From the NCBI GenBank assembly GCA_023954415.1, contig JAMLIB010000004.1, forward strand, positions 1 to 64,000: a DNA stretch of 64,000 bases, read 5' to 3'. This document shows positions 1 to 64,000 of this stretch, piece by piece; position 1 is the first letter of the stretch, and the number at the start of each line of letters is the position of its first letter. Below the pieces are notes generated by a model, which was given only the letters and a program-made list of their open reading frames with translations, was not told where the DNA came from and did no database searches. A program made the translations under genes and the position numbers. This stretch comes from Trueperaceae bacterium (GTDB lineage: Bacteria; Deinococcota; Deinococci; Deinococcales; Trueperaceae).

Positions 1-102
1 CGGGGGGGGGGGGGCGGGGGGGGGGGGGGGGGGGGGCCGGGGGGGGGGGCGGCGCCGGGCGGGGGGGGGGGGGGGGGGGGCGGGGGGGGCCCCCCCCCCC
101 CT
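1..102. other. Low-complexity G-rich run, probable contig-end artefact
   Basis: The first ~90 bases are almost uninterrupted G with scattered C, followed at about 90-101 by a run of C. No coding or RNA signal is visible. A G run that turns into its complement at a sequence end looks more like a sequencing or assembly artefact than biology. Positions 103-156 are ordinary high-GC sequence with no feature I can name. Confidence 0.7.
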
Positions 103-156
103 CTTCCGCGTTACCGGGGGTGCCGACAGGCGGCCCCGGAAGGTCCGCGCCGGCCC

Positions 157-441
157 TCAGAAGGCGCGCTTGAAGGGCCAGACGTCGTACCTGACCCAGA
201 CGCCCTGCTTCGTGTACGGGTCGTTCTCGACGATGGCGCGCGCCTCGGCTTCGTCGGCCGCCTCTACGACAAGCGCGGAGCCGATCATCGCGCCGGCGGC
301 GTCCAGGATGGCGCCGCCGATGGGCATGCCGCCGGCGTCGAAGCGCTCCTTGGCGCTCACTAGGTGAGATGGGCGTGCGGCCGCGCGGCGCTCCTTGGCG
401 CCGGCGTCTGTGCCGTCGTGAGCCACGATCAGGAAGAGCAT
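157..441 (-). CDS. YCII-family protein
   Basis: A 94-residue YCII-like protein of the dimeric alpha+beta (ferredoxin-like) barrel fold. The N-terminal strand MLFLIVAHDG, the central HLVSAKERFDAGG segment and the family-typical ending with NDPYTKQGVWVRYDVWPF are visible. Members are small, soluble, probably cytoplasmic proteins; a few are chloro-catechol-type enzymes, but most have no assigned reaction. I chose the ATG at 441 because a GGAGGT Shine-Dalgarno lies 5-6 nt upstream and the family homology begins there; the longer reading frame is low-quality upstream sequence. It is divergent from the ABC binding-protein gene at 752 and has no evident operon partner. Confidence 0.85.
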   Translation of the reverse strand: MLFLIVAHDGTDAGAKERRAAARPSHLVSAKERFDAGGMPIGGAILDAAGAMIGSALVVEAADEAEARAIVENDPYTKQGVWVRYDVWPFKRAF

Positions 442-573
442 GCGACCTCCGCTGCCCCGAGCTGCGTGCGCCGCCGCTCGAGCGCGGCGCCGGGTCCTCG
501 AGGCTGGTTCGCGAGGAGGATACCGCGAGCGCGAAGCTCGCGTCCTGGTGAAGGTTCCCCGAAGAGTGTGACC

Positions 574-602
574 TTTACCGCGCCTGTGCACTTTGATACA
601 CT
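574..602 (+). promoter_or_regulatory. Sigma-70-type promoter for the peptide ABC operon
   Basis: TTTACC at 574-579 and TACACT at 597-602 are separated by 17 bp. This predicts a leader of about 140 nt before the GTG at 752. The 442-751 gap otherwise holds only a small GCCGGC hairpin near 625-645 and the unresolved upstream region of the YCII gene. Confidence 0.55.
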
Positions 603-751
603 TCGCCCACTTCGTCCGTCTCTCGCCGGCGTCCCGCCGGCTGCAGGGATTGCAGTGCCGTTGCCCCCGTAAGCGGTGCCCGGTAGCCGGATCGGCCGTG
701 ACGGAACGAAGCGGTGCCCGTGCCAAAACGGGCGCCTGGGAGGAGAAGCCT

Positions 752-2317
752 GTGCTACATCGCCGCCTTCTGCTTATCGCCGCCGCCGTGCTCACCCTCA
801 TCGGGAGCGCATCGGCCGCCGGTACGCTGAACTATCCGATCAAGGCCGACCCGGAGCACCTCGATGCCTGGCGTTCGACCACGACCGCCACGCGCCAGAT
901 CCTGGTCAACGTGCTCGAAGGCCTCACGACGTTCGACGGCAACAGCGGCGACATCATCCCGGCGCTCGCCGAGTCGTGGGACATCTCCGACGACGGTCTG
1001 ACCTACACGTTCCACCTCCGTCACGGAGTCCTCTTCCACGCCGCCCCCGGCGTGACCTACGCCGACCGCGAGATGAAGGCCGACGACGTCCTGTGGTCGC
1101 TCCAGCGCTTCCTCACGGAAGACACGTCGATCTCGGAGCACCCCGAGTACGTGTCGGCCGTGAGCGGCTCCGACGCGGTCCTGGCCGGCGAGACCGACGA
1201 GTGGGCCGGCTTCGAGATCGTGGACGACTACACGGTCGCCCTCACGCTCAGCACCCCCAACCACCGCTTCCTCGCCGACCTCGTCAACGCTTACGTGGTC
1301 CCCAAGGAAGCGCTCGACGCGCTCGGCTCCGACCTCTCCAACAAGCCCGTCGGCACGGGCGCCTTCATGTTCGACCGCTGGACGCGCGACGACCAGCTCG
1401 TCCTCAAGGCCAACCCCGACTACTGGGACGGCCGCCCCAGCCTCGACGGCGTGACGTTCTGGAACGTGCCGGACGACACGACCGGCCTGCTCATGTACCG
1501 CCAGGGCGACCTCGACGTCCTCGTGAGCTTCCCCGACGGCCAGCTCCAGTCGATCAAGAACGAGTTCGCCGCCGACTACCATGAGGGCGCCGGCCTGAAC
1601 GTGGCCTACTGGGGCTTCAAGATGACGGAGCCGCCGTTCGGCGACAACGTCAAGCTGCGGCAAGCCTTCAACTACGCCATCGACCGCGACCTCCTCTGGA
1701 ACGTCCTGATGGAAGGCGCCCGCGTGCCGGGCAACCTCGGCGTCCTCCCGCCCGACATGCCGGCCGCGAACGTCCAGGGCTACGCGTACGACCTCGAGAA
1801 GGCCAAGGAGCTCCTCGCCGAGGCCGGCTACCCGAACGGCGAAGGCCTCGAGCCGATCACCCTCTTCTACTACGGCTCGTCCTCCGACGCCCCCAACATC
1901 GCGGTCCAGGACATGCTCGCCCAGATCGGCGTGCAGATCAACCTGCAGAAGGAAGACAACAGCACGTACTGGTCGCACGTCGGCGAGCCCGACGTCAAGC
2001 TCTTCCTCTCCGGCTGGAGCTCCGACTTCCTCGATCCGAGCGAGGTCTTCGACTTCCTCTTCGCGCACGGTCGCGACGACACGAAGTACGACGTCCCCGA
2101 GGTGAACGCCCTCCTCGACGCCGCCAGGGCCGAGAGCGACCCCGTGGCGCGCGAGGCCATCTACCTGCAGGCGCACGAGCTGATCATGGCCGACGCCCCG
2201 TGGATCGTCTCCGGCTACTCCAAGGTCTCGTACCTGGTGAAGCCGAACATCGAGAACTTCCAGGTCTCCGCGGCCGGCACCTACCGTTCGCCGCTCTGGA
2301 CCATCGAGAAGAAGTAA
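752..2317 (+). CDS. ABC transporter substrate-binding protein, family 5 (DppA/OppA type)
   Basis: A 521-residue extracytoplasmic binding protein of the SBP_bac_5 family (dipeptide, oligopeptide, nickel or related solutes). A Sec signal peptide (VLHRRLLLIAAAVLTLIGSASA) lacks a lipobox cysteine, so the protein looks soluble or anchored some other way. Typical landmarks follow: an early ALAESWDISDDGLTYTFHLR segment, then KADDVLWSLQRF, KPVGTGAF and a late LRQAFNYAIDR block. I placed the start at the GTG at 752, with AGGAG at 741-745 and the signal peptide immediately after, not at the earlier in-frame ATG. It heads an operon with two permeases and a serine hydrolase; no ATPase gene is present, so the importer must borrow one. 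The substrate cannot be read from sequence. Confidence 0.9.
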   Translation: MLHRRLLLIAAAVLTLIGSASAAGTLNYPIKADPEHLDAWRSTTTATRQILVNVLEGLTTFDGNSGDIIPALAESWDISDDGLTYTFHLRHGVLFHAAPGVTYADREMKADDVLWSLQRFLTEDTSISEHPEYVSAVSGSDAVLAGETDEWAGFEIVDDYTVALTLSTPNHRFLADLVNAYVVPKEALDALGSDLSNKPVGTGAFMFDRWTRDDQLVLKANPDYWDGRPSLDGVTFWNVPDDTTGLLMYRQGDLDVLVSFPDGQLQSIKNEFAADYHEGAGLNVAYWGFKMTEPPFGDNVKLRQAFNYAIDRDLLWNVLMEGARVPGNLGVLPPDMPAANVQGYAYDLEKAKELLAEAGYPNGEGLEPITLFYYGSSSDAPNIAVQDMLAQIGVQINLQKEDNSTYWSHVGEPDVKLFLSGWSSDFLDPSEVFDFLFAHGRDDTKYDVPEVNALLDAARAESDPVAREAIYLQAHELIMADAPWIVSGYSKVSYLVKPNIENFQVSAAGTYRSPLWTIEKK

Positions 2318-2324
2318 AGGAGCG

Positions 2325-2412
2325 CGGGTCGCCTCCACCCGTCGAGGTAGAGGCGACCCGGTTGCACCAGGCGGGGCGGCCGGCTAGCGGGAGTTGGGTC
2401 GGCCGCCCCGCC
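2325..2412 (+). promoter_or_regulatory. Two tandem perfect hairpins between binding-protein and permease genes
   Basis: Stem 1 pairs CGGGTCGCCTC (2325-2335) with its complement at 2350-2360, 11 bp with a 14-nt loop. Stem 2 pairs GGCGGGGCGGCCG (2370-2382) with 2400-2412, 13 bp with a 17-nt loop. Neither has a U-tract. Structures in this position commonly protect the binding-protein mRNA or reduce read-through into the permease genes; that role is inferred here. Confidence 0.6.
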
Positions 2413-2474
2413 TCGGTCCAAGGACACGGGGCGCGCCGCGCGCCGGTCCGTGAGGCCCGAGAGGACGCGCTCGC

Positions 2475-3419
2475 ATGTTCCAGTACGTTCTTCGCCGTGG
2501 CCTGTGGGCGATCCCCACGCTCCTCGGCGTCTTCACGATCATCTTCCTGCTGACGTACCTCATGCCCGGCGACCCTGTCAGGGCCGTGATGGGCGAGCAG
2601 TACAAGCGTGCCGACCCGGCGACCATCGAGCGGGTGCGCGACTCGCTCGGGCTCAACGACCCCTGGATCGTTCAGTACGGCCGCTTCCTCGTCAAGACGG
2701 CGAGCGGCGACCTCGGCAAGAGCTTCGTGCTCGACGAGCAGGTGACGGGCATCATCGGTTACCGCTTCCCCCGAACCCTGCAGCTCATGTCGGCCGCCCT
2801 CGTCGTCGCGATCCTCATCGGCATCCCTTCCGGTATCCTGGCCGCGCGCTACCAGTACACGTGGATCGATCACACCCTCATGCTGATCGCGCTGCTCGGC
2901 GTGGCCATGCCCGTGTTCTGGCAGGCGGTCCTCGCCAAGATCTTCCTGACGCAGGACACCTACGGCATCGCGCTCTTCCCGGTCGCCGGCTACGGCGGCG
3001 GGAGCCCGCTCTACCTCGTCCTGCCCGCCCTCGTGCTCGGCACGCAGCTCTCCGCGACGATCGCGCGCGTCATGCGCTCCTCGCTCCTCGAGGAGCGGCG
3101 CAAGGACTACTCGCGCACGGCCCGCTCGAAGGGCTTGGGTGAGCCGGGCGTCATCTTCAGGCACGAGTTGCGCAACGCCATGATCCCCGTCGTGACCATC
3201 ATCGGTCTCGACGTCGGCTATCTTCTCGGCGGTTCCGTCGTGACGGAGACCGTCTTCAACTGGCCGGGCCTCGGCCGCGCCGTCGTCACGGCGATCTCGC
3301 GCCGCGACGCCCCCGTCATCATCGGCACCCTCGTGTTCGGGGCGCTGCTCTTCGTGGCGGTCAACATCGTCGTCGATATCTTCTACGCGGTCATCAACCC
3401 GCAGATCCGGTACGCATGA
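2475..3419 (+). CDS. ABC transporter permease, DppB/OppB type
   Basis: A 314-residue inner-membrane permease. The family hallmark N-terminus is present (first membrane helix, then LMPGDPVRAVMGEQ), followed by about six hydrophobic segments. The cytoplasmic EAA-type loop that docks the ATPase lies near residues 200-240 (SRTARSKGLGEPGVIFRHELRN in two parts: SRTARSKGLG and IFRHELRNAMIPV). Its stop overlaps the next permease start as ATGA (3416-3419), so translation is coupled. It pairs with the DppC-type permease downstream as a heterodimeric channel for the solute captured by the binding protein at 752. Confidence 0.92.
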   Translation: MFQYVLRRGLWAIPTLLGVFTIIFLLTYLMPGDPVRAVMGEQYKRADPATIERVRDSLGLNDPWIVQYGRFLVKTASGDLGKSFVLDEQVTGIIGYRFPRTLQLMSAALVVAILIGIPSGILAARYQYTWIDHTLMLIALLGVAMPVFWQAVLAKIFLTQDTYGIALFPVAGYGGGSPLYLVLPALVLGTQLSATIARVMRSSLLEERRKDYSRTARSKGLGEPGVIFRHELRNAMIPVVTIIGLDVGYLLGGSVVTETVFNWPGLGRAVVTAISRRDAPVIIGTLVFGALLFVAVNIVVDIFYAVINPQIRYA

Positions 3420-4294
3420 GCGCCTCCAACACCGCCGCGACGAGCGCCGGGCGCGCCTCGCGCTTCCGCCGCCTGCGCGCCTTCTCCAGGCACCGTCTGG
3501 GCCTGATCGGGCTCGTGATCATCCTCGTGTTCACCCTCGTCGCCGTCTTCGCCCCGCAGATCGCCCCATACGACCCGACGACGCAGCGCATCGCCACCGC
3601 CAGGCTCGTGCCGCCGAGCGGCCAGTTCTGGTTCGGCACGGACGAGCTCGGCCGCGACCTCTTCTCCCGCATCGTCTACGGCGCCCGCATCAGCATGAGC
3701 ATCGGGATAATCGCCGAGGGGATCGCGCTCCTCGTCGGCATCACGTTGGGCGCGGCCGCCGGCTTCTTCGGCGGGTGGGTCGACAACCTCATCATGCGGA
3801 TAACCGACGTGTTCTTCGCGATACCCGGCCTGCTCTTCCTCATCGTGGTCGTCGCGATCTTCGGCTCGAGCGCCACCACGATCTTCCTGGCGCTCGGGCT
3901 CATAAGTTGGCCGGGGGAGGCGCGCGTCATGCGCTCCGAGGTGCTGCGGGTGAGGGAGCGGGAGTACGTGGTGGCCGCCAAGGCGCTCGGCCTGCGCGAC
4001 GTCGGCGTCATCTTGCGCCACGTCATGCCGAACGCCCTCGCCTCGATGATCGTCATCGGCTCGCTCGGCATCGCGGGCGCCATCCTCTCGGAGGCGACGC
4101 TCTCGTTCCTCGGCCTCGGTATCCAGGAGCCGCTCGCGAGCTGGGGAACGATGATCAACCGCGGCCAGCAGTACATCTTCAACGCCTGGTGGTACTCGGT
4201 GTTCCCGGGCGCCGTGATCATGCTCGTGGTGCTAGGTTTCAACTTCCTCGGCGACGCCGTCCGCGACGCCTTGGCCGTCGAGGAGGGACGCTGA
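3416..4294 (+). CDS. ABC transporter permease, DppC/OppC type
   Basis: A 292-residue permease partner. The N-terminus has the OppC-type cytoplasmic arm and first helix (RHRLGLIGLVIILVF), followed by the family motif FGTDELGRDLFSRIVYGAR. Five further helices and the EAA loop (AAKALGLRDVGVILRHVMPN) near residues 185-205 complete the standard length. It overlaps the upstream permease by 4 nt and ends 1 nt before the start of the serine hydrolase gene, so all four genes probably share one message. Confidence 0.92.
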   Translation: MSASNTAATSAGRASRFRRLRAFSRHRLGLIGLVIILVFTLVAVFAPQIAPYDPTTQRIATARLVPPSGQFWFGTDELGRDLFSRIVYGARISMSIGIIAEGIALLVGITLGAAAGFFGGWVDNLIMRITDVFFAIPGLLFLIVVVAIFGSSATTIFLALGLISWPGEARVMRSEVLRVREREYVVAAKALGLRDVGVILRHVMPNALASMIVIGSLGIAGAILSEATLSFLGLGIQEPLASWGTMINRGQQYIFNAWWYSVFPGAVIMLVVLGFNFLGDAVRDALAVEEGR

Positions 4295-4295
4295 C

Positions 4296-5723
4296 ATGGG
4301 ACAGGTGACCGAACCGGCGGCCGGCTGGCTGGAACGCTTCCACGCCTTCGCCGAGGAGTTCATGGCCCGGCACAAGGTGCCCGGGGCGGCCGTCACCATC
4401 GTGCGCGGCGGCGAGACCGCCTACGGCCGGGCCTTCGGCCACCGCGACCGCGAAGCCGCCGCCGCGGCCGACATGGACACGCTCTTCGGCCTGGCGTCCG
4501 TCACGAAGGCGTTCACGGCGCTCACGCTCCTCGCCCTCGAGGCGCGGGGCGTGCTGAGCCTGGAGGACCCCGTCACGCGCTACCTGCCGGGGTTCGCCTA
4601 CCCGGGGCTCACGCCGGAGGCGCCGGTGCGCATCTGGCACCTCGCGAGCCATACGAGCGGGCTCCCGCCCGTGCGCGGCCTCGACTACGCCATCTACCCG
4701 AGCCAGGTCGGCGACCCGTCCGAGGCCTTCAACGCGCGCGATTACACGGGTGCCCCGCGGGTTGACGACTACCCCGCCCTCGTCGCCTACCTGGCGTCCG
4801 AGACGCGGCCGGCCCTGGCCGCCCCGGGGAGCGTGGTGAGCTACTCGAACGACGGCTACGGGCTCCTCGGCGCCGTAATCGAGGCCGCCACCGGCGACGC
4901 GTACCCGGCGGTCGTGAGCCGGGAGGTGCTCGCCCCGCTGGGTCTGAGCGCGCGGTTCGACACCGCCGGCGCGCGGGCGACGGGCAGGCTCACGGAGCTG
5001 TACACGAGCACGCCAGGCGGGGAAGTCATCCACTCGCCCCAGTGGGAGGAGGCGCCCGCCTACCTCGCCACGGGCTTCCTGAAGGCGAGCGCCAGGGACT
5101 TGGGCACCTACTTGCGCTACCTGCTCAGGCCGGAGCCCGGCCGCCTCGCCGTCGCCCCGGAGGCGCTCGGCGAGCTGTGGCGCTCGCGCGCGTGGGCCGA
5201 GCACCTAACGGGCTACGGTCTCGGCTGGATGTTGCGCGAGCGCTTCAACGGCCTGACCCTGAGGCGCCACGGCGGGTCGCTCAAGGGCATCTCGTCGCAC
5301 GTCGGCACGGTGCCGGAGCTGGACCTCGGCGTGGCGGTGCTGGCCAACCTCGACGAGGTGCCGGTGAAGCGCCTGTGGTACGCGGCCGTGAACGCCTACC
5401 TGGGCCTGCCGCTCGGCGCGCCCCCGTTCGCGCACGGCACCCCGCCGACCGACGACGAGGCGGCGCTCATGGCCGGCGTCTTCGAGTCGGGCGAGCCGTG
5501 GGGGCGGCTCGAGCTGGTGCGCGACGGCTCCGGCCTGCGCGCGCTCTCCGGCGAGAACGCCACGGACATCGGGGTCATCGAGCTGTTGCGGGACGGCGAG
5601 TTCGTCGTAGTGGACGAGACCGGGCCGTGGGACAGCGGCCGGTTCGTACGGGACGGGTCGGCCGGTCGGCCGGCGGCCGTGCAGTTCGGCATGCGCTGGT
5701 ACGACCGCGCGCCGGGCGCCTGA
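4296..5723 (+). CDS. Serine hydrolase of the class C beta-lactamase / DD-peptidase family
   Basis: A 475-residue protein with the penicillin-binding fold. The nucleophile motif is S68-V-T-K71, the second motif Y183-S-N185, and a histidine-glycine segment (RRHGGSLKG) stands where class C enzymes have the KTG box. A C-terminal domain of about 90 residues follows position 385. No signal peptide is seen, so a cytoplasmic esterase, D-aminopeptidase or peptidase is more likely than a secreted beta-lactamase. Being one nucleotide downstream of the DppC-like permease suggests it processes what the importer brings in, perhaps D-amino-acid or modified peptides; this is inference from position only. Confidence 0.85.
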   Translation: MGQVTEPAAGWLERFHAFAEEFMARHKVPGAAVTIVRGGETAYGRAFGHRDREAAAAADMDTLFGLASVTKAFTALTLLALEARGVLSLEDPVTRYLPGFAYPGLTPEAPVRIWHLASHTSGLPPVRGLDYAIYPSQVGDPSEAFNARDYTGAPRVDDYPALVAYLASETRPALAAPGSVVSYSNDGYGLLGAVIEAATGDAYPAVVSREVLAPLGLSARFDTAGARATGRLTELYTSTPGGEVIHSPQWEEAPAYLATGFLKASARDLGTYLRYLLRPEPGRLAVAPEALGELWRSRAWAEHLTGYGLGWMLRERFNGLTLRRHGGSLKGISSHVGTVPELDLGVAVLANLDEVPVKRLWYAAVNAYLGLPLGAPPFAHGTPPTDDEAALMAGVFESGEPWGRLELVRDGSGLRALSGENATDIGVIELLRDGEFVVVDETGPWDSGRFVRDGSAGRPAAVQFGMRWYDRAPGA

Positions 5724-5787
5724 ACGCCGGTAGCGTGGCCGGGCGAGGCTCGCGGCGGGAAAGTTGATATAAGTACACTCACATCTC

Positions 5788-5817
5788 TTGACACGACATC
5801 GCCATGCTGGATATACT
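5788..5817 (+). promoter_or_regulatory. Strong sigma-70-type promoter for dnaK
   Basis: A perfect TTGACA at 5788-5793 and TATACT at 5812-5817 are separated by 18 bp. This predicts a ~100-nt leader before dnaK. I looked for CIRCE and HspR (HAIR) operators around it and found no convincing match. Confidence 0.75.
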
Positions 5818-5925
5818 CCCCGTCAGTGACGGGTTCACGCCTGTCCGCGCACTCGAGCTTGCATGCTCGGGGCGAGGGCATGAGCCGGTCGAGACGATTC
5901 CCAGCCAAGTGAGGAGCTCTACAAC

Positions 5926-7815
5926 ATGGCAAAAGCCGTAGGCATAGACCTCGGAACGACCAACAGCGTCATCGCGGTCATGGAAGGCAGCGAGCCCGTG
6001 GTGCTCGTGAACGCGGAAGGCAGCCGCACCACGCCGTCCGTCGTGGCTTTCAAGGGCGAGCAGCGCCTCGTCGGCCAAGTGGCCAAGCGCCAGGCCGTGC
6101 TCAACCCCAAGGGCACGCTCTTCGAGATCAAGCGTTACATCGGTCGCACGTGGGACGAGGTCAAGAACGAGGCCGAACGCGCCCCGTACGAGGTCGTGCG
6201 TGGCGACGACGGCGGTGTGCGCTTCGTCGTCGAGGGCAAGCAGTACACGCCGGAGGAGATCTCGGCGATGATCCTGCGCAAGCTCGTCGCCGACGCGAGC
6301 GAACGCCTCGGGTCGCCCATCACCAAGGCCGTGATCACCGTGCCGGCGTACTTCAACAACTCCCAGCGCGAGGCCACCCAGAACGCCGGCCGGATCGCCG
6401 GGCTCGAGGTGCTGCGCATCGTCAACGAGCCCACGGCGGCGGCCCTCGCGTACGGCCTCGAGAAGAAGGGCAACGAGACGGTCCTCGTCTTCGACCTGGG
6501 CGGCGGCACGTTCGACGTCTCCGTCCTCGAGGTCGGCGACGGCGTGTTCGAGGTCCGCTCGACCAGCGGCGACACGCACCTGGGCGGCTCCGACATGGAC
6601 TACGCCATCGTCCAGTGGCTGGCCGACGACTTCCAGAAGGAGTACAACGTCGACCTGCGCAAGGACAAGCAGGCCCTGCAGCGGCTCATCGAGGCGGCCG
6701 AGAAGGCCAAGATCGAGCTCTCCGGGCTGCCCGAGACGACCATCTCCCTACCCTTCATCGCCATGGACCCCGCCTCCAACGCGCCTCTCTACCTGGAGGC
6801 CAAGCTGACCCGCTCCCGCTTCGAGGAGCTCATCGCCCCGCTGCTCAAGCGCGTGCGCGGGCCGCTCGAGCAGGCGCTGGCCGACGCGAAGCTGAAGGCG
6901 TCAGACATCGACGAGGTCATCCTCGTGGGCGGTTCCACGCGCGTCCCGGCCGTCAAGAAGATCGTCAAGGACATCCTCGGCAAGGAGCCGAACCAGTCCG
7001 TCAACCCCGACGAGGTCGTGGCCCTCGGCGCCGCCGTGCAGGCGGGCGTGCTCACCGGCACCGTCGACGACATCGTGCTCCTCGACGTCACCCCCCTGAG
7101 CCTCGGCATCGAGACGAAGGGCGGCGTGTTCACCAAGCTGATCGACCGCAACACGACGGTCCCCGTGCGCAAGTCCGAGACCTTCTCGACCGCCGACCAT
7201 AACCAGACGACCGCGCCCATCCACGTGCTGCAGGGTGAGCGGTCCATGGCGAGCGCCAACAAGTCGCTCGGCCGCTTCAACCTCGAGGGCATCCCGCCCA
7301 TGCCGGCCGGCATGCCGCAGATCGAGGTAACTTACGACCTCGACGCCAACGGCATCCTGCACGTCACGGCCAAGGAGAAGTCCACCGGCAAGGAAGCCAG
7401 CATCACCATCCAGAACACCACGACCCTGAGCGAGGACGAGGTGGAGCGGATGGTCAAGGACGCCGCCGCCAACGCCGAGGCCGACCTCAAGGCGAAGGAG
7501 CTGGCCGAGGCCAAGAACCAACTCGACGGCCTCAGGCTGACGGCGAGCAAGACGCTCGAGGAGGCCACCAGCGCCACGCCGGAGCAGAAGAAGCCCGTCG
7601 AGGACCTCATCGCCGAGGCGCAGCAGGCGCTCGGCTCCGAGCTCACCACCAAGGAGCGCCTGGAGAGCATCGGCCGCGACCTCGGCGACAAGCTGCAAGC
7701 CTTCGCCCAGGCAGCCCAGGGCGGCGCGTCCCAGCCGGACGCGGGTCCGTCGGGAGACGACCAGGGGCCTGCCGGCGACGACGTCATCGACGCGGAGTTC
7801 AAGCCCGCCGGTTGA
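5926..7815 (+). CDS. dnaK: Molecular chaperone DnaK (Hsp70)
   Basis: A full-length 629-residue Hsp70. The actin-like ATPase domain begins with the phosphate loop [10 protein letters not shown] (residues 6-15) and contains [19 protein letters not shown] and [11 protein letters not shown]. The interdomain linker [11 protein letters not shown] leads into the substrate-binding beta domain, then a helical lid and an acidic tail ending DDVIDAEF. The sequence closely follows the Thermus/Deinococcus type, including the FEIKRYIGR block. A GAGGAG ribosome site at 5911-5916 fixes the ATG. It binds hydrophobic stretches of unfolded proteins in an ATP cycle driven by the DnaJ and GrpE proteins encoded just downstream. 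Confidence 0.98.
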
Positions 7816-7841
7816 GGCGCGAGGCGCATGCCGCCGGTCGA

Positions 7842-7877
7842 GCGAGGCCTGGTCATCTGCACGCGGCCAGGCCTCGC
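7842..7877 (+). terminator. Intercistronic hairpin after dnaK
   Basis: GCGAGGCCTGG at 7842-7852 pairs perfectly with 7867-7877 around a 14-nt loop. There is no U-tract, so it is probably a partial terminator or a processing/stability element that leaves dnaK more abundant than grpE-dnaJ. Confidence 0.55.
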
Positions 7878-7945
7878 CGTTAACGTCATGAGCGGCCGGC
7901 GACGCGTTCCCCCGAAGGACGAGGTTCGACGAGAGGAGCAGTGAC

Positions 7946-7969
7946 ATGAGGAACGGCGATCCAGCATGA
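7946..7969 (+). CDS. Seven-codon upstream ORF coupled to grpE
   Basis: ATG at 7946 opens a micro-ORF encoding MRNGDPA. An AGGAG site at 7934-7938 sits 7 nt upstream, far better placed than anything before the grpE ATG. Its TGA (7967-7969) overlaps the grpE start in an ATGA arrangement. It probably recruits ribosomes for grpE by termination-reinitiation; the peptide itself shows no recognisable feature. Whether it is translated cannot be decided from sequence. Confidence 0.45.
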   Translation: MRNGDPA

Positions 7970-8571
7970 GAACCGATCAGGACGAACGCACGAGCACGGC
8001 CGGTTGGGAGCAAGCGTCCTCGGACCGGGAAAGCCAAGAGACCACGCAGGCGGATGCCCAGGACACGGAGGCCGACATACTACGCACCGAGCTGAGACGC
8101 GTCCGCGAGAAGACCGCGGCACTGGAGCAGGAGCTCGTGGAGGCCAAGGACCGTGCGCTCAGGTACCGGGCCGAGATGGAGACGATGCGCCGTCGCCAGC
8201 AAGGCGAGCTCCAGCAGGCCCGCGATCAGGGCAAGGACGAGACCATCATGCCGGTGCTGGCGGTGTATGACGACCTGGAACGCGCCCTCGCCGCCGCGGC
8301 CTCGACCGAGGACGAGGGCGGCATCGTCGCGGGCGTGAAGCTCGTCAAGGAGAACCTCGAGCGGCAACTCGCCCACTTGGGCATCAGGCGCACGGGGACC
8401 GTCGGCGAGGAGTTCGACCCGCAGGTGCACGAGGCGTTGAGCACCGTTCCGTCCGGCCCGGGCCGGACGCCGGGTACCATCTTCCAGGTGTTCGAGCCGG
8501 GCTTCCTCCAGGGCGACCGGTTGATACGCGTTGCCCGCGTCGTCGTGGTGGCCGACAGCGACGCGAACTGA
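7966..8571 (+). CDS. grpE: Nucleotide exchange factor GrpE
   Basis: A 201-residue GrpE, the ADP-release factor for DnaK. A disordered, charged N-terminus (~1-40) is followed by the long coiled-coil (about 42-95, ELRRVREKTAALEQELVEAK). The beta-domain that contacts the DnaK ATPase lobe comes next, including the FDPQVHEAL motif and the final GFLQGDRLIRVARVVV segment. The ATG at 7966 has only a weak site of its own and overlaps the stop of the micro-ORF beginning at 7946, so its translation looks coupled. It lies between dnaK and dnaJ as expected for this phylum. Confidence 0.96.
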   Translation: MRTDQDERTSTAGWEQASSDRESQETTQADAQDTEADILRTELRRVREKTAALEQELVEAKDRALRYRAEMETMRRRQQGELQQARDQGKDETIMPVLAVYDDLERALAAAASTEDEGGIVAGVKLVKENLERQLAHLGIRRTGTVGEEFDPQVHEALSTVPSGPGRTPGTIFQVFEPGFLQGDRLIRVARVVVVADSDAN

Positions 8572-8653
8572 GAACTGAAGCGAGCGGCGGCGTGACGGGG
8601 GCTGGAAGAGCACCGCGGGCGACCGCTCGAGCCCCCGGCGCCTAGGAGACGAC

Positions 8654-9574
8654 GTGGCAGCCTTCAAGGACTACTACAAGACGTTGGGTGTCGCCAAGGA
8701 CGCCGGGCTGGAGGAGATCCGTCGCGCTTTCCGCAAGCTCGCGGCCAAGCATCACCCGGACCGCAACCCGGGCGACAAGGGCGCGGAGGAGCGCTTCAAG
8801 GAGATCAACGAGGCCTACACGGTCCTCTCCGACGAGGAGAAGCGCAAGTTCTACGACCAGTACGGCACTGGCTCCCCACCGCCCTTCGAGCAGGCCGGCC
8901 AGCAGTACGGCGGCGCGCGGTTCCGCGAAGCGTCCCCGGAGGAGTTCGCAGGCTTCTCCGACTTCTTCCAGTCGCTCTTCGGTGGCGCGGGCGGTTTCGG
9001 CGGCGCCGGCGGCCACGCCGTGTACTCGAGCGACTTCGGCGGCCGCTCCGTCAGGAGCGACCCGTTCGACTTCGGGTCGCCCCGGCCACAGAACGTCGAG
9101 GCGCGCCTCGACGTCGGCGTGTTGGACGCCTACCGCGGCGGTCCGACCTCCATCCGCGTCGGGGACAAGAGCCTCGAGGTCACCATCCCGAAGGGCACGC
9201 GTGACGGCGCCAAGTTGAGGCTCCGCGGGCAGGCCCCCGGCGGAGGCGATCTCATCTTGCACGTGCGTCACCTGCCCAGCCCGACCTTCACGGTCGAAGG
9301 CGACTCCGTGCGCGTCAAGCTCCGCGTCCCCGACTACCTGGCGGCCTTGGGCGGCACCGTCAGGGTGCCGACCCTCGACGGCGAGGTCGACATGACCTTG
9401 CCCGCCGGCTCATCCAGCGGGCGGGTCCTGCGGCTGCGCGGCCAGGGCTGGCCGACGGCCGACGGCCGCGGCGACGAGTTCGCCGAGGTGCGCGTCGGCG
9501 TGCCGGAGCAGTTGAGCGCGGAGCAGAGGCGCCTGTACGAGGAGCTCAAAGGCCTCGGTCAAGACACGGCCTAG
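8654..9574 (+). CDS. dnaJ: DnaJ co-chaperone lacking the zinc-finger domain
   Basis: A 306-residue Hsp40. The J-domain occupies residues ~5-70 with the HPD motif (AAKHHPDRNPG) that stimulates DnaK ATPase. A Gly/Phe-rich linker (~100-150) follows, then two beta-sandwich peptide-binding domains. There is no cysteine in the protein, so the CxxCxGxG zinc-binding region is absent, as in the Thermus DnaJ and CbpA-type proteins. A GTG start with GGAG 7-8 nt upstream is used. In Thermus a small dafA gene follows dnaJ; the 123 nt after this gene contain no equivalent. Confidence 0.93.
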   Translation: MAAFKDYYKTLGVAKDAGLEEIRRAFRKLAAKHHPDRNPGDKGAEERFKEINEAYTVLSDEEKRKFYDQYGTGSPPPFEQAGQQYGGARFREASPEEFAGFSDFFQSLFGGAGGFGGAGGHAVYSSDFGGRSVRSDPFDFGSPRPQNVEARLDVGVLDAYRGGPTSIRVGDKSLEVTIPKGTRDGAKLRLRGQAPGGGDLILHVRHLPSPTFTVEGDSVRVKLRVPDYLAALGGTVRVPTLDGEVDMTLPAGSSSGRVLRLRGQGWPTADGRGDEFAEVRVGVPEQLSAEQRRLYEELKGLGQDTA

Positions 9575-9684
9575 GCCGACCGCGGCGCGGGTCGACACCC
9601 TGCCCTCGCCTAGGCGCAGGCGTGCCGCCGCCGGGGCCGGTCTGCGGGCCGGTCGGGCGAGCCATACGGGTGAGGCGCAGGTGT

Positions 9685-9690
9685 TAGCCT
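9685..9690 (+). promoter_or_regulatory. -10 box for a probable leaderless transcript
   Basis: TAGCCT lies exactly 7 nt before the ATG at 9698 and no Shine-Dalgarno is present, the arrangement known for leaderless mRNAs in Deinococcus relatives. No good -35 is seen. Confidence 0.45.
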
Positions 9691-9697
9691 GCCTGCC

Positions 9698-10687
9698 ATG
9701 ACTCGACTCCCGGCCTCCCGCCGCGCACTCAAAACCCTTGCGCTCCTAGCGACGTCCCTCCTCCTCTCCGGAGCGTTCGCCCAGACCGGGACCGAAGCCG
9801 GCGCCGCCCCCACCGACCCGGTCGTCCTGCGCCTCGGCGCCTACGAAGAGCGCGCCAGCGACTTCGCCTGGCGCTTCGGCGTTACGCTTCGCGGCGTCGC
9901 CGCCCAGCAAGGCCAACCGTACAGCGAGGAGTTCGCGGCGAGCCTTTGGAGCCTGATCCCCTACTACCTCGACCAGCGGACGCAGGAAGTCGCGCTCGTG
10001 GCCGAGGCGCGGCGCCGCGGCCTCACGCCGGACGCCGACAAGCTCGAGTCGACCCTGGAGAGCGTCAAGGCCGGCCTCGCCGAGGGCGAGGAGTTCGACG
10101 CGGTCGTCCGCCAGGCCGGCTTCCCTGGTGAGGCGGCCCTCGTCTCGATGATCGAGGAGTCCGACCTCATCCAGCAGCTCCTCACCGCCGTCCACGACGA
10201 GGCCGCCGCCGGCGTGACCGACGACCAGGTGCGGGTGCGCTACCTGGCCGAGCGCACGCGCTTCACGCAGCCCGAGCAGTACTGCGCCAAGCACATCCTC
10301 GTACCGGAGGAGGCCACCGCTCGCGACCTGCTCACCAGGCTCGCGCTCGGCTCCGACTTCGGGGAGCTGGCCGCCGAGTTCGGCACGGACGGCACCAAGA
10401 GCCGTGGCGGCGACCTCGGCTGCTTCGGGCTCGGCGCCATGGTGCCGGAGTTCGAGGCCGCGGTGGTGGCCGCGCCGGTCGGCGAGAGCGTCGGGCCCGT
10501 ACAGACCCAGTTCGGCTACCACCTCGTCCTCGTCTACGACCACACGCCCGCGCGCGTCAGGCCGCTCGGCGAGGTCGAGGGGTCGGCTCGCGAGCTCGTC
10601 GTGTCCACCGCCGCTGACGCCCTCCTGAACGGCATCATCGACGGCGCCGCCGTGCTCACCTACCCGGAGAACCTGCCCGCCTTCTGA
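9698..10687 (+). CDS. Exported peptidyl-prolyl cis-trans isomerase, PpiC/parvulin (SurA/PrsA-like)
   Basis: A 329-residue extracytoplasmic folding factor. A cleavable signal peptide (residues 1-29, ending SGAFAQ) precedes a helical chaperone region (~35-190). One parvulin domain (~195-295) follows, with the landmarks CAKHILV, SDFGELAAEFG, SRGGDLG and a C-terminal FGYHLVLV strand. Enzymes of this class help secreted and outer-membrane proteins fold. It is probably transcribed alone from the leaderless-type promoter just upstream. Confidence 0.88.
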   Translation: MTRLPASRRALKTLALLATSLLLSGAFAQTGTEAGAAPTDPVVLRLGAYEERASDFAWRFGVTLRGVAAQQGQPYSEEFAASLWSLIPYYLDQRTQEVALVAEARRRGLTPDADKLESTLESVKAGLAEGEEFDAVVRQAGFPGEAALVSMIEESDLIQQLLTAVHDEAAAGVTDDQVRVRYLAERTRFTQPEQYCAKHILVPEEATARDLLTRLALGSDFGELAAEFGTDGTKSRGGDLGCFGLGAMVPEFEAAVVAAPVGESVGPVQTQFGYHLVLVYDHTPARVRPLGEVEGSARELVVSTAADALLNGIIDGAAVLTYPENLPAF

Positions 10688-10843
10688 TTCCGCGCCCCGC
10701 CCACGTTCCAAGTTCGTGATGACGAGCGCGGGCAGGGCGGTGTAAGAGGCTCGTCAGCGGCCCGACGGTAGCTTGATCATGCGCGCTGGAGGCGAGGCGC
10801 ATTGGCCTTCCCCTTCCCGTTGCGTCGCGGACCCCGGCGCGCG

Positions 10844-10900
10844 CCAAACGGCGGCGGCGTGTCCCCCAACATAAGGGGCGCGCCGCCGCCAAGCGTTTGG
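10844..10900. repeat. Long imperfect inverted repeat
   Basis: The outer arms CCAAACG (10844-10850) and CGTTTGG (10894-10900) enclose GCGGCGGCG (10851-10859) with its complement near 10881-10889. Inside that, CCCC (10863-10866) faces GGGG (10875-10878), giving a single ~57-nt hairpin with an A-rich loop. It lies 157 nt after the PPIase stop and 71 nt before the next start, with no U-tract. It could be a terminator or a REP-like element. The remainder of the 10688-10971 gap shows nothing else I can support. Confidence 0.55.
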
Positions 10901-10959
10901 GACCCGCGACCGCGGCCGGAGCGCCGGCGTCCTGCTCGCTCGCTCGGGGTCGGCGGCGT

Positions 10960-10965
10960 TAGGCT
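10960..10965 (+). promoter_or_regulatory. -10 box for a probable leaderless transcript
   Basis: TAGGCT is 6 nt before the ATG at 10972 and no ribosome binding site is present. Confidence 0.45.
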
Positions 10966-10971
10966 CGCCCC

Positions 10972-13065
10972 ATGAGCAGCCGCAACCGTCTGGCAGGCGA
11001 GCCGAGCCCGTACCTGCGCCAGCACGCGCACGACCCGGTCGACTGGTACCCGTGGGGCGCCGCCGCCTTCGAGGACGCGCGGGCGCTGGACAAGCCCATG
11101 CTCCTGTCCATCGGTTACTCCTCCTGCCACTGGTGTCATGTCATGGCGCGGGAGTCGTTCCGCGACCCAGCGGTGGCGGAGGTCATGAACCGCGAGTTCG
11201 TGAACGTCAAGGTGGACAGGGAGGAGCGACCGGACGTCGACGCCGTCTACATGGCGGCCGTCCAGGCCATGACGGGGAGCGGCGGCTGGCCCCTCACGGT
11301 GATCGTCACGCCGAGCGGCGAGCCCTTCTACGGCGGCACGTACTTCCCGCCGGAAGACCGCCCCGGCATGCCGTCCTTCCGGCGGGTGCTCGCCTCGCTC
11401 GCCGCTGCTTGGCGCGACAGGCGCGCGGACGTGCTCGCCGCCGCCGCCGACCTGGGGACCGCGCTGAGGCGCCTAGAGGCTCCCGGGTTCGCACCGGGGG
11501 AGGCTGATGGCGCCGAGGTGGCGCGGGCGGCCGTGGCTCGGCTCGTCGCCATGGAGGACGCCGAGAACGGCGGCTTCGGCGGCGCCCCGAAGTTTCCCCT
11601 TCACGAAGCGCTCCGCTTGCTCCTCGAGGCCGGTGACGACGCCGGCAGGGGCGTGGCGTTGCGCGCCCTCGACGCGATGGCGGCAGGCGGCATCTTCGAC
11701 CAGTTGGGCGGGGGCTTCTTCCGCTACTCGGTCGACGCCGGCTGGCGCGTCCCGCACTTCGAGAAGATGCTCTACGACAACGCGGCGTTCGTTCGCGCCT
11801 ACGCCGGCGCCTTCCGACTCACGGGCGAGGAGCGGTACCGGCGGGTCGCGCTCGCAACGGTCGCCTGGCTGGAGCGCGACCTGACGGCGGAGGACGGCGC
11901 CTTCTATAGCGCGCTCGACGCCGAGTCCGAAGGGGAGGAAGGGAAGTACTACGTCTGGACCCGCGCCGAGCTCGACGACGCCCTGGGGGGCGAGGTCGCG
12001 CGGCTCGCGGCGCAGCGCTACGGCATCGGTTGGGGCGGGACCGGTGGCCGGCACGTAGTCGGCGCCCCACTAGGCGACGTGCCGCGCTGCGCCGCGAGCG
12101 TGGCGGCGGTGGCCGCGGCGACCACGACAGACGCGGCGACCACCACGGACGCGGTGGGAGTCGAGCGTCTGCTGGAAGGCGCGCGCGAACGGCTGCTCGC
12201 CCGCCGCGCGCTCCGGCCCAAGCCGGCCACGGACGACAAGGTCCTCGCTTCCTGGAACGGCCTGGCCATCGGTGCCCTGGCCGACGCGTCGGTGGCGCTC
12301 GGGGAGCGGCGCCTCGCCTCGGTGGCGGCCAGGGCGGCGGACGCGATCAGGGAGCGCCTGTGGGTCGACGGGCGCCTCTGGCACTCGTCGTGCGCCGGCG
12401 AGCGCCGCGTCGAGGGGCTGCTCGAGGACTACGCCTACCTGGGCCTCGGCCTCGTCGCCCTGCACCGCGCCACGCTCGACGGGCGCCAGCTCGCCTGGGC
12501 GCTGGAGCTGGCTGACGCCGTCGCGGCACGTTTCGCGGACGGCTCCGGCGTCGGCTTCTTCAGCGTTGCCGAGGGCGACGCGCGGCTGATCGCGCGCCCC
12601 AAGGGGTTCCTGGACGGCGCCACCCCGAGCGAGAACGCGGCCGCCGCGGAGCTCACGTGGTGGGCGGCGCGCTACCGCGACGCTGCGGCGGCCTTGGCGC
12701 TCTCCGAGGCCGCCGTGGCCGGGACCGCCGCCGCGGCTGCGGAGGCGCCTCAAGCTTTGGCGTCGAGCGCGCGGCTCGCGCGCCTCCAGTCCGGCGAGCA
12801 GCGCGAGGTCGTGATCGTAGGCGGGTCGCGCGCGGAGTTGGCGGGCCTGCGCGACGCGCTGGAAGCCGTCGTCGACCCGGGGCTGCTGGTCCTGGCCGTA
12901 GAGCGGAGCTCGCCGGCGGAGCTCCTGCGCCTCCCGCTCCTGGAAGGGCGCCTCGGCGCCCTGGCCGGCGGCCCGCCGCGGGCCTACGTGTGCCGCGCGG
13001 GCGTCTGCCGGCTGCCTGTGGGCACCGCCGAGGAGCTGGGCGGCGAGCTCGCTAGCGGCCGTTAG
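10972..13065 (+). CDS. DUF255 thioredoxin-domain protein (YyaL / SSP411 family)
   Basis: A 697-residue, apparently cytoplasmic protein. The N-terminal thioredoxin-like DUF255 domain (1-~165) opens with [21 protein letters not shown] in the family pattern and has the redox-type motif C52-H-W-C55. The rest is a long (alpha/alpha)6-barrel related to N-acylglucosamine 2-epimerase, with the family landmark [13 protein letters not shown] short TTTDA-type duplication sits near residue 385. The biochemical role of this widely conserved family is not established; thiol-redox and glycan-binding functions have been suggested from its domains. It appears to be monocistronic. Confidence 0.9.
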
Positions 13066-13111
13066 CCGCGGTTCGGCCGTGGCGCCACCGCCGCCCCGCG
13101 CGAGACCCGTC

Positions 13112-13876
13112 TCACCGCCCCCGGCCGGGCTCGCGGCTGAGCATGAGCACCGTCGCCGCGTGGTCGTGAGTGGTGACACGCCACCCGGCAGGGACGAGCT
13201 CGGCGCGCAACCCCTCTGGGGTGATGGGCGTCCAGTGGCCGGGGAAGCGCTCCGCGCGCAGTAGCCGCCCGTCGGCGTCGCGCACCTCGTACTCGCTGCT
13301 CGGCCGCCCGTCCGCCCCGGCGGGCAGGTAGCGGGCGATGTAACGGTGCACGCCGATCCGGCGCTCCTCCACGACCGCCTCGGACCGTGGCTCCGCCGTC
13401 GCGTTCACGGTGACGACCCCGACCCCGCCGCCCGCGAGGCGCGCCGCCAGCGCGGAGAAGGTCAGCGCGCGGTCGGCGGGGCTCACATGGCCGAGCATGT
13501 GCGCGCACACGAACCCAGCCACCTCCTCCGGCAGCTCGTCGAACGCGTCGGGCACGGACCCGGCGACGACCGTGACCCTGCTCGTCAACTCGGGGTCGTC
13601 CGCTAGCCTGGCGGGGAGCACGGCCCGCATCGTCACCGACGGCTCCACCGCGACGACCCGCGCCCGCGTGGCCTGAGCGAGCTGGCGCACGCCGAGCCCC
13701 GTGCCGGCACCGAGGTCGAGCACGACGGCGTCCGGCCGAAGGCCACCGAACGCGGCCGCCAGCGCCGGACGAAGGCGCCGGCGGGCCGCGGCGACGAACA
13801 GGTCGTGGAACTCGCCCAGCCGGTCGTAGCCGGCCGTAGGCGCTTCGGCAACACGGTCGGAAGCGGTCTTGGTCAT
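13112..13876 (-). CDS. Class I SAM-dependent methyltransferase
   Basis: A 254-residue Rossmann methyltransferase. SAM-binding motif I reads VVLDLGAGTGLGV (about residues 48-60), the acidic end of strand 2 is VVAVEPSVTM, and the rest follows a Methyltransf_11-like layout. The C-terminal third carries a small beta-rich region (RYLPAGADGRPSSEYEVRD as two adjacent pieces). I start at the ATG at 13876 because GAGGAG sits 5 nt upstream; a longer in-frame extension to 13972 lacks such a site. The substrate is unknown. It is convergent with the DUF255 gene (46 nt apart). Confidence 0.85.
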   Translation of the reverse strand: MTKTASDRVAEAPTAGYDRLGEFHDLFVAAARRRLRPALAAAFGGLRPDAVVLDLGAGTGLGVRQLAQATRARVVAVEPSVTMRAVLPARLADDPELTSRVTVVAGSVPDAFDELPEEVAGFVCAHMLGHVSPADRALTFSALAARLAGGGVGVVTVNATAEPRSEAVVEERRIGVHRYIARYLPAGADGRPSSEYEVRDADGRLLRAERFPGHWTPITPEGLRAELVPAGWRVTTHDHAATVLMLSREPGRGR

Positions 13877-13965
13877 GGGGTCTCCTCGAACGCCCGGTCC
13901 TCCGGGAGCGTCGTGACGCCACCGTGATGAACGATCAGGCAGCGTAACCGATGGCCTCACCCGAG

Positions 13966-13994
13966 TTGACACCCGGCCAAGGGTGGCCGATGCT
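13966..13994 (+). promoter_or_regulatory. Possible promoter for the 14115 membrane protein
   Basis: A perfect TTGACA (13966-13971) is followed after 17 bp by a weak -10, GATGCT (13989-13994). The leader would be ~115 nt. The 13877-14114 gap shows no other feature. Confidence 0.35.
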
Positions 13995-14114
13995 TGAGTC
14001 CGTCGCCGGCCGGCGCCCTTCTATCGCAGAAGCGCGAACGAGCGTGGCACACGTGTCGCAGACCGCGCCGGGCGCCGCTGCCAGGCCGTCCGACAGGACT
14101 TCTCGGAGGAACTC

Positions 14115-14543
14115 ATGTACGACTTCGTACTGACACTACATAACTACCTGCGCTGGGCGTTGCTCCTGGTCGGCCTGGCCGCCCTGGTGCTCGCCTGGTC
14201 GGGCGCGGCCTCGCGCGGGCGCTGGACGCCGCCGCAGGTCAACCTCGGCCGGCTCTTCACGGGCCTCTTCGACCTGCAGGTCCTCGTCGGCATCCTCCTG
14301 TACGCGGTCCTGAGCCCCCTCACGACCGGCGCGTTCAAGAACATGGGCGCCGCCATGAAGAACCCCGACCTGCGCTTCTTCGTCGCGGAGCACCTGGTCG
14401 GCATGCTGATCGCAGCGGTGCTCGTGCATATCGGGGCGGCGCGCGCGAAGCGCAAGGACTCTCCGCTGCAGGCCGCCATCTTCTACACGCTTGCGTTCAT
14501 CGTCGTCATCGCCTCCATCCCCTGGGAGCGCCCCCTCTTCTAG
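14115..14543 (+). CDS. Small four-helix membrane protein of unknown function
   Basis: A 142-residue integral membrane protein with four predicted helices at about residues 10-28, 48-68, 90-107 and 120-135. Helix-associated histidines (H9 in LTLHNYLRW, and EHLVGM and VLVHIGA near the third helix) resemble the spacing in small cytochrome b-like membrane proteins, but no heme family can be assigned with confidence. A GGAGG site 6-7 nt before the ATG supports the start. It stands alone, upstream of the AddB-like gene, and I do not recognise its function. Confidence 0.75.
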   Translation: MYDFVLTLHNYLRWALLLVGLAALVLAWSGAASRGRWTPPQVNLGRLFTGLFDLQVLVGILLYAVLSPLTTGAFKNMGAAMKNPDLRFFVAEHLVGMLIAAVLVHIGAARAKRKDSPLQAAIFYTLAFIVVIASIPWERPLF

Positions 14544-14636
14544 CCGCAAGTCGGACCCGGCGGCCCCGGCGGGCTCATCGCTCCCCACCACGCCTAGCGC
14601 GTCGGGGGCGCGTCAGGACGCGTCGCAGGCTGCTCG

Positions 14637-14642
14637 TATGAT
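14637..14642 (+). promoter_or_regulatory. -10 box for a probable leaderless addB-addA transcript
   Basis: TATGAT, close to the -10 consensus, lies 6 nt before the GTG at 14649 and there is no Shine-Dalgarno. The 14544-14636 stretch holds no other clear signal. Confidence 0.5.
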
Positions 14643-14648
14643 GCCCGG

Positions 14649-16982
14649 GTGAAGCTAGCCGTCACGGTCGGCCCACCCGGCTCGGGTCGCACGGAGCGCA
14701 TGCTCGCGGCCGCCAGGGCGGCGTGCGACGCAGGCAAGCGGGTCTGGTGGGTGGGGCTGCCCGCGCAGCGCGCCCACGTCCTGCACCGGCTCACGGCCAA
14801 CGGTTACGCGGCCCTCGGCTTCGAGTTCATGAGCGCCCAGCAGCTCTACTACCGGCTGCTGACGCAGGCGACCGCGATCCTGCCGCTCGTGGTGGGCAGC
14901 GCGCGGCTCGTGCGCGTCGTCGAGGCGCTTCACGCGGTCGGGCACGCCCTGCCAACGCCGGGCGAGGCGCGGCTCTTCGCCGCTGCCATAGCCGAGGCCA
15001 AGCGCTTCGCGGTCGATGCGGAGGCCTACGAGCGCCTCGCCGTCGACGGCGAGCAGCGGCGGTTCGCCGCCGTCTACCGCGCCTACCAGGCGGGCATGCG
15101 CGGCGTGTGGGACTACGACGACGCCCGCAGCGCCGCGGTCGACCTCGTTGGTCGTGAGCAGTGCGCGGTCGGGGCCGATCTAGTCATCGTGGACGGCCTG
15201 CGTGAGGTCGGCCCGCTCGAGCTGCGCTTCCTCCGCGGGCTCGCCAAGCATGTCGCAGTGCGCCTCACGTTGCCGGCCCTCCCGCCCGGCCTGGAAGCGG
15301 ACGAGGAGCTGCCGGCGCGCTCCGGCGCGGTCGTGGAACGTTACGTCGCCCCGAACCCGGTCACAGAGGCGAGATGGGTCATGAGTTCGCTCAAGCGCGA
15401 CCTCTTCGAGGGCGGCTTCCGGCCCCTCGACCTCGCGGTCATCGCACCGCCCGAGCGGGCGCGGGCGCTCACGGTCCTCGCCGAGGAGTACGGGGTGCCA
15501 CTGATGGACGAGTCCCCGCTTGCGCTGGCCGACGCGGGGCCGGGCCGGGCGCTCGTAGACCTCCTGGAGCTCCCGGAGCTTCCGACCGCCTCGCGCCTGC
15601 TGGCCGTTCCCGAGCTCGTGCCGCTCGGGCGCCTGGTGCTCGAGGCGGGGGTCGCGGGCAACGACGCCGTCACCGAGCTCGCGCGTCTTCACGAGTTGGA
15701 CGGGGTCTGGCGGAGGTGGCGGGGGCGGCTCGAGGTCGGCTCCGACCCGGTCGCGTGGGCGCGTGGCCTCATCGAGGAGGCGGTGCCGGGAGCGGCGCCC
15801 ACCTTCGCCGCCAACGCGCTGGCCAAGGCGCAGGAGGCGGCGCGCCTCGGCTCAGGGCCCGGCTTCAGGGCCTGGTGGGCGGCGCTGCTGCGTGACGCGC
15901 GTGAAGCGCGGCGCGAGCCGGCGGGTGTGGCGTTGCTCGACGCCACGCTCGCCTCCGGCCGGCGCTACCGCAAGGCCTACCTGCTCGGCGCCGTCGAGGG
16001 GGCGTACGGCGCGGGCGAGCGGGAGGACTATTTCCTGCCCGAGGAGCGCCGCTCCGAGCTGAGCGACTCCTTCGAGCGCCTTGGCCTGCCGCGGCGCTTC
16101 CAGGGCCGAGGCCCGGAGGTGGCCGCCGAGCTCTTGCAGCGCGCCGACCGGCTCGTGATCACGGCGCCGCACGGCGACCAGGGCGGCCGGTTCGTGCCGG
16201 ACGCCGCCCTGATGGGGGTGGGGGTGCCGGCTGGCCTCCCGGCCGTGCCGGTAGGCAGCCCGGTCGAGCTGGGCGCCGGCGCCCGCTTCACGGCGGACCT
16301 GAGCGCCGTTGCCCTCGGCGAGCCCTACGTCGAGAGCTTGAGGCGTTACCGGGAGTGCTCGTTCCGCTACTGGGGCGAGACCCTCGTGCGCGTCGAACAG
16401 CCGCCCGACGCGGCGCGCGCCTTGCGCGCCGCCCTCGTGCGCAGCGGGCCGGAGCCGTTGACGCCGGAGCGCATCGTCGACCTGGCCGTGGATCATCCGG
16501 CGTACGCGGGCTGGCTCGGGCGCCATGCCGAGCGCCTCGCCCGCCTCAAGTACGGCGTTACGCTCGGCGGGCGGCGGGGGTACGCGCTCGCCAGGCTCGA
16601 CGCCACGGAGCGACAGGAGCTCCAGGACGGCGGTAGGAACGTGACGATCTACCGCTTCGTCGCCTGGGGCGACGCGTGGGATGCCGGGAGCGCCGAGCAG
16701 GCCATGCGCGACCGCTGGACGGAGTACTGGGCCGTTGGGGCGCTGTTCGCGCAGCCGTCCTTCCAGGTCTCGGAGGCCCACATCGTCTTGTGGCCGATCG
16801 GGGGGGAGCCCATCGACCTGGCGCCGCGCGGCGTGCGGCCGGAGTGGCGGCGCGTCGTCGACCGCCGCCGCCTGGTGGAGGAGACGCTCCCAGCCTTCGA
16901 GCGCGGCGAGGTCCGGCCCAGCCCCGGCTTCGTGTGCCGTACTTGCCCAGTCTTCGACCTCTGCCGGGAGGGCGTGCGGTGA
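14649..16982 (+). CDS. addB: AddB-like subunit of a helicase-nuclease, Fe-S type
   Basis: A 777-residue partner of the AddA-type helicase. The N-terminus has an SF1-like fold with a degenerate P-loop, GPPGSGRT (residues 8-15), where Arg replaces the catalytic Lys. Four cysteines, C570, C763, C766 and C772 (C...CxxCx5C), match the [4Fe-4S] staple of AddB nuclease domains. The nuclease core between them seems degenerate: the expected DYK strand reads IYRF. This subunit probably works structurally and in sequence recognition in double-strand-break resection, while cutting is left to AddA. The GTG start follows a TATGAT box by 6 nt. Its TGA overlaps the addA GTG (GTGA). Confidence 0.82.
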   Translation: MKLAVTVGPPGSGRTERMLAAARAACDAGKRVWWVGLPAQRAHVLHRLTANGYAALGFEFMSAQQLYYRLLTQATAILPLVVGSARLVRVVEALHAVGHALPTPGEARLFAAAIAEAKRFAVDAEAYERLAVDGEQRRFAAVYRAYQAGMRGVWDYDDARSAAVDLVGREQCAVGADLVIVDGLREVGPLELRFLRGLAKHVAVRLTLPALPPGLEADEELPARSGAVVERYVAPNPVTEARWVMSSLKRDLFEGGFRPLDLAVIAPPERARALTVLAEEYGVPLMDESPLALADAGPGRALVDLLELPELPTASRLLAVPELVPLGRLVLEAGVAGNDAVTELARLHELDGVWRRWRGRLEVGSDPVAWARGLIEEAVPGAAPTFAANALAKAQEAARLGSGPGFRAWWAALLRDAREARREPAGVALLDATLASGRRYRKAYLLGAVEGAYGAGEREDYFLPEERRSELSDSFERLGLPRRFQGRGPEVAAELLQRADRLVITAPHGDQGGRFVPDAALMGVGVPAGLPAVPVGSPVELGAGARFTADLSAVALGEPYVESLRRYRECSFRYWGETLVRVEQPPDAARALRAALVRSGPEPLTPERIVDLAVDHPAYAGWLGRHAERLARLKYGVTLGGRRGYALARLDATERQELQDGGRNVTIYRFVAWGDAWDAGSAEQAMRDRWTEYWAVGALFAQPSFQVSEAHIVLWPIGGEPIDLAPRGVRPEWRRVVDRRRLVEETLPAFERGEVRPSPGFVCRTCPVFDLCREGVR

Positions 16983-19915
16983 GGGTACGGGTCGCTTCGG
17001 CCGGCACGGGCAAGACGACATCGCTCGTGCTCCGCTACCTCGAGCTGGTCGACGCCGCCGTCCCCTTGAACCGCATCGCCGGCGTGACCTTCACGCGCGC
17101 AGCCGCCGGCGAGCTGCGGCAACGCGTTGCGGCCGGCCTCGCCGAGGTCCTCGACGAGGGTGCGTACCTCGGCGGGCTCTTCACGCCCACCGCGGGCGCG
17201 GCGGTCTTCGAACGGGCCAGGGCCGAGCTGGGCGGCGCCGTCGTCAGCACCATCCACGGCTTCATGATCGAGGCCCTGCGCCTGAACGCTCCGAGCCTCG
17301 GCCTCGACCCGGGTTTCGGGCTCCTGGGCGAGTGGGAGGCGGCGGCCATCTTCGAGGAGGAGTGCGCCGGCATCCTCATGCTGGCGCAGGACGAGGCGCA
17401 CCCTCTCCACGCAGCGGCCGCGGCGCTCGGCGCCGAGGCCATGGAGCTCCTGACGCGGCTCTTCGGGAAGCGCTCCCTCGCACCCGAGTTGACCTTCGGC
17501 GCCACGGAGAGGGAGGCCGCCCTCGCGCGGCTCTACCGAGCCGCCCTCGTCGCTTACGACGCGCGCCTCGGCGCCACCAGCCTCGCGCCTGGCGAGGTCG
17601 AGCGCCGCGCCATCACGCTGCTGGAGCGGGAGCCGGCGCGCCTGCGCCTCGTCGAGCGCTTCCCACGCGTCCTCGTCGACGAGTACCAGGACGTCAACCC
17701 GCTCCAAGGCGAGTTCTTCGAGCGCCTGGCTGCCGCCGGCGCCAAGCTCGAGTTGGTCGGCGACCCGAAGCAGTCCATCTACGGCTTCCGCAACGCCGAC
17801 GTGGCGGTCTTCCGCCGGGCCCTGGCAGCCGCGGAGGCGCACGGTGAGGTGCAGCAGCCGCTGCGCGAGAGCAGGCGCCACGCCCAAGCGCCCGTGGCGT
17901 TCCTCAACCGCCTCACCACCGCCCTCGCGCGGCGTGAGCAGGGCTTCACGGAGCGCGAGGCCCCGGCCGTCGCGGCCGCGGGTGGCCAGGCACGGGTGCT
18001 CGGCAGCGTCGAGCTCATCGTCGTGGAAGGCGAGGCGCCTCTCGACCGACTGCGCGACCGGGAGGCCGAGCTCCTCGCCGAGCGGCTGCTCCGCCACCAC
18101 GCCGCGGGGATCGCCTTCGAGGAGATGGCCGTCATCGCGCGCGGGCATACCGCGTTGGCGCGCGTGGCCGTGGCCTTGCGCGCCAAGGGCGTTCCGGGCG
18201 TGATCCTCCAAGGGCGCGGCTACTACGAGCGCAGCGAGATCCGCGACGTTTACCACGCCCTGTCCGTCGGCATCGACCCGGAGGGCTCCGGGCTGCTGCC
18301 GTTCCTCCGCGGACCCTTCGCCGGTCTCGAGCTCCACGAGCTGGCCGACGTCGCGCGCTCGGAGCCCCGAGAGCGCCTCCCCCGCATCGGCGAGCGCTGG
18401 CCCGCAGTGGCGCGGCGCATCGAGCGCATGACGGAGCTGGCGCGCGCCACCCCCCTGGTGGCGGTGACCGGCCTCCTGCGCGAGCCGATCCTGGATGGCA
18501 GACGGTTCCAGGAGTACCTGCCCAGGCGCGGCCGCGAGAACGTCGACGCGTTGCTCTTCGAGGTGGCCGGCCAGGCGCCGCGCGACGTGGCCCTGTTCCT
18601 CGACCGCCTCGACCTCCTCGCCAGGCTGGGCGACGCCGGCGACGTGCCGCAGAGCGGTGGCGGTGTGCGGCTGCTCACCATCCACGCTTCCAAGGGCCTC
18701 GAGTTCCGCCTGGCCGCCGTGTTCGACACGGGCGCATGGCGCGGCGATCGCGGTGAGCCGCTCCTGGTGGAGCCCGGCGCGGGCGCCGTGCGCCTGGCGG
18801 GGGAGCCGGGCTTCGAGGAGGCCCAGGCGGCCGCGGCGCGGCGAGCGGAGCAGGAAGGCTACCGCCTCCTCTACGTGGCGGCGAGCCGGTCCCGCGACGT
18901 CCTGGTCTTGACCGGCAGCCAGGCACGGCGCCCCGGCCCGTGGCTCGCCGCGCTCCTCGACCTCGGGTTGGAGGCCGCCGGCGCGGTGGAAGGGGTACGC
19001 GTCGAGCGGCATCCGTACTCCCCCGGCCCGGAGGCGGGCGGCGAGATCGCGGTGTCCACCGTGGCGGACGCGGTCGAGGGCGCCGCGGAGCCGGCGGCGT
19101 GGCTGTCCGAGCGCTACCCGCGCCCGTGGCTGCCGCCCGTGATGAGCCCGACCGCGCTCGCGCGCTTGCGCGGCGGACCGGACCAGGCGGGGGTGGGGGC
19201 CGCGGGACGCGTCCCTGGCGACGAGTCCGACGGGCTCGCCATGGAGGAGCCCCTCTCGGCGAACGAGATGGCCCTGGCGTTCGCCGAGAGGGACCTGTCG
19301 TTCACGGGGAGCGACCTACCGTTAGTCGGGAGCGGCCTCTCGTTCCCGGAGCGAGCGGCCGTGGCGGGCGAGCTCGAGGCCGGCCGGGTCGGGTGGGGCC
19401 GGGCGCTCGGGACCCTCGTGCATTACGCCATCGGCCAGGACTGGCGCCCCGATGACGCGGACACCGAGCGCACGCTGCTCGCCCAGGAAGTGCTCTTCCC
19501 GTTCACCGACGAGCAGCGCGCCCGGCTCGTGGGCGAGGTCATCGAGCTGCTCGGTGCCTACTGGCGGCTGGTGGGCGAGGCGCTCCCCGCGCTCGGCGCG
19601 AGGGGGGTCGACCGCGCGGAGCTCCCCTTGGCCGTGCGCTACGACGAGACCGTGTGGGAGGGCGTCCTCGACCGGCTCTACCGGGTCGGGGACGAGTGGT
19701 ACCTGGACGATTACAAGACCGACCGGCAGGTCGTTCCTGAGCGGTACTACCTGCAGCTCGCCCACTACGCTAGGGCCGCGGAGCGCGCCCTGGGCGTGCG
19801 GCCGCGGCCGCGGCTCGTGTACCTGCGGAGCGGCCGGGTCGTCGCGCCGACCCCCGACGTCCTCGAGGAGGCGTTCGCCGCCGCGCCGCTGGGCGGCGGC
19901 CTCACCGGCCCCTAG
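16979..19915 (+). CDS. addA: AddA-like UvrD-family helicase with C-terminal PD-(D/E)XK nuclease
   Basis: A 978-residue SF1A helicase-nuclease. Helicase motifs in order: Walker A ASAGTGKTTSL (~6-16), Ia TFTRAAAGELRQRV, II VLVDEYQDVNP, III LVGDPKQSIYGFRNADV, V LLTIHASKGLEF and VI LYVAASRSRDVLVL. The C-terminal nuclease keeps its catalytic set: H815, D898 (in VLDRL) and D911-Y-K913. It should unwind and resect DNA ends for RecA-dependent repair together with the AddB-like protein. I start at the GTG at 16979, which overlaps the addB stop and immediately precedes the P-loop; the longer in-frame sequence upstream is the shadow of addB. Confidence 0.9.
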   Translation: MRVRVASAGTGKTTSLVLRYLELVDAAVPLNRIAGVTFTRAAAGELRQRVAAGLAEVLDEGAYLGGLFTPTAGAAVFERARAELGGAVVSTIHGFMIEALRLNAPSLGLDPGFGLLGEWEAAAIFEEECAGILMLAQDEAHPLHAAAAALGAEAMELLTRLFGKRSLAPELTFGATEREAALARLYRAALVAYDARLGATSLAPGEVERRAITLLEREPARLRLVERFPRVLVDEYQDVNPLQGEFFERLAAAGAKLELVGDPKQSIYGFRNADVAVFRRALAAAEAHGEVQQPLRESRRHAQAPVAFLNRLTTALARREQGFTEREAPAVAAAGGQARVLGSVELIVVEGEAPLDRLRDREAELLAERLLRHHAAGIAFEEMAVIARGHTALARVAVALRAKGVPGVILQGRGYYERSEIRDVYHALSVGIDPEGSGLLPFLRGPFAGLELHELADVARSEPRERLPRIGERWPAVARRIERMTELARATPLVAVTGLLREPILDGRRFQEYLPRRGRENVDALLFEVAGQAPRDVALFLDRLDLLARLGDAGDVPQSGGGVRLLTIHASKGLEFRLAAVFDTGAWRGDRGEPLLVEPGAGAVRLAGEPGFEEAQAAAARRAEQEGYRLLYVAASRSRDVLVLTGSQARRPGPWLAALLDLGLEAAGAVEGVRVERHPYSPGPEAGGEIAVSTVADAVEGAAEPAAWLSERYPRPWLPPVMSPTALARLRGGPDQAGVGAAGRVPGDESDGLAMEEPLSANEMALAFAERDLSFTGSDLPLVGSGLSFPERAAVAGELEAGRVGWGRALGTLVHYAIGQDWRPDDADTERTLLAQEVLFPFTDEQRARLVGEVIELLGAYWRLVGEALPALGARGVDRAELPLAVRYDETVWEGVLDRLYRVGDEWYLDDYKTDRQVVPERYYLQLAHYARAAERALGVRPRPRLVYLRSGRVVAPTPDVLEEAFAAAPLGGGLTGP

Positions 19916-19934
19916 CCAAGCTCCCGGGGAGGCG

Positions 19935-20606
19935 TCAGGTGAGCCGGTACAGGTGGGCGTTCCCGCGCTTGCCTACGCGCTCGACCAGCTCGAGCTCGTG
20001 CAGGCAGTACGCGGCCTGTTGGGCCAGGCGGAGGGGCAGCCCCGCCGCCGCCGCGTGGTCCGCAGTAGTGAAGGCCGACGGCAGGTCGGCGGGCAGCAGA
20101 GCGAGCAGGTCCTCCGGCCGGCTGAACGTCCGCCGCTCCAGGACCGCGACCAGCCGCCTGCCGCTCACCACCCACCCGTGCCTGCGCCAGGCCTTGCCGG
20201 CCACGAAGGTGCGCTCCTCCACGTCCTCGACGAGCGCGACCTCGAGCTCGAGGTTCGGATGCGCCAGGAACGTGGGCGCGTAGACGAGCTCGGCGAAGAG
20301 CTGCTCGACACGCCCGGCCTTCGGGGAGCGGCGGCGCTCGATGCGCCCGTCCGGATGCGCCTTCTCGAGCCACCGGGTGCGCGGGACGGGCAGCACGAGT
20401 CGCACCCGGTTCTCGGGTAGCAGGGCGGCCAGCTTCGTGCGCATGTTGCCGAGGTGGCGCGTCTGGACCTCGATGAGGAGGCCGTCTGCCACGGCGTCGA
20501 CGACGTAGCCGCCAACCTCGACCTCGAAGGCGCTCCCCGGCGGCGCGACGCGGCGCTTCAGCTCCGCGTGCAGCGGCGTCTCGTTGAGGGAGCCGATGGC
20601 GCTCAT
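19935..20606 (-). CDS. Putative restriction-fold nuclease with C-terminal helical/winged-helix region
   Basis: A 223-residue protein with no secretion signal and no family I can name. The N-terminal ~100 residues read like a PD-(D/E)XK core: helix ETPLHAELKRRV, strand EVEVGGYVVDAV, then DGLLIEVQTRHL, giving D...E-x-Q where the classic site has D...E-x-K (Gln variants of this fold are known). The last ~70 residues (SAFTTADHAAAAGLPLRLAQ onward, ending GNAHLYRLT) look like a winged helix. The ATG at 20606 has no ribosome site but a TATCGT box 6 nt upstream, so it may be leaderless. It is convergent with addA, which suggests but does not prove a DNA-processing role. Confidence 0.7.
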   Translation of the reverse strand: MSAIGSLNETPLHAELKRRVAPPGSAFEVEVGGYVVDAVADGLLIEVQTRHLGNMRTKLAALLPENRVRLVLPVPRTRWLEKAHPDGRIERRRSPKAGRVEQLFAELVYAPTFLAHPNLELEVALVEDVEERTFVAGKAWRRHGWVVSGRRLVAVLERRTFSRPEDLLALLPADLPSAFTTADHAAAAGLPLRLAQQAAYCLHELELVERVGKRGNAHLYRLT

Positions 20607-20612
20607 GGGCGC

Positions 20613-20666
20613 ACGATACCCAAGCCTAGGCTCCTGCCTAGGCAAGGTAGGCAGGAGCCCTGTAAT
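20613..20666. promoter_or_regulatory. Divergent promoter region around a perfect 12-bp inverted repeat
   Basis: GGCTCCTGCCTA (20629-20640) and TAGGCAGGAGCC (20648-20659) form a perfect palindrome with a 7-bp spacer. A minus-strand -10 (TATCGT, 20613-20618) and a plus-strand -10 (TGTAAT, 20661-20666) flank it, so the palindrome covers both -35 regions. This fits an operator shared by the genes at 20606 (minus) and 20705 (plus), though it could also act as an RNA hairpin. Confidence 0.55.
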
Positions 20667-20704
20667 GCGACGCGCGGACCTCTGTGCCGCCACATGCTGG
20701 TCGA

Positions 20705-20965
20705 ATGGACGCCATACGCGGTGAGGCCACGGTTGCAGGTAGGCGCGGCGTGCTCGTCGCCGACGAGCGGGTGGGCTTGGTCTGGGAAGCCGCCGTCGCG
20801 GTCGGCGAGTTCAAGGAGCTCGTCGAGCATTGCGGGCTCGGCAACTTGCTCGAGGTGTCCGACTCCTCGGGCTCTTACAGGGCCATGGCCCGCCGGTGGT
20901 GGGTGTTGCCGCTGGGGGACGAGATGCTCGTGCGCATCGCGTTGGAGCGGGTCATGGCGGCGTGA
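20705..20965 (+). CDS. Small protein of unknown function
   Basis: An 86-residue, probably soluble protein. Codons from 20705 onward are strongly G/C at the third position, as in neighbouring genes, whereas the seven codons between a possible GTG at 20684 and this ATG are not; I therefore start here. The sequence alternates short strands and helices (RGVLVADERVGLVWEAAV; LGNLLEVSD; DEMLVRIALERVM) and has no motif I recognise. Its promoter appears to share the palindromic region with the divergent nuclease-like gene, so the two may be regulated together. Confidence 0.6.
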   Translation: MDAIRGEATVAGRRGVLVADERVGLVWEAAVAVGEFKELVEHCGLGNLLEVSDSSGSYRAMARRWWVLPLGDEMLVRIALERVMAA

Positions 20966-21023
20966 ACCGGCGTGCGAGGCGTTCGACCACCCGCATCGTC
21001 CCGGGGCGTGGTTGGCTCGGCTG

Positions 21024-21995
21024 TCATGCGAGGCGTCTAACGACTTCCGCCGCCGCCCACCCCACGACGCGCGCGCCGAGGTTGTCCGAGTGGAAGCGCT
21101 CGTCGACGCACCCCTTGGTCATGATGGCGATCACGAACGGTTTGGCGCCGTGCGCGGCCGCCGTCACGGGCTCGAACACGCCGGCGTCGTTGCGCGTGCC
21201 CCGGATGGAGCCGCTCTTGGAGGCGATGAGCCACGGCGCCTCGCCGATGGAGGCGTCGTACGAGTCGTAACCGATGCTCCGGCCCATCTCGCAGAACTGC
21301 TGCTTGCGGTAGATGGCCTTCGCCTCCTCCGTGAGGGGGGCGGGGAGGAGCTCGCCGCGCCAGAGCCGCGCGAAGTAGTCCGCTAGGTCGGCGGCCGTGG
21401 TGGTGGACGGCGAGCGCCGCGGGCCGCCGTCGACGGGCGCCAGCTGCAGCTTGCCCGCGCTGCGGGTGCCGTGCCAGCCGTGGGCCCGGATGGAGGCGTT
21501 GAGGTTCTCCAAGCCGACGTACTCGATGAGGACGTTGGTTGCCGTGTTGTCGCTGACCACGATCATCAGGGTCGCGATGTCCCTGAGCGTGTAGCGTCGC
21601 CCGGGCGTGAGAGCCTTCAGTATGCCCGAGCCGGACACCTGGTCGTTGGCGCTCACCGGCAACTCGTCGTCCAGGTCGGCGTCTCCGGCCGCCACACGTT
21701 CCAACAGGGCCTGCAGAACGTAGACCTTGATGGTGCTGGCCGATGGGAACGGTTCGTCGGCCCGGTAGCTGATGGCGTTCCCCGCGCCCGGCCCGCCGTC
21801 GAGCGGGAACGCCACGACGGAGAGCACCCCGGGCGCGCCCTCTCCCCCTGCGACCCTCGGCGCCGCGCCCTGCGCCTCGTCCTCGGCCGGCTCCAGGCCG
21901 CCGAGCACGCGCTCGAGCTGCTCGAAGCGCCGCCGCAGGTCCTGGGGGTCCTTGGTGGAAGGGTCGGTCATGCGGCTGGTCGGGTCGTCTGGCAT
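21024..21995 (-). CDS. Class A beta-lactamase-like serine hydrolase
   Basis: A 323-residue enzyme of the PBP/beta-lactamase fold with all three active-site motifs: S87-T-I-K90, S148-D-N150 and K260-S-G262. A recognisable omega-loop ExxLN is not seen. The N-terminus (~1-50) is charged and lacks a signal peptide, so the protein appears cytoplasmic, unlike true class A beta-lactamases. A glutaminase- or esterase-like or DD-peptidase-type activity is therefore as likely as drug hydrolysis. GAGGTG 6 nt before the ATG at 21995 supports the start. It stands alone, divergent from the cold-shock gene. Confidence 0.85.
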   Translation of the reverse strand: MPDDPTSRMTDPSTKDPQDLRRRFEQLERVLGGLEPAEDEAQGAAPRVAGGEGAPGVLSVVAFPLDGGPGAGNAISYRADEPFPSASTIKVYVLQALLERVAAGDADLDDELPVSANDQVSGSGILKALTPGRRYTLRDIATLMIVVSDNTATNVLIEYVGLENLNASIRAHGWHGTRSAGKLQLAPVDGGPRRSPSTTTAADLADYFARLWRGELLPAPLTEEAKAIYRKQQFCEMGRSIGYDSYDASIGEAPWLIASKSGSIRGTRNDAGVFEPVTAAAHGAKPFVIAIMTKGCVDERFHSDNLGARVVGWAAAEVVRRLA

Positions 21996-22054
21996 GTTGC
22001 ACCTCGTATCCGGGATATCGGCCCAAGTGTTACACGCTTTGGTCGCGGGCCATC

Positions 22055-22083
22055 TTGCGAGGCACGCCCGTAAGCCCTACACT
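22055..22083 (+). promoter_or_regulatory. Promoter for the cold-shock gene
   Basis: TTGCGA (22055-22060) and TACACT (22078-22083) are 17 bp apart. The resulting ~110-nt untranslated leader is typical of cspA-type genes, whose leaders fold differently in the cold. Confidence 0.6.
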
Positions 22084-22201
22084 TCACTCGTCCGACCATG
22101 GTGCCAGCAAGGACCACCGGCGGGTCCGGGTGTAGGGCTGGTGCACGCCTGCTCGTGCCCGGTAGTCACTGACGGCCCACTCTCTAGAGGGGCCAGTAGG
22201 G

Positions 22202-22651
22202 ATGGAAATGGCTACAGGCAAGGTCAAGTGGTTCAGCGGCGAGAAAGGCTACGGCTTCATCGCACAAGACGACGGCGGCGCGGACGTGTTCGTCCACTTC
22301 TCGGCCATCCGGGGCGACGGGTTCCGGACGCTCAACGAGGGTGACGTCGTCTCTTTCGATGTCGAGCAGGGCCAGAAGGGTCCGCAGGCGCAGAACGTCG
22401 TGGTGACCAGCGCCGCGGCGCCCCGCCCTGGCAGCGAGGATCGCGGGGGCCGCGACAACCGCTCGTTCGGCGCGCGCCCGGCCGGCGGCTTCGGCGACCG
22501 TCCCAGCGGCGACCGCTCGTTCGGCGATCGGCCCAGCGGGGATCGCTCGTTCGGCGACCGTGGCGGCGACCGCAACGGCGGCCGTGGCCGTGGCGACCGC
22601 GACAGCCGCGGTGGTGGCCGTGACCGCGGCGGCCGGCGCGATCGTTACTGA
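22202..22651 (+). CDS. Cold-shock domain protein with Arg/Gly-rich tail
   Basis: A 149-residue RNA-binding protein. Residues ~4-70 form one cold-shock domain with both RNP motifs ([15 protein letters not shown] and DVFVHFSAI). The remaining ~75 residues are a low-complexity tail rich in Gly, Arg, Asp, Ser and Phe, built from [10 protein letters not shown]-type repeats and ending RGGRRDRY. Classic bacterial CspA is only ~67-70 residues, so the tail is an accessory RNA-binding or condensate-forming segment like eukaryotic RGG regions. It probably acts as an RNA chaperone, and a terminator hairpin follows. Confidence 0.93.
22493..22552 (+). repeat. Two 30-bp tandem repeats in the cold-shock protein tail
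   Basis: Units at 22493-22522 and 22523-22552 each encode [10 protein letters not shown] and differ at a few third positions; a partial third unit follows. The repeat is in frame and could expand or contract by slippage. Confidence 0.8.
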
Positions 22652-22708
22652 GGAGTCGCGACCGTTCACTCAGGTACCTGCCGGTAGTGCAGGCTAGCTA
22701 GAAAGGCC

Positions 22709-22741
22709 GCGGGCCCCCGACATCGGGGGCCCGCCTTCGTT
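22709..22741 (+). terminator. Rho-independent terminator after the cold-shock gene
   Basis: GCGGGCCCCCG (22709-22719) pairs perfectly with 22724-22734 around an ACAT loop and is followed by a CTTCGTT tail. The convergent DoxX gene may use the same hairpin. Confidence 0.75.
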
Positions 22742-22782
22742 CATGGGCGGCGCTTCGCCGCGCCGGCGCCACCGCGCGAGCG

Positions 22783-23364
22783 TCAGGCCTTGACCGTTCG
22801 CGGTGAGGCGTTCTGCGGCTTGTTCTTGTCGAACTCGCCTCGCGGGGCACCGAGGTAGGGGAGGACCCAGTAGTCGAGCCCGTAGTAGCCCGCTATGCGC
22901 CAGGCGAGGACGAGCCAGGTCGCGAGCAGGAACATGATCGGGTTGGTCGAGAGCGTGCCGGCGAGGAGGAAGGCGGCGTTCATGAGGCCACCGAAGAAGG
23001 CGGCGGCGCCGGTGAGGAAGCCGACGATGAGGGCGATCCCGACGAGCACCTCGCCGAAGGAGACCGCGTAGGACATGAAGGTCGACATGGGCAGGAAGAC
23101 CTTCTCGATCAGCCAGGCGTACCAACTGGACACGCTCGGGTTGTCGCCCTGCGAGAGGCTGACGGCGCGGTTCAGGAAGCCGCGGATGGACGTGCCGGCT
23201 TCGGCGCCGACCCACTTGGGGTCCGTGATCTTGTGCCAGCCGGCCTGCAGCCAGAGCCAGCCCAGGTAGACGCGGACGACCGTCCAGAAGGGCGCCATGT
23301 ACTTGGATGCGAAGACGAACTTACTGATCTGCGGTTCAGGGTAGTAGGTGGTGCTACGTGCCAT
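22783..23364 (-). CDS. DoxX-family membrane protein
   Basis: A 193-residue integral membrane protein of the DoxX/TQO-small-subunit family. Four hydrophobic segments are visible, with the family hallmarks GWLWLQAGWHKITDPKW near the first helix and YAVSFGEVLVGIALIVGFLTG in the second. Relatives include the DoxD subunit of thiosulfate:quinone oxidoreductase and proteins linked to redox stress; a specific reaction cannot be assigned. The start is ambiguous: the ATG at 23364 follows GGGG at a reasonable distance, whereas a TTG at 23373 is also in frame. Confidence 0.82.
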   Translation of the reverse strand: MARSTTYYPEPQISKFVFASKYMAPFWTVVRVYLGWLWLQAGWHKITDPKWVGAEAGTSIRGFLNRAVSLSQGDNPSVSSWYAWLIEKVFLPMSTFMSYAVSFGEVLVGIALIVGFLTGAAAFFGGLMNAAFLLAGTLSTNPIMFLLATWLVLAWRIAGYYGLDYWVLPYLGAPRGEFDKNKPQNASPRTVKA

Positions 23365-23520
23365 GCTCCTCAACCCCTTTCACGTGTCAGTATGCCGGTC
23401 TGGTAGGCTCCCCACCAGGGACAAGCGACCTAGGACGGATGTCCTGGACGGGCATGGCGCGTTTCGCCCGTGGTCGATCCGAGCCAAGCGGTCACCGCGG
23501 GCGATGGACGGAGGCACGGC

Positions 23521-24663
23521 GTGAGGACGATCAGAGGGACGGTGGTGCTGCCGGAGGGCGCCTTCGAGGCCTCCGTCACGTTCGGGGAGCGCATCACGGC
23601 GCTCGCGATCGACCGTGAGGCGTCCACTGCGGTCGGCTCCGCGACGGCCCCCCTGATCCTCCCGGGGTTCATCGACACGCACGTCCACGGCGGCGGCGGC
23701 GCCGACACGATGGACGGCGCGGCCGGAGTGGCGGCGCTCGCAGCTTTCCACGCCCGCCACGGGGTGACGACCCTGCTCCCCACGACCATCACGAACCCGT
23801 GGACCGACGTCGTCGCGGCCCTGCGTGGTGTCGCCGAGGTGATGGCCGAGCAGGCGGCCGCGGGCGGCGCGGGCGCCGCCTCGGTGGTCGGCGCCCACCT
23901 CGAGGGCCCCTTCATCAACCCACACCGGCTCGGCGCGCAGCCGCCGCACGCGGTCGAGCCGACGCCGGAGCTGGTCGAGGAGGCCGTCGGCACCGGGGTC
24001 GTCCGCGTCGTGACCATGGCGCCCGAGCTGGAGCACGCGCGCTCGGCAGCCAGGACCTTCGCAGCGCGCGGCGCGCGCGTGTCGTTCGGGCACACCAACG
24101 CCACGGCCGCGCAGGTGGGTGCCGTGGCCGAGGCCGTGCGCGCGGCGGGCGGCACCGTCGGCTTCACCCACCTCTTCAACGCCATGACCCAGCTCGGCAG
24201 CCGCGAGCCGGGCGCCGTCGGGGCCGCCCTGGCCGACCCGGAGGCGTTCGCCGAGCTCATCCTCGACCTCCACCACGTGCACGCCACGACCTTCATGGCC
24301 GCGCACGCCGCCAAACCGGACCGGCTGCACCTGATCACCGACGCTATCCGGGCCTGCGGCCTGCCGGAGGGCGTCAGCGAGCTGGGCGGGCAACGGGTCA
24401 TCGTGCGTGCCGGCGCGGCGCGGCTGGAGGACGGCACCCTCGCCGGCAGCGTCCTGACGCTCGACCAGGCGCTACGCAACGCGGTAGGGAGCGGCATGAG
24501 CGTGGCGGTCGCCAGCCGCGCCCTCTCGGCCGTGCCGGCCGCCTACCTGGGACTGACCGACCGCGGAGCCATCGCGGTGGGCGCGCGCGCCGACCTGGTG
24601 ATCATGGGCGCCGACCTGCGCCTGCTCGAGGTCATCGTCGCCGGCACCCCCGCGACCGGCTGA
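23521..24663 (+). CDS. nagA: N-acetylglucosamine-6-phosphate deacetylase
   Basis: A 380-residue amidohydrolase that converts GlcNAc-6-P to glucosamine-6-P and acetate in amino-sugar and cell-wall recycling. Family signatures are present: GFIDTHVHGGGGADTMD with the metal-binding HxH, HLEGPFINP, SFGHTNATAAQV, and GFTHLFNAM with the active-site histidine. It ends with a small composite beta domain (ADLVIMGADLRL). The GTG at 23521 was chosen because GGAGG (23510-23514) lies 6 nt upstream. No nagB or sugar importer adjoins it. It is convergent with glnS, 5 nt apart. Confidence 0.93.
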   Translation: MRTIRGTVVLPEGAFEASVTFGERITALAIDREASTAVGSATAPLILPGFIDTHVHGGGGADTMDGAAGVAALAAFHARHGVTTLLPTTITNPWTDVVAALRGVAEVMAEQAAAGGAGAASVVGAHLEGPFINPHRLGAQPPHAVEPTPELVEEAVGTGVVRVVTMAPELEHARSAARTFAARGARVSFGHTNATAAQVGAVAEAVRAAGGTVGFTHLFNAMTQLGSREPGAVGAALADPEAFAELILDLHHVHATTFMAAHAAKPDRLHLITDAIRACGLPEGVSELGGQRVIVRAGAARLEDGTLAGSVLTLDQALRNAVGSGMSVAVASRALSAVPAAYLGLTDRGAIAVGARADLVIMGADLRLLEVIVAGTPATG

Positions 24664-24668
24664 CGGGC

Positions 24669-27116
24669 CTACTCCCTGTCGCCGGCCAACGCCTCGGCGA
24701 CCAGGCGCTTCACGACCTCCGGATCGGCCTTCCCGGCCGTGGCGCGCATCACCTGACCGATGAAGAAGCCAGCCAGCCCCGCCTTGCCGCCGCGGTAGGC
24801 GGCCAGCTCGGCTGGATGCTCGGTCAGCACGCCCTCGATCACCGCGAGCACGGCCCCGTCGTCGGTGACTCGTTCCAGGCCACGCGCCGCGACGAGGGCG
24901 GCGGGCGAGGCGCCCGTCTCGACCAGCTCCGCGAAGAGCTCCTTGGCGACGCGCACGGTGACGGTGCCGGCGTCGACGAGCCCCGTGAGCTCGGCCAGGC
25001 CCTCGGGCGTGAGCCGCTGCGCCCCCTGCGCGGCCGCGCCGCCGTCCTTGAGGAGCCGCGCGACGTCCTGCACGACCCACGTGGCAGCGCTCCTCGGCGC
25101 CGCACCAGCGGCCGTAGCGCGCGCGAAGAAGTCGTACAGCGCATCGTTCTGGGCGAGCACGGCGGCGTCGTGCTCGCCCAGGCCGTGCTCGGCCGCGAGC
25201 GTCACGTAACGCTCGCGCTGGGCGGGGGAGAGGGCGGCCGGGTCGAAGGCCGTCTTGGCGGGGCGCGCACGGGTTGCCTCGGGGGCCGGCGTCGTCGCCT
25301 CCGCCCGCGTGGTGGGCCTACCGGCCTCACGCTCGGAGGCGCCGCCCGTGGCCCTGCCGGGCGCCTTGTGCGGGGCTCTACCTGCGACTCTGTCTGCAAC
25401 GGCGTCCGCGGCCCTGTCCGCGGCCTGCTTCGAGCGCGCGTCCTTCAGCGGCACGATGCGGTTGAATACCAGGCCGTCCCGGCCCCGGTCGTCGACGGGG
25501 TCGCGCCAGAAGTAACCGACGCGTTCGAACTGATAGCGGGTGTCGGGCGCGTCGCAGAGCACGCTCGGCTCCACGTAACCGCGCACCTCGCGCAGGGCGT
25601 CGGGGTTCACGTGGTCGAGGAAGTCGCCTTCGGCGCCGTCCGGGTCGGGGACCGTGAAGAGCCGCTCGAACAGGCGCGCCGTCATCGGCACGCCATCGGA
25701 GGCGGACACCCAGTGGAGCGCCGCCCAGACCTTCACGTCCGGCGGGTTGGTCCCGAGGCTGTCCGTGAACGCGTGCGCGCGCAGCTCCACGACCTCCCCG
25801 GCGGCGTCCTTGACGACCTCGTCCAACCGCACGACGTAGCCGTGGCGCAGGCGCACGGCGCGCCCCGGAGCGAGTCGCTTGAAGCCCTTGGACGGCTCCT
25901 CGGCGAAGTCGGAGCGCTCGATGTACACCTCGCGCGTCAGCTGGAGCTTGCGGCTGCCGGTGCCGGGCACGTCGGGCGGCCAGTAGGGGGCGTCCAGCTC
26001 CGTCCGCGTGCCCTCGGGCAGGTTGGTCAGCACGAGCTTCAGCGGCTCGAGCACGGCCATGACGCGTGGCGCCACCGCGTTGAGGTCGTCGCGGACGCTC
26101 GAGTCGAGGAGGGCCAGGTCGGTGCGGCTGTTCGCCTTCGCGACGCCGATGCGGTTGGTGAACTCCCGGATGGCCTCCGGCCGGACGCCCTTGCGGCGCA
26201 GGGCAGAGATCGTGGGCATGCGCGGGTCGTCCCAGCCGTTCACGACCCCCTCGCGCACGAGCCTGATGAGCTTGCGCTTGCTCACCACCGTGTAGTCGAG
26301 GACCAGGCGCGCGAACTCGTACTGGTGTGGCTGCTGTCCGTCGACGAGGCGCTCGACCAGCCAGTCGTAGATGTCACGGTTGTTCTCGAACTCCAGCGTG
26401 CAGAGGCTATGGGTCACGCCCTCGATGGCGTCGGAGAGGGGGTGGGCGAAGTCGTACATGGGGTAGACGGCCCATTCGTTGCCCGTGCGGTAGTGGGTGG
26501 CGTCGACGATGCGGTAGAGGATGGGGTCGCGCATCTTCATGTTGGCGGCGGCCATGTCGATCTTGGCGCGCAGCACGTGCTCGCCGGGGCCGAACTCGCC
26601 GGCGCGCATGCGCGCGAAGAGCTCCACGTTCTCGGAGATGCTGCGGTCCCTGAACGGACTGGGTCGGCCCGGCTCGGTCACGCTGCCCCGGTACTCGCGG
26701 ATCTGGTCCTCGGTCAAGCTGTCCACGTAGGCGTCGCCCGCCTCGATGAGCCTGAGCGCGTACTCGTGCAGCTGGGCGAAGTAGTCGCTCGCGTGGCGCA
26801 CGTCGTGCCATTCGAAGCCGAGCCAGCGCACGTCGCGCTGGATGGCCTCGACGTACTCGGGGTCCTCGGTGACGGGGTTCGTGTCGTCGAAGCGCAGGTA
26901 CGTGATGCCGCCGTAGTCGCTGGCCACCCCGAAGTCGAGGCAGATGGCCTTGGCGTGCCCGATGTGGAGGTAGCCGTTCGGCTCGGGCGGGAAACGGGTG
27001 ACCACGCGTTGCACGGCGCCGCTCGCGATGTCGCGGTCGATGATGTCCGTCACGAAGTTCGGGGCCACGGAGCGCCCCGCCGCCACGGCGGGCGCGCTTG
27101 ACTTGTTCGCTTCCAC
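24669..27116 (-). CDS. glnS: Glutamine-tRNA ligase fused to a YqeY/GatB-tail domain
   Basis: An 815-residue class I synthetase that charges tRNA-Gln with glutamine. The Rossmann catalytic core has the HIGH box (PPEPNGYLHIGHAKA, ~residue 43-57) and the KMSKS equivalent VVSKRKL. Two anticodon-binding beta-barrels follow to about residue 575. A low-complexity Ala/Arg/Thr linker of ~55 residues then connects a C-terminal ~180-residue helical GatB/YqeY-type domain. This fusion is a known feature of Deinococcus GlnRS, where the tail aids tRNA-Gln binding. The start is a GTG with GAGGAG a rather long ~11 nt upstream. Confidence 0.95.
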   Translation of the reverse strand: MEANKSSAPAVAAGRSVAPNFVTDIIDRDIASGAVQRVVTRFPPEPNGYLHIGHAKAICLDFGVASDYGGITYLRFDDTNPVTEDPEYVEAIQRDVRWLGFEWHDVRHASDYFAQLHEYALRLIEAGDAYVDSLTEDQIREYRGSVTEPGRPSPFRDRSISENVELFARMRAGEFGPGEHVLRAKIDMAAANMKMRDPILYRIVDATHYRTGNEWAVYPMYDFAHPLSDAIEGVTHSLCTLEFENNRDIYDWLVERLVDGQQPHQYEFARLVLDYTVVSKRKLIRLVREGVVNGWDDPRMPTISALRRKGVRPEAIREFTNRIGVAKANSRTDLALLDSSVRDDLNAVAPRVMAVLEPLKLVLTNLPEGTRTELDAPYWPPDVPGTGSRKLQLTREVYIERSDFAEEPSKGFKRLAPGRAVRLRHGYVVRLDEVVKDAAGEVVELRAHAFTDSLGTNPPDVKVWAALHWVSASDGVPMTARLFERLFTVPDPDGAEGDFLDHVNPDALREVRGYVEPSVLCDAPDTRYQFERVGYFWRDPVDDRGRDGLVFNRIVPLKDARSKQAADRAADAVADRVAGRAPHKAPGRATGGASEREAGRPTTRAEATTPAPEATRARPAKTAFDPAALSPAQRERYVTLAAEHGLGEHDAAVLAQNDALYDFFARATAAGAAPRSAATWVVQDVARLLKDGGAAAQGAQRLTPEGLAELTGLVDAGTVTVRVAKELFAELVETGASPAALVAARGLERVTDDGAVLAVIEGVLTEHPAELAAYRGGKAGLAGFFIGQVMRATAGKADPEVVKRLVAEALAGDRE

Positions 27117-27164
27117 GTCTACTCGAGCTCCTCGTTCTGGGCCATGCGCCGCCGGCCACTCGTC

Positions 27165-27212
27165 GCGCCTTGCGGCCGCGAGCGGCGCGTGAGGCGCAAG
27201 GCGCTAACTTTA
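27165..27212 (-). promoter_or_regulatory. Possible glnS -10 box and leader hairpin
   Basis: On the minus strand TAAAGT (27212-27207) could be a -10 box, although no -35 is evident. Just downstream a perfect 10-bp inverted repeat (GCGCCTTGCG at 27165-27174 with 27195-27204, 20-nt loop) would form at the 5' end of the message. A leader or attenuator role is inferred. Confidence 0.4.
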
Positions 27213-27262
27213 CCGCGAGCCGGCCGTCGCCTCCCCGTCGCGGTCGGTCGGGGCGGTATCGG

Positions 27263-28153
27263 TCAGCGCAGTATCACGAAGGTGACGAAGAAGTAGGTCA
27301 TGGGCAGCGCGACGATCATGCTGTCGATCCGGTCCAGCACGCCGCCGTGGCCGGGGAGGAAGACCCCGGCGTCCTTCACGCCCGCCCAGCGCTTGAGGAG
27401 CGACTCGAAGAGGTCGCCAAGCTGCGCCGAGCTGCTCACGAGCAGGCTGAAGAGCAGGCCGTCGTAGACGTTGACGTGCAGCCCCGTGTGGTCCTCGAGG
27501 AGGAAGAGCACGCCGCCGACCACCGCCACGGCGAGCACGAGGCCGCCGATCGAGCCCTCAACCGTCTTGTTGGGGGAGACCGACGGCGCGAGCTTGCGCC
27601 TGCCGAGGAGCGAGCCGAAGGTGAACGCCCCCACGTCGGTGGCGACGACGGCCAGAGCAGGCAGCATTATGTACCAGAGGCCGAGCACCGGGTCCGGCGT
27701 GTAGCGCAGGGTTATCACGAAGCCGAAGAACCAGGGGATGTAGAGGTAGCCGAACAGCGAGAAGACGACGGCCTGCAGGGAGTTCTCGTTGGGGTTGGCC
27801 AGCTCGAGCGCCACGAGGTAGAGGGCCACCAGTCCGATGAGGGCCTCGCGCCAGCTCACGCCCGCCACCAGCTGCTGCATGCCGGGGTACGTGATCGGCA
27901 GCGAGGCCGGGAGGGTGAGCACCGTGGCGACCCACAGGCTGCGCTTCCTGATGGGGATCCCGCGCAGGCCGACGAGGGCCGTGTACTCCTGGATGGCGAC
28001 GAAGCACAAGAAGAGGTAGGCCGGCGCCAGCAGCGGCAGGCCTACCCACAAGACGACGAGCGTCACTCCGAACGCCAAGAGGGCCGAGAGGATGCGCGGC
28101 AGATGGCCGCGCCCCCGCGCTCGCCTCGTGGTGTCCGAAGCGGACGCGCTCAC
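27263..28153 (-). CDS. cdsA: Phosphatidate cytidylyltransferase (CDP-diacylglycerol synthase)
   Basis: A 296-residue polytopic membrane enzyme making CDP-diacylglycerol from phosphatidate and CTP for phospholipid synthesis. After ~25 charged residues come about seven or eight hydrophobic segments. The CdsA signature near the C-terminus is clear: SLLKRWAGVKDAGVFLPGHG continuing GVLDRID. Upstream, the PNKTVEG segment matches the family. The GTG start overlaps the frr stop (GTGA, 28150-28153), so it is translated from the rpsB-tsf-pyrH-frr message. Confidence 0.95.
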   Translation of the reverse strand: MSASASDTTRRARGRGHLPRILSALLAFGVTLVVLWVGLPLLAPAYLFLCFVAIQEYTALVGLRGIPIRKRSLWVATVLTLPASLPITYPGMQQLVAGVSWREALIGLVALYLVALELANPNENSLQAVVFSLFGYLYIPWFFGFVITLRYTPDPVLGLWYIMLPALAVVATDVGAFTFGSLLGRRKLAPSVSPNKTVEGSIGGLVLAVAVVGGVLFLLEDHTGLHVNVYDGLLFSLLVSSSAQLGDLFESLLKRWAGVKDAGVFLPGHGGVLDRIDSMIVALPMTYFFVTFVILR

Positions 28154-28704
28154 ACCGCTAGGATGTCCGTCTCCTTGGACCTGGCACGAGCGTCGATCTT
28201 GGCGATGAACTCGTCGGTGAGCTTCTGCACCTCGCCCTCTTGGCGACGCAGGTCGTCCTCGCCGAGGTCGCCTTCCTTCTGCATGGCGCGCAGGTCGGAC
28301 AGGCAGTCTCGGCGGATGTTGCGGACCCCGACCTTGGCCTCCTCGCCCAGGTGGTGGACGGTCTTCACGAGGTCGCGGCGGCGCTCGTCGTTGAGGGGCG
28401 GGACGGAGATGAAGATGCTGTCGCCCTGGTTGCTGGGGTTGAAGCCGAGGTCGGCCTCGAGGATGGCCTTCTCGATGCCCTTCACGACGCTCTTGTCGAA
28501 CGGTGTGATCAGCAGCGTCCTGGCGTCGGGCGTGGAGACGTTCGCCACCTGGTTGAGCGGCACTGTGGTGCCGTAGTACTCCACCACCACCCGACCGAGC
28601 ACGGCCGGGTTCGCGCGCCCGGTGCGCACCGTGGCTAGGTTGGTCTCGTACGCGTCGAGACTCTTCTGCATGCGCTCACGCGCGTCGTTGAGGCCGTCAA
28701 ACAT
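28150..28704 (-). CDS. frr: Ribosome recycling factor
   Basis: A 184-residue factor of the usual length that splits post-termination ribosomes with EF-G. The family layout is seen: N-terminal MQKSLDAYETNLATVRTGRANP, the small beta domain with YYGTTVPLNQVANVS, and the long C-terminal helices with RRDLVKTVHHLGEEAKVGVRNIRR in pieces. GGAGGT 7 nt before the ATG supports the start. It lies between pyrH and cdsA, the common bacterial gene order. Confidence 0.97.
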   Translation of the reverse strand: MFDGLNDARERMQKSLDAYETNLATVRTGRANPAVLGRVVVEYYGTTVPLNQVANVSTPDARTLLITPFDKSVVKGIEKAILEADLGFNPSNQGDSIFISVPPLNDERRRDLVKTVHHLGEEAKVGVRNIRRDCLSDLRAMQKEGDLGEDDLRRQEGEVQKLTDEFIAKIDARARSKETDILAV

Positions 28705-28785
28705 TTCCGCTACCTCCGGGGCCTGCAGGCGCCTTGGAAGAGTAGTTTACCCCGGTCTACCGAAAGGCCGGCCTTCGCGCGCTGC

Positions 28786-30121
<1,336 letters not shown>

Positions 30122-30140
30122 CTCGCATCTTCCCTTCGTT

Positions 30141-30189
30141 GCCGCCCGCTAGGGCGGCGCCCACGTCCGGGTGGGCTCACCGCCCGGAC
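30141..30189 (-). terminator. Attenuator-like hairpins between rpsB and tsf
   Basis: Two short perfect stems occur in the 185-nt gap: GCCGCCC/GGGCGGC (30141-30158, 4-nt loop) and GTCCGGG/CCCGGAC (30165-30189). Neither has a U-tract. In E. coli a partial terminator sits in the same place; a similar role is inferred. Confidence 0.4.
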
Positions 30190-30306
30190 GGGCCTCGCTA
30201 GAGCGCCCGGCCTCTCGCGGCCGTCCGCCCACTCCATCACGCTTCGCCGTCTAGGCGGGTCGTCTCCGGCCCCTGCGACGCTCAGGGCCGGCGGCGGGTA
30301 ACGCGC

Positions 30307-31137
30307 TTACTCGGCGTCCGAGTCGTCGTCCAGCGGCGCTTCTGGCGAATCGCCCTCCGCCGCGGCCGCGGCTTCCTGGATGGCGCGCTCGGAGGCCGAC
30401 ATCGGCATGCGGAGCGTCTCGTGGTCCGGGGAGGCTGTCGTCACCCCTGCATCCTCGCCGCCGCGCATCTCGATGATCACGTCCGCGAGGCGGGCCGTGA
30501 CGAGCTGGATGGAGCGGATGGCGTCGTCGTTGCCGGGGATGATGAAGTCGAGGACGTCGGGGTCGGAGTCCGTGTCGGCCAGCGCCACGACCGGGATGCC
30601 GAGCTTGTTGGCCTCCTTGACCGCGATGGCCTCCTTGGCCGGGTCGATGATGAACAGCGCGTCCGGCAGGCGGTTCAGGTCGCGGATGCCGCCGAGGTAA
30701 CGCTGCAGGCGGTGGAGCTCCTTGCCTAGGTCGATCTGTTCCTTCTTCGTGAAGCGCAGGACCGACTCGTCCTCGAACATGCCCTCGAGCTCGCGCAAAC
30801 GCTCGACGCGGGTGCGGATCGTCTTGAAGTTGGTGAGGAGGCCGCCGAGCCAGCGCTCGTTGATGTACGGCATGCCACAGCGCCGGGCCTCGGCGGCCAG
30901 GATCTCCTGGGCCTGCTTCTTGGCGCCGACGAACAGGATGGTGCCGTTGCGCCCCGCGAGGTCGCGCAGGAAGTCGAACGACTTCTCGCTCTCGACGAGC
31001 GTCTTCTGGAGGTCGATGATGAAGATGCCGTTGCGTTCGGCGAAGATGTAACGCTTCATCTTCGGGTTGCAGCGCTTGGTCTCGTGGCCGAAGTGCACGC
31101 CGGCTTCAAGGAGTTGCTTCATTCCGAGGTACGACAC
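30307..31137 (-). CDS. rpsB: 30S ribosomal protein S2
   Basis: A 276-residue S2, a late-assembling small-subunit protein. The signature [27 protein letters not shown] (in two parts) opens the protein, and [39 protein letters not shown] and the [19 protein letters not shown] block follow. An acidic, Ala-rich tail of ~45 residues extends past the E. coli length. I start at the GTG at 31137 because GGAGGA lies 5 nt upstream and homology begins there, although the frame stays open to 31221. It leads the rpsB-tsf-pyrH-frr-cdsA block. Confidence 0.96.
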
Positions 31138-31268
31138 GTTGTTCCTCCATGGCGGGATGTTGAGGTGGATGTCGGTGCGCCGGGCGGTGGTGCCTATGAC
31201 GGCTGGTCCGGTCGCGCCCAAGACAGTTGGTCACGCGGACATCCCGCTGCCGCGGACCAAACCTATGG

Positions 31269-31307
31269 ATTATATAGGAGGACGCCGGCGCAGTCCAGCG
31301 CCGGCGT
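31269..31307 (-). promoter_or_regulatory. rpsB promoter overlapping an upstream terminator hairpin
   Basis: On the minus strand a perfect TATAAT (31274-31269) is preceded at 17 bp by TGGACT (31297-31292). That -35 box is exactly the six-base loop of a perfect 10-bp stem (ACGCCGGCGC at 31282-31291 with 31298-31307), which would also serve as the terminator of the TPR gene ending at 31340. The leader to the rpsB GTG is about 125 nt. Confidence 0.65.
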
Positions 31308-31339
31308 TACCCGTCTCGTGCTGGTCTACCGGCCTCGCG

Positions 31340-32476
31340 TCAGCGCCCGAGGGCCTCGCGCGCGTCGGCGTAGTCGGGGTCGAGCTCGAGGGCGCGCTCG
31401 AAGGCCCGCTTGGCGCTCTCGGCGTCAGTGGCGTTGTTCCGCCGCTGATAAGTCTTGCCGAGCCAGAAGAAGGCGTCGGCGCTCGGGGGCGGGAGGACGG
31501 CGCCCTGCTGGGCGTACTTGACGGCCTCGTCGACGCGCCCGACCGTCAGGTAGGCGCGCGCCAGGTAGGTGTAGACCGGCGGCAGGAAGACGGCGCCGTC
31601 GAGCGTGACGGCCTTCTCGAGCCAGGGCACGCTGCCAGCCACGTCGTCGCACTCGAAGAGGGCGATGCCGAGCTGGGAGACGGCGGAAACGGAGTCGGGA
31701 TTGAGGCTGGCGGCCTGCGACAGCTCGTACTCGGCGGTGCCGCAGTCGCCGAGCCGGTAGGCGATGTTGCCGAGGTTGTTGTGCGCCGTCCAGCTCGACG
31801 GGTCGAGGACGACCGCGCGGCGGAACGCCTGCAGAGCCAGTTCCAGTTCGTCGAGGTCGCGGTAGACGCGCCCGAGGTTCACCTGGACGGTGCTCTTCTC
31901 GTTGGCGGAGCGGGCCGTCGTGCTCGTGTCGGCGCTCACGAGGGTGGCGGCGCGCTCGAGGGTGGTGCGGGACCCGGCCAGGTCGCCGAGGAGGTACTGG
32001 ATGACGCCCTTGGTGTTCTGGACGCGCCAGTCGTCCGGCTTGGTGCGCTCGGCGCGCTGGATGGTGTCGAGCGCGTCGGCCAGGCGGCCGGAGTACGTGT
32101 TCGGGTCGGCCTGGTACTGGTTCTGGTAGGTGATGGCCAGGTAGATGTTGGCGTCTACGAGGTTGGAGTCGGCGGCCTGGGCCGCCTGGAAGGTCTCGAT
32201 GGCGGCAGGGTAGGCGCCCTGGCAGGCGAGGGAGCGCCCCTTGCCGACGAGGGCTACGGCGTTGTTCGGCTCGCCGCGCAGGGCTTCCTGGTAGAAGAAC
32301 TGGGCCAGCGCGCAGTCGCCCCTATCCAGGTAGAAGGCGCCGTTCTCTATCAGGGTCGAGGCGTCGAGGGTCTCCTGATCGGTCCCCTGCGCCGACGCGA
32401 AGCCGACGACCGCGACGAGCAGCGCGGCCAACGCGTGTTTGAGCGAGATGGTGCTCGTGAACCAGGTCCTGATCAA
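31340..32476 (-). CDS. Exported TPR-repeat protein
   Basis: A 378-residue protein with a signal peptide (~1-30, ending VVGFASAQ) and at least eight tetratricopeptide-type helical repeats filling the rest, for example SWTAHNNLGNIAYRLGDCGT and DAFFWLGKTYQRRNNATDAE. Such scaffolds mediate protein contacts in the periplasm; no partner can be named. The start is a TTG with GGAGGA 4 nt upstream, placing the signal peptide at the very N-terminus. It is followed by the hairpin that also carries the rpsB promoter. Confidence 0.85.
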   Translation of the reverse strand: MIRTWFTSTISLKHALAALLVAVVGFASAQGTDQETLDASTLIENGAFYLDRGDCALAQFFYQEALRGEPNNAVALVGKGRSLACQGAYPAAIETFQAAQAADSNLVDANIYLAITYQNQYQADPNTYSGRLADALDTIQRAERTKPDDWRVQNTKGVIQYLLGDLAGSRTTLERAATLVSADTSTTARSANEKSTVQVNLGRVYRDLDELELALQAFRRAVVLDPSSWTAHNNLGNIAYRLGDCGTAEYELSQAASLNPDSVSAVSQLGIALFECDDVAGSVPWLEKAVTLDGAVFLPPVYTYLARAYLTVGRVDEAVKYAQQGAVLPPPSADAFFWLGKTYQRRNNATDAESAKRAFERALELDPDYADAREALGR

Positions 32477-32838
32477 CGTGTCCTCCGAAAGACCTCAATT
32501 CGGTGCGGCGAGTCTAACATCGCCCCGAGAGACGGTAGAAACCGGCGGAGCAGCTCTTGGCCCCCGCCGTTCCTCATCTCGGACATCATCGCTAGACAGT
32601 GTGAGAGCGCCGTGTGCCGTGTAGCGCGGCAAGTCCGGCTTCGAGGGGCCGCGTGAGCGCATCCCGGTCGTCCGGCGTCCAGGTTGTGTTCGCGGTGGCA
32701 GGTACGCCGCTCGGCACCCTTTGGTAGCATGAGCAAGTTGCCGTCGCGGCCTGCTCTAGCAGCGTCCGGTCTCGAGTCGACGTCGACCTCGCCCCGCGCC
32801 CGTCCGGCGCGAGCGGGAAGGAAGCAGGTAAGCCCCAC
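32477..32838. other. Divergent intergenic region, no gene seen
   Basis: This 362-nt stretch separates the TPR gene (minus) and ctaA (plus). Candidate -10 boxes are TAGCAT near 32726 (plus) and TAGACT near 32510 (minus), but neither has a convincing -35. The reading frames that cross it have poor codon bias. A purine-rich GGAAGGAAG stretch near 32817-32825 may serve the ctaA GTG. Confidence 0.5.
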
Positions 32839-33807
32839 GTGAAGGGTCCATCCACAGCGCTGCTGGCCTGGTCGGCGCTCGTAGGCAACGCCATCGTCAT
32901 CCTGCAGGGCGCCGTCGTCCGCGGCACCGGCTCGGGGGCCGGCTGTGGGAGCCACTGGCCCACGTGCAACGGCACCGTCGTGCCCGTCGACCCGTCGCTC
33001 TCCACCCTCATCGAGTTCAGCCACCGCCTGCTCTCGGCCGCCGTCCTCGTGCTCGGGGCGTGGCTGCTCGTGAAGGCGCTTCGCGCCCGCAAGGAGCGGC
33101 CAGGTCTGGCGGCCTACGCGTCGCTCGCCTTCGGCTTCCTCGTGCTCGAGGCCCTCATCGGCGCCGCTACCGTCCTCCTCGGGATGACGGGCGAGAACGC
33201 CAGCGTGGCGCGCGGCGTATGGGTGGCCTCCCACCTCGTCAACTCGCTGCTCCTCATCGGCGCGCTCGCCGGGACGGTCGTCTACGCGCGGCGCGACGCC
33301 CCCGCCTACCCCTTGCGCCTCGGCGCACAAGCGAACCTGACGGTCGCGTTGACCGTCGGGCTCGGCGTCATGCTCCTCGTCATGTTCACCGGGGGCATCG
33401 CCGCCATGGGCAACACCATCTTCCCCTCCGAGTCGTTGGCGGCCGGCCTGCGCGCCGACTTCGACCCCGGTTCCCACCTGCTCATCCGCCTACGGGTGCT
33501 GCACCCCCTCATCGCCATCGGTGCCGGCACGTACCTGTTCGTGTCGCTGGGGCTGGCCTGGTGGCTCAAGCCCGTGCCGGCGGCTCGGCGCACGGCGCAG
33601 GCGCTGCTGATCGTCTACCTGGTCCAACTCGTGATCGGCGTGGCCAACCTCGCCTTCCTCGCGCCGCTGGCGGTGCAACTGCTTCACCTGAGCGTGGCCG
33701 TGGCGGCCTATGCCCTCCTGGCCGCCACGAGCATCCAGATCCTCGGCGGGCGACCGGTGCCTACGGCAGTGCCGCGGGGCGCCGCGATGGGGAGCATCGA
33801 AGGATGA
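32839..33807 (+). CDS. ctaA: Heme A synthase (COX15/CtaA family)
   Basis: A 322-residue, eight-helix membrane enzyme oxidising the C8 methyl of heme O to give heme A for aa3-type oxidases. Conserved histidines sit at helix ends (EFSHRLLS; VLHPLIAIGAG; LLHLSVAVAAY). The first periplasmic loop has the paired cysteines of the bacterial type (GAGCGSHWPTCNG), and both sequence halves are visible as an internal repeat. The start is a GTG. Its TGA overlaps the ctaB ATG (ATGA, 33804-33807), coupling production of the two enzymes. Confidence 0.93.
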   Translation: MKGPSTALLAWSALVGNAIVILQGAVVRGTGSGAGCGSHWPTCNGTVVPVDPSLSTLIEFSHRLLSAAVLVLGAWLLVKALRARKERPGLAAYASLAFGFLVLEALIGAATVLLGMTGENASVARGVWVASHLVNSLLLIGALAGTVVYARRDAPAYPLRLGAQANLTVALTVGLGVMLLVMFTGGIAAMGNTIFPSESLAAGLRADFDPGSHLLIRLRVLHPLIAIGAGTYLFVSLGLAWWLKPVPAARRTAQALLIVYLVQLVIGVANLAFLAPLAVQLLHLSVAVAAYALLAATSIQILGGRPVPTAVPRGAAMGSIEG

Positions 33808-34730
33808 CTACGGACGATGGTGATCACATGACGAACGCTCAGGAACACCCGAAGGCGACGATCCGCGACTACTGGATCCTCACCAAGCCGAAGGTCATCT
33901 CGCTCCTGCTGCTCACGGCCGTCGGCGCCATGTTCATCGCGGCGGGCGGCATGCCGAACTGGCTGGCGCTCCTCGGCATGCTCATCGGCGGCTTCATGTC
34001 CGCCGGCGCCGCCGGCGTCTACAACATGGTCTACGACGCCGACATCGACGTGAACATGAAGCGCACGGCCAAGCGACCGATGGTCAAGGGCTCCGTCACG
34101 CCCCGCAACGCGCTGATCTTCGCCGTCGCGCTGACCCTCCTGTCCTTCGCGGTCATCGCCCTGACGAGCAACGTGCTCGCCGCGCTGCTCTCCTGGGCGG
34201 GCATCGCCTTCTACGTCCTCATCTACACGATGTGGCTGAAGCGCAGCACATGGCAGAACATCGTCATCGGCGGCGCCGCCGGCGCCATCCCGCCGCTCGT
34301 CGGCTGGGCGGCCGTCACGAACGACTTGAGCCTCCTCGCCTGGATCCTCTTCGCGGTCGTGTTCGCCTGGACGCCCGTGCACTTCTGGGCGCTGGCGCTC
34401 ATGGTCAAGAAGGACTACGCCAACGTCGGCGTGCCCATGGCGCCGGCCGTGATCGGCGACAGGGCCACGGTCATGCAGATGGTCTTCTACACTTTCCTGA
34501 CCATCGTGCTGACCGTGCTGCCGTTCTTCTTGCACCAGTTCAGCCTCGCCTACTTCCTCGCCGCGCTCGTCCTCAACCTCGTCCTGGTCATGCGCATGGC
34601 GCGCGTCTTCATGGTCGTGCGGGCGGGCGGCACGGTCGACCGGGTCACGGCGCTGCCCCTCTACCTGTACTCCATGAGCTACCTGGCGCTGCTCTTCGTC
34701 GTGATGGCGCTCGACCGCGCCATCTTCTAG
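33804..34730 (+). CDS. ctaB: Protoheme IX farnesyltransferase (heme O synthase)
   Basis: A 308-residue UbiA-type prenyltransferase adding farnesyl to heme B. The allylic-diphosphate/Mg site is seen in NMVYDADIDVNMKRTAKRPM, and a second conserved loop contains WTPVHFWALAL. Nine hydrophobic segments fit the family. The start at 33804 overlaps the ctaA stop; a second ATG nine codons on is also possible. The product is the substrate of CtaA, so the pair performs both steps of heme A formation. Confidence 0.95.
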   Translation: MTTDDGDHMTNAQEHPKATIRDYWILTKPKVISLLLLTAVGAMFIAAGGMPNWLALLGMLIGGFMSAGAAGVYNMVYDADIDVNMKRTAKRPMVKGSVTPRNALIFAVALTLLSFAVIALTSNVLAALLSWAGIAFYVLIYTMWLKRSTWQNIVIGGAAGAIPPLVGWAAVTNDLSLLAWILFAVVFAWTPVHFWALALMVKKDYANVGVPMAPAVIGDRATVMQMVFYTFLTIVLTVLPFFLHQFSLAYFLAALVLNLVLVMRMARVFMVVRAGGTVDRVTALPLYLYSMSYLALLFVVMALDRAIF

Positions 34731-34767
34731 CCGTGGCCGCGACCGTGGTCGCCCGGAGGGGCGACGG

Positions 34768-35544
34768 ATGAGCTCCAAGCCGGTACTCCTGCGCGGCCGC
34801 TGGCTGGCCGGCCATGTGCTCGCGCTCGTGATGATCGGCCTGTTCGTCAACTTCGGCTTCTGGCAGCTCCGGCGCCTCGACCAGCGCAAAGCCAGGAACG
34901 CCGTCATCGAGTCGCGCATCCACCTTCCACCCCGGCCCCTCGCCGACGTGCTGGTGCCCGGTGCCGAGGTGCCGGAGTACACGGCGGTCACGGCGGTCGG
35001 CACGTTCGATCCGGAGCACGAGGTGCTCCTGCGCGGGCGCTCGCTCGACGGGCGACCGGGTTTCAACCTGCTCACGCCGCTCGTGCTCGACGACTCCGAC
35101 GGCGAGCGTAGCGGGAGCGCCGTGCTCGTCGAGCGTGGCTGGGTGCCTTACGACCGCGACTCGGTGCCCGTCACCGACGCCCTGCCGCCCGTAGGCAGCG
35201 TGAGCGTGACGGGTGAGCTCAGGGCGCCGCAGACGCCCCCGACGGGGCCGCTGGCCGCCATCGCCGCCCACGATCCGCCCGAGGGCGCCCTGGTGCAGAG
35301 CTTCTACGTGGACGTCGCGCGGCTGGCGCCGCAGATGCCCTACCCGCTCGTCGACGCCTACGTAGTGCTGCGGCAGCAGGCGCCCGCGAACCCGCAGCGG
35401 CTCCCCGAGCCGCTCCCGCCCATCGAGATGGGCGAGGGGCCGCACCTGGGCTACGCGCTGCAATGGTTCGGCATGGCGCTCGTCGGCGCCGTCGGCTACG
35501 TGTTCCTGCTCCGCTCCACGGCGCGCCAGAAGGCTCGAGCCTAG
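34768..35544 (+). CDS. SURF1-family cytochrome oxidase assembly protein
   Basis: A 258-residue membrane protein with helices at both ends (~11-30 and ~232-250) and a soluble domain between them. The SURF1 landmarks are present: FWQLRRLDQRKARN after the first helix, then VTAVGTFDPEHEVLLRGRS, a VLVERGWVPYDR segment, and HLGYALQWFGMALVGAVGYV at the end. SURF1 proteins deliver heme A to oxidase subunit I, which matches its place after ctaA and ctaB. The oxidase structural genes are not in the window. Confidence 0.9.
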   Translation: MSSKPVLLRGRWLAGHVLALVMIGLFVNFGFWQLRRLDQRKARNAVIESRIHLPPRPLADVLVPGAEVPEYTAVTAVGTFDPEHEVLLRGRSLDGRPGFNLLTPLVLDDSDGERSGSAVLVERGWVPYDRDSVPVTDALPPVGSVSVTGELRAPQTPPTGPLAAIAAHDPPEGALVQSFYVDVARLAPQMPYPLVDAYVVLRQQAPANPQRLPEPLPPIEMGEGPHLGYALQWFGMALVGAVGYVFLLRSTARQKARA

Positions 35545-35549
35545 CGTAA

Positions 35550-35569
35550 GGGGCGCCACCAGGCGCCCC
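35550..35569. terminator. Bidirectional terminator hairpin
   Basis: GGGGCGCC (35550-35557) pairs perfectly with GGCGCCCC (35562-35569) around ACCA, 6 nt after the SURF1 stop and between convergent genes. U-tracts are weak on both sides. Confidence 0.6.
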
Positions 35570-35633
35570 ACAGGTGTCGTCGTGGCCGGCTCGCGGCGCG
35601 AGGTCTACTTACGCGCGCCCTGCGCCCCTTCGC

Positions 35634-36752
35634 TCAGCGCCCGGCGAGCGCCCCTGCCAGCGCCGTCATGATGTCGTCGAACGCCTTGACGAACTTGACG
35701 ACGCCCTCCTCCTCGAGCTTGGCTGTCACGGCGTCCAGGTCGATGCCGACGCCCGAGAGGGCCTGCAACATGGCCCGGGCGTCCGCGCCGCCGTCCCCGA
35801 TGCGCGAGGCCGGGTCGCCATGGTCGCGGTAGGCCTCGAGCGTGGCGAGCGGCAGCGTGTTGATGGTGTCCGGCCCCACGAGGGGCTCGACGTACTTGAG
35901 GTCCGGGTAGTTGGGGTCCTTCGTGCTGGTCGAGGCCCACAGCAGCCGCTGCGGCCGCGCGCCGGCCGCGCGCAGGCGGGCGAAGCGCTCGTTCGCCGCG
36001 CCGAAGAGCCCCTCGTAGATGACGTAGGCGCCCTTCGCGCTCGCCACCGCGGCCGTGCCGCGCAGCTGCCGCGCGGCGTGGGCCTGCGGCACGGGCTGCC
36101 TGGCGAGCTCGTCGAGCCGCGGATCGATCATCACGTCGATGCGGCTCAGGAAGAAGCTCGCGACCGACTCGACGTTAACGCCCAGGCCGGCAGCCAGGCG
36201 CTCCTCCAAGCCCGCGAGGTAGGCCTCCGCCACCTGGCGGTAGCGCTCGAGGGAGAAGAGGAGCGTGACGTTGACGTTGACGCCCTCCGCGATGAGGCGC
36301 CTGATCGCCGGCACCCCCGCGTCGGTGGCGGGCACCTTGATGAACACGTTGGGCCGGTCCAGCCGCCGCCACAAGTGCAGGGCCTCGGCGACGGTGCCTT
36401 CCTCGTCGTTGGCGAGGTGCGGAGAGACCTCGAGGGAGACGAAGCCGTCGACCCCGTTCGAGGCGTCGTACATGGGGCGGAAGAGGTCGGCGGCGGCGCG
36501 GATGTCCGCGACGGTCAGCTCCTCGTAGGTCGCGTACGGCGTCTTGCCTGCGCGCGCGAGCTCGGCGATGGCGTCGTCGTAGTCGTGGCTCTCGACGATG
36601 GCCTTCTGGAAGATGGCGGGGTTGGAGGTGACCCCCGCGAGCCCGTCAGCGTCGATCATCGCTTGGAGCGTGCCGTTCGTGAGCCACGAGCGGCGGAACT
36701 CGTCAAGGTAGACCGTCTGTCCGAACTGCCTCAAGCGCAGTAGTGGGTTCAT
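35634..36752 (-). CDS. tal: Transaldolase
   Basis: A 372-residue TIM-barrel enzyme moving a dihydroxyacetone unit between sugar phosphates in the pentose phosphate pathway. The Schiff-base lysine is K139 in NVFIKVPAT; other landmarks are GVTSNPAIFQKAI, LEVSPHLAND and VNVTLLFSLERY. Its length and sequence match the actinobacterial/cyanobacterial-type long transaldolase. GGAGGT 6 nt upstream fixes the ATG at 36752; the open frame continues far upstream only as a shadow of the Rieske gene. It lies 74 nt after that gene and may be the last member of the ccm transcript. Confidence 0.94.
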   Translation of the reverse strand: MNPLLRLRQFGQTVYLDEFRRSWLTNGTLQAMIDADGLAGVTSNPAIFQKAIVESHDYDDAIAELARAGKTPYATYEELTVADIRAAADLFRPMYDASNGVDGFVSLEVSPHLANDEEGTVAEALHLWRRLDRPNVFIKVPATDAGVPAIRRLIAEGVNVNVTLLFSLERYRQVAEAYLAGLEERLAAGLGVNVESVASFFLSRIDVMIDPRLDELARQPVPQAHAARQLRGTAAVASAKGAYVIYEGLFGAANERFARLRAAGARPQRLLWASTSTKDPNYPDLKYVEPLVGPDTINTLPLATLEAYRDHGDPASRIGDGGADARAMLQALSGVGIDLDAVTAKLEEEGVVKFVKAFDDIMTALAGALAGR

Positions 36753-36826
36753 GCTCGACCTCCAGTCGGGAAGGGGCGCGGGGCGGTGATCTGTCCCGGG
36801 CGCGTCCGCAACGAAGATGATAAGGC

Positions 36827-37411
36827 TCAAGCCCGCTCGATGCCCGTAGCCACCACGGCGGCGCCGTGCAGCTCGAGCCGTACCCGCGGCAGCGGCAGGA
36901 CGGCGGGGCCGCTCACCGCGCGACCGCCGCGCATGGGATCGAACACGCTCAGGTGGCATGGGCAGGTGAGTTTCGGACCGTCCGTCGCGTAGTTGAAACC
37001 GAAGTCGATGGCGTCGACGTCGCGGTTGAGGACCACGATGCAGTGCTGGTGCGTGCAGATGCGACTGAAGGCCGCCAGGTGGGCGCTGGGCGCTCCCACG
37101 CCGCTGTCGACGGTCAGGCCGCCGGCGACCGGGCCGGGCAGGCGCACTGCCAACGCCGGCGCGGGCCCGCCGTTCGGCCCGCCGGAGGGCAGCTCGAAGG
37201 GGACCTCGTCCCACACGTTCGCGAACGCAGCCACGGTGCCGACCGCGACGTCGGGAAGCCGGTCGAACTCCGGCTCGGAGACCGGGTCGCGCTTCAGGAA
37301 GTGGACGTTGATGGCCTCGTAGACGCCGTAGCCGCCGCCGAGGAGCGCAGCGAGCACGGGCACGCGCCACAGCCACTTGATCAGCTCGCGCCTGGAGAGC
37401 GGCTGCGGCAC
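36827..37411 (-). CDS. Rieske [2Fe-2S] protein with Tat signal
   Basis: A 194-residue exported iron-sulfur protein. The N-terminus has a twin-arginine signal (SRRELIKW) followed by one hydrophobic helix that may remain as an anchor. The cluster ligands are in the two Rieske boxes, CTHQHC (~residue 121) and CPCHLS (~150). It resembles bc-complex Rieske subunits, yet no cytochrome b gene adjoins it; instead it is last in the cytochrome c maturation gene run, 5 nt after the CcmI-cytochrome fusion. The start is a GTG with a weak ribosome site, suggesting coupling. Confidence 0.88.
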   Translation of the reverse strand: MPQPLSRRELIKWLWRVPVLAALLGGGYGVYEAINVHFLKRDPVSEPEFDRLPDVAVGTVAAFANVWDEVPFELPSGGPNGGPAPALAVRLPGPVAGGLTVDSGVGAPSAHLAAFSRICTHQHCIVVLNRDVDAIDFGFNYATDGPKLTCPCHLSVFDPMRGGRAVSGPAVLPLPRVRLELHGAAVVATGIERA

Positions 37412-37416
37412 GGTCG

Positions 37417-38937
37417 CTAGAGCTCGCTCTGGGAGAGGACCTGGGTCACGTACGCCACCACGGCGTCGACCTCCTCCGGCGTCAGCGCCGCCTGGAACGC
37501 GGGCATCATGCCGCGGCCGAAGCGCACGGCGTCTCGCACGTTGGCCTCGTTGGCGGCGCGCGGGTTGCCTGCCAGCCGGGCGCCCATGCCGCCCTCGCCC
37601 CCTTGGCCGTGGCACTCGACGCAGTTGGTGGAGAAGACCTGCCTGCCGACGACGGCGGCGCTCGTGGCGTCCGCTCCGCCAACCGCGGCGCCGCTCGCCT
37701 GCGTGCGGGCCGATTCGGCGAGGGCCTTGGCCGGCGCGCCCAGCTCGGGGCCGACCAGCTCGGCGTAGAGGTCGTACGTCCGGGCCGCCTCCTCCCAGGC
37801 GCCCGTCTGGGCGTAGGCGTCGGCGAGCGTCATGACGGCGTCGGGCTCGAGCGCGGCCACGCCGCCTGCCGCCACGGCCGCGCGCTCGATGGCGCCGACG
37901 GCGTCGCTCGGCCGGCCGGCGACGTAGAGGAGCTGGCCCGTGCGAGCGAGGGCCCGCGGCTGGGTCGGGTCGTGATCGGTGAGGACCTGGAAGTAGCTCT
38001 CGACGGCCTTCTGCGGCTCGCTCGCCTCCCAGTAGGCGTCGCCGAGGGCGAGGAGGTTCTCCTCGGAAGGGTCGGCGAGCACGGCCGCCTGGAGCGGGCG
38101 CACGCGCTCGATGAGCTCGATGCGCCGCTGGGCCGTCGGCTCGGCCGCGCCGTCCGGGGTGGCGGCGAACGCCGTGAAGGCGTCCTCCGCGCGCTCGAGG
38201 TCGCCGCGGGCGAACGCGACCTCGCCGAGCAGGTAGAGCGTCTCGGCGTCGTCCGGTTCGGCGCCGCGGGCGAGCTCGAGCCAGCCCTGGGCCTGCGTCA
38301 GGTCGCGCTGCAGGGCGAGGATGGCGAGGCGCTTGTAGGCGGCGCCCGGTACAGGGCTCAGCTCGTCGACGATGCGCCGGTAGGTCGTCTCGGCCTCGTC
38401 GAGGCGTTGCAGGCCCAGGTAGATGTCGCCGAGCGCCAGCAGGTTCTCGGCGGACGGGTCTGCCTGCGCGGCGCGCTGAGCCGCCTGCAGCTGCTGGGCC
38501 ACGTCCACGTCGGTCGTCGTGATGGTGTCGGTGCTGCTCACGCGGGGGAGGACGTAGGTCGGGACGGCGGCGGCGAGCAGCAAGAAGGCGCCGAGCACTA
38601 CGACGGCGCCGACGGGGACGCGCTTCGCCTCGGCCCGCTCGCGCTTCGGTGCCCTGCCCGCGAGCGCGGCCTCGCGCTCGTCGATGGCGGCGAGGACCTT
38701 GGCGGCCTTCGCCTCGTAACGCTCGTGCAGCTGCCTGCGGCGCTCCGCCGGCAGGTCGACGCGCGCGTCGAGCTCCTGGATGGCGCGCAGGAGAGCGGCC
38801 TTCTCCTCGTTCAGGTCGACGAGCTGCGGGTCGCGGTCGTCGGGGAGCCGGTCCACCTGGTCGGGAGCCAGGAGCGGGATGGCGACGTAGAAGAACGCGA
38901 TCAGCACGAGGAGCCCTATGACGATGGTGGTAAGCAT
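37417..38937 (-). CDS. CcmI-like TPR protein fused to a C-terminal cytochrome c domain
   Basis: A 506-residue fusion. Residues 1-135 match the CcmI N-terminus: helix 1 (~3-24), a cytoplasmic coiled loop (EEKAALLRAIQELDARVDLP), and helix 2 (~107-130). Residues ~140-410 are TPR repeats, the region that binds apocytochrome tails in CcmI. Residues ~425-506 form a class I cytochrome c domain with C439-V-E-C-H443 for covalent heme and a GMMPAF methionine ligand. So a heme-ligation chaperone carries a cytochrome that itself needs the system. It lies between ccmH (3-nt gap) and the Rieske gene. Confidence 0.87.
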   Translation of the reverse strand: MLTTIVIGLLVLIAFFYVAIPLLAPDQVDRLPDDRDPQLVDLNEEKAALLRAIQELDARVDLPAERRRQLHERYEAKAAKVLAAIDEREAALAGRAPKRERAEAKRVPVGAVVVLGAFLLLAAAVPTYVLPRVSSTDTITTTDVDVAQQLQAAQRAAQADPSAENLLALGDIYLGLQRLDEAETTYRRIVDELSPVPGAAYKRLAILALQRDLTQAQGWLELARGAEPDDAETLYLLGEVAFARGDLERAEDAFTAFAATPDGAAEPTAQRRIELIERVRPLQAAVLADPSEENLLALGDAYWEASEPQKAVESYFQVLTDHDPTQPRALARTGQLLYVAGRPSDAVGAIERAAVAAGGVAALEPDAVMTLADAYAQTGAWEEAARTYDLYAELVGPELGAPAKALAESARTQASGAAVGGADATSAAVVGRQVFSTNCVECHGQGGEGGMGARLAGNPRAANEANVRDAVRFGRGMMPAFQAALTPEEVDAVVAYVTQVLSQSEL

Positions 38938-38940
38938 GCC

Positions 38941-39453
38941 TCAGCCGTCCTCGCCGCTCTCGTCGCCCGTGTCGGTCCGGGCGGGGCCGGCCGCGGCGCC
39001 GGCGAGGGCCGCCCTGACCCGTTCCAGGTCGGCCTCGCTCGCCGGCTCCGTCTTGGCCGAGGCCGCCAGCCACCGCCTGGTCATGCCTACGACGACGACG
39101 ACGGCCGTCGCCCCGATCAGGACGGGTAGCAGCCAGACGAGGAGGTGGACGCCGCGCTTGGGCGGGTCGAGGAGGATCCAGTCGCCGTAGCGCTCCTGGA
39201 AGAACGCGTAGATCTGGGCGTCGCTCAACCCCTCGTCGATCTTCTCCTGGATGAGGCCGCGCATCTGCTGGGCGATCTCGGCGCTGGAGTCCGCGACGCT
39301 CTCGGAAGTGCAGACCGGGCAGCGCAGGTTGCGCGAGATGTCGAACGCGCGCGAGCCGATCTGGACGCTCGGCGCGGTCGCGGCGTCCTGGGCGCTCGCC
39401 AGGGCCGCGACGGCGAAAGCGGCGGCGAGCAGCACGCGGGCGAGGGTCGCCAC
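38941..39453 (-). CDS. ccmH: Cytochrome c maturation protein CcmH
   Basis: A 170-residue thioredox-type ligation factor. A signal peptide (~1-22, ending LASAQ) precedes the hallmark LRCPVCTSESVADS, whose CxxC reduces apocytochrome disulfides. The three-helix domain and a C-terminal membrane helix (VHLLVWLLPVLIGATAVVVVVG) follow. The start is a GTG just inside the sequence after ccmG, and the frame upstream of it is shadow. It functions with CcmF and the CcmI-like protein encoded next. Confidence 0.92.
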   Translation of the reverse strand: MATLARVLLAAAFAVAALASAQDAATAPSVQIGSRAFDISRNLRCPVCTSESVADSSAEIAQQMRGLIQEKIDEGLSDAQIYAFFQERYGDWILLDPPKRGVHLLVWLLPVLIGATAVVVVVGMTRRWLAASAKTEPASEADLERVRAALAGAAAGPARTDTGDESGEDG

Positions 39454-39458
39454 GCGCC

Positions 39459-40010
39459 TCACCTGAGCAGCGCTCCGAGCTGCTGGTCGAGCACGGCGGC
39501 CGTCACGGGCCCGATGTGCTTGGCCACGACCTTGCCGCTCGCGTCGATGAAGAACGTCTCCGGTACGCCGTACAGCGCCCAATCGACACCCACGAGGCTG
39601 TCGTTGTCGAGCACGTTGGGGAAGCCGAGGTTGAAGCGGGCTATGAACGTGCGCCCCTCGTCGCGCTTGTCGCGGTCTTGCGTCTGGATGCCGACGAACT
39701 GCACGCCCTGCGGCCCGTAGGTCTGCCACGCCTGTTGCAGTACCGGCGCCTCGTCGTAACAGGGCAGGCACCACGACGCCCAGAAGTTGATGACGAGCGG
39801 GCGGCCGACGTGCTCCTGCAGCGAGAAGGTCTCGCCGTAGTCCGGCCAGTACCGCTCGTAGAGGGGCAGTGTGAAGCTTGGCGCCGGCTTGCCGATGAGG
39901 TTGGACGTGATGTTGCGGTCGTCAGGGTTGCCCCGCAGGAGCCCGAAGGCGAAGAGCGCGCCGATGGCCGCGACGACGAGGGCGATCAGGGCGATGCGGC
40001 GAAGCTTCAT
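39459..40010 (-). CDS. ccmG: Thiol:disulfide interchange protein CcmG/DsbE
   Basis: A 183-residue membrane-anchored thioredoxin-like protein. One N-terminal helix (~5-25) anchors a periplasmic redoxin domain with WASWCLPCYDEAP (active-site CxxC near residue 80), and the conserved cis-proline region is YGVPETFFID. It passes electrons from CcdA to CcmH and apocytochrome c. Its ATG overlaps the ccmF stop as ATGA (40007-40010). Confidence 0.94.
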   Translation of the reverse strand: MKLRRIALIALVVAAIGALFAFGLLRGNPDDRNITSNLIGKPAPSFTLPLYERYWPDYGETFSLQEHVGRPLVINFWASWCLPCYDEAPVLQQAWQTYGPQGVQFVGIQTQDRDKRDEGRTFIARFNLGFPNVLDNDSLVGVDWALYGVPETFFIDASGKVVAKHIGPVTAAVLDQQLGALLR

Positions 40011-42010
40011 GCCGGCGCGCCCTCGCGCTTCTCGCCGGCGACGGCCCGGGCCGGCACCGTCCTGCGGCCGCCGCCGAGCGAGTAGGCGGTGCCGAGCAGG
40101 AGGATGGCGCCGCCCACCCAGATCCAGGTGACGAGCGGGCTCTTGACGACGCGCAGCACGACGAACGTCGTGTCGGGGCCGACGCTGCTGTTCAGGTTCA
40201 GGTAGAGGTCGTGCGTCGCGGTGTAGTAGACGGCGGGGGTGGGGACCGTGCGGCCCGCCTCCCCGAAGAGGTTGAGGCGCGGGCGCAGGGTGGTGACGGG
40301 CCTGCCGCCGCGCGTCACCTCGATGACGGCGCCGGCGCTGATACGAGCTGGCGTGCGCTCCATGAAGCGGTCGACGGCCGTCAGCGTGTAGCCGGAGAAC
40401 TCGGCGCTGCTGCCGAAATCGAGCCGGATCTGCTCGTCGACCCGGTAGCCGGAGCTGAAGGCGACGCCGACCGCGACGATCACGACGGCGAAGTGCACGA
40501 TCATGCTCCCGACACGCCGTCGGCTCTCGACCGCGTACGAGCGGAGCACCTGCAAGGCGCCGCGGTTGGCGAGGCGGAGGCGCGGCGCGAGGGCACCGGA
40601 CAGGAGCAGGTAGAGGCTCATGAGGTTGTAGCCGGCCAGCGCGACGGTCAGCGCCGGGTAGACCTTGTGCACCCCGAGCAGCCACGCGAGCGCGCCGGAG
40701 ACGACGAGGGCGGCCGTGAGCAGCGCGAGGTTGCGCGCGAGGCGCTGCTGTTCGGCGCGGCGCCACGGCAGGAGGGGGCCGATGCCCATGAGTAGGAGCA
40801 CGAGCATCCAGAGGGGCAGGGTCGTCTGGTCGAAGAACGGGGCGCCCACCGTGACCTTGTCGCCCGTGAGGGCCTCGACGATCAGAGGGAAGAGGGTGCC
40901 GAGCAGCACGGCGGCCGTCAGGGTGACGAAGAGGATGTTGACGCCGAGGAAGCTGCCCTCGCGGCTCACGACGGAGTCCAGGTCGGCGCGGTCCCTGACG
41001 TCGTCCCAGCGCAGGGCGAGCAACCCGAACGCGGTCAGCGTCACGAGCAGGAAGAAGACGAGGAACGCCGGCCCGACGGGCCCGTTGCCGAACGCGTGGA
41101 CGGAGGAGACCACGCCGGAGCGGGTCAGGAACGTGCCGAGGATCGAGAGCGAGAACGTGGCGACGATGAGCAGCACGTTCCACGGCTTGAGCATGCGCCG
41201 CCGCTCCTGCACCTGCACGCTATGGATGAACGCGGTCGCGGTCAGCCACGGCATGAAGCTCACGTTCTCGACGGGGTCCCACGCCCAGTAGCCGCCCCAG
41301 CCGAGCACCTCGTAGCTCCACCAGCCGCCGGCCACGATGGCGCCGGAGAGGAACCCCCAGCCCGTCAAGGTCCAGCGGCGCGTCTGGGCCATCCACTCGG
41401 TGCCGGGCCGGCGCGTGATGAGCGCGGCCATGGCGTAAGCGAACGGCACGGTGAGCCCGACGAAGCCCAGGTACATGAGCAGCGGGTGCACGGCCATCAT
41501 CCAGTGGTTCTGGAGCAGCTCGTTGGGGCCGGGGCCGTCGAGCGGCGGGAACGCCACGACCTTGAACGGGTTGGCGATGAACGCGAGCACGCCGAGGAAG
41601 AAGACCTGGACGGCCTGCATGATCGAGATGGCGTACGGACGCAGCGGGCTCAACGGGGCCGTGACGGCGAGCAGCGCCGTGTAGCCCGTGAGGAGCCAGG
41701 CCCAGAGGAGGATCGAGCCCTCCAGGGCGGCCCACATAGTCACGACCTTCACCCACGTGGGAGAGGCGATGCGCGAGTGCCCGGCCACGTAGGCGACGCT
41801 GAAGTCGTTCGTGAGGAGCGCGGCTTGCATCACGACGACCGCGGCCGTGGCGAGGATGAAGCCCGCGACTGCGGCGAGCCGGGCGGACGTCTGGAGGCGG
41901 GCGTCGCGCCGCATGGCGCCGACGATGCCGGCCACCGCGCCGTAGACGGCCAAGCCGAACGCCAGGAAGACGCTGGCGCTGCCCAGGGGACCGAGCTGCA
42001 GGTCGAACAT
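40007..42010 (-). CDS. ccmF: Heme lyase subunit CcmF
   Basis: A 667-residue membrane protein with about 14 helices and the tryptophan-rich heme-handling WWD motif WGGYWAWDPVENVSFMPWL. Another conserved segment, WAALEGSILLWAWLL, precedes it. CcmF receives heme from CcmE and joins it to apocytochrome c with CcmH. I take the ATG at 42010; an in-frame TTG directly before it is possible. It is overlapped by ccmG and lies 13 nt after ccmE. Confidence 0.96.
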   Translation of the reverse strand: MFDLQLGPLGSASVFLAFGLAVYGAVAGIVGAMRRDARLQTSARLAAVAGFILATAAVVVMQAALLTNDFSVAYVAGHSRIASPTWVKVVTMWAALEGSILLWAWLLTGYTALLAVTAPLSPLRPYAISIMQAVQVFFLGVLAFIANPFKVVAFPPLDGPGPNELLQNHWMMAVHPLLMYLGFVGLTVPFAYAMAALITRRPGTEWMAQTRRWTLTGWGFLSGAIVAGGWWSYEVLGWGGYWAWDPVENVSFMPWLTATAFIHSVQVQERRRMLKPWNVLLIVATFSLSILGTFLTRSGVVSSVHAFGNGPVGPAFLVFFLLVTLTAFGLLALRWDDVRDRADLDSVVSREGSFLGVNILFVTLTAAVLLGTLFPLIVEALTGDKVTVGAPFFDQTTLPLWMLVLLLMGIGPLLPWRRAEQQRLARNLALLTAALVVSGALAWLLGVHKVYPALTVALAGYNLMSLYLLLSGALAPRLRLANRGALQVLRSYAVESRRRVGSMIVHFAVVIVAVGVAFSSGYRVDEQIRLDFGSSAEFSGYTLTAVDRFMERTPARISAGAVIEVTRGGRPVTTLRPRLNLFGEAGRTVPTPAVYYTATHDLYLNLNSSVGPDTTFVVLRVVKSPLVTWIWVGGAILLLGTAYSLGGGRRTVPARAVAGEKREGAPA

Positions 42011-42023
42011 CAACGCGCCCCCG

Positions 42024-42452
42024 TCAGCGTAGGGACTCCTTGAGCGCCTCTACGTCTATCGGCTCGCCGTCGGCGGGCGGATGGTAGTCGCTGCTGTGCT
42101 TCACGAGCAGGTTGTCGCCCACGAAGACGCCGTCGTGGAAGCGCCCCTCGATGACCACCCCGCCGTTCTCCTGGAACAGGTCGGGGGGCGCGCCGTCGTA
42201 CTGGACCGTGTAGTCCTTGAGGTGATCCGTGATCTGGAACGTGAGATGGAGGTTCGCATCGTCGAACCGGACGCTGCCGGCCTGCACCAGCCCGCCGAGG
42301 CGGACGCGCTTGCCCTCGAAGGCGGCGGTGTCGCGGGCGTACTCGCTCGGCAGGATGAAGTAGACGAGCGAGGACTGCAGGGCCTTCGAGATGAGGAAAC
42401 CGGCCACCGCGAGGACCGCGACGCCCAGGAGGGCATAGACGATCTTCTTCAT
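42024..42452 (-). CDS. ccmE: Heme chaperone CcmE
   Basis: A 142-residue periplasmic heme carrier. The N-terminal anchor helix is at ~4-22. The OB-fold domain contains FEGKRVRLGGLVQAGSV, and the covalent heme-binding histidine H119 lies in VKHSSDYHPP with Y123 four residues on, the classic H-x-x-x-Y form. Heme is attached here by CcmABCD and then handed to CcmF. Its ATG overlaps the ccmD stop (ATGA). Confidence 0.96.
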   Translation of the reverse strand: MKKIVYALLGVAVLAVAGFLISKALQSSLVYFILPSEYARDTAAFEGKRVRLGGLVQAGSVRFDDANLHLTFQITDHLKDYTVQYDGAPPDLFQENGGVVIEGRFHDGVFVGDNLLVKHSSDYHPPADGEPIDVEALKESLR

Positions 42453-42580
42453 CCGCTCTTGCTCTTGGCCCTGGCCTGGCGCTCACGCCAGCCCAGGTAC
42501 ACGAGGTAGCCGCCGTAGGCGACGAGGACTTCCAACCAGGCGATGGCGACCCACGTCCAGTGGCTGAGGTTACCGGACAC
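42449..42580 (-). CDS. ccmD: Heme exporter small subunit CcmD
   Basis: A 43-residue single-helix protein that is easy to overlook. It begins with GTG, reads MSGNLSHWTWVAIAWLEVLV, spans one membrane helix rich in Tyr and Trp (…YGGYLVYLGW), and ends in a basic tail (RERQARAKSKSG). This is the typical CcmD form. GGGAGGT lies ~6 nt before the start. It overlaps the ccmC end by 11 nt and the ccmE start by 4 nt. CcmD helps release holo-CcmE from the CcmABC complex. Confidence 0.88.
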   Translation of the reverse strand: MSGNLSHWTWVAIAWLEVLVAYGGYLVYLGWRERQARAKSKSG

Positions 42581-43304
42581 TGACTACCTCCCGCGCTACG
42601 CCCTTGACCGAGTCGAAGGTCTTGTCGTCGGCCAGCGCGAGCCGGCCGATGCGTATGCGTTCAGAGATGAAGTAGACGAAGACCATGGCGCCGCCGAGGA
42701 CGTTGATGAGGAGCACCCTGACCATCGCCGGGTCCATGGTCACGCCGCTGCCGTCCAGGTTGATGCTCTTGGCGGGATGCAGCGTCCTGAACCACTCCGC
42801 CGCGAGGTAGTTGAAGGGCAGGCTGACGAGCACGACGAGCATGATGACCGCGCTCACGCGGGCGCGCCGCTGCGGGTCCTCGATGAGGGCGCGGACGATG
42901 AAGTAGCCGACCACGAGGGCGACCATCAGGGCGGTGAGCGTCAGCTTGGCGTCCCACGTCCAGTACGTGTTGAGGGTCGGCTTACTGTACGTCATGCCGC
43001 CTACGACCGTGAGGACGGAGTACAGGAGGGCGGCCTCGGCCGTGCCTTGCGCGCGCACGTCGTCGACGGCGCGGCCGCGCCACAGGTAGAGCATGCCCCA
43101 GAACGCCGAGACGGCGACGGCGGCGAAGCCGATCCAGGCGACGGGGACATGCGCGTACATCACCCTGATGAGGTCGCCCTGGTTGACGTCGGGGGGGCTC
43201 ACGATGAGGGCGGCGTAGAGGCCGACGCCGACCACCGCGAGCGTGACCAGGCCGAAGACGGTCAACCAGCGCGGTCTTCTCGTTCTGCCGGAGGTGTCAG
43301 TCAT
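42570..43304 (-). CDS. ccmC: Heme exporter/handling protein CcmC
   Basis: A 244-residue six-helix protein of the heme handling family. The Trp-rich WWD motif is present as NTYWTWDAKLT in a periplasmic loop, and conserved histidines flank it (MYAHVPVAW; LHPAKS). CcmC presents heme to CcmE. A 128-nt gap, with no promoter I can defend, separates it from ccmB, and it overlaps ccmD downstream. Confidence 0.95.
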   Translation of the reverse strand: MTDTSGRTRRPRWLTVFGLVTLAVVGVGLYAALIVSPPDVNQGDLIRVMYAHVPVAWIGFAAVAVSAFWGMLYLWRGRAVDDVRAQGTAEAALLYSVLTVVGGMTYSKPTLNTYWTWDAKLTLTALMVALVVGYFIVRALIEDPQRRARVSAVIMLVVLVSLPFNYLAAEWFRTLHPAKSINLDGSGVTMDPAMVRVLLINVLGGAMVFVYFISERIRIGRLALADDKTFDSVKGVAREVVSVR

Positions 43305-43432
43305 TCGCTGTGCTCCTTCGAGGCATCACCTTCGCCTCAATCCTCGAGTAGTTTACGACCGGCGGGTCGGGCGGCGCGTTTCACGGTGCGCCGACGCCGG
43401 GTCGTTCGGCGCGACGGGAGGCGCATGCGACC

Positions 43433-44116
43433 TCAATCATCCACGACGAAGTGGAAGATGCTGGCGCATACGACCAGGTAGACGAGGTCGAAGCCGCCGA
43501 GCAGCTGCACCCAGGAGAGGGCGAGGGGCACGTCGGCGCTGCCCATGAGCGCGGCCTCGGTCGCCCTGACCGCACCGAGCATGATGGGCACGATCACCGG
43601 GAACATGAGCACGGGGAGGAGCGCCTCGCGCGCCTGCAGGTTCGCCGTGAGCCCGGCGTAGAACGTGGCGATGATGGCCAGCCCGAGCGTGCCGAGGAGC
43701 AGCACGAGTCCGAGCAGCCACCAGGCGCTCGCCGGCGCGACGGCCCCGTAGAGGCCAAGGGCGATGGGCAGCATGAGCACGCCGAGCACGAAGAGGTAGA
43801 GCCAGCTCGCGGCGAGCTTGCCGAGGTAGACGGCCGCCCGGGACGCCGGCAGGAGGAGGAGCTGCTCGAAGGCCCCCTCCTCGAGGTCCGCCTGGAAGCT
43901 CTGGGCGGCGGCGATGACGCCGGCGAACGCCAGGGCCACCCACAGGACGCCGGGCGCCGCGCTACGCATGAGCTCCGGATCGCGCCCGAGCCCGAAGGCC
44001 ATCATCACGAGGGTTATCGCCGAGAAGAACAGGGTGGCCACCGTGGTGGCGCGCGAGCGGAGCTCCTGGCGGAAGTCCTTGCGCGCGACGGTCAGGGCCG
44101 CGATCAGGTCGTTCAT
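43433..44116 (-). CDS. ccmB: Heme exporter permease CcmB
   Basis: A 227-residue permease with six helices. The N-terminus has the CcmB-typical VARKDFRQELRSR amphipathic stretch, and FQADLEEGAFEQLLLLPASR follows the second helix. It forms the CcmAB ABC complex, which releases heme-loaded CcmE. The ATG at 44116 overlaps the ccmA stop (ATGA); the longer upstream frame is shadow. Confidence 0.93.
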   Translation of the reverse strand: MNDLIAALTVARKDFRQELRSRATTVATLFFSAITLVMMAFGLGRDPELMRSAAPGVLWVALAFAGVIAAAQSFQADLEEGAFEQLLLLPASRAAVYLGKLAASWLYLFVLGVLMLPIALGLYGAVAPASAWWLLGLVLLLGTLGLAIIATFYAGLTANLQAREALLPVLMFPVIVPIMLGAVRATEAALMGSADVPLALSWVQLLGGFDLVYLVVCASIFHFVVDD

Positions 44117-44898
44117 GCCCCGAACATCCGCAACGTCCCGCCCTTGAGCTCGATGACGGCGTCGGGGCCGAGGTGGTCGCGGTCGGACTCGTGCGAGGCC
44201 ATGAACACGGTGCGGCCCCTGGCCTTCGCGGCAGCGACGCACTCGTCCATGAGGCGCTTGCCGAGGTCGTCGAGCGCGGCGTACGGCTCGTCGAGGAGCC
44301 ACAGGTCGGGGTCGAGGAGGAGCAGGCGCGCGAGGCCGAGGCGCTTCTTCATGCCGCTCGAGTAGGTCCTCACGAGCTTGTCGGCCGCCTGCTCGAGGCC
44401 GACCCGCCCGAGCGCCGCGAGGTGCGTCGCCTCGGCGCGCGCCTTCCCGACCTCGGTTGGTTCCGCCTGCCCGGCCTCTGCGCGCGCGGAGCGACCGCGG
44501 CTGCCGCTCAGCTCGCGCAGGTCGTGACGCCCGGCCTCTGCGCGCGCGGAGCGCCCTGGCCGCCGCGGGGTGAGGGCGATGGCCAGCTCGAGGTTCTCGC
44601 GCCCGGTGAGCAGCGGGAAGCTGCCACCCATGACGGTCAGGAGCCCAAGCCGCGCCCTGGCCGCTGCGGCTTCGCGGGTCAGGTCGTGGCCGAAGACGAG
44701 CGCCTGGCCGCCGGCCGGTCTCAGGCGCGTGGCCAGCAGCCGGAGGAGTGTGGTCTTGCCCGTGCCGTTCGAGCCCCGCAGCACGACGAGCTTGCCGGGA
44801 GCGACCTCGAGGTCGATGCCCCGCAGGACGTACTCGCCGCCCATGCGCCGCGTGACTCCCTTGAGCTCGATAGCGAGTCCGTCCGCGCCGCCGCTCAT
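44113..44898 (-). CDS. ccmA: Heme exporter ATP-binding protein CcmA with an in-frame repeated insert
   Basis: A 261-residue ABC ATPase. Walker A is GSNGTGKTTLLR (~residue 41), the signature is YSSGMKKRLGLAR, and Walker B is LWLLDEPYAALD. Compared with usual CcmA (~200-210 residues) it carries extra sequence between the Q-loop region and the signature. This includes two copies of GRSARAEAG 20 residues apart in an Arg/Ala/Glu-rich segment. It powers the CcmB permease. Both ends overlap their neighbours by ATGA. Confidence 0.92.
   Translation of the reverse strand: MSGGADGLAIELKGVTRRMGGEYVLRGIDLEVAPGKLVVLRGSNGTGKTTLLRLLATRLRPAGGQALVFGHDLTREAAAARARLGLLTVMGGSFPLLTGRENLELAIALTPRRPGRSARAEAGRHDLRELSGSRGRSARAEAGQAEPTEVGKARAEATHLAALGRVGLEQAADKLVRTYSSGMKKRLGLARLLLLDPDLWLLDEPYAALDDLGKRLMDECVAAAKARGRTVFMASHESDRDHLGPDAVIELKGGTLRMFGA
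44469..44553 (-). repeat. 25-bp direct repeat inserted in ccmA, period 60 bp
   Basis: An identical 25-bp sequence (core CTCTGCGCGCGCGGAG) occurs at 44469-44493 and 44529-44553, exactly 60 bp apart, so both copies are read in the same frame. The core is nearly palindromic. The pattern suggests either a local duplication or a small palindromic element tolerated inside a coding sequence. Confidence 0.8.
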
Positions 44899-45599
44899 AG
44901 CTTGTCGAGGAGCCAGGCGGGCGTGATGTTGATGAGATAGCCGTTCAGGACCGTGTACAGGCCCGTCACCATCAGGATGCCGGCCACGAGGAGGAGCGCG
45001 CCCGCCACCCGCTCGACCCACGGCAGGAAGCGGCGGAAGCGCCGCGAGAAGCGCATGAACGGGTCGAGGAGGAGCGCGGCGGCCAGGAAGGGCACGGCGA
45101 GGCCGAGCGCGTATACGGCGAGCAGCCCGACGCCGGCGGTCAACGTGCCCGCGGCGCCCGCCATCGTGAGGATGGCGCCGAGGATCGGACCGATGCAAGG
45201 CGTCCAGCCCGCCGCGAACGCCATGCCGAGGAGCACGGCGCCCAACGGCGTGCGCGTCTCGCCCGAGTACTGCATGCGCGTGTCGCGGTAGAGCCAGGGC
45301 AGCTTGATGACCCCGAGCATCACGAGCCCGAAGAGGATCACGAGGACGCCGCCCCCGAGGGTGAGGGCCCGCTGGTTGGTGCGCAGGAGCGAGCCGAGCG
45401 CGCTGGCGCCGGCGCCTAACGCGATGAACACGAGCGAGAAGCCCAGCACGAAGGCCAGGGCGTTGCGGATGAGGACCGCCCGCTTGGCCTCGGCGCTGCC
45501 GCCCACGTACGCCAGGTAGGACGGCACGAGGGGCAGCACGCAAGGCGAGAGGAACGAGAGCACGCCCGCCGCGAACGCGACGCCGATGCCCGGCGTCAT
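44895..45599 (-). CDS. ccdA: Thiol-disulfide transporter CcdA
   Basis: A 234-residue six-helix DsbD-type membrane protein moving reducing equivalents from cytoplasmic thioredoxin to the periplasm. The redox cysteines lie in SFLSPCVLPLVPSYLAY (helix 1) and AAGWTPCIGPILGAIL (helix 4), the paired PC motifs of the family. It feeds CcmG and is first in the ccd-ccm gene run, with its stop overlapping the ccmA start. The 292-nt upstream gap has a minus-strand TATCAT (45742-45737), about 138 nt before the gene, without a good -35; on plus, TAACAT at 45827-45832 may serve the binding-protein gene. Confidence 0.93.
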   Translation of the reverse strand: MTPGIGVAFAAGVLSFLSPCVLPLVPSYLAYVGGSAEAKRAVLIRNALAFVLGFSLVFIALGAGASALGSLLRTNQRALTLGGGVLVILFGLVMLGVIKLPWLYRDTRMQYSGETRTPLGAVLLGMAFAAGWTPCIGPILGAILTMAGAAGTLTAGVGLLAVYALGLAVPFLAAALLLDPFMRFSRRFRRFLPWVERVAGALLLVAGILMVTGLYTVLNGYLINITPAWLLDKL

Positions 45600-45891
45600 G
45601 GCGCTCCGGCGGCCGCGCGGCGCAGGGCGCGCCGGCGGGCGCCTACCGGCCCCCGGGCGCGCCGCGGCTCGTGCGCCGGTCCGCGCCGGGGGTGGGCGGG
45701 TCTCGTGGAAAAGGTGGGGTCCATGGCGGCCCAAGCATGATACGAGACCCTCCGTCATCGGGGCGAGGACATTACTACCTCGCGGGGCTTCCCCAGCGGG
45801 TTCCCTCGCCGCCGGCGCGCGAGGGGTAACATGACGCCCTGACATTCTCACGGACCCGTCGCGCTGCGGCCGTCCGACCCGTGGAGGCTTC

Positions 45892-46932
45892 ATGTTCGCT
45901 CGCACGAGAAAGTTGTTCGCCGCGCTGCTGGTAGGCGCCCTGCTCCTCGGCGCCGCCGGCGCCCAAGACACGCACGGCATCGCGCCGCTCGACCCGGTCC
46001 AGAAGGTCCGCGTGGCGTACGTGCCGATCCTCAAGTTCGCCACGCTCTACGTCGCCGCCGACCGCGGGCTGTTCGCCCAGTACGGCCTCGACGTGGACCT
46101 CGAGTCCGTGGCTTCCGGCACCGAGGCCATCGCATTCCTCGAGCAGGGGCAGATCGACGTCGGCGGCATCGCCATCGTCACGTCGCTCTGGAACGGCTGG
46201 AACCAGGGGATCGACATCCGCGTCTTCGCCCCCGGCGGCCTCGAGCCGTTCGTCGACAGCCCGACCAAGGTGCTGGTGCGCAAGGACCTCTACGACTCCG
46301 GCGCCGTCACGGACGCCGGCGCCCTCAAGGGGCGCACGGTCGCGTTCGCCGGCGGCCCCGGCAGCGGCGGCGAGTACCTGACGGCCAAGGCGCTCGAGGC
46401 CCACGGCCTCACCATCCGCGACGTCGAGATCGTGTCGCTCGGCAACGCCGACATCCCGGCCGCGTTCGAGAACGGCTCCATCGACGCCGCCCTCCTCGGC
46501 TCCCCGTACGCCGATCAGGTGGAGGAGGCCCAGACGGCCGTCGCCATCGCGACCGACCTCGTCCCAGGGCTCATGACGGTCGCCTTCGTCGGCTCGGGCA
46601 AGTTCCTCAACGAGCGCCCCGACGCCGCCGAGCGCTTCGCGCTCGCGCTCCTCGACGCCGCGCGCCTGATGCAAGGAGACGACTACTACTCGCCCGAGAA
46701 CATCGCCGCCTACCTCCACTACGTGAACTCGACGGAGGACGCGATCGTCAACGGCACCCCCGTGCTCTACGACCCGAACCTGACCATCCCGGTCGAGGGC
46801 CTCGCCGACGTCGAGCGCGTGCACCGCGAGAACGGTCGTACCGACTACGAGACGCCCATCGACCTGAACGTCGTCATCTCGACGGTGTTCGCCGAGCGCG
46901 CCCTGGCCGCCGCCGGCACCTACCAGCCCTAG
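45892..46932 (+). CDS. ABC transporter substrate-binding protein, SsuA/TauA/ThiY-like
   Basis: A 346-residue exported binding protein. The signal peptide covers ~1-25 (ending GAAGAQ) and has no lipobox. The mature part has the NMT1/THI5-like two-lobe pattern: VRVAYVPILKFATLYVAADRG, the GTEAIAFLEQGQIDVGG segment, and a long C-terminal helix set. Relatives bind sulfonates, nitrate, taurine, riboflavin or thiamine precursors; sequence alone does not choose. GGAGG precedes the ATG. It heads a three-gene importer with the ATPase and permease downstream. Confidence 0.88.
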   Translation: MFARTRKLFAALLVGALLLGAAGAQDTHGIAPLDPVQKVRVAYVPILKFATLYVAADRGLFAQYGLDVDLESVASGTEAIAFLEQGQIDVGGIAIVTSLWNGWNQGIDIRVFAPGGLEPFVDSPTKVLVRKDLYDSGAVTDAGALKGRTVAFAGGPGSGGEYLTAKALEAHGLTIRDVEIVSLGNADIPAAFENGSIDAALLGSPYADQVEEAQTAVAIATDLVPGLMTVAFVGSGKFLNERPDAAERFALALLDAARLMQGDDYYSPENIAAYLHYVNSTEDAIVNGTPVLYDPNLTIPVEGLADVERVHRENGRTDYETPIDLNVVISTVFAERALAAAGTYQP

Positions 46933-46971
46933 GTCCGGCCCGCTCCTGAACGCACGCCGAGGCCGGCAGGC

Positions 46972-47754
46972 ATGACGCAGAAGATCGTCGCGCTCCAAGC
47001 GACGAAGAGGTACCCCTCGAAGGCGGGCATGGTCACCGCCCTCGAGGGGTTCGACCTCACGGTCGGCGAGGGCGAGTTCGTCTGCCTCGTCGGACCGTCG
47101 GGCTGCGGGAAGTCGACGTTCCTGCGCATCCTCGCCGGCCTGGACGACCTCACGGGCGGCGAGGCGCGCATCGTGCCGGGCGACGACCCGCGCCGGCCCC
47201 TAAACAACGTCGTCTTCCAGGAGTACGCGGTCTTCCCATGGAAGACGGTCCGCGACAACGTGGCGTTCGGCCTCCAGATGCGCGGGATCGGCAAGGCCGA
47301 GCGGTACGCCGTGGCGGAACGGTGGCTCACGAAGGTGGGCCTGAAGCGCTTCGCCGACTACTACCCGTCGCAGATCTCCGGCGGCATGAAGCAGCGCGTC
47401 TCGATAGCGCGCGCGCTGGCCAACGACCCGGAAGTCCTCCTGATGGACGAGCCGCTCGGCGCGCTCGACGCGCAGACGCGCGCCGTGCTGCAAGAGGAGC
47501 TCCTGCGCATCTGGGAGGAGACGCACAAGACGGTGCTGTACGTCACGCACTCCATCGAGGAGGCCGTGCTGCTCGGCGACAGGGTCGTGCTCATGACGGC
47601 CCACCCTGGCACGAAGAAGTCCGAGTTCGTCGTCGACCTCCCGCGGCCACGCGACCTCGCCACCACTTCGACGCCCGAGTTCGCTGCGCTCACGGGCGCC
47701 ATCTGGGAGGACCTCAGGGACGAGGTCAGGCGCGCCATGGAGGCCCAGGCGTGA
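46972..47754 (+). CDS. ABC transporter ATP-binding protein, SsuB/TauB-like
   Basis: A 260-residue ATPase. Walker A is GPSGCGKSTFLR, the Q-loop is VVFQEYAVFPWKTVRDNVAF, the signature is ISGGMKQRVSIARALA, Walker B is VLLMDEPLGALD, and the switch histidine is in YVTHSIEEA. The FPWKTV sequence after the Q-loop is characteristic of the nitrate/sulfonate/taurine group. Its stop overlaps the permease GTG (GTGA). Confidence 0.93.
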   Translation: MTQKIVALQATKRYPSKAGMVTALEGFDLTVGEGEFVCLVGPSGCGKSTFLRILAGLDDLTGGEARIVPGDDPRRPLNNVVFQEYAVFPWKTVRDNVAFGLQMRGIGKAERYAVAERWLTKVGLKRFADYYPSQISGGMKQRVSIARALANDPEVLLMDEPLGALDAQTRAVLQEELLRIWEETHKTVLYVTHSIEEAVLLGDRVVLMTAHPGTKKSEFVVDLPRPRDLATTSTPEFAALTGAIWEDLRDEVRRAMEAQA

Positions 47755-48803
47755 GCGCCGGGTCGCCGGTCGCCGGTAGAACAGGCGCGCGCGGCGCGGG
47801 TGCCTGGCTCACGCCCCTCGTGGTCCTCGCGGTCCTACTGGCCGCCGCCGGGCTCCTGGGCCTGTGGCGGTCGTGGTGGTGGGCGATCCTCGGGGCCGGC
47901 TTCGTGCTGGTCGTACTGGCCGCGGAAGGGGCCTCGCGCCGCCTGCCGTTCCGCTTGCAGACGCCCTTCGAGCGGGCGCTGGCCTGGCTCTTCCCCCTCC
48001 TCGTCCTGGCCGCCTGGGAGTGGCTGAGCACGAGCGGGGTGCTGAACCCGCGCTGGTTCCCACCACCGAGCCGCATCGTCGGGGCCCTCTGGGACCTGAC
48101 GGTCAACTACGACCGCTTCTCGGGCACCTCGCTCATCGGTCGCCCGTGGGTCATCCCCTCGCGCCTCGCCGAGCAGGGCTGGCCGGGCGTCGCGGCCCTC
48201 TTCGACGAGAGCCACGTGTGGGCCACGCTCTCGCGCGTCATCATCGGTTTCGTGCTTGGGGCCGTCCCCGCGCTCCTCGTCGGGATGGTCATGGGCCTCA
48301 ACCGCACCGTGCGCACCATGCTCGACTCGACGATGTCAGCCATCTACGTCCTGCCGAAGATCGCGATCTTCCCGATCCTCATGCTCGTGTTCCCAGACCC
48401 GTTCGGCGAGGGGCCGAAGGTGACGGTCGTCGCCATCTCGGCGTTCTTCCTCGTCGCCCTCTCGACCATGGCCGGGGTGCAGGGCATCGACAAGGTCCTG
48501 CTGCAGGCCGGCAGCAACTTCGGCGCCAACCGCTGGCAGATGCTCAGGCACGTCATCCTGCCAGGCGCCCTACCCATCGTCTTCAACGGCCTCAGGCTCG
48601 CGCTCGGCACGGCGCTCATCGTCATCGTGGCCGTGGAGTTCGTGCGCGCCAAGACGGGGGTCGGCTACCTCGTCTACTACCACTGGCAGGTTCTCGGCAC
48701 GCCCAAGATGTACGCGGCGCTGGTGGTCGTCATGGTGCTCGGGGTGGGCCTCACGGCGCTCCTGCAGCTCGTCGAGCGCCTGGTCATGCCGTGGCGCCGG
48801 TGA
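47751..48803 (+). CDS. ABC transporter permease, SsuC/TauC-like
   Basis: A 350-residue permease. The binding-protein-dependent domain (roughly residues 145-345) contains the EAA loop DKVLLQAGSNFGANRWQMLR and VILPGALPIVFNGLRLALG. An N-terminal extension with two extra hydrophobic segments (~18-62) makes it longer than the usual ~260 residues. I start at the GTG at 47751 overlapping the ATPase stop; upstream frame is shadow. After it, 98 nt to the convergent flippase gene contain only a weak CTGCCG/CGGCAG stem. Confidence 0.9.
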   Translation: MSAGSPVAGRTGARGAGAWLTPLVVLAVLLAAAGLLGLWRSWWWAILGAGFVLVVLAAEGASRRLPFRLQTPFERALAWLFPLLVLAAWEWLSTSGVLNPRWFPPPSRIVGALWDLTVNYDRFSGTSLIGRPWVIPSRLAEQGWPGVAALFDESHVWATLSRVIIGFVLGAVPALLVGMVMGLNRTVRTMLDSTMSAIYVLPKIAIFPILMLVFPDPFGEGPKVTVVAISAFFLVALSTMAGVQGIDKVLLQAGSNFGANRWQMLRHVILPGALPIVFNGLRLALGTALIVIVAVEFVRAKTGVGYLVYYHWQVLGTPKMYAALVVVMVLGVGLTALLQLVERLVMPWRR

Positions 48804-48901
48804 GGCCAGCGGCATGACCGCCGTGCCTCGGCGCCGCTAAGCGCAGCTGCCGTGCCGCGGCCCGGCAGGCCGACGGTATGCCCGCCGGCCCCGCTCAGGC
48901 G

Positions 48902-50014
48902 CTAGCCGGTCGGCGCGTCCGCGCCCGCGCCCGACCTCGCGCCTCGGCGCCAAGCCGCTCCGCTCAACACCGGACCTACGAGCATGCGCAAGTAGAACGT
49001 GAAGATGCGCCACGCGAGGATGGCGGCCGCCACGGGCGCGCGCGCCTTCGAGGCGTCGTCGACGGCGGCCACGATCACGGCCCCACCGGCCGGACCGCCA
49101 AGGTCCTCCGCGCGCTCCGGCTCCTGCTCCGCCACCGGCGCGGCGGTGGCGGTCGTGCTCCGGGTGCTCAGCCGCATGAGGCTGGCCGTGCCGAACTCGA
49201 GGAGCCCGACTCCGCCCGGGGTGGGGAAGAACGAGGACGCGACGGACGGCACCTGGGCGCTCGCCATGGTCGGGAGCAGCGGTGCCGCCGGCCGCATGGA
49301 GGCGACCATCACGTAGAACGTGAAGTAGGTGGTGAAGTACACGAGGAACGTCGCGGAGTGAAGCGCGCCCTGGAGCCGCAGCGGCGCGCGCTGCAGGCCG
49401 GTGCTCGCGCTCTCGACCCGCTCGAGGAAATCGGTCGCCTTGTCGCGCCACCGCCGCAGGCCGGGTAGCTGCATGGCGCTGGCGGCGAGGCCCGTCACCC
49501 AGCGCAGTCGGAAGATCAGCACCGCCACGACGAGCAGCGCGCAGACGAACGTGCCGATGGCCACCAGCTCGGGCCGGGCGTTGCCGAGTAGGCGCGTCGA
49601 GCGCCCGAGGACGAGGACGCTCACGGGGAAGGACCAGCCGAGGAACACGAGGTCGAGCGCCCAGACGCGGACGTTGATCGTCCACGCCGTCGCGGCCGGT
49701 ATACCGCCCGCGACGAGGGAGAACGCCACGGCCGGCGCCTGGCCGGCCGAGCTTGGCGTGATGGCCGCGCTCGTCAGGCCGAGGGCGTACGCTCGCAGCG
49801 CCGGCACGAAGCCGAGGTCGGCGCCGGCGTGGCGCGCCAGCCACCGTAACCGCAGTGCCCCGGACAGGTAGTTGAGGCACGCAAGCCCAAGGCCGCAGAG
49901 GTATGCCCAGTAGGGCACGCTCAGGGCCGTGCGGATGTTCTCCCCCAATGCCCAGAAGGTGATGCCGACGCTGCCGAGGCCTATGACGACGGCGATGACG
50001 ACGGCTCTGAACAC
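48902..50014 (-). CDS. Flippase-like membrane protein (UPF0104 / LPG synthase transmembrane family)
   Basis: A 370-residue integral membrane protein with about eight helices, related to the membrane part of MprF and to AglD. Landmarks are YLSGALRLRWLARHAG near residue 50, the conserved ITPSSAGQAPAVAFSLVAGGIP, and a late STPGGVGLLEFGT-like turn (FPTPGGVGLLEFG). These proteins are thought to flip or modify lipids. A ~40-residue Ala/Pro/Glu-rich insertion lies before the last helices. The GTG start has GAGGT ~5 nt upstream and is 13 nt after the GGDEF gene. Confidence 0.85.
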   Translation of the reverse strand: MFRAVVIAVVIGLGSVGITFWALGENIRTALSVPYWAYLCGLGLACLNYLSGALRLRWLARHAGADLGFVPALRAYALGLTSAAITPSSAGQAPAVAFSLVAGGIPAATAWTINVRVWALDLVFLGWSFPVSVLVLGRSTRLLGNARPELVAIGTFVCALLVVAVLIFRLRWVTGLAASAMQLPGLRRWRDKATDFLERVESASTGLQRAPLRLQGALHSATFLVYFTTYFTFYVMVASMRPAAPLLPTMASAQVPSVASSFFPTPGGVGLLEFGTASLMRLSTRSTTATAAPVAEQEPERAEDLGGPAGGAVIVAAVDDASKARAPVAAAILAWRIFTFYLRMLVGPVLSGAAWRRGARSGAGADAPTG

Positions 50015-50027
50015 GCGACCTCGGTGC

Positions 50028-51722
50028 CTAGGCGCCGACGCGGTTCTTGCCGAGACGCTTGGCTTCGTAGAGGTTCGTGTCTGCTCGCATCAGCACGGTC
50101 GACTGGTCGTCGAGCTCCTCGGAGGTCGCCACGCCCACGCTCACCGTCACGTAGAGGCGGTGGGCCTCCAGTGCCTTGCGCGGCACGACGTCGAGCACCT
50201 TGTTGGCTACCTCGACCGCCCCGTGCAAGTCCGTCTCCGGCAAGAGGATCACGAACTCCTCGCCCCCCAGCCGCGCGACGAGGTCGACCTCGCGCGTGCA
50301 CTCGACGAGCGCTTGCGCGGCCGTGCGGAGGACGGCGTCGCCGACGACGTGGGTGTAGGTGTCGTTGAGGCGCTTGAAGTCGTCCAGGTCGACCATCAAC
50401 AGGCTGAACGGGTGTCCGCCGCGGCGGAAGCGCAGGAGCTCGACCGACAGGGCGTCCTCGAACGCCCTGCGGTTGGGGACGCCGGTCAGGGAGTCGGTGC
50501 GCGAGAGGCGCTCGAGGTGGGCGGCCTGGGCCTCCAACTGCTCGTGCAGCTGGCGCAGGTCCGTGTAGGCGTGCGCCAACTCGACGTTGCGCAGCCGGTC
50601 GATCTCGCGGTCCTTGCGCATGCGCTCCACGTCGAACTGGACCTGCAGAAGTTGGGTCCTGCGGTCGGAGAGCCGCATGAGCGTCTGCTGGTTGAGCTCG
50701 AAGAAGCTCTCGAAGTGCGTCAGGGCCTCTTGCCACCGCCCGAGGCGCTTGAGGGCGTCGGCCATGGCCTTATGCGCGGCCGCCGCGTCCACCGGCGCGC
50801 CGCTCGCCGTGCTCCGCTCGAGGGCGTGCGCGAGTGGGACGAGCGCCAGCTCCGGCTGCCCGTGGGCGATGTACACGCGGCCGAGGCCGACGAGTGCCTG
50901 GCAGTCCGCCTGTTCCACCGACTCGCCCCTCAAGCTGATGCATTTCTCGAACGATCGGCGCGCCTCGTCCAGCTCCCCTTCCATGAGGCTCAGGTCGCCG
51001 AGGCCGAGCAGGGCGAAGCGCTTGCCGTAGTCGTCGGAACGCTCGAAGCACTCCTCGAGGGCGCGCCTGGCCGCCGCGCTGTCGTCGAGCTGCTGATGGG
51101 CGAGGCCGACGATACGCAGGGCGGTGGAGGTGTCGCGCACCGTGTGCCGCGAGACGGACGCCGCCTCGAGCCCGCGCTGCGCGTACTCGAGCGCCAGCTG
51201 CGGCTGGCCGAGGTCGAGGTAGACGCGCGCGATGCCGTTGAGCGGCCCCGCGACCGCGTGGGGCGCGGACCGTTCCAGGATGTCGAGAGCGGCGGAGTGG
51301 TGGGCGAGCGCGTGTTGATAGAGCCCCACGGCGTGGTGGCACCAGCCGAGGCCGACGGAGGCGAACGCCTCGCCGCTCTCGTCGCCGATGTGGCGCCTGA
51401 GGTGGGCCTCGAGCTGCGCCACCTGGAGGGACGCGAGGTAGTCGCTCCGCCGGAACAGGCTGATGGCCAGCGTCGTCGTCGCGTTCGCCAGGCTGGCCGC
51501 CGTCGCCGGATCCAGCTCCGCGACGCAGGCGTCCCACTCGCGCGGGTCCGCCGTCGGGTCGAGGCCGACGTGCGCCAAAGCCTCGCGGCCGTGGCGGATC
51601 GCCTCGTCGTAGTTGAACTCGTGGTTGGCCGCCGCCGCCGCTGCCGATAGTTCGCGCAAACGGGCTTCGGGTGGGAGCACGCTTTGCGTCATGACCGTGT
51701 GCCCGTCCTCCGCCTCTCCCAT
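50028..51722 (-). CDS. TPR-containing diguanylate cyclase (GGDEF domain)
   Basis: A 564-residue cytoplasmic signalling protein without membrane helices. Residues ~20-330 are tetratricopeptide-like repeats, a coiled-coil (~340-395, MRKDREIDRLRNVELAHAYT) follows, and the C-terminal ~165 residues are a GGDEF domain. The catalytic loop reads RLGGEEF, an active variant, so it should make cyclic di-GMP; DSLTGVPNRRAF marks the domain start. No inhibitory RxxD is evident. I use the ATG at 51722, with GGAAG just upstream; a second ATG at 51692 with GGAGG is possible. It lies between the dioxygenase and flippase-like genes. Confidence 0.9.
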   Translation of the reverse strand: MGEAEDGHTVMTQSVLPPEARLRELSAAAAAANHEFNYDEAIRHGREALAHVGLDPTADPREWDACVAELDPATAASLANATTTLAISLFRRSDYLASLQVAQLEAHLRRHIGDESGEAFASVGLGWCHHAVGLYQHALAHHSAALDILERSAPHAVAGPLNGIARVYLDLGQPQLALEYAQRGLEAASVSRHTVRDTSTALRIVGLAHQQLDDSAAARRALEECFERSDDYGKRFALLGLGDLSLMEGELDEARRSFEKCISLRGESVEQADCQALVGLGRVYIAHGQPELALVPLAHALERSTASGAPVDAAAAHKAMADALKRLGRWQEALTHFESFFELNQQTLMRLSDRRTQLLQVQFDVERMRKDREIDRLRNVELAHAYTDLRQLHEQLEAQAAHLERLSRTDSLTGVPNRRAFEDALSVELLRFRRGGHPFSLLMVDLDDFKRLNDTYTHVVGDAVLRTAAQALVECTREVDLVARLGGEEFVILLPETDLHGAVEVANKVLDVVPRKALEAHRLYVTVSVGVATSEELDDQSTVLMRADTNLYEAKRLGKNRVGA

Positions 51723-51766
51723 ATTTCTTCCTATTATGCCCGACCGGGAAGGCGCCGCGTCGCTGC

Positions 51767-52756
51767 TCACCGCCGCCAGCGATCCGCGTACTCGGGGCTG
51801 GCGGTCACGGGCAGGCGCGCCCTGAGGAAGTCGCGTTCGCTCTCCAACCACGCGGGGAGCTTGAACGCGAGGCCGAGCTCGTCGGCCGGCTCGTCCACGA
51901 GGAAGCCGGGGCCGTCCGTGGCGACCTCGAGGATCGCGCCCCCGGGCTCCTTGAAGTACACGGACTTGAAGTACGTGCGGTCCTTGACGACCGTTGGCTT
52001 CAGCCCGGCGGCAAGGAGGGCAGCGCGCGCCTCGGCGATCTCCGCGTCCTTGACCCGCAGGGCGACGTGGTGCAAGCTGCCTGCGCCGAGCCTACCGGGC
52101 TGCTGGTCCTGCACCTCTACCAAGTCGATGAAGCCCCCCGCCGGGTACGCGAGGCCCTCCGGCGAAGGGCCGGGGGCGAGGCGCACGCGCCTGCCGGAGC
52201 CGCCGACGTCCTCGGCGGCGACCCGCATGCCCAGGGCCTCCTCGAGGACGCTCGCCGTCGCGTCGAGCCGGGGCGCGGCCACGGTGACGGCGTGCAGCCC
52301 CTGGAGGGTGAGGCCGTCCGGTAGAGGCGCGTCCGGCCACACCAGGCGCGGTCCGCCCCCAGCGGCCTCGGTCAGCTCCAGCGGCACGCCGTCCGGGTCC
52401 TGGAAGGCCACCACCTCCTCGCCGAAGCGCTCGAACGTCGCGTGAGCCAGGCCGTGATCGTCCAGGCGGCGCCGCCATGCCGTCAGGCCGCCGGGCGGCA
52501 CGCGGTAGGCGACGGCTACGCTCTCGCCGGCCCCCCGAACGGCCGGGCCGGCACCCTGCCAGGGGAAGAAGGTCGCGACGGTGCCCGGCTGACCCGTGGG
52601 GCCGCCGAAGTAGAGGTGATAGGTCTGCGGGTCGTCGTAGTTCACGGTGCGCTTCACCAGTCGTTGGCCGAGCAGGCGCACCCAGAACTCGATGTTGGCT
52701 TGAGGCCTCGTGGCGATGCCGGTGACGTGGTGGAGGCCAAGCGTGGCGACAGGCAT
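51767..52756 (-). CDS. VOC-family ring-cleaving dioxygenase-like protein (MhqA/PcpA type)
   Basis: A 329-residue protein with two tandem vicinal-oxygen-chelate (glyoxalase-fold) modules. Metal ligands are apparent: the N-terminal LGLHHVTGIA histidine, LHHVALRVKD in module two, and AILEVATDGPG with the C-terminal glutamate. The segment YFGGPTGQPGTVATFFPW is typical of the MhqA/MhqO/PcpA group, Fe(II) enzymes acting on hydroquinones. The exact substrate is unknown. It probably starts leaderless at the ATG at 52756 from the TAGGCT box 7 nt upstream. Confidence 0.88.
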   Translation of the reverse strand: MPVATLGLHHVTGIATRPQANIEFWVRLLGQRLVKRTVNYDDPQTYHLYFGGPTGQPGTVATFFPWQGAGPAVRGAGESVAVAYRVPPGGLTAWRRRLDDHGLAHATFERFGEEVVAFQDPDGVPLELTEAAGGGPRLVWPDAPLPDGLTLQGLHAVTVAAPRLDATASVLEEALGMRVAAEDVGGSGRRVRLAPGPSPEGLAYPAGGFIDLVEVQDQQPGRLGAGSLHHVALRVKDAEIAEARAALLAAGLKPTVVKDRTYFKSVYFKEPGGAILEVATDGPGFLVDEPADELGLAFKLPAWLESERDFLRARLPVTASPEYADRWRR

Positions 52757-52763
52757 GCCCTAG

Positions 52764-52769
52764 AGCCTA
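52764..52769 (-). promoter_or_regulatory. -10 box for a probable leaderless transcript
   Basis: On the minus strand TAGGCT ends 7 nt before the dioxygenase ATG and no Shine-Dalgarno is present. Confidence 0.45.
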
Positions 52770-52799
52770 GCAGTAGGCCGGTCACGCGCCCTTGGGCTA

Positions 52800-52829
52800 T
52801 TGAACCTTGGCGCGCCGTTCGGCTAAGAT
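52800..52829 (+). promoter_or_regulatory. Promoter for rplS
   Basis: TTGAAC (52800-52805) and TAAGAT (52824-52829) are 18 bp apart. A ~140-nt leader with several short GC-rich stems precedes the ATG, long enough for autogenous control, though no known L19 leader motif could be identified. Confidence 0.6.
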
Positions 52830-52976
52830 GGCAAGGCTTGACGCATGGAGGCCGGCTCGCGTCGCGAGTTGGCGCCGACCCCTGGTCTGCCGCCCTCCGC
52901 GACGCGTCCGCTGCTACGCGCCTAGGCGCCGCGGCGAGAAGTCCGACCGCGTAAGGTCGACGACCTGGAGACGAAG

Positions 52977-53390
52977 ATGAAGTACAACAAAGGTGCAATC
53001 CTGCGCTCTATCGAGCAGCCCTACCTGCGTAGCGACATCCCCGAGTTCGATTCGGGCGACACGGTCCGCGTCGACTACAAGGTCGTCGAAGGCAACCGCA
53101 CCCGCATCCAGGCGTTCGAGGGTGTCGTCATCGCCCGCAAGAACGGCAAGGGCGCCCGCAGCACCGTCACCGTGCGCAAGGTGTCGTTCGGCGAGGGCGT
53201 CGAGCGCGTCTTCCCCCTGCACTCGCCCTTGATCGACAAGATCGAGGTCGTTCGCCGCGGCCGCACGCGTCGCGCCAAGCTCTACTACCTGCGCGAGCTG
53301 CGCGGCAAGGCCTCGCGCCTCAAGACGGACGTCGCTCGCCAGGAGCAGGACCGCGCCGCCGCCCGCGCCGCCAAGGGCGACAAGGAGTAG
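52977..53390 (+). CDS. rplS: 50S ribosomal protein L19
   Basis: A 137-residue L19, located at the 30S-50S interface. Family landmarks are [54 protein letters not shown] and [21 protein letters not shown] basic/alanine-rich C-terminal tail of ~20 residues extends beyond E. coli L19. GGAG is ~9 nt before the ATG. It is usually found with rpsP-rimM-trmD, but here it stands alone. Confidence 0.97.
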
Positions 53391-53430
53391 GACGCCGGAC
53401 CGCGCTCGCCGCGGCCTCATCACGGGCAAG

Positions 53431-53466
53431 AAGCGCCCCCTCGCTTACGTAAGCGAGGGGGCGCTT
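53431..53466. terminator. Perfect 18-bp palindromic bidirectional terminator
   Basis: Arms 53431-53448 and 53449-53466 are exact complements with no unpaired centre. It lies 40 nt after rplS and 57 nt before the end of the convergent HD gene. On the minus strand the stem is followed by TTCTTG. Confidence 0.75.
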
Positions 53467-53523
53467 GCTACATGGCTCGGTGCGTTCGCGACCCGCTTCG
53501 GTCGGCGAGGGCGGGGCCCCGGG

Positions 53524-55047
53524 TCAGTCGACGACGACGATCGCGCTCGGGTCGAACGTGCGGGGGGCGAGGACGGCGTGGGCCGCCGGGGTCGCGAGGA
53601 AGAGCTCGAGCCCCGCGAGGGCGGCCTTGGCCATCTCGCCCATGCCGGCGGTCTCGGAGCGCAGCACGGCGAGGGCTTCCTCGAGGCTCTTGCGCTCCCG
53701 ATGGGGGCGGGGCGCCGTCAGGGCCTCGAACTTCTCCGCCTGGTCCAGGAGGGTGTGGATGAGCTCGCAGCACTCGAGGCGGCTGAGGGCGTTGGACCCC
53801 TCGGCGACGAGGCCGGGCGGCTCGGCGGTCACGTAGGTCTCGGTGACGGGCGCCTCGTCGGCGAGGTCGAGGACGCGGTCGAGCACTCCGGGCGCGATCG
53901 GCTGGTCGGCGCGCATGAGCTGAAGCTCGGTGTCGGAGAAGGTGCGGTCGCTGTCGATCATCTCGCTCGGCGTGGCGAGGCGCGCTACGTCGTGCAGGAG
54001 AGCTGCGCGCTTGAGGCGCCTCAAGCAGGCGCTGCCGGCCCAGTTGACGCCATCGAGTTGGAGGGCGGCGCCGACGGCCAGCTCCCTGACGCGCTCGGAG
54101 TGCCGGTACTTCCAGGGCGACTTGGCGTCTATGAAGCGGGCGAAGCCGCTGAACACGCGGTCGACTCGCGACGCGGAGACGTAACCGCGCGCGCTCGGCT
54201 CGGCGGCGATGACGAGCTGCTCGATGTCCTTGCTGCCCAGCTCGGCCTCGAAGGTCGGCTCGGCCAGCAGCTGCAAGGCCACTGACGAGACCTCGGGGTC
54301 GAGGCGTGTGCCGGCGTGTTCCTTGAGGTGGTCGATCGCCTCGGCCACGCCGCCGCGGAACCAGGCGCTGACCAGGTTCTGGGTCACGTTCAGGATCCTG
54401 CCGCCCAAGGCGATGGCGGGGCCGGAGCCGCCCTCGGTGCGCCCGCGGCCGTCCCACCGCTCGTTGCGGGCAAGGATGGCGTCTGCAGTGCCGCGGGAGA
54501 AGCCCATGTCTAGCGCGATCGAGGCGCCGGAGCGTCCGCGCAGGCGCTCGATCTCGGCGGGTCCGCGGGCGCCGCCGACCGTCATGTCCATGAAGTTGGC
54601 GAGCCTGCGCCCGAGCGGGGCGCGGGTGCGCAGGAGCGGGGCGGCCACCTTGAGGGCGCCGCGCAACGTGCTGAAGTCGGCCTGGTGGAGGGCGTGGTAG
54701 ATGGCTCCCGTGCCGGGACCGAACATGTGGGCCGCTTTGGAGCGCGCGCTCGTGGCGCCGAGGTCCTTCAGGAGCGCGGCGTAGTAGAGGTCGGTGAGGG
54801 CCCGCGTGTCGAGGCCGAGCAGCTCGCCGACGCGCACGGCGGCGAGGGCGGTACGCATGGAGTGGCTGATGGGTGCACCCTCGGCCGCGTCGATGGCGGG
54901 CGTCAGGGGTACCACGATCTCGCAGAGGCGGGGGGCGGCCGTGGTCACGGGGTCGGACACCGCTACATCGGCGTCAGGCTCGCGCCGCCGCGCCCCGTCG
55001 TAGTGGTGAGGCAAGAGGCTACTGCGATCTCCGCGGCCCAGGGTCAT
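53524..55047 (-). CDS. Tandem HD-domain protein, degenerate HD-GYP type
   Basis: A 507-residue protein with no membrane segment. The first half resembles an HD-GYP phosphodiesterase module, but key residues differ: ISHSMRTALAAVRVGELLGL, then LLKDLGATSARSK where LLHDIG is expected, and RNERWDGRGRTEGG in place of HHERWDGxGYP. The second half has a better HD core (YRHSERVRELAV ... RAALLHDVARL). It may sense or bind a nucleotide rather than hydrolyse cyclic di-GMP with both modules; this is inference. The start is uncertain: the ATG at 55047 lacks a clear ribosome site. Confidence 0.75.
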   Translation of the reverse strand: MTLGRGDRSSLLPHHYDGARRREPDADVAVSDPVTTAAPRLCEIVVPLTPAIDAAEGAPISHSMRTALAAVRVGELLGLDTRALTDLYYAALLKDLGATSARSKAAHMFGPGTGAIYHALHQADFSTLRGALKVAAPLLRTRAPLGRRLANFMDMTVGGARGPAEIERLRGRSGASIALDMGFSRGTADAILARNERWDGRGRTEGGSGPAIALGGRILNVTQNLVSAWFRGGVAEAIDHLKEHAGTRLDPEVSSVALQLLAEPTFEAELGSKDIEQLVIAAEPSARGYVSASRVDRVFSGFARFIDAKSPWKYRHSERVRELAVGAALQLDGVNWAGSACLRRLKRAALLHDVARLATPSEMIDSDRTFSDTELQLMRADQPIAPGVLDRVLDLADEAPVTETYVTAEPPGLVAEGSNALSRLECCELIHTLLDQAEKFEALTAPRPHRERKSLEEALAVLRSETAGMGEMAKAALAGLELFLATPAAHAVLAPRTFDPSAIVVVD

Positions 55048-55197
55048 GCCCCGATTCTGTCCCCACGTTTCTTACGGACCTCTTACTTAGCGCACATCAT
55101 TCACGACTCATGAAGACCACGCGGTCCCGAGGCCGTGCAGGGAGGGGTGACGGCTTGCGGGTAAGGCCGTATGGGTGCGTGTGATCGAGGCCGCGGG

Positions 55198-55214
55198 GAC
55201 CGGCTCTACCGGTC
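55198..55214 (-). terminator. Hairpin after the aldehyde dehydrogenase gene
   Basis: GACCGG (55198-55203) and CCGGTC (55209-55214) form a 6-bp stem with a CTCTA loop, 15 nt past the minus-strand stop. It is weak and lacks a U-tract. The rest of the 55048-55228 gap shows no gene. Confidence 0.35.
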
Positions 55215-55228
55215 GGACCGACCGTCGC

Positions 55229-56692
55229 TCAGCCGGCGACGTGGACGGACTTGCTGAGGAGGAACTCCTCCAGGCCCGGCCGACCAAGCTCGCGCCCGAA
55301 GCCGCTCGCCTTCCACCCGCCCACCGGCACCTCGGGGTTGACGATCCCCCAGCCGTTGACCCAAACGGTGCCGGCCTTCAGGTCCCGCGCCACGCGCAGC
55401 GCCTTGCCGATGTCGCGGGTCCAGACGCCCGACGCGAGGCCGAAGACCGTGTCGTTGGCCAGCGCGACGGCCTCCTCGACGTCGCCGAAGCGCATGACCG
55501 CTAGGAGCGGTCCGAACACCTCCTCCCGGGCGATCGTCATGCTCGGCGCCACGTCGGTGAAGACCGTCGGGCCGATGTAGGCTCCCCTTCCGTACTCCCC
55601 TCCTGCGAGCCGTTCGCCGCCGTGGAGCAGCCGCGCGCCTTCGGCCAGGCCGGAGGCCACGTAACGCTCGACGCGCTCGAGGTGGGCGGGCGAGATGACC
55701 GGACCGAGGTCCACGTCGTCGCGCTCGGGTGAGCCGACGCGCATCGCCCTGGCGGTCGCTACCAGCCGCTCGACGACCTCGTCGTGCACGCTCTCCTGGA
55801 CGAAGAGGCGCGAGCCGGCGGTGCAGACCTGGCCCGAACGCCAGAAGATGCCCCACGCTGCGGCGCTCGAGGCCGCGGCCAGGTCGGCGTCCGCGAAGAC
55901 GATGTTCGGCGACTTGCCGCCCAGCTCGAGCGAGACGCGCTTGAGGGAACGTGACGCCAGCTCCATGACGCGCTTGCCGCTCGCCGTCGAGCCGGTGAAG
56001 GAGACCATGTCGACGCGCTCGTCTGTGACGAGCGGCTCGCCGATCTCGGCGACCTCGCCCATCACGACGTTCATGACGCCCGGCGGGAGGCCGGCGTCCG
56101 TCAGGAGCCGCGCCAGGCCGATCGTCGTGGCCGGAGTCTGGGAGTCGGGCTTGACCACGACGCTGCACCCCGCCGCGAGCGCGGGGCAGATCTTCCAGGC
56201 GGCCTGGTTCAGCGGGAAGTTCCACGGCGCGATCAGCGTGGCCACGCCGACCGGCTCCTTGACGGTGAAGGCGAGGAGGCCGGGCCCGAAGGTCGTCGTC
56301 TCGCCGTGGATATCGCGCGCCAGGCCGGCGTAGTAGCGCAGCAGGTCGACTACCCAGTCGATCATCTGCCGCGCCTGCCCGATGGGGGCTCCGCTCGTGA
56401 CGCTCTCCCAGCGCGCGAAGCGCTCCTTGTCGTCTGCTAGCGCCGCGGCCGTCTTCAGAAGCACGTCGGCGCGCGCGGCGCCCGTGGCGTTGGCCCACGC
56501 CCCCGCGTCGAACGACCGCCGGGCGGCGGCGATGGCCGCCAGCGCGTCCTGGGCGCCGCCCAACGCGAAGCTGCCCACCGCGGCGCCCGTCGCCGGGTCG
56601 AGGCGCTCGTAACGCGCCCCGCTGGCTGCCGGACGCTCCGCCCCGTCGATGAAGAGGTCCATGGACACGAACCGGTCGTCGGCTGTTGGCAT
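55229..56692 (-). CDS. NAD(P)-dependent aldehyde dehydrogenase
   Basis: A 487-residue enzyme of the standard ALDH superfamily length oxidising an aldehyde to an acid. The catalytic set is intact: N158 in PWNF, E256 in SLELGGK and nucleophile C290 in GQVCTAG. Cofactor-binding VSFTGSTASGK and the EEVFGPLLAV segment are present. AGGAAGGG lies ~8 nt before the ATG at 56692; the open frame continues to 59059 only as the antisense of the GH31 gene. It is divergent from the GH31-ABC-GntR genes and shares their promoter region, so it probably acts on an aldehyde from the imported sugar. Confidence 0.93.
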   Translation of the reverse strand: MPTADDRFVSMDLFIDGAERPAASGARYERLDPATGAAVGSFALGGAQDALAAIAAARRSFDAGAWANATGAARADVLLKTAAALADDKERFARWESVTSGAPIGQARQMIDWVVDLLRYYAGLARDIHGETTTFGPGLLAFTVKEPVGVATLIAPWNFPLNQAAWKICPALAAGCSVVVKPDSQTPATTIGLARLLTDAGLPPGVMNVVMGEVAEIGEPLVTDERVDMVSFTGSTASGKRVMELASRSLKRVSLELGGKSPNIVFADADLAAASSAAAWGIFWRSGQVCTAGSRLFVQESVHDEVVERLVATARAMRVGSPERDDVDLGPVISPAHLERVERYVASGLAEGARLLHGGERLAGGEYGRGAYIGPTVFTDVAPSMTIAREEVFGPLLAVMRFGDVEEAVALANDTVFGLASGVWTRDIGKALRVARDLKAGTVWVNGWGIVNPEVPVGGWKASGFGRELGRPGLEEFLLSKSVHVAG

Positions 56693-56733
56693 GTGCGCGC
56701 CCTTCCTGCCGGCGCCAGAGCGGCGCCGTGAAG

Positions 56734-56779
56734 TTGACAACTCGCTGGTGACTATATACGCTGTAGACGCTGTATACAA
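56734..56779. promoter_or_regulatory. Overlapping divergent promoters with repeats and a TGTATACA palindrome
   Basis: Plus strand: TTGACA (56734-56739), 17 bp, TACGCT (56757-56762). Minus strand: TTGTAT (56779-56774), 17 bp, TATAGT (56756-56751). The two promoters overlap. Inside are two direct copies of ACGCTGTA (56758-56765 and 56767-56774, period 9) and the perfect 8-bp palindrome TGTATACA (56771-56778), which resembles GntR/FCD-type operators. The GntR gene at 62188 is the obvious candidate regulator. Confidence 0.65.
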
Positions 56780-56834
56780 CTCTAGAGTAAGCGCGTCGGG
56801 GACGCTAGAACAGCGGCGCTTGGAGCGAGAAGCC

Positions 56835-56864
56835 ATGCTAACGACCACGGGTAGACGCCCATGA
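56835..56864 (+). CDS. Nine-codon upstream ORF coupled to the GH31 gene
   Basis: ATG at 56835 encodes MLTTTGRRP and stops at TGA 56862-56864, overlapping the GH31 start in ATGA. A GGAG site (56822-56825) lies 9 nt upstream, whereas the GH31 ATG has only a weak GGGTAG. The layout repeats what is seen before grpE. Translation coupling is inferred. Confidence 0.45.
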   Translation: MLTTTGRRP

Positions 56865-59074
56865 CGGGGAATACCACCACCCACCCTGGTCCCGGCGCGC
56901 GCCGGTGGTCGGTGCTGAGCGTGGCTTGCCGCGACCACGACGGGCGGTGGCATGCGGTAGACGCCGGCGCGTTCGGCGCAGGTGGGCCGACCGTCGGGGT
57001 CGCGCTCCCGGCCGTGTGGCGCCTGGAGTTCGCGCCCGGCCTGTCCGGCACCCTCGAGCTGCGGGCGCCCAGCGAGGCGCCACCCTTGGCCACCGGAGCG
57101 ACGCCGGCAGGTAACGGTGCCGACCTCGAGCTGGCGCTCGACGTTCCGGGCGCCGCCTGGTGCGCCGTCGACCTCGTCTCGGAAGCCGGCGAGCACTATC
57201 TCGGCTTCGGCGAGCGCTTCGACGGCATCGACAAGCGTGGCCGCGAGGTGCGCGTGGAGGTCGTCAACGGCGCCTCGGGGAACCTGGCCTACAAGCCGGT
57301 CCCGTTCTTCATCTCGAGTCGCGGCTACGGCGTCCACGTGGTGACCGACGCGCGCCTTGACGCGCGCATGGCCGTGCCGGACTCGCCGGCGAGCGCCTCG
57401 CTGCGCGTGGCGCATTCGTCTGTGGCGCTGCGCTTCTACCACGGCACGCCGAGCGAGGTCCTCGCGGCCTACACGGCGGAGGCCGGCCGGCCGGCCCTGC
57501 CGCCCGCTTGGGTGTTCGGTCCGTGGAAGTCCCGCGACTGGACCCTCGAGGACCAGTCGACGGTGCTCGAGGACGTGCGCGAGTCGCGACGGTGTGACCT
57601 GGCGAACAGCGTCAAGCTCATCGACGCCAAATGGGAGACCGCCGAGCACACGTTCGCCTTCGACGAGGCGAAGTACCCGGACGCGGCGTCCATGGTGCGC
57701 GAGATCCGGGAGTCGGGCATGCGCCTGGTCCTCTGGCTCTCGCCGTGGCTGGTGCTGAACGACGACACCGCGGCGGTCCACGCGGCCGCGGCCGCGAAGG
57801 GCTACCTGATCAAGGACCGGCGCGGCGAGACGTACGTCCACCGCCTCGGCAACAGCCCGGACTTCGTGGGGAGCTGCGTCGACTTCACCAACCCGGCCGC
57901 CGTGACCTGGTGGCAGGAGAACGTGCGCAAGCTCGTCGAGCTCGGCGTGGACGGCTTCAAGACGGACTTCGGCGAGCAGGTGCCCGAGGACGCGGTCTTC
58001 TTCGACGGCAGCACCGGCGCGCAGATGCATAACGTCTTCCCCCGGCTCTACAACGCCGTGACCTACGAGGCCATGCAGTCGCGGACGAACGGCGTGCTTC
58101 TCGCCCGCTCGGCCTGGCACGGCTCGCAAGGGATCTCGGCCATCTGGGCCGGCGACCAGTCCTCCGACTTCGGTCCTGCCACCGGCCTGCAGAGCGTCAT
58201 CAGGGCGGGCCAGAACGCCGGCGCCTCCGGCTTCCCCTACTGGGCGAGCGACATCGGCGGTTACTTCAGCCCCCCGACCGACGAGGTCTTCGCGCGCTGG
58301 GCGCAGTTCGGGGCGTTCTCGCCCATCATGCAGATCCACGGCATGGGCAAGCATGAACCGTGGCGTTTCGAGCCGCGCACCCTCGAGATCTACCGCGCGT
58401 ACGCGCAGCTCCACACCGACCTCTTCCCGTACCTCTACGCCGCCGCCCAGGCGGCGAGCGCGGACGGCGTACCCATCATGCGCCCCATGGCCTTCGCGTT
58501 CCCCGGCGCCGACGAATGGGGCGACACGCAGGAGCACCAGTACCTGTTCGGCGACTCGCTCCTCGTCGCGCCCGTCTACGTCGGCTTCAACAAGCGCAAG
58601 GGCGTATGGCTCCCGCGCGGCGCGGACTGGTTCGAGCTGTGGACGGGTCGACGCTACGCGGGCGGGCAGACCGCCGTCGTCGACGTGCCCCTCGAACGCA
58701 TCCCCGTGTTCGCCAGGGCCGGCTCGCTGGTGCCGCTGCTCGCCGCGTCGCCTAGGACCCTCGACTGTGAAGGCGACGACCCCCTCGCCGCCTGGCCTGA
58801 CCTCGACGTCCTCGTCTACCCTGGGAAGGACGCGCGGTTCCGCCTCACCGACGGCACCGAGCTGCGCTGGGACGACGCCGGGCGGCGGCTCGAGGTGACC
58901 GGTTCTCCAAGGTCGCGTCGCGTCGCCGTCCACCTGATGGCCGGCGCGGGCCTGGCCATCTTCGACCGCACGCCCGGCACCAGGGCGGTTGCCGGTGGAC
59001 CGCCGGCCGCCCTGGGAGTAGCGCAACCAGATCGTGTTACCAGCATCCGGTTCGACCACGAGAAGGAGGAGTGA
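56861..59074 (+). CDS. Glycoside hydrolase family 31 (alpha-glucosidase/alpha-xylosidase-like)
   Basis: A 737-residue retaining alpha-glycosidase without a signal peptide, so it probably acts on imported oligosaccharides. An N-terminal beta-sandwich (~1-205; LGFGERFDGIDKRG) precedes the (beta/alpha)8 barrel. The nucleophile is D369 in GFKTDFGEQ and the acid/base is D432 in WAGDQSSDF. The HSDIGGY-type segment reads WASDIGGYFSPP, and C-terminal beta domains follow. Specificity is not readable; the residues that mark sulfoquinovosidases are not evident. It begins in an ATGA overlap with the micro-ORF and leads into the sugar ABC genes. Confidence 0.92.
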   Translation: MTGNTTTHPGPGARRWSVLSVACRDHDGRWHAVDAGAFGAGGPTVGVALPAVWRLEFAPGLSGTLELRAPSEAPPLATGATPAGNGADLELALDVPGAAWCAVDLVSEAGEHYLGFGERFDGIDKRGREVRVEVVNGASGNLAYKPVPFFISSRGYGVHVVTDARLDARMAVPDSPASASLRVAHSSVALRFYHGTPSEVLAAYTAEAGRPALPPAWVFGPWKSRDWTLEDQSTVLEDVRESRRCDLANSVKLIDAKWETAEHTFAFDEAKYPDAASMVREIRESGMRLVLWLSPWLVLNDDTAAVHAAAAAKGYLIKDRRGETYVHRLGNSPDFVGSCVDFTNPAAVTWWQENVRKLVELGVDGFKTDFGEQVPEDAVFFDGSTGAQMHNVFPRLYNAVTYEAMQSRTNGVLLARSAWHGSQGISAIWAGDQSSDFGPATGLQSVIRAGQNAGASGFPYWASDIGGYFSPPTDEVFARWAQFGAFSPIMQIHGMGKHEPWRFEPRTLEIYRAYAQLHTDLFPYLYAAAQAASADGVPIMRPMAFAFPGADEWGDTQEHQYLFGDSLLVAPVYVGFNKRKGVWLPRGADWFELWTGRRYAGGQTAVVDVPLERIPVFARAGSLVPLLAASPRTLDCEGDDPLAAWPDLDVLVYPGKDARFRLTDGTELRWDDAGRRLEVTGSPRSRRVAVHLMAGAGLAIFDRTPGTRAVAGGPPAALGVAQPDRVTSIRFDHEKEE

Positions 59075-59156
59075 ACCGAAGGTAGGCGCGAGAGCCCCAG
59101 CCCGGCCCCAGTACCCCTGGCCGCCGGAGACCCTCTAGACGGGAGACTCCAGGAAG

Positions 59157-60392
59157 ATGAAGAAGAAGTCGACGAAGTTGCTGCTCATGGCCGCCGCGTT
59201 CCTCACGCTGGCGGTCGCCCACGCCCAGACGCGCGTCAACGTCTGGATCTACGAGACGTTCGCCGGCAACGACTCGCCCATCTCCAAGGCGGCCGCGGAG
59301 TTCATGGCGCAGAACCCCGACATCGAGATCAACCTCATCCCCACGGCGGGCACCTCGTCCGCCTACCGCGACCCGTTCATGGTCGCCGCCCAGGGCGGCG
59401 GCGGCCCGGACGTGCTCATGGCCGACATCGCCTGGTCGCCGGAGTTCGCCGCCATGGGCATCGTCAAGGACCTGAGCGAGCGCATGGCCGGCAAGGAGGA
59501 CGAGTTCTTCCCCGGGCCCCTCGACACCCTGCGCTACGAGGGCGGCATCTACGGCGTGCCCTTCTACACGAACGCGCTCGGCATGTTCTACAACAAGACC
59601 GCCTTCGAGGAGGCCGGCCTGCCGCTGCCGGACGACGACTGGACGTGGTACGACTTCCGCACGGCCGTCGACACGCTTTCCGACGGCGAGATGTACGGCT
59701 TCGGCCTTGAGGGGGCCTGGGGCGGCACGTTCGAGTGGTACCCCTGGTTCTGGCAGGCCGGCGGGCAGCTCCTGAGCGACGACGGCACGACGCCGACGTT
59801 CAACTCCGAGGCCGGCCTGGAGGCCACGCGCTTCTTCCTCGACATCGTCACTAACCCGCGCTACGTGCCCGAGGCGGCCAAGACGTGGAAGGGCTGGGCC
59901 GAGCTGGCCGCCGCCTTCTCCAACAAGGTCATCGCCATGTACGAGGTCGGCGACTGGGGCATCGCGATGGTCGATGGCATGAACCCGCCGTTCGAGTGGG
60001 GCGTCGCGCCCCTCCCGGCCAACGGTCAGCGCGCCAGCCTCGTCGGCGGCGCCAACTGGGTCGTGAACGCCAACACCAAGGTGGAGGACGCCGCCTGGCG
60101 CTGGCTCGAGTACATCACGGGCCCGGCCGTGTTCCCCCTGATGGACGGCTACAACCGCGTGGCCGCCCGCCGCGGGGCCGCCGAGGCGCAGGAGATCGTC
60201 AAGTCGGACCCGCGCATGCAGGTCCTGACCGCGAGCCTCGAGTTCGCCAAGGCCCGCCCGACCGTGCCCCTCTGGACCACGGTCGACTACGACTGTCTGC
60301 AGCCGGCGTTCGTGCGCGTCATCCTCGAGGGCGCCGACGTGACCACCGAGATGGCCAACGCCGAGATGTGCGCTCTGGACGTGCTGAGGTAA
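59157..60392 (+). CDS. Sugar ABC transporter substrate-binding protein (family 1)
   Basis: A 411-residue extracellular binding protein of the maltose-type SBP_bac_1 group. The signal peptide is MKKKSTKLLLMAAAFLTLAV plus ~4 residues (cleavage after AHA) and has no lipobox. The mature protein shows GGGGPDVLMADIAWSPEFAAMG, YGVPFYTNALGMFYNKTAFE and later WRWLEYITGP, typical of carbohydrate binders. AGGAAG is just before the ATG. It lies 82 nt after the GH31 gene and 7 nt before the first permease. Confidence 0.92.
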   Translation: MKKKSTKLLLMAAAFLTLAVAHAQTRVNVWIYETFAGNDSPISKAAAEFMAQNPDIEINLIPTAGTSSAYRDPFMVAAQGGGGPDVLMADIAWSPEFAAMGIVKDLSERMAGKEDEFFPGPLDTLRYEGGIYGVPFYTNALGMFYNKTAFEEAGLPLPDDDWTWYDFRTAVDTLSDGEMYGFGLEGAWGGTFEWYPWFWQAGGQLLSDDGTTPTFNSEAGLEATRFFLDIVTNPRYVPEAAKTWKGWAELAAAFSNKVIAMYEVGDWGIAMVDGMNPPFEWGVAPLPANGQRASLVGGANWVVNANTKVEDAAWRWLEYITGPAVFPLMDGYNRVAARRGAAEAQEIVKSDPRMQVLTASLEFAKARPTVPLWTTVDYDCLQPAFVRVILEGADVTTEMANAEMCALDVLR

Positions 60393-60399
60393 CGAGCCC

Positions 60400-61344
60400 G
60401 TGCTGAAGCGCGGCGAGCAGGAAGGGTCGGTGGCGCCCCGCGCCACCGACCGCCGCCCGGGCCGGCTGCACCGCAGCTGGCCCGGCTACGTCCTCGTGTT
60501 TCCGGCCATGCTCGCGCTCGTAGGGGTGATCGGCTACCCGCTCGTGCGCGCGTTCGTCATGAGCCTCCACAAGATCATCCTGATCAGGCCCCAGCTCGGC
60601 CAACCGTTCGTGGGCCTGGAGAACTACGCGACCGTCCTCAAGTCGCCCTATTTTGCCAACGCTATCTGGCAGACGTTCGTATGGACCTCAGTGAACCTCG
60701 TGGGGCAGATCGTGCTCGGGCTGCTCATCGCGCTCCTACTCAACTCGGCGTTCTCCGGCAGGGGCATAGCGCGCAGCGTGATGCTCATCCCCTGGGTCAT
60801 CCCCTCCGTCGTCGCCGTGCTGACCTGGAAGTGGATGTACGACGGCCAGTTCGGCATCGTCAACTCCTTCCTCGTCCGCCTCGGCCTGATCGAGAAGGGG
60901 GTCGCGTGGCTCGGCAACACGGGGACGGCCATGGGGGCCGTGCTAATCGAGAGCATCTGGAAGGGCACGCCGTTCGTGCTCATCATGCTCCTGGCGGGGC
61001 TGCAGGCCATCCCGGCCGAGCTCACCGACTCGGCGAGCGTGGACGGCGCCAACGTCTGGCAGCGCTTCCGCTACGTCACCTTCCCGTTCCTCAAGCCCAC
61101 CATCGTCATCGCCGCCACCCTCACGACCATCTACTCCTACAACAACTTCAACTCCATCTGGCTCATGACCGAGGGCGGCCCCCTGCGCGCCACCGAGACC
61201 CTGACGATCCTCACCTACAAGCTCGCCTTCCGTAACTTCGACATGGGCAGCGCCACGGCGGCCGGCGTGCTCACCTTCTTCGTGCTCCTCGTGTTCGTGG
61301 TCATCTTCGGGCGCCAGTACGTGAAGTCGCAGATGGAGTTCTGA
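60400..61344 (+). CDS. Sugar ABC transporter permease, MalF/UgpA type
   Basis: A 314-residue permease with six helices; the first is WPGYVLVFPAMLALVGVIGYP. The EAA loop near residues 205-235 contains IPAELTDSASVDGANVWQRF. The start is a GTG 7 nt after the binding-protein stop. It forms a heterodimer with the next permease. The ATPase (MsmK/MalK type) is not encoded here and is likely shared genome-wide. Confidence 0.92.
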   Translation: MLKRGEQEGSVAPRATDRRPGRLHRSWPGYVLVFPAMLALVGVIGYPLVRAFVMSLHKIILIRPQLGQPFVGLENYATVLKSPYFANAIWQTFVWTSVNLVGQIVLGLLIALLLNSAFSGRGIARSVMLIPWVIPSVVAVLTWKWMYDGQFGIVNSFLVRLGLIEKGVAWLGNTGTAMGAVLIESIWKGTPFVLIMLLAGLQAIPAELTDSASVDGANVWQRFRYVTFPFLKPTIVIAATLTTIYSYNNFNSIWLMTEGGPLRATETLTILTYKLAFRNFDMGSATAAGVLTFFVLLVFVVIFGRQYVKSQMEF

Positions 61345-61345
61345 C

Positions 61346-62191
61346 GTGGCCGCCACGAGCCTGCGCCGCCGCACCAGGCAGCTGCCCGCCATGCTGGCGG
61401 CGTTCTTCGTCTGCTTCGTGTTCGCCATCCCGTTCCTGTGGATGATCCTGACGTCCTTGAAGCTCCCCTCGGAGCTCTTCACGAGCCCCGTGCAGGTCTT
61501 CCCGCGCTCCGGGGTCTACTGGGAGGCGTACACGCGGATCTGGACGGCCGGCCAGTTCGGCCGCTACTTCTGGAACAGCACGCTCGTGGCGAGCATCGCG
61601 ACCGGCGCGTCCGTGGCGCTGTCCGTCTTCGCGGCGATCGGCTTCGCGCGCTACAAGCTCAGGGGCGGCAACTACCTGCTGCTCGGCGTGCTCCTCAGTC
61701 AGCTCTTCCCGCTCGTGCTCCTGGTGCCGCCGTTCTACGCGGTGATGCGCGAGCTGCGCATCCTCGACACGCACTTGGCCCTCGTGATCGCGTACACGAG
61801 CTTCTCGCTGCCCTTCAGCATCTGGATGCTGACCGGCTACTTCCGCTCCATCCCGGCCGAGCTCGAGGAGTCCGCCATGATCGACGGCGCGACCCGCCTC
61901 GGCGCCCAGCTCAGGGTGATCCTGCCGCTGGCGGGTCCGGGCATCGCCGCCACCGTCATCTACAGCTTCATCCTCGCGTGGAACGAGTTCCTCTTCGCCA
62001 CGACCTTCATCAGCTCGCCCGAGCTGAGGACTTTGCCGATCGGCCTGCAGTCGTTCATCGGGCAGTACAGCACCGACTGGAACCTGCTCATGGCCGGCGC
62101 GGTCGTCACGACCGTGCCCGTCATCGTCCTGTTCGTCTTCCTGCAACGCTACCTGGTGGCAGGGCTCACGGCCGGGGCGGTGAAGGGGTGA
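61346..62191 (+). CDS. Sugar ABC transporter permease, MalG/UgpE type
   Basis: A 281-residue permease. Landmarks are the first helix with FLWMILTSLKLPSELF, YFWNSTLVASIATG, and the EAA loop IPAELEESAMIDGATRLGAQ, followed by AWNEFLFATTF. The GTG start is 1 nt past the partner's stop, and its own stop overlaps the GntR gene start (GTGA). Confidence 0.92.
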   Translation: MAATSLRRRTRQLPAMLAAFFVCFVFAIPFLWMILTSLKLPSELFTSPVQVFPRSGVYWEAYTRIWTAGQFGRYFWNSTLVASIATGASVALSVFAAIGFARYKLRGGNYLLLGVLLSQLFPLVLLVPPFYAVMRELRILDTHLALVIAYTSFSLPFSIWMLTGYFRSIPAELEESAMIDGATRLGAQLRVILPLAGPGIAATVIYSFILAWNEFLFATTFISSPELRTLPIGLQSFIGQYSTDWNLLMAGAVVTTVPVIVLFVFLQRYLVAGLTAGAVKG

Positions 62192-62946
62192 TCACGAGGC
62201 TCTCGCCGCCCGACTGGCGCGCGGCCCTCGCCGTGACCGGGAAGGTCGTCGGCACGTCCCAGAGCGAGCACGCGCACAACACCCTCTTCCAGGCGATCGT
62301 GCAGGGTCGCGTGGGGCCGGCCTGCCACCTCGCGGAGCAGCCGATCGCCGACACCATCGGCGTGAGCCGCATCTCCGTGCGCGACGCCATCCGGCAGCTC
62401 GAGTCGGCCGGCCTCGTGAGCATCTACCCGCATCGGGGCGCGTTCACCGTCAGCTTCACGCCGCAGGACATCGAGGAGATCTTCAGCCTGCGCGCCGCGC
62501 TCGAGTCCCTCGCGATAAGGCTCGTGGCCCAGGCCGCCAAGCGCACGGACATCGCGCGGCTCGAGGACGTCATCGACGAGATGGCGGCCGTCGAGGCGCG
62601 CGGCGACCGCTACGCGGGGGCGCAGGCGGACGCCAAGTTCCACGGCATCCTGATGGAGGTGTCCGGCCACGGGCGCGCCTTCGCGTCCTGGAAGCGCATG
62701 AGCGCGCAGATCACGATGGCCGTCTACAGCGCGGCCTCCTACTACGACGCCATCGGCAACCTGGCCGGGCGCCACGTGACGATCATCGAAGGCCTCAAGT
62801 CCGGCGATGCCGACCGCTGCGAGCGGCTCATCGTCGAGCACATCATCAGCGGGAGCCACCTCCTCCTGGAGGCCGTGGGCCGCCAGAAGCTGCTCGAGGA
62901 CCGGACCCGCCGCCGTGAGCACGCGGCCAGCGAGGAAGACGCATGA
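62188..62946 (+). CDS. GntR-family transcriptional regulator with FCD domain
   Basis: A 252-residue regulator. The winged helix-turn-helix (~28-95) contains LAEQPIADTIGVSRISVRDA and IRQLESAGLVSIYPHRGAFT, placing it in the FadR group. The all-helical FCD effector domain (~105-230) follows, with the expected metal/acid-binding Asp and His residues (ADAKFHGILMEVSG; GRHVTIIEGL). FCD regulators usually sense small organic or sugar acids. It overlaps both neighbours (GTGA and ATGA) and probably binds the divergent promoter at 56734-56779. Confidence 0.9.
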   Translation: MITRLSPPDWRAALAVTGKVVGTSQSEHAHNTLFQAIVQGRVGPACHLAEQPIADTIGVSRISVRDAIRQLESAGLVSIYPHRGAFTVSFTPQDIEEIFSLRAALESLAIRLVAQAAKRTDIARLEDVIDEMAAVEARGDRYAGAQADAKFHGILMEVSGHGRAFASWKRMSAQITMAVYSAASYYDAIGNLAGRHVTIIEGLKSGDADRCERLIVEHIISGSHLLLEAVGRQKLLEDRTRRREHAASEEDA

Positions 62947-64000
62947 GAATCGACCGCATCACCGCCTCCGTCATCCGCTACCCGCTTCCGCGACCCCTGC
63001 GGCCGTCGTGGGCGCCGGGTCGGGAGTTCGGCAGCACCACCTGCACGCTCCTGGAGGTCACGACCGGCGACGGCATGGTCGGCTACGGGGCCGCGCCGGA
63101 CACGGGTCGGATCGGCCTCGCGACCATCTCCGACATGGTCGCGCCGTACGTGCTCGGCAAGGACCCGTTCCAGGTGGAGGAGATCAGCCCGATCCTGCGC
63201 AACGCCGCGCGCGACGGCAGCTACCCATGGGGCTTCGAGACGGCCCTGTGGGACATCATCGGCAAGGCCGCCGGTATGCCCGTGTACCGGCTGTGGGGGG
63301 CGCACAAGCGGCGCATCCGAGCGTACGCGAGCCTCGCCGAGCTCACGAGCGTGGAGGAGCAGGTCGAGCGCTTGAGCGCGCTGAAGGCGCTCGGCTTCAC
63401 GGCCGCCAAGCTGCGCCTGCGGCGCCCGAGCATCCGCGAGGACATCGCCTTCGTGGAAGGGGTGCGCTCCGCCATCGGCGACTCCATGGAGCTCATGGTC
63501 GACGCCAACCAGGCGCACGTCATGCCGAGCCCCGGCCCGCACAACTTCTGGCGCTTCGAGGACGCGCTCGCAGTCGCCAGGGCCATGCAGGACCTCGGCA
63601 TCCTGTGGCTCGAGGAGCCGCTCCACCGCTACGACTACGGGGGCTTGGCGCGCCTATGCGACGCCGTCGACATCCCCATCGCTGGCGGCGAGCTCAACCT
63701 CGGCCTGCACGAGTACAAGCTCCTCATCGACCGCGGCTGCTACGACATCATCCAGGCCGACTGCGCCTTCTCCGAGGGCGTGTTCCAGCTGCGCAAGGTG
63801 GCCGCGCTGGCCGAGCTCGCCTACAAGCGCTTCATCCCGCACACCTGGTCGAACGGCGTCGGGCTGGCCGCCAACCTCCAGCTCGCCGCCGCCACGCCCA
63901 ACTGCGACTGGTTCGAGTTCCCCATCGACCCGCCCGCCTGGACGCCGGCCGCGCGCGACTTCATGCTCGACCGGCCGTTCGAGGTGGACGCCGACGGCTA
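62943..64000 (+). CDS. Enolase-superfamily enzyme, mandelate racemase/sugar-acid dehydratase group (cut by window end)
   Basis: At least 352 residues; the frame is open at the window end. The N-terminal capping domain (~1-120) precedes the barrel. The Lys/Arg base pair is K156-L-R158, metal ligands are D187 (MVDANQ), E224 or E225 (WLEEPL) and E250 (GGELN), and the His-Asp dyad is H300 (IPHTW) with D273 (IIQAD). This arrangement fits aldonate or uronate dehydratases and racemases of the MR subgroup. With the ALDH, the FCD regulator and GH31, it suggests oxidation of a released sugar followed by dehydration. Confidence 0.9.
   Translation, partial: MRIDRITASVIRYPLPRPLRPSWAPGREFGSTTCTLLEVTTGDGMVGYGAAPDTGRIGLATISDMVAPYVLGKDPFQVEEISPILRNAARDGSYPWGFETALWDIIGKAAGMPVYRLWGAHKRRIRAYASLAELTSVEEQVERLSALKALGFTAAKLRLRRPSIREDIAFVEGVRSAIGDSMELMVDANQAHVMPSPGPHNFWRFEDALAVARAMQDLGILWLEEPLHRYDYGGLARLCDAVDIPIAGGELNLGLHEYKLLIDRGCYDIIQADCAFSEGVFQLRKVAALAELAYKRFIPHTWSNGVGLAANLQLAAATPNCDWFEFPIDPPAWTPAARDFMLDRPFEVDADG

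Follow-up and report, generated by a model that had tools for sequence, protein, structure and literature searches.

Why should a protein that helps to build cytochromes c carry a cytochrome c of its own? This question is raised by a reading frame in the window, by which we mean the whole 64,000-nucleotide stretch of Trueperaceae DNA that was analysed. According to the described plan, CcmI is encoded after ccmH and has two transmembrane (TM) helices with a cytoplasmic region between them and a periplasmic TPR region. Its TPRs bind the C-terminal helices of apocytochromes, and it sits together with CcmF and CcmH (PMC3884852). Fusions of CcmI with CcmH have already been described (PMC3601427). 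In the open-access literature we found no description of a CcmI-cytochrome fusion or of a ccm-linked Rieske protein, and we regard the absence of a prior description of the CcmI-cytochrome c fusion as provisional. The retention of this fusion and of a dedicated Rieske protein over almost the whole Deinococcus-Thermus phylum suggests an electron path that is built into the cytochrome-building machine itself.

One gene for a CcmI and a cytochrome c

The first-pass annotation had read the frame as a CcmI-like assembly factor fused to a complete cytochrome c domain with a CxxCH motif and a Met ligand, and both halves of this reading are borne out (Table 1). The gene lies directly after ccmH in a ccm operon, and hydropathy shows two hydrophobic N-terminal helices in relatives from every family. 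Between the TM helices the AlphaFold2 model has a charged helical hairpin, which would lie on the cytoplasmic side; this model was computed from an input alignment of three near-identical sequences and mainly resolves the TPRs, the cytochrome and TM parts being poor. The TPR region is matched by TPR_16 (E=1.5e-17) and by other TPR families at about aa 147-400. The Pfam model TPR_CcmH_CycH (PF23914) matches 22 of the 25 aligned members, at best with E=1.5e-12 and the window's protein itself with E=0.0068 only. The CcmI part of E. coli CcmH aligns with the fusion protein at profile level (hhalign, E=2.9e-5), and no CcmI model is among the NCBIfam matches listed for it. Genomic context together with moderate sequence similarity thus points to a CcmI. 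The C-terminal domain is matched by Cytochrome_CBB3 (E=6.8e-15, aa 430-497) and Cytochrom_C (E=1.4e-7) and has the CxxCH motif and the downstream Met of a class I cytochrome c. Both are nearly invariant among the relatives; the domain has therefore probably been kept as a heme protein.

Table 1. Features of the ccm operon in the window (positions in the window; aa numbers refer to the fusion protein).
Feature	Position	Strand	Basis
ccm-linked Rieske [2Fe-2S] protein, Tat-like N-terminal anchor (SRRELIK), GTG start	36827..37411	-	Pfam Rieske E=2.5e-6
CcmI-TPR-cytochrome c fusion protein, 506 aa	37417..38937	-	ORF ATG..TAG, Pfam, relatives
Class I cytochrome c domain, aa 428-500	37438..37656	-	Cytochrome_CBB3
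Predicted axial Met478	37504..37506	-	nearly invariant M-P; context RGMMPAF
Heme-attachment motif CVECH, aa 439-443	37609..37623	-	sequence; nearly invariant in alignment
TPR array, aa 147-416, two blocks	37690..38499	-	Pfam, AlphaFold2 (pLDDT ~90), Foldseek TPR matches, alignment
N-terminal CcmI module: TM helix ~aa 1-29, cytoplasmic helical hairpin ~37-94, TM helix ~104-133	38539..38937	-	hydropathy of close relatives; helices in model
CcmH, LRCPVC motif	38941..39462	-	Pfam CcmH 1.3e-33
CcmG/ResA-type thioredoxin, WCLPC	39459..40010	-	Pfam search and sequence
CcmF, four heme-ligand His and two conduit Trp conserved	40007..42013	-	sequence comparison
CcmE	42024..42452	-	Pfam CcmE 8.6e-30
CcmD candidate, 43 aa, overlapping ccmC and ccmE	42449..42580	-	form and position only
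CcmC	42570..43304	-	domain matches
CcmB	43433..44110	-	translation, synteny
CcmA ATPase, start approximate	44113..44880	-	translation, synteny
CcdA-type thiol-reductant transporter, start approximate	44895..45600	-	translation, synteny

The GC content by codon position (about 0.8/0.5/0.96) keeps its pattern over the whole frame. In comparisons with four relatives, each of the three segments (TM, TPR and cytochrome) gives a dN/dS of less than 0.5. The frame is therefore one gene, and its cytochrome part is under purifying selection. In relatives at 25 to 95% identity, and in about 100 genomes, the fused frame is unbroken. That a frame error merged two genes, as the first-pass annotation had considered, or that a missed stop or an assembly artefact did so, is in view of these findings next to impossible.

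Conservation of the fusion

A first search with the fusion protein gave a match in 61 of 61 genomes. In a profile search of the phylum set, which includes Oceanithermus profundus (G046), 108 of the 111 Deinococcus-Thermus genomes were matched at E<=1e-20. A domain search over Deinococcota had been proposed in the first-pass annotation, and separate genes in the relatives would have spoken against its reading; the parts are instead fused in nearly all genomes, the match extending through the cytochrome domain in 101 of the 106 genomes with a placed main match. In three of the others (G015, G024 and G032) the match stops where the contig does; G015 has a fragment of the cytochrome on another contig, together with the Rieske gene. 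The cytochrome domain is absent from the remaining two, Truepera radiovictrix (G017) and its congener G025. In all five families of the order examined the same three-part protein is encoded after ccmH. Its TPRs form two blocks in the family of the window and a single one in the remaining four, and the linker before the cytochrome domain varies in length. A local or recent fusion is ruled out by this phylum-wide occurrence. A search of plasmids for relatives gave no match.

The CcmI of T. radiovictrix (6978-8426 of its locus) has a short Ala/Pro-rich tail in place of the cytochrome c domain; the CcmI of G025 likewise ends in a short tail, and in both genomes the Rieske gene comes immediately after. 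In a tree of the protein minus the cytochrome, Truepera is nested in the window's family among domain-bearing members, and the lack of the domain is therefore a loss. Truepera CcmI, like that of the congener, is thus a natural loss mutant of the cytochrome domain.

One further genome of the same family, G019, which is 96% complete, has neither CcmF nor the CcmI-cytochrome fusion nor the ccm-linked Rieske, and also no ResB, yet its sequence gives 11 matches to cytochrome c domains and has three loci with cytochrome b. Its lack of maturation genes may be due to a contig that is missing or to a maturation system not yet recognised; replacement of System I by System II was rejected since ResB was not found. 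The genes normally share one operon and one missing contig could explain their absence, and G019 was therefore left out as evidence for co-loss.

The ccm operon and its Rieske protein

The fusion gene is second to last in a complete ccmABCDEFGHI operon. The order on the minus strand is ccdA, ccmA, B, C, D (candidate), E, F, G, H, fusion gene and Rieske gene, the last of which is an addition to the first-pass annotation. The packing is close: CcmH ends 3 bp ahead of the ATG of the fusion gene, and the GTG of the Rieske gene lies 5 bp past its TAG. The CcmF of the window is canonical, with 38% identity to E. coli CcmF, a conserved WWD motif and retained TM-heme and P-heme histidines. The only solved CcmF relative that we found is that of T. 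thermophilus (6ZMQ).

Beside the operon, on the opposite strand, lie genes named from their translations as CtaA (COX15), CtaB (COX10) and a SURF1-like protein (32839-35544), so that heme A and oxidase assembly genes adjoin those for cytochrome c assembly. A second TPR protein (31340-32476, 378 aa) has a secretion signal, is kept near ctaA in two related loci (L033 and L034) and also matches the CcmH/CycH TPR model (E=2.6e-13). It is possibly a second CcmI/NrfG-like helper.

An ortholog of the ccm-linked Rieske protein is present in 107 of the 111 phylum genomes. Both genes are placed in 104 genomes, and in 96 of these the Rieske gene comes directly after the fusion gene, at 264 bp or less (median 39 bp). 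The pattern is broken in G038, in five members of genus g28, which have the Rieske gene on another contig, and at two contig breaks. The two cluster boxes are separated by 25-27 residues in the ccm-linked Rieske, versus 12-13 in most bc-type Rieske proteins. In a tree the protein groups apart from the bc-type Rieske proteins of the same phylum, with moderate support for the ccm group (87/79). Two loci of family f5 (L111 and L112) have a Rieske gene beside cytochrome b whose product nevertheless shows the long spacing between the boxes and whose position in the tree is the nearest to the ccm group. In the Thermaceae-type ccm-linked Rieske the Ser of box 2 is replaced by Gly (CPCHFGAF), which may lower the potential.

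None of the genes downstream of the Rieske gene in the window resembles cytochrome b. Searches for cytochrome b gave no detectable match in the genome of the window (G000), the closed genome of T. radiovictrix, G025 and G010, and these four genomes keep the ccm-linked Rieske all the same. In them it therefore does not serve a bc complex, and a part in such a complex is excluded for the operon and for the genomes without cytochrome b. The same four genomes have, close to cytochrome c genes, an NrfD/ActC-like gene that is probably part of an alternative complex III-like system, and the pair of fusion protein and Rieske is for this reason probably not needed as complex III. Oxidases are present in them as well.

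A putative electron relay in heme ligation

The fusion protein is best classed as a variant CcmI. We tentatively favour, with a confidence that stops short of calling it probable, the reading that its cytochrome and the partner Rieske act together as a high-potential electron relay on the CcmFHI heme-ligation complex. The N-terminal two-helix module would anchor the protein in the CcmF-CcmH-CcmI complex, the periplasmic TPRs would bind apocytochromes, and the C-terminal class I cytochrome c would be matured by the same Ccm machine. Once matured, this domain would be a membrane-tethered high-potential carrier working with the adjoining Rieske, in the manner of cytochrome c1 and its Rieske, minus cytochrome b. 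Class I cytochromes with His/Met ligation and Rieske clusters usually have positive potentials. The fused cytochrome and the Rieske can therefore not alone reduce the TM heme of CcmF, and for the fused cytochrome a role as acceptor or outlet of electrons is more likely than one as donor to CcmF. Through this TM heme (-147 mV) CcmF has been proposed to reduce the heme delivered by CcmE, and the donor to it is stated to be unknown (PMC10663686). We consider the most likely direction to run from the heme-handling site to the Rieske, from there to the CcmI cytochrome and on to the pool of soluble cytochrome c and oxidase. The pair could take the second electron of a quinol oxidation at CcmF; alternatively, it could maintain the proper redox state of heme or thiols.

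The occurrence of the fusion in five families, the near-invariant CxxCH and Met, the linkage of the Rieske, its separate grouping, its retention in genomes without detectable cytochrome b and the retained heme histidines of CcmF are consistent with such a relay. A precedent is given by NapB, a cytochrome c from which CcmG of Shewanella can obtain electrons (PMC8782879). Against it count Truepera and its congener, which have lost the cytochrome domain and still keep CcmI and Rieske, so that the domain is not strictly needed, as well as the unlinked Rieske of G038 and the five g28 genomes. The first-pass annotation had offered three ideas on function. Local electron transfer fits best since a dedicated Rieske is coupled to the fusion gene; the fit is poorer for sensing of heme supply or an obligatory internal check, given that the operon of Truepera has been kept without the cytochrome domain.

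A bolder version of the relay, which we regard as improbable, would make the CcmF complex of Deinococcota a small bc1-like quinol oxidase. One quinol electron at CcmF would enter the low-potential TM heme and reduce the CcmE-delivered heme, and the other would pass via the Rieske to the CcmI-fused cytochrome c and the oxidase pool. If this were true, heme attachment would be driven as the bc1 complex drives its low-potential chain, and the missing redox partner of CcmF would be named.

It is also conceivable, although rather unlikely, that the pair is respiratory, with the cytochrome and the Rieske borrowing CcmI as an anchor and the ccm operon for co-expression, unrelated to heme ligation. 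The two proteins would then connect the oxidases with the quinol or cytochrome pool by electron transfer. They do resemble a bc complex in two of its three redox subunits, oxidases are present in 8 of the 8 genomes checked, and the genes for CtaA, CtaB and SURF1 lie just downstream. However, the pair is also kept where a real bc complex with its own Rieske and cytochrome c exists elsewhere in the genome, the genomes without cytochrome b have the alternative-complex-III-like gene instead, and the linkage that extends over the phylum is with ccm. Even a purely respiratory pair would still be a Rieske and a cytochrome c working without cytochrome b.

The cytochrome could instead be a tethered self-client: built in as a substrate or pseudo-substrate, it would fill the TPR groove with its C-terminal helix. 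As a gate, a folding template or a quality check it would have to be matured or displaced first, and only then could other apocytochromes be handled. The TPRs of CcmI and NrfG bind the C-terminal helices of apocytochromes (PMC3884852; PMC12285233), and the chain ends with the cytochrome domain and its terminal helix, which follow a linker of variable length. This idea leaves the conserved Rieske unexplained, and Truepera lost the domain with the operon kept; moreover, the cytochrome stays in the four families in which the TPR array is down to one block. We therefore think it quite unlikely.

We give very little credence to a role on the thiol side, in which the cytochrome domain would exchange electrons with the disulfides of CcmG and CcmH. 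The genes ccmG and ccmH are directly upstream of the fusion gene, and in dsbD mutants of Shewanella CcmG can receive electrons in this way from the cytochrome c NapB; the hemes of NapB, however, are described as bis-His ligated and of low potential (PMC8782879), versus the predicted His/Met ligation here. A CcdA-type reductant transporter is furthermore encoded in the same operon, so that the normal thiol route is present.

Returning to the relay attached to CcmFHI, the cytochrome c in CcmI and the dedicated Rieske of this phylum are natural candidates, linked genetically, for a part in the electron transfer of heme ligation. This is of relevance since, by the published account, no electron donor of CcmF is known (PMC10663686). 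Tractable organisms are at hand in Thermus thermophilus, the source of the CcmF crystal structure, and in Truepera, with its natural loss of the cytochrome domain.

Comparison with known systems

The fusion protein is like the CcmI (CycH) of Rhodobacter capsulatus and Pseudomonas aeruginosa in its position in the ccm operon, its TM helices and its TPRs. In the Pseudomonas protein the region after the TPRs is an alpha-beta domain (PMC3884852), whereas here a complete cytochrome c follows and then a Rieske gene. E. coli CcmH is likewise a CcmI fusion and its TPR part can be aligned with ours, but there CcmI is fused to the thiol oxidoreductase CcmH, and a cytochrome domain is lacking. NrfG is comparable in that it partners a heme lyase as a TPR protein and binds its client by the C-terminal helix (PMC12285233), again without a cytochrome domain. 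NapB of Shewanella oneidensis, acting on CcmG, is alike in being a c-type cytochrome that gives electrons to the Ccm machine (PMC8782879). It is, however, a separate bis-His cytochrome of periplasmic nitrate reduction that acts as a suppressor and, unlike the domain of the fusion protein, is neither fused nor dedicated. The closest parallel for the pair as such is cytochrome c1 and the Rieske protein of bc complexes, where a membrane-tethered cytochrome c is likewise encoded beside a membrane-anchored Rieske; the pair described here differs in that its operon has no cytochrome b gene, its Rieske forms a separate subfamily and its genes are located in a ccm operon.
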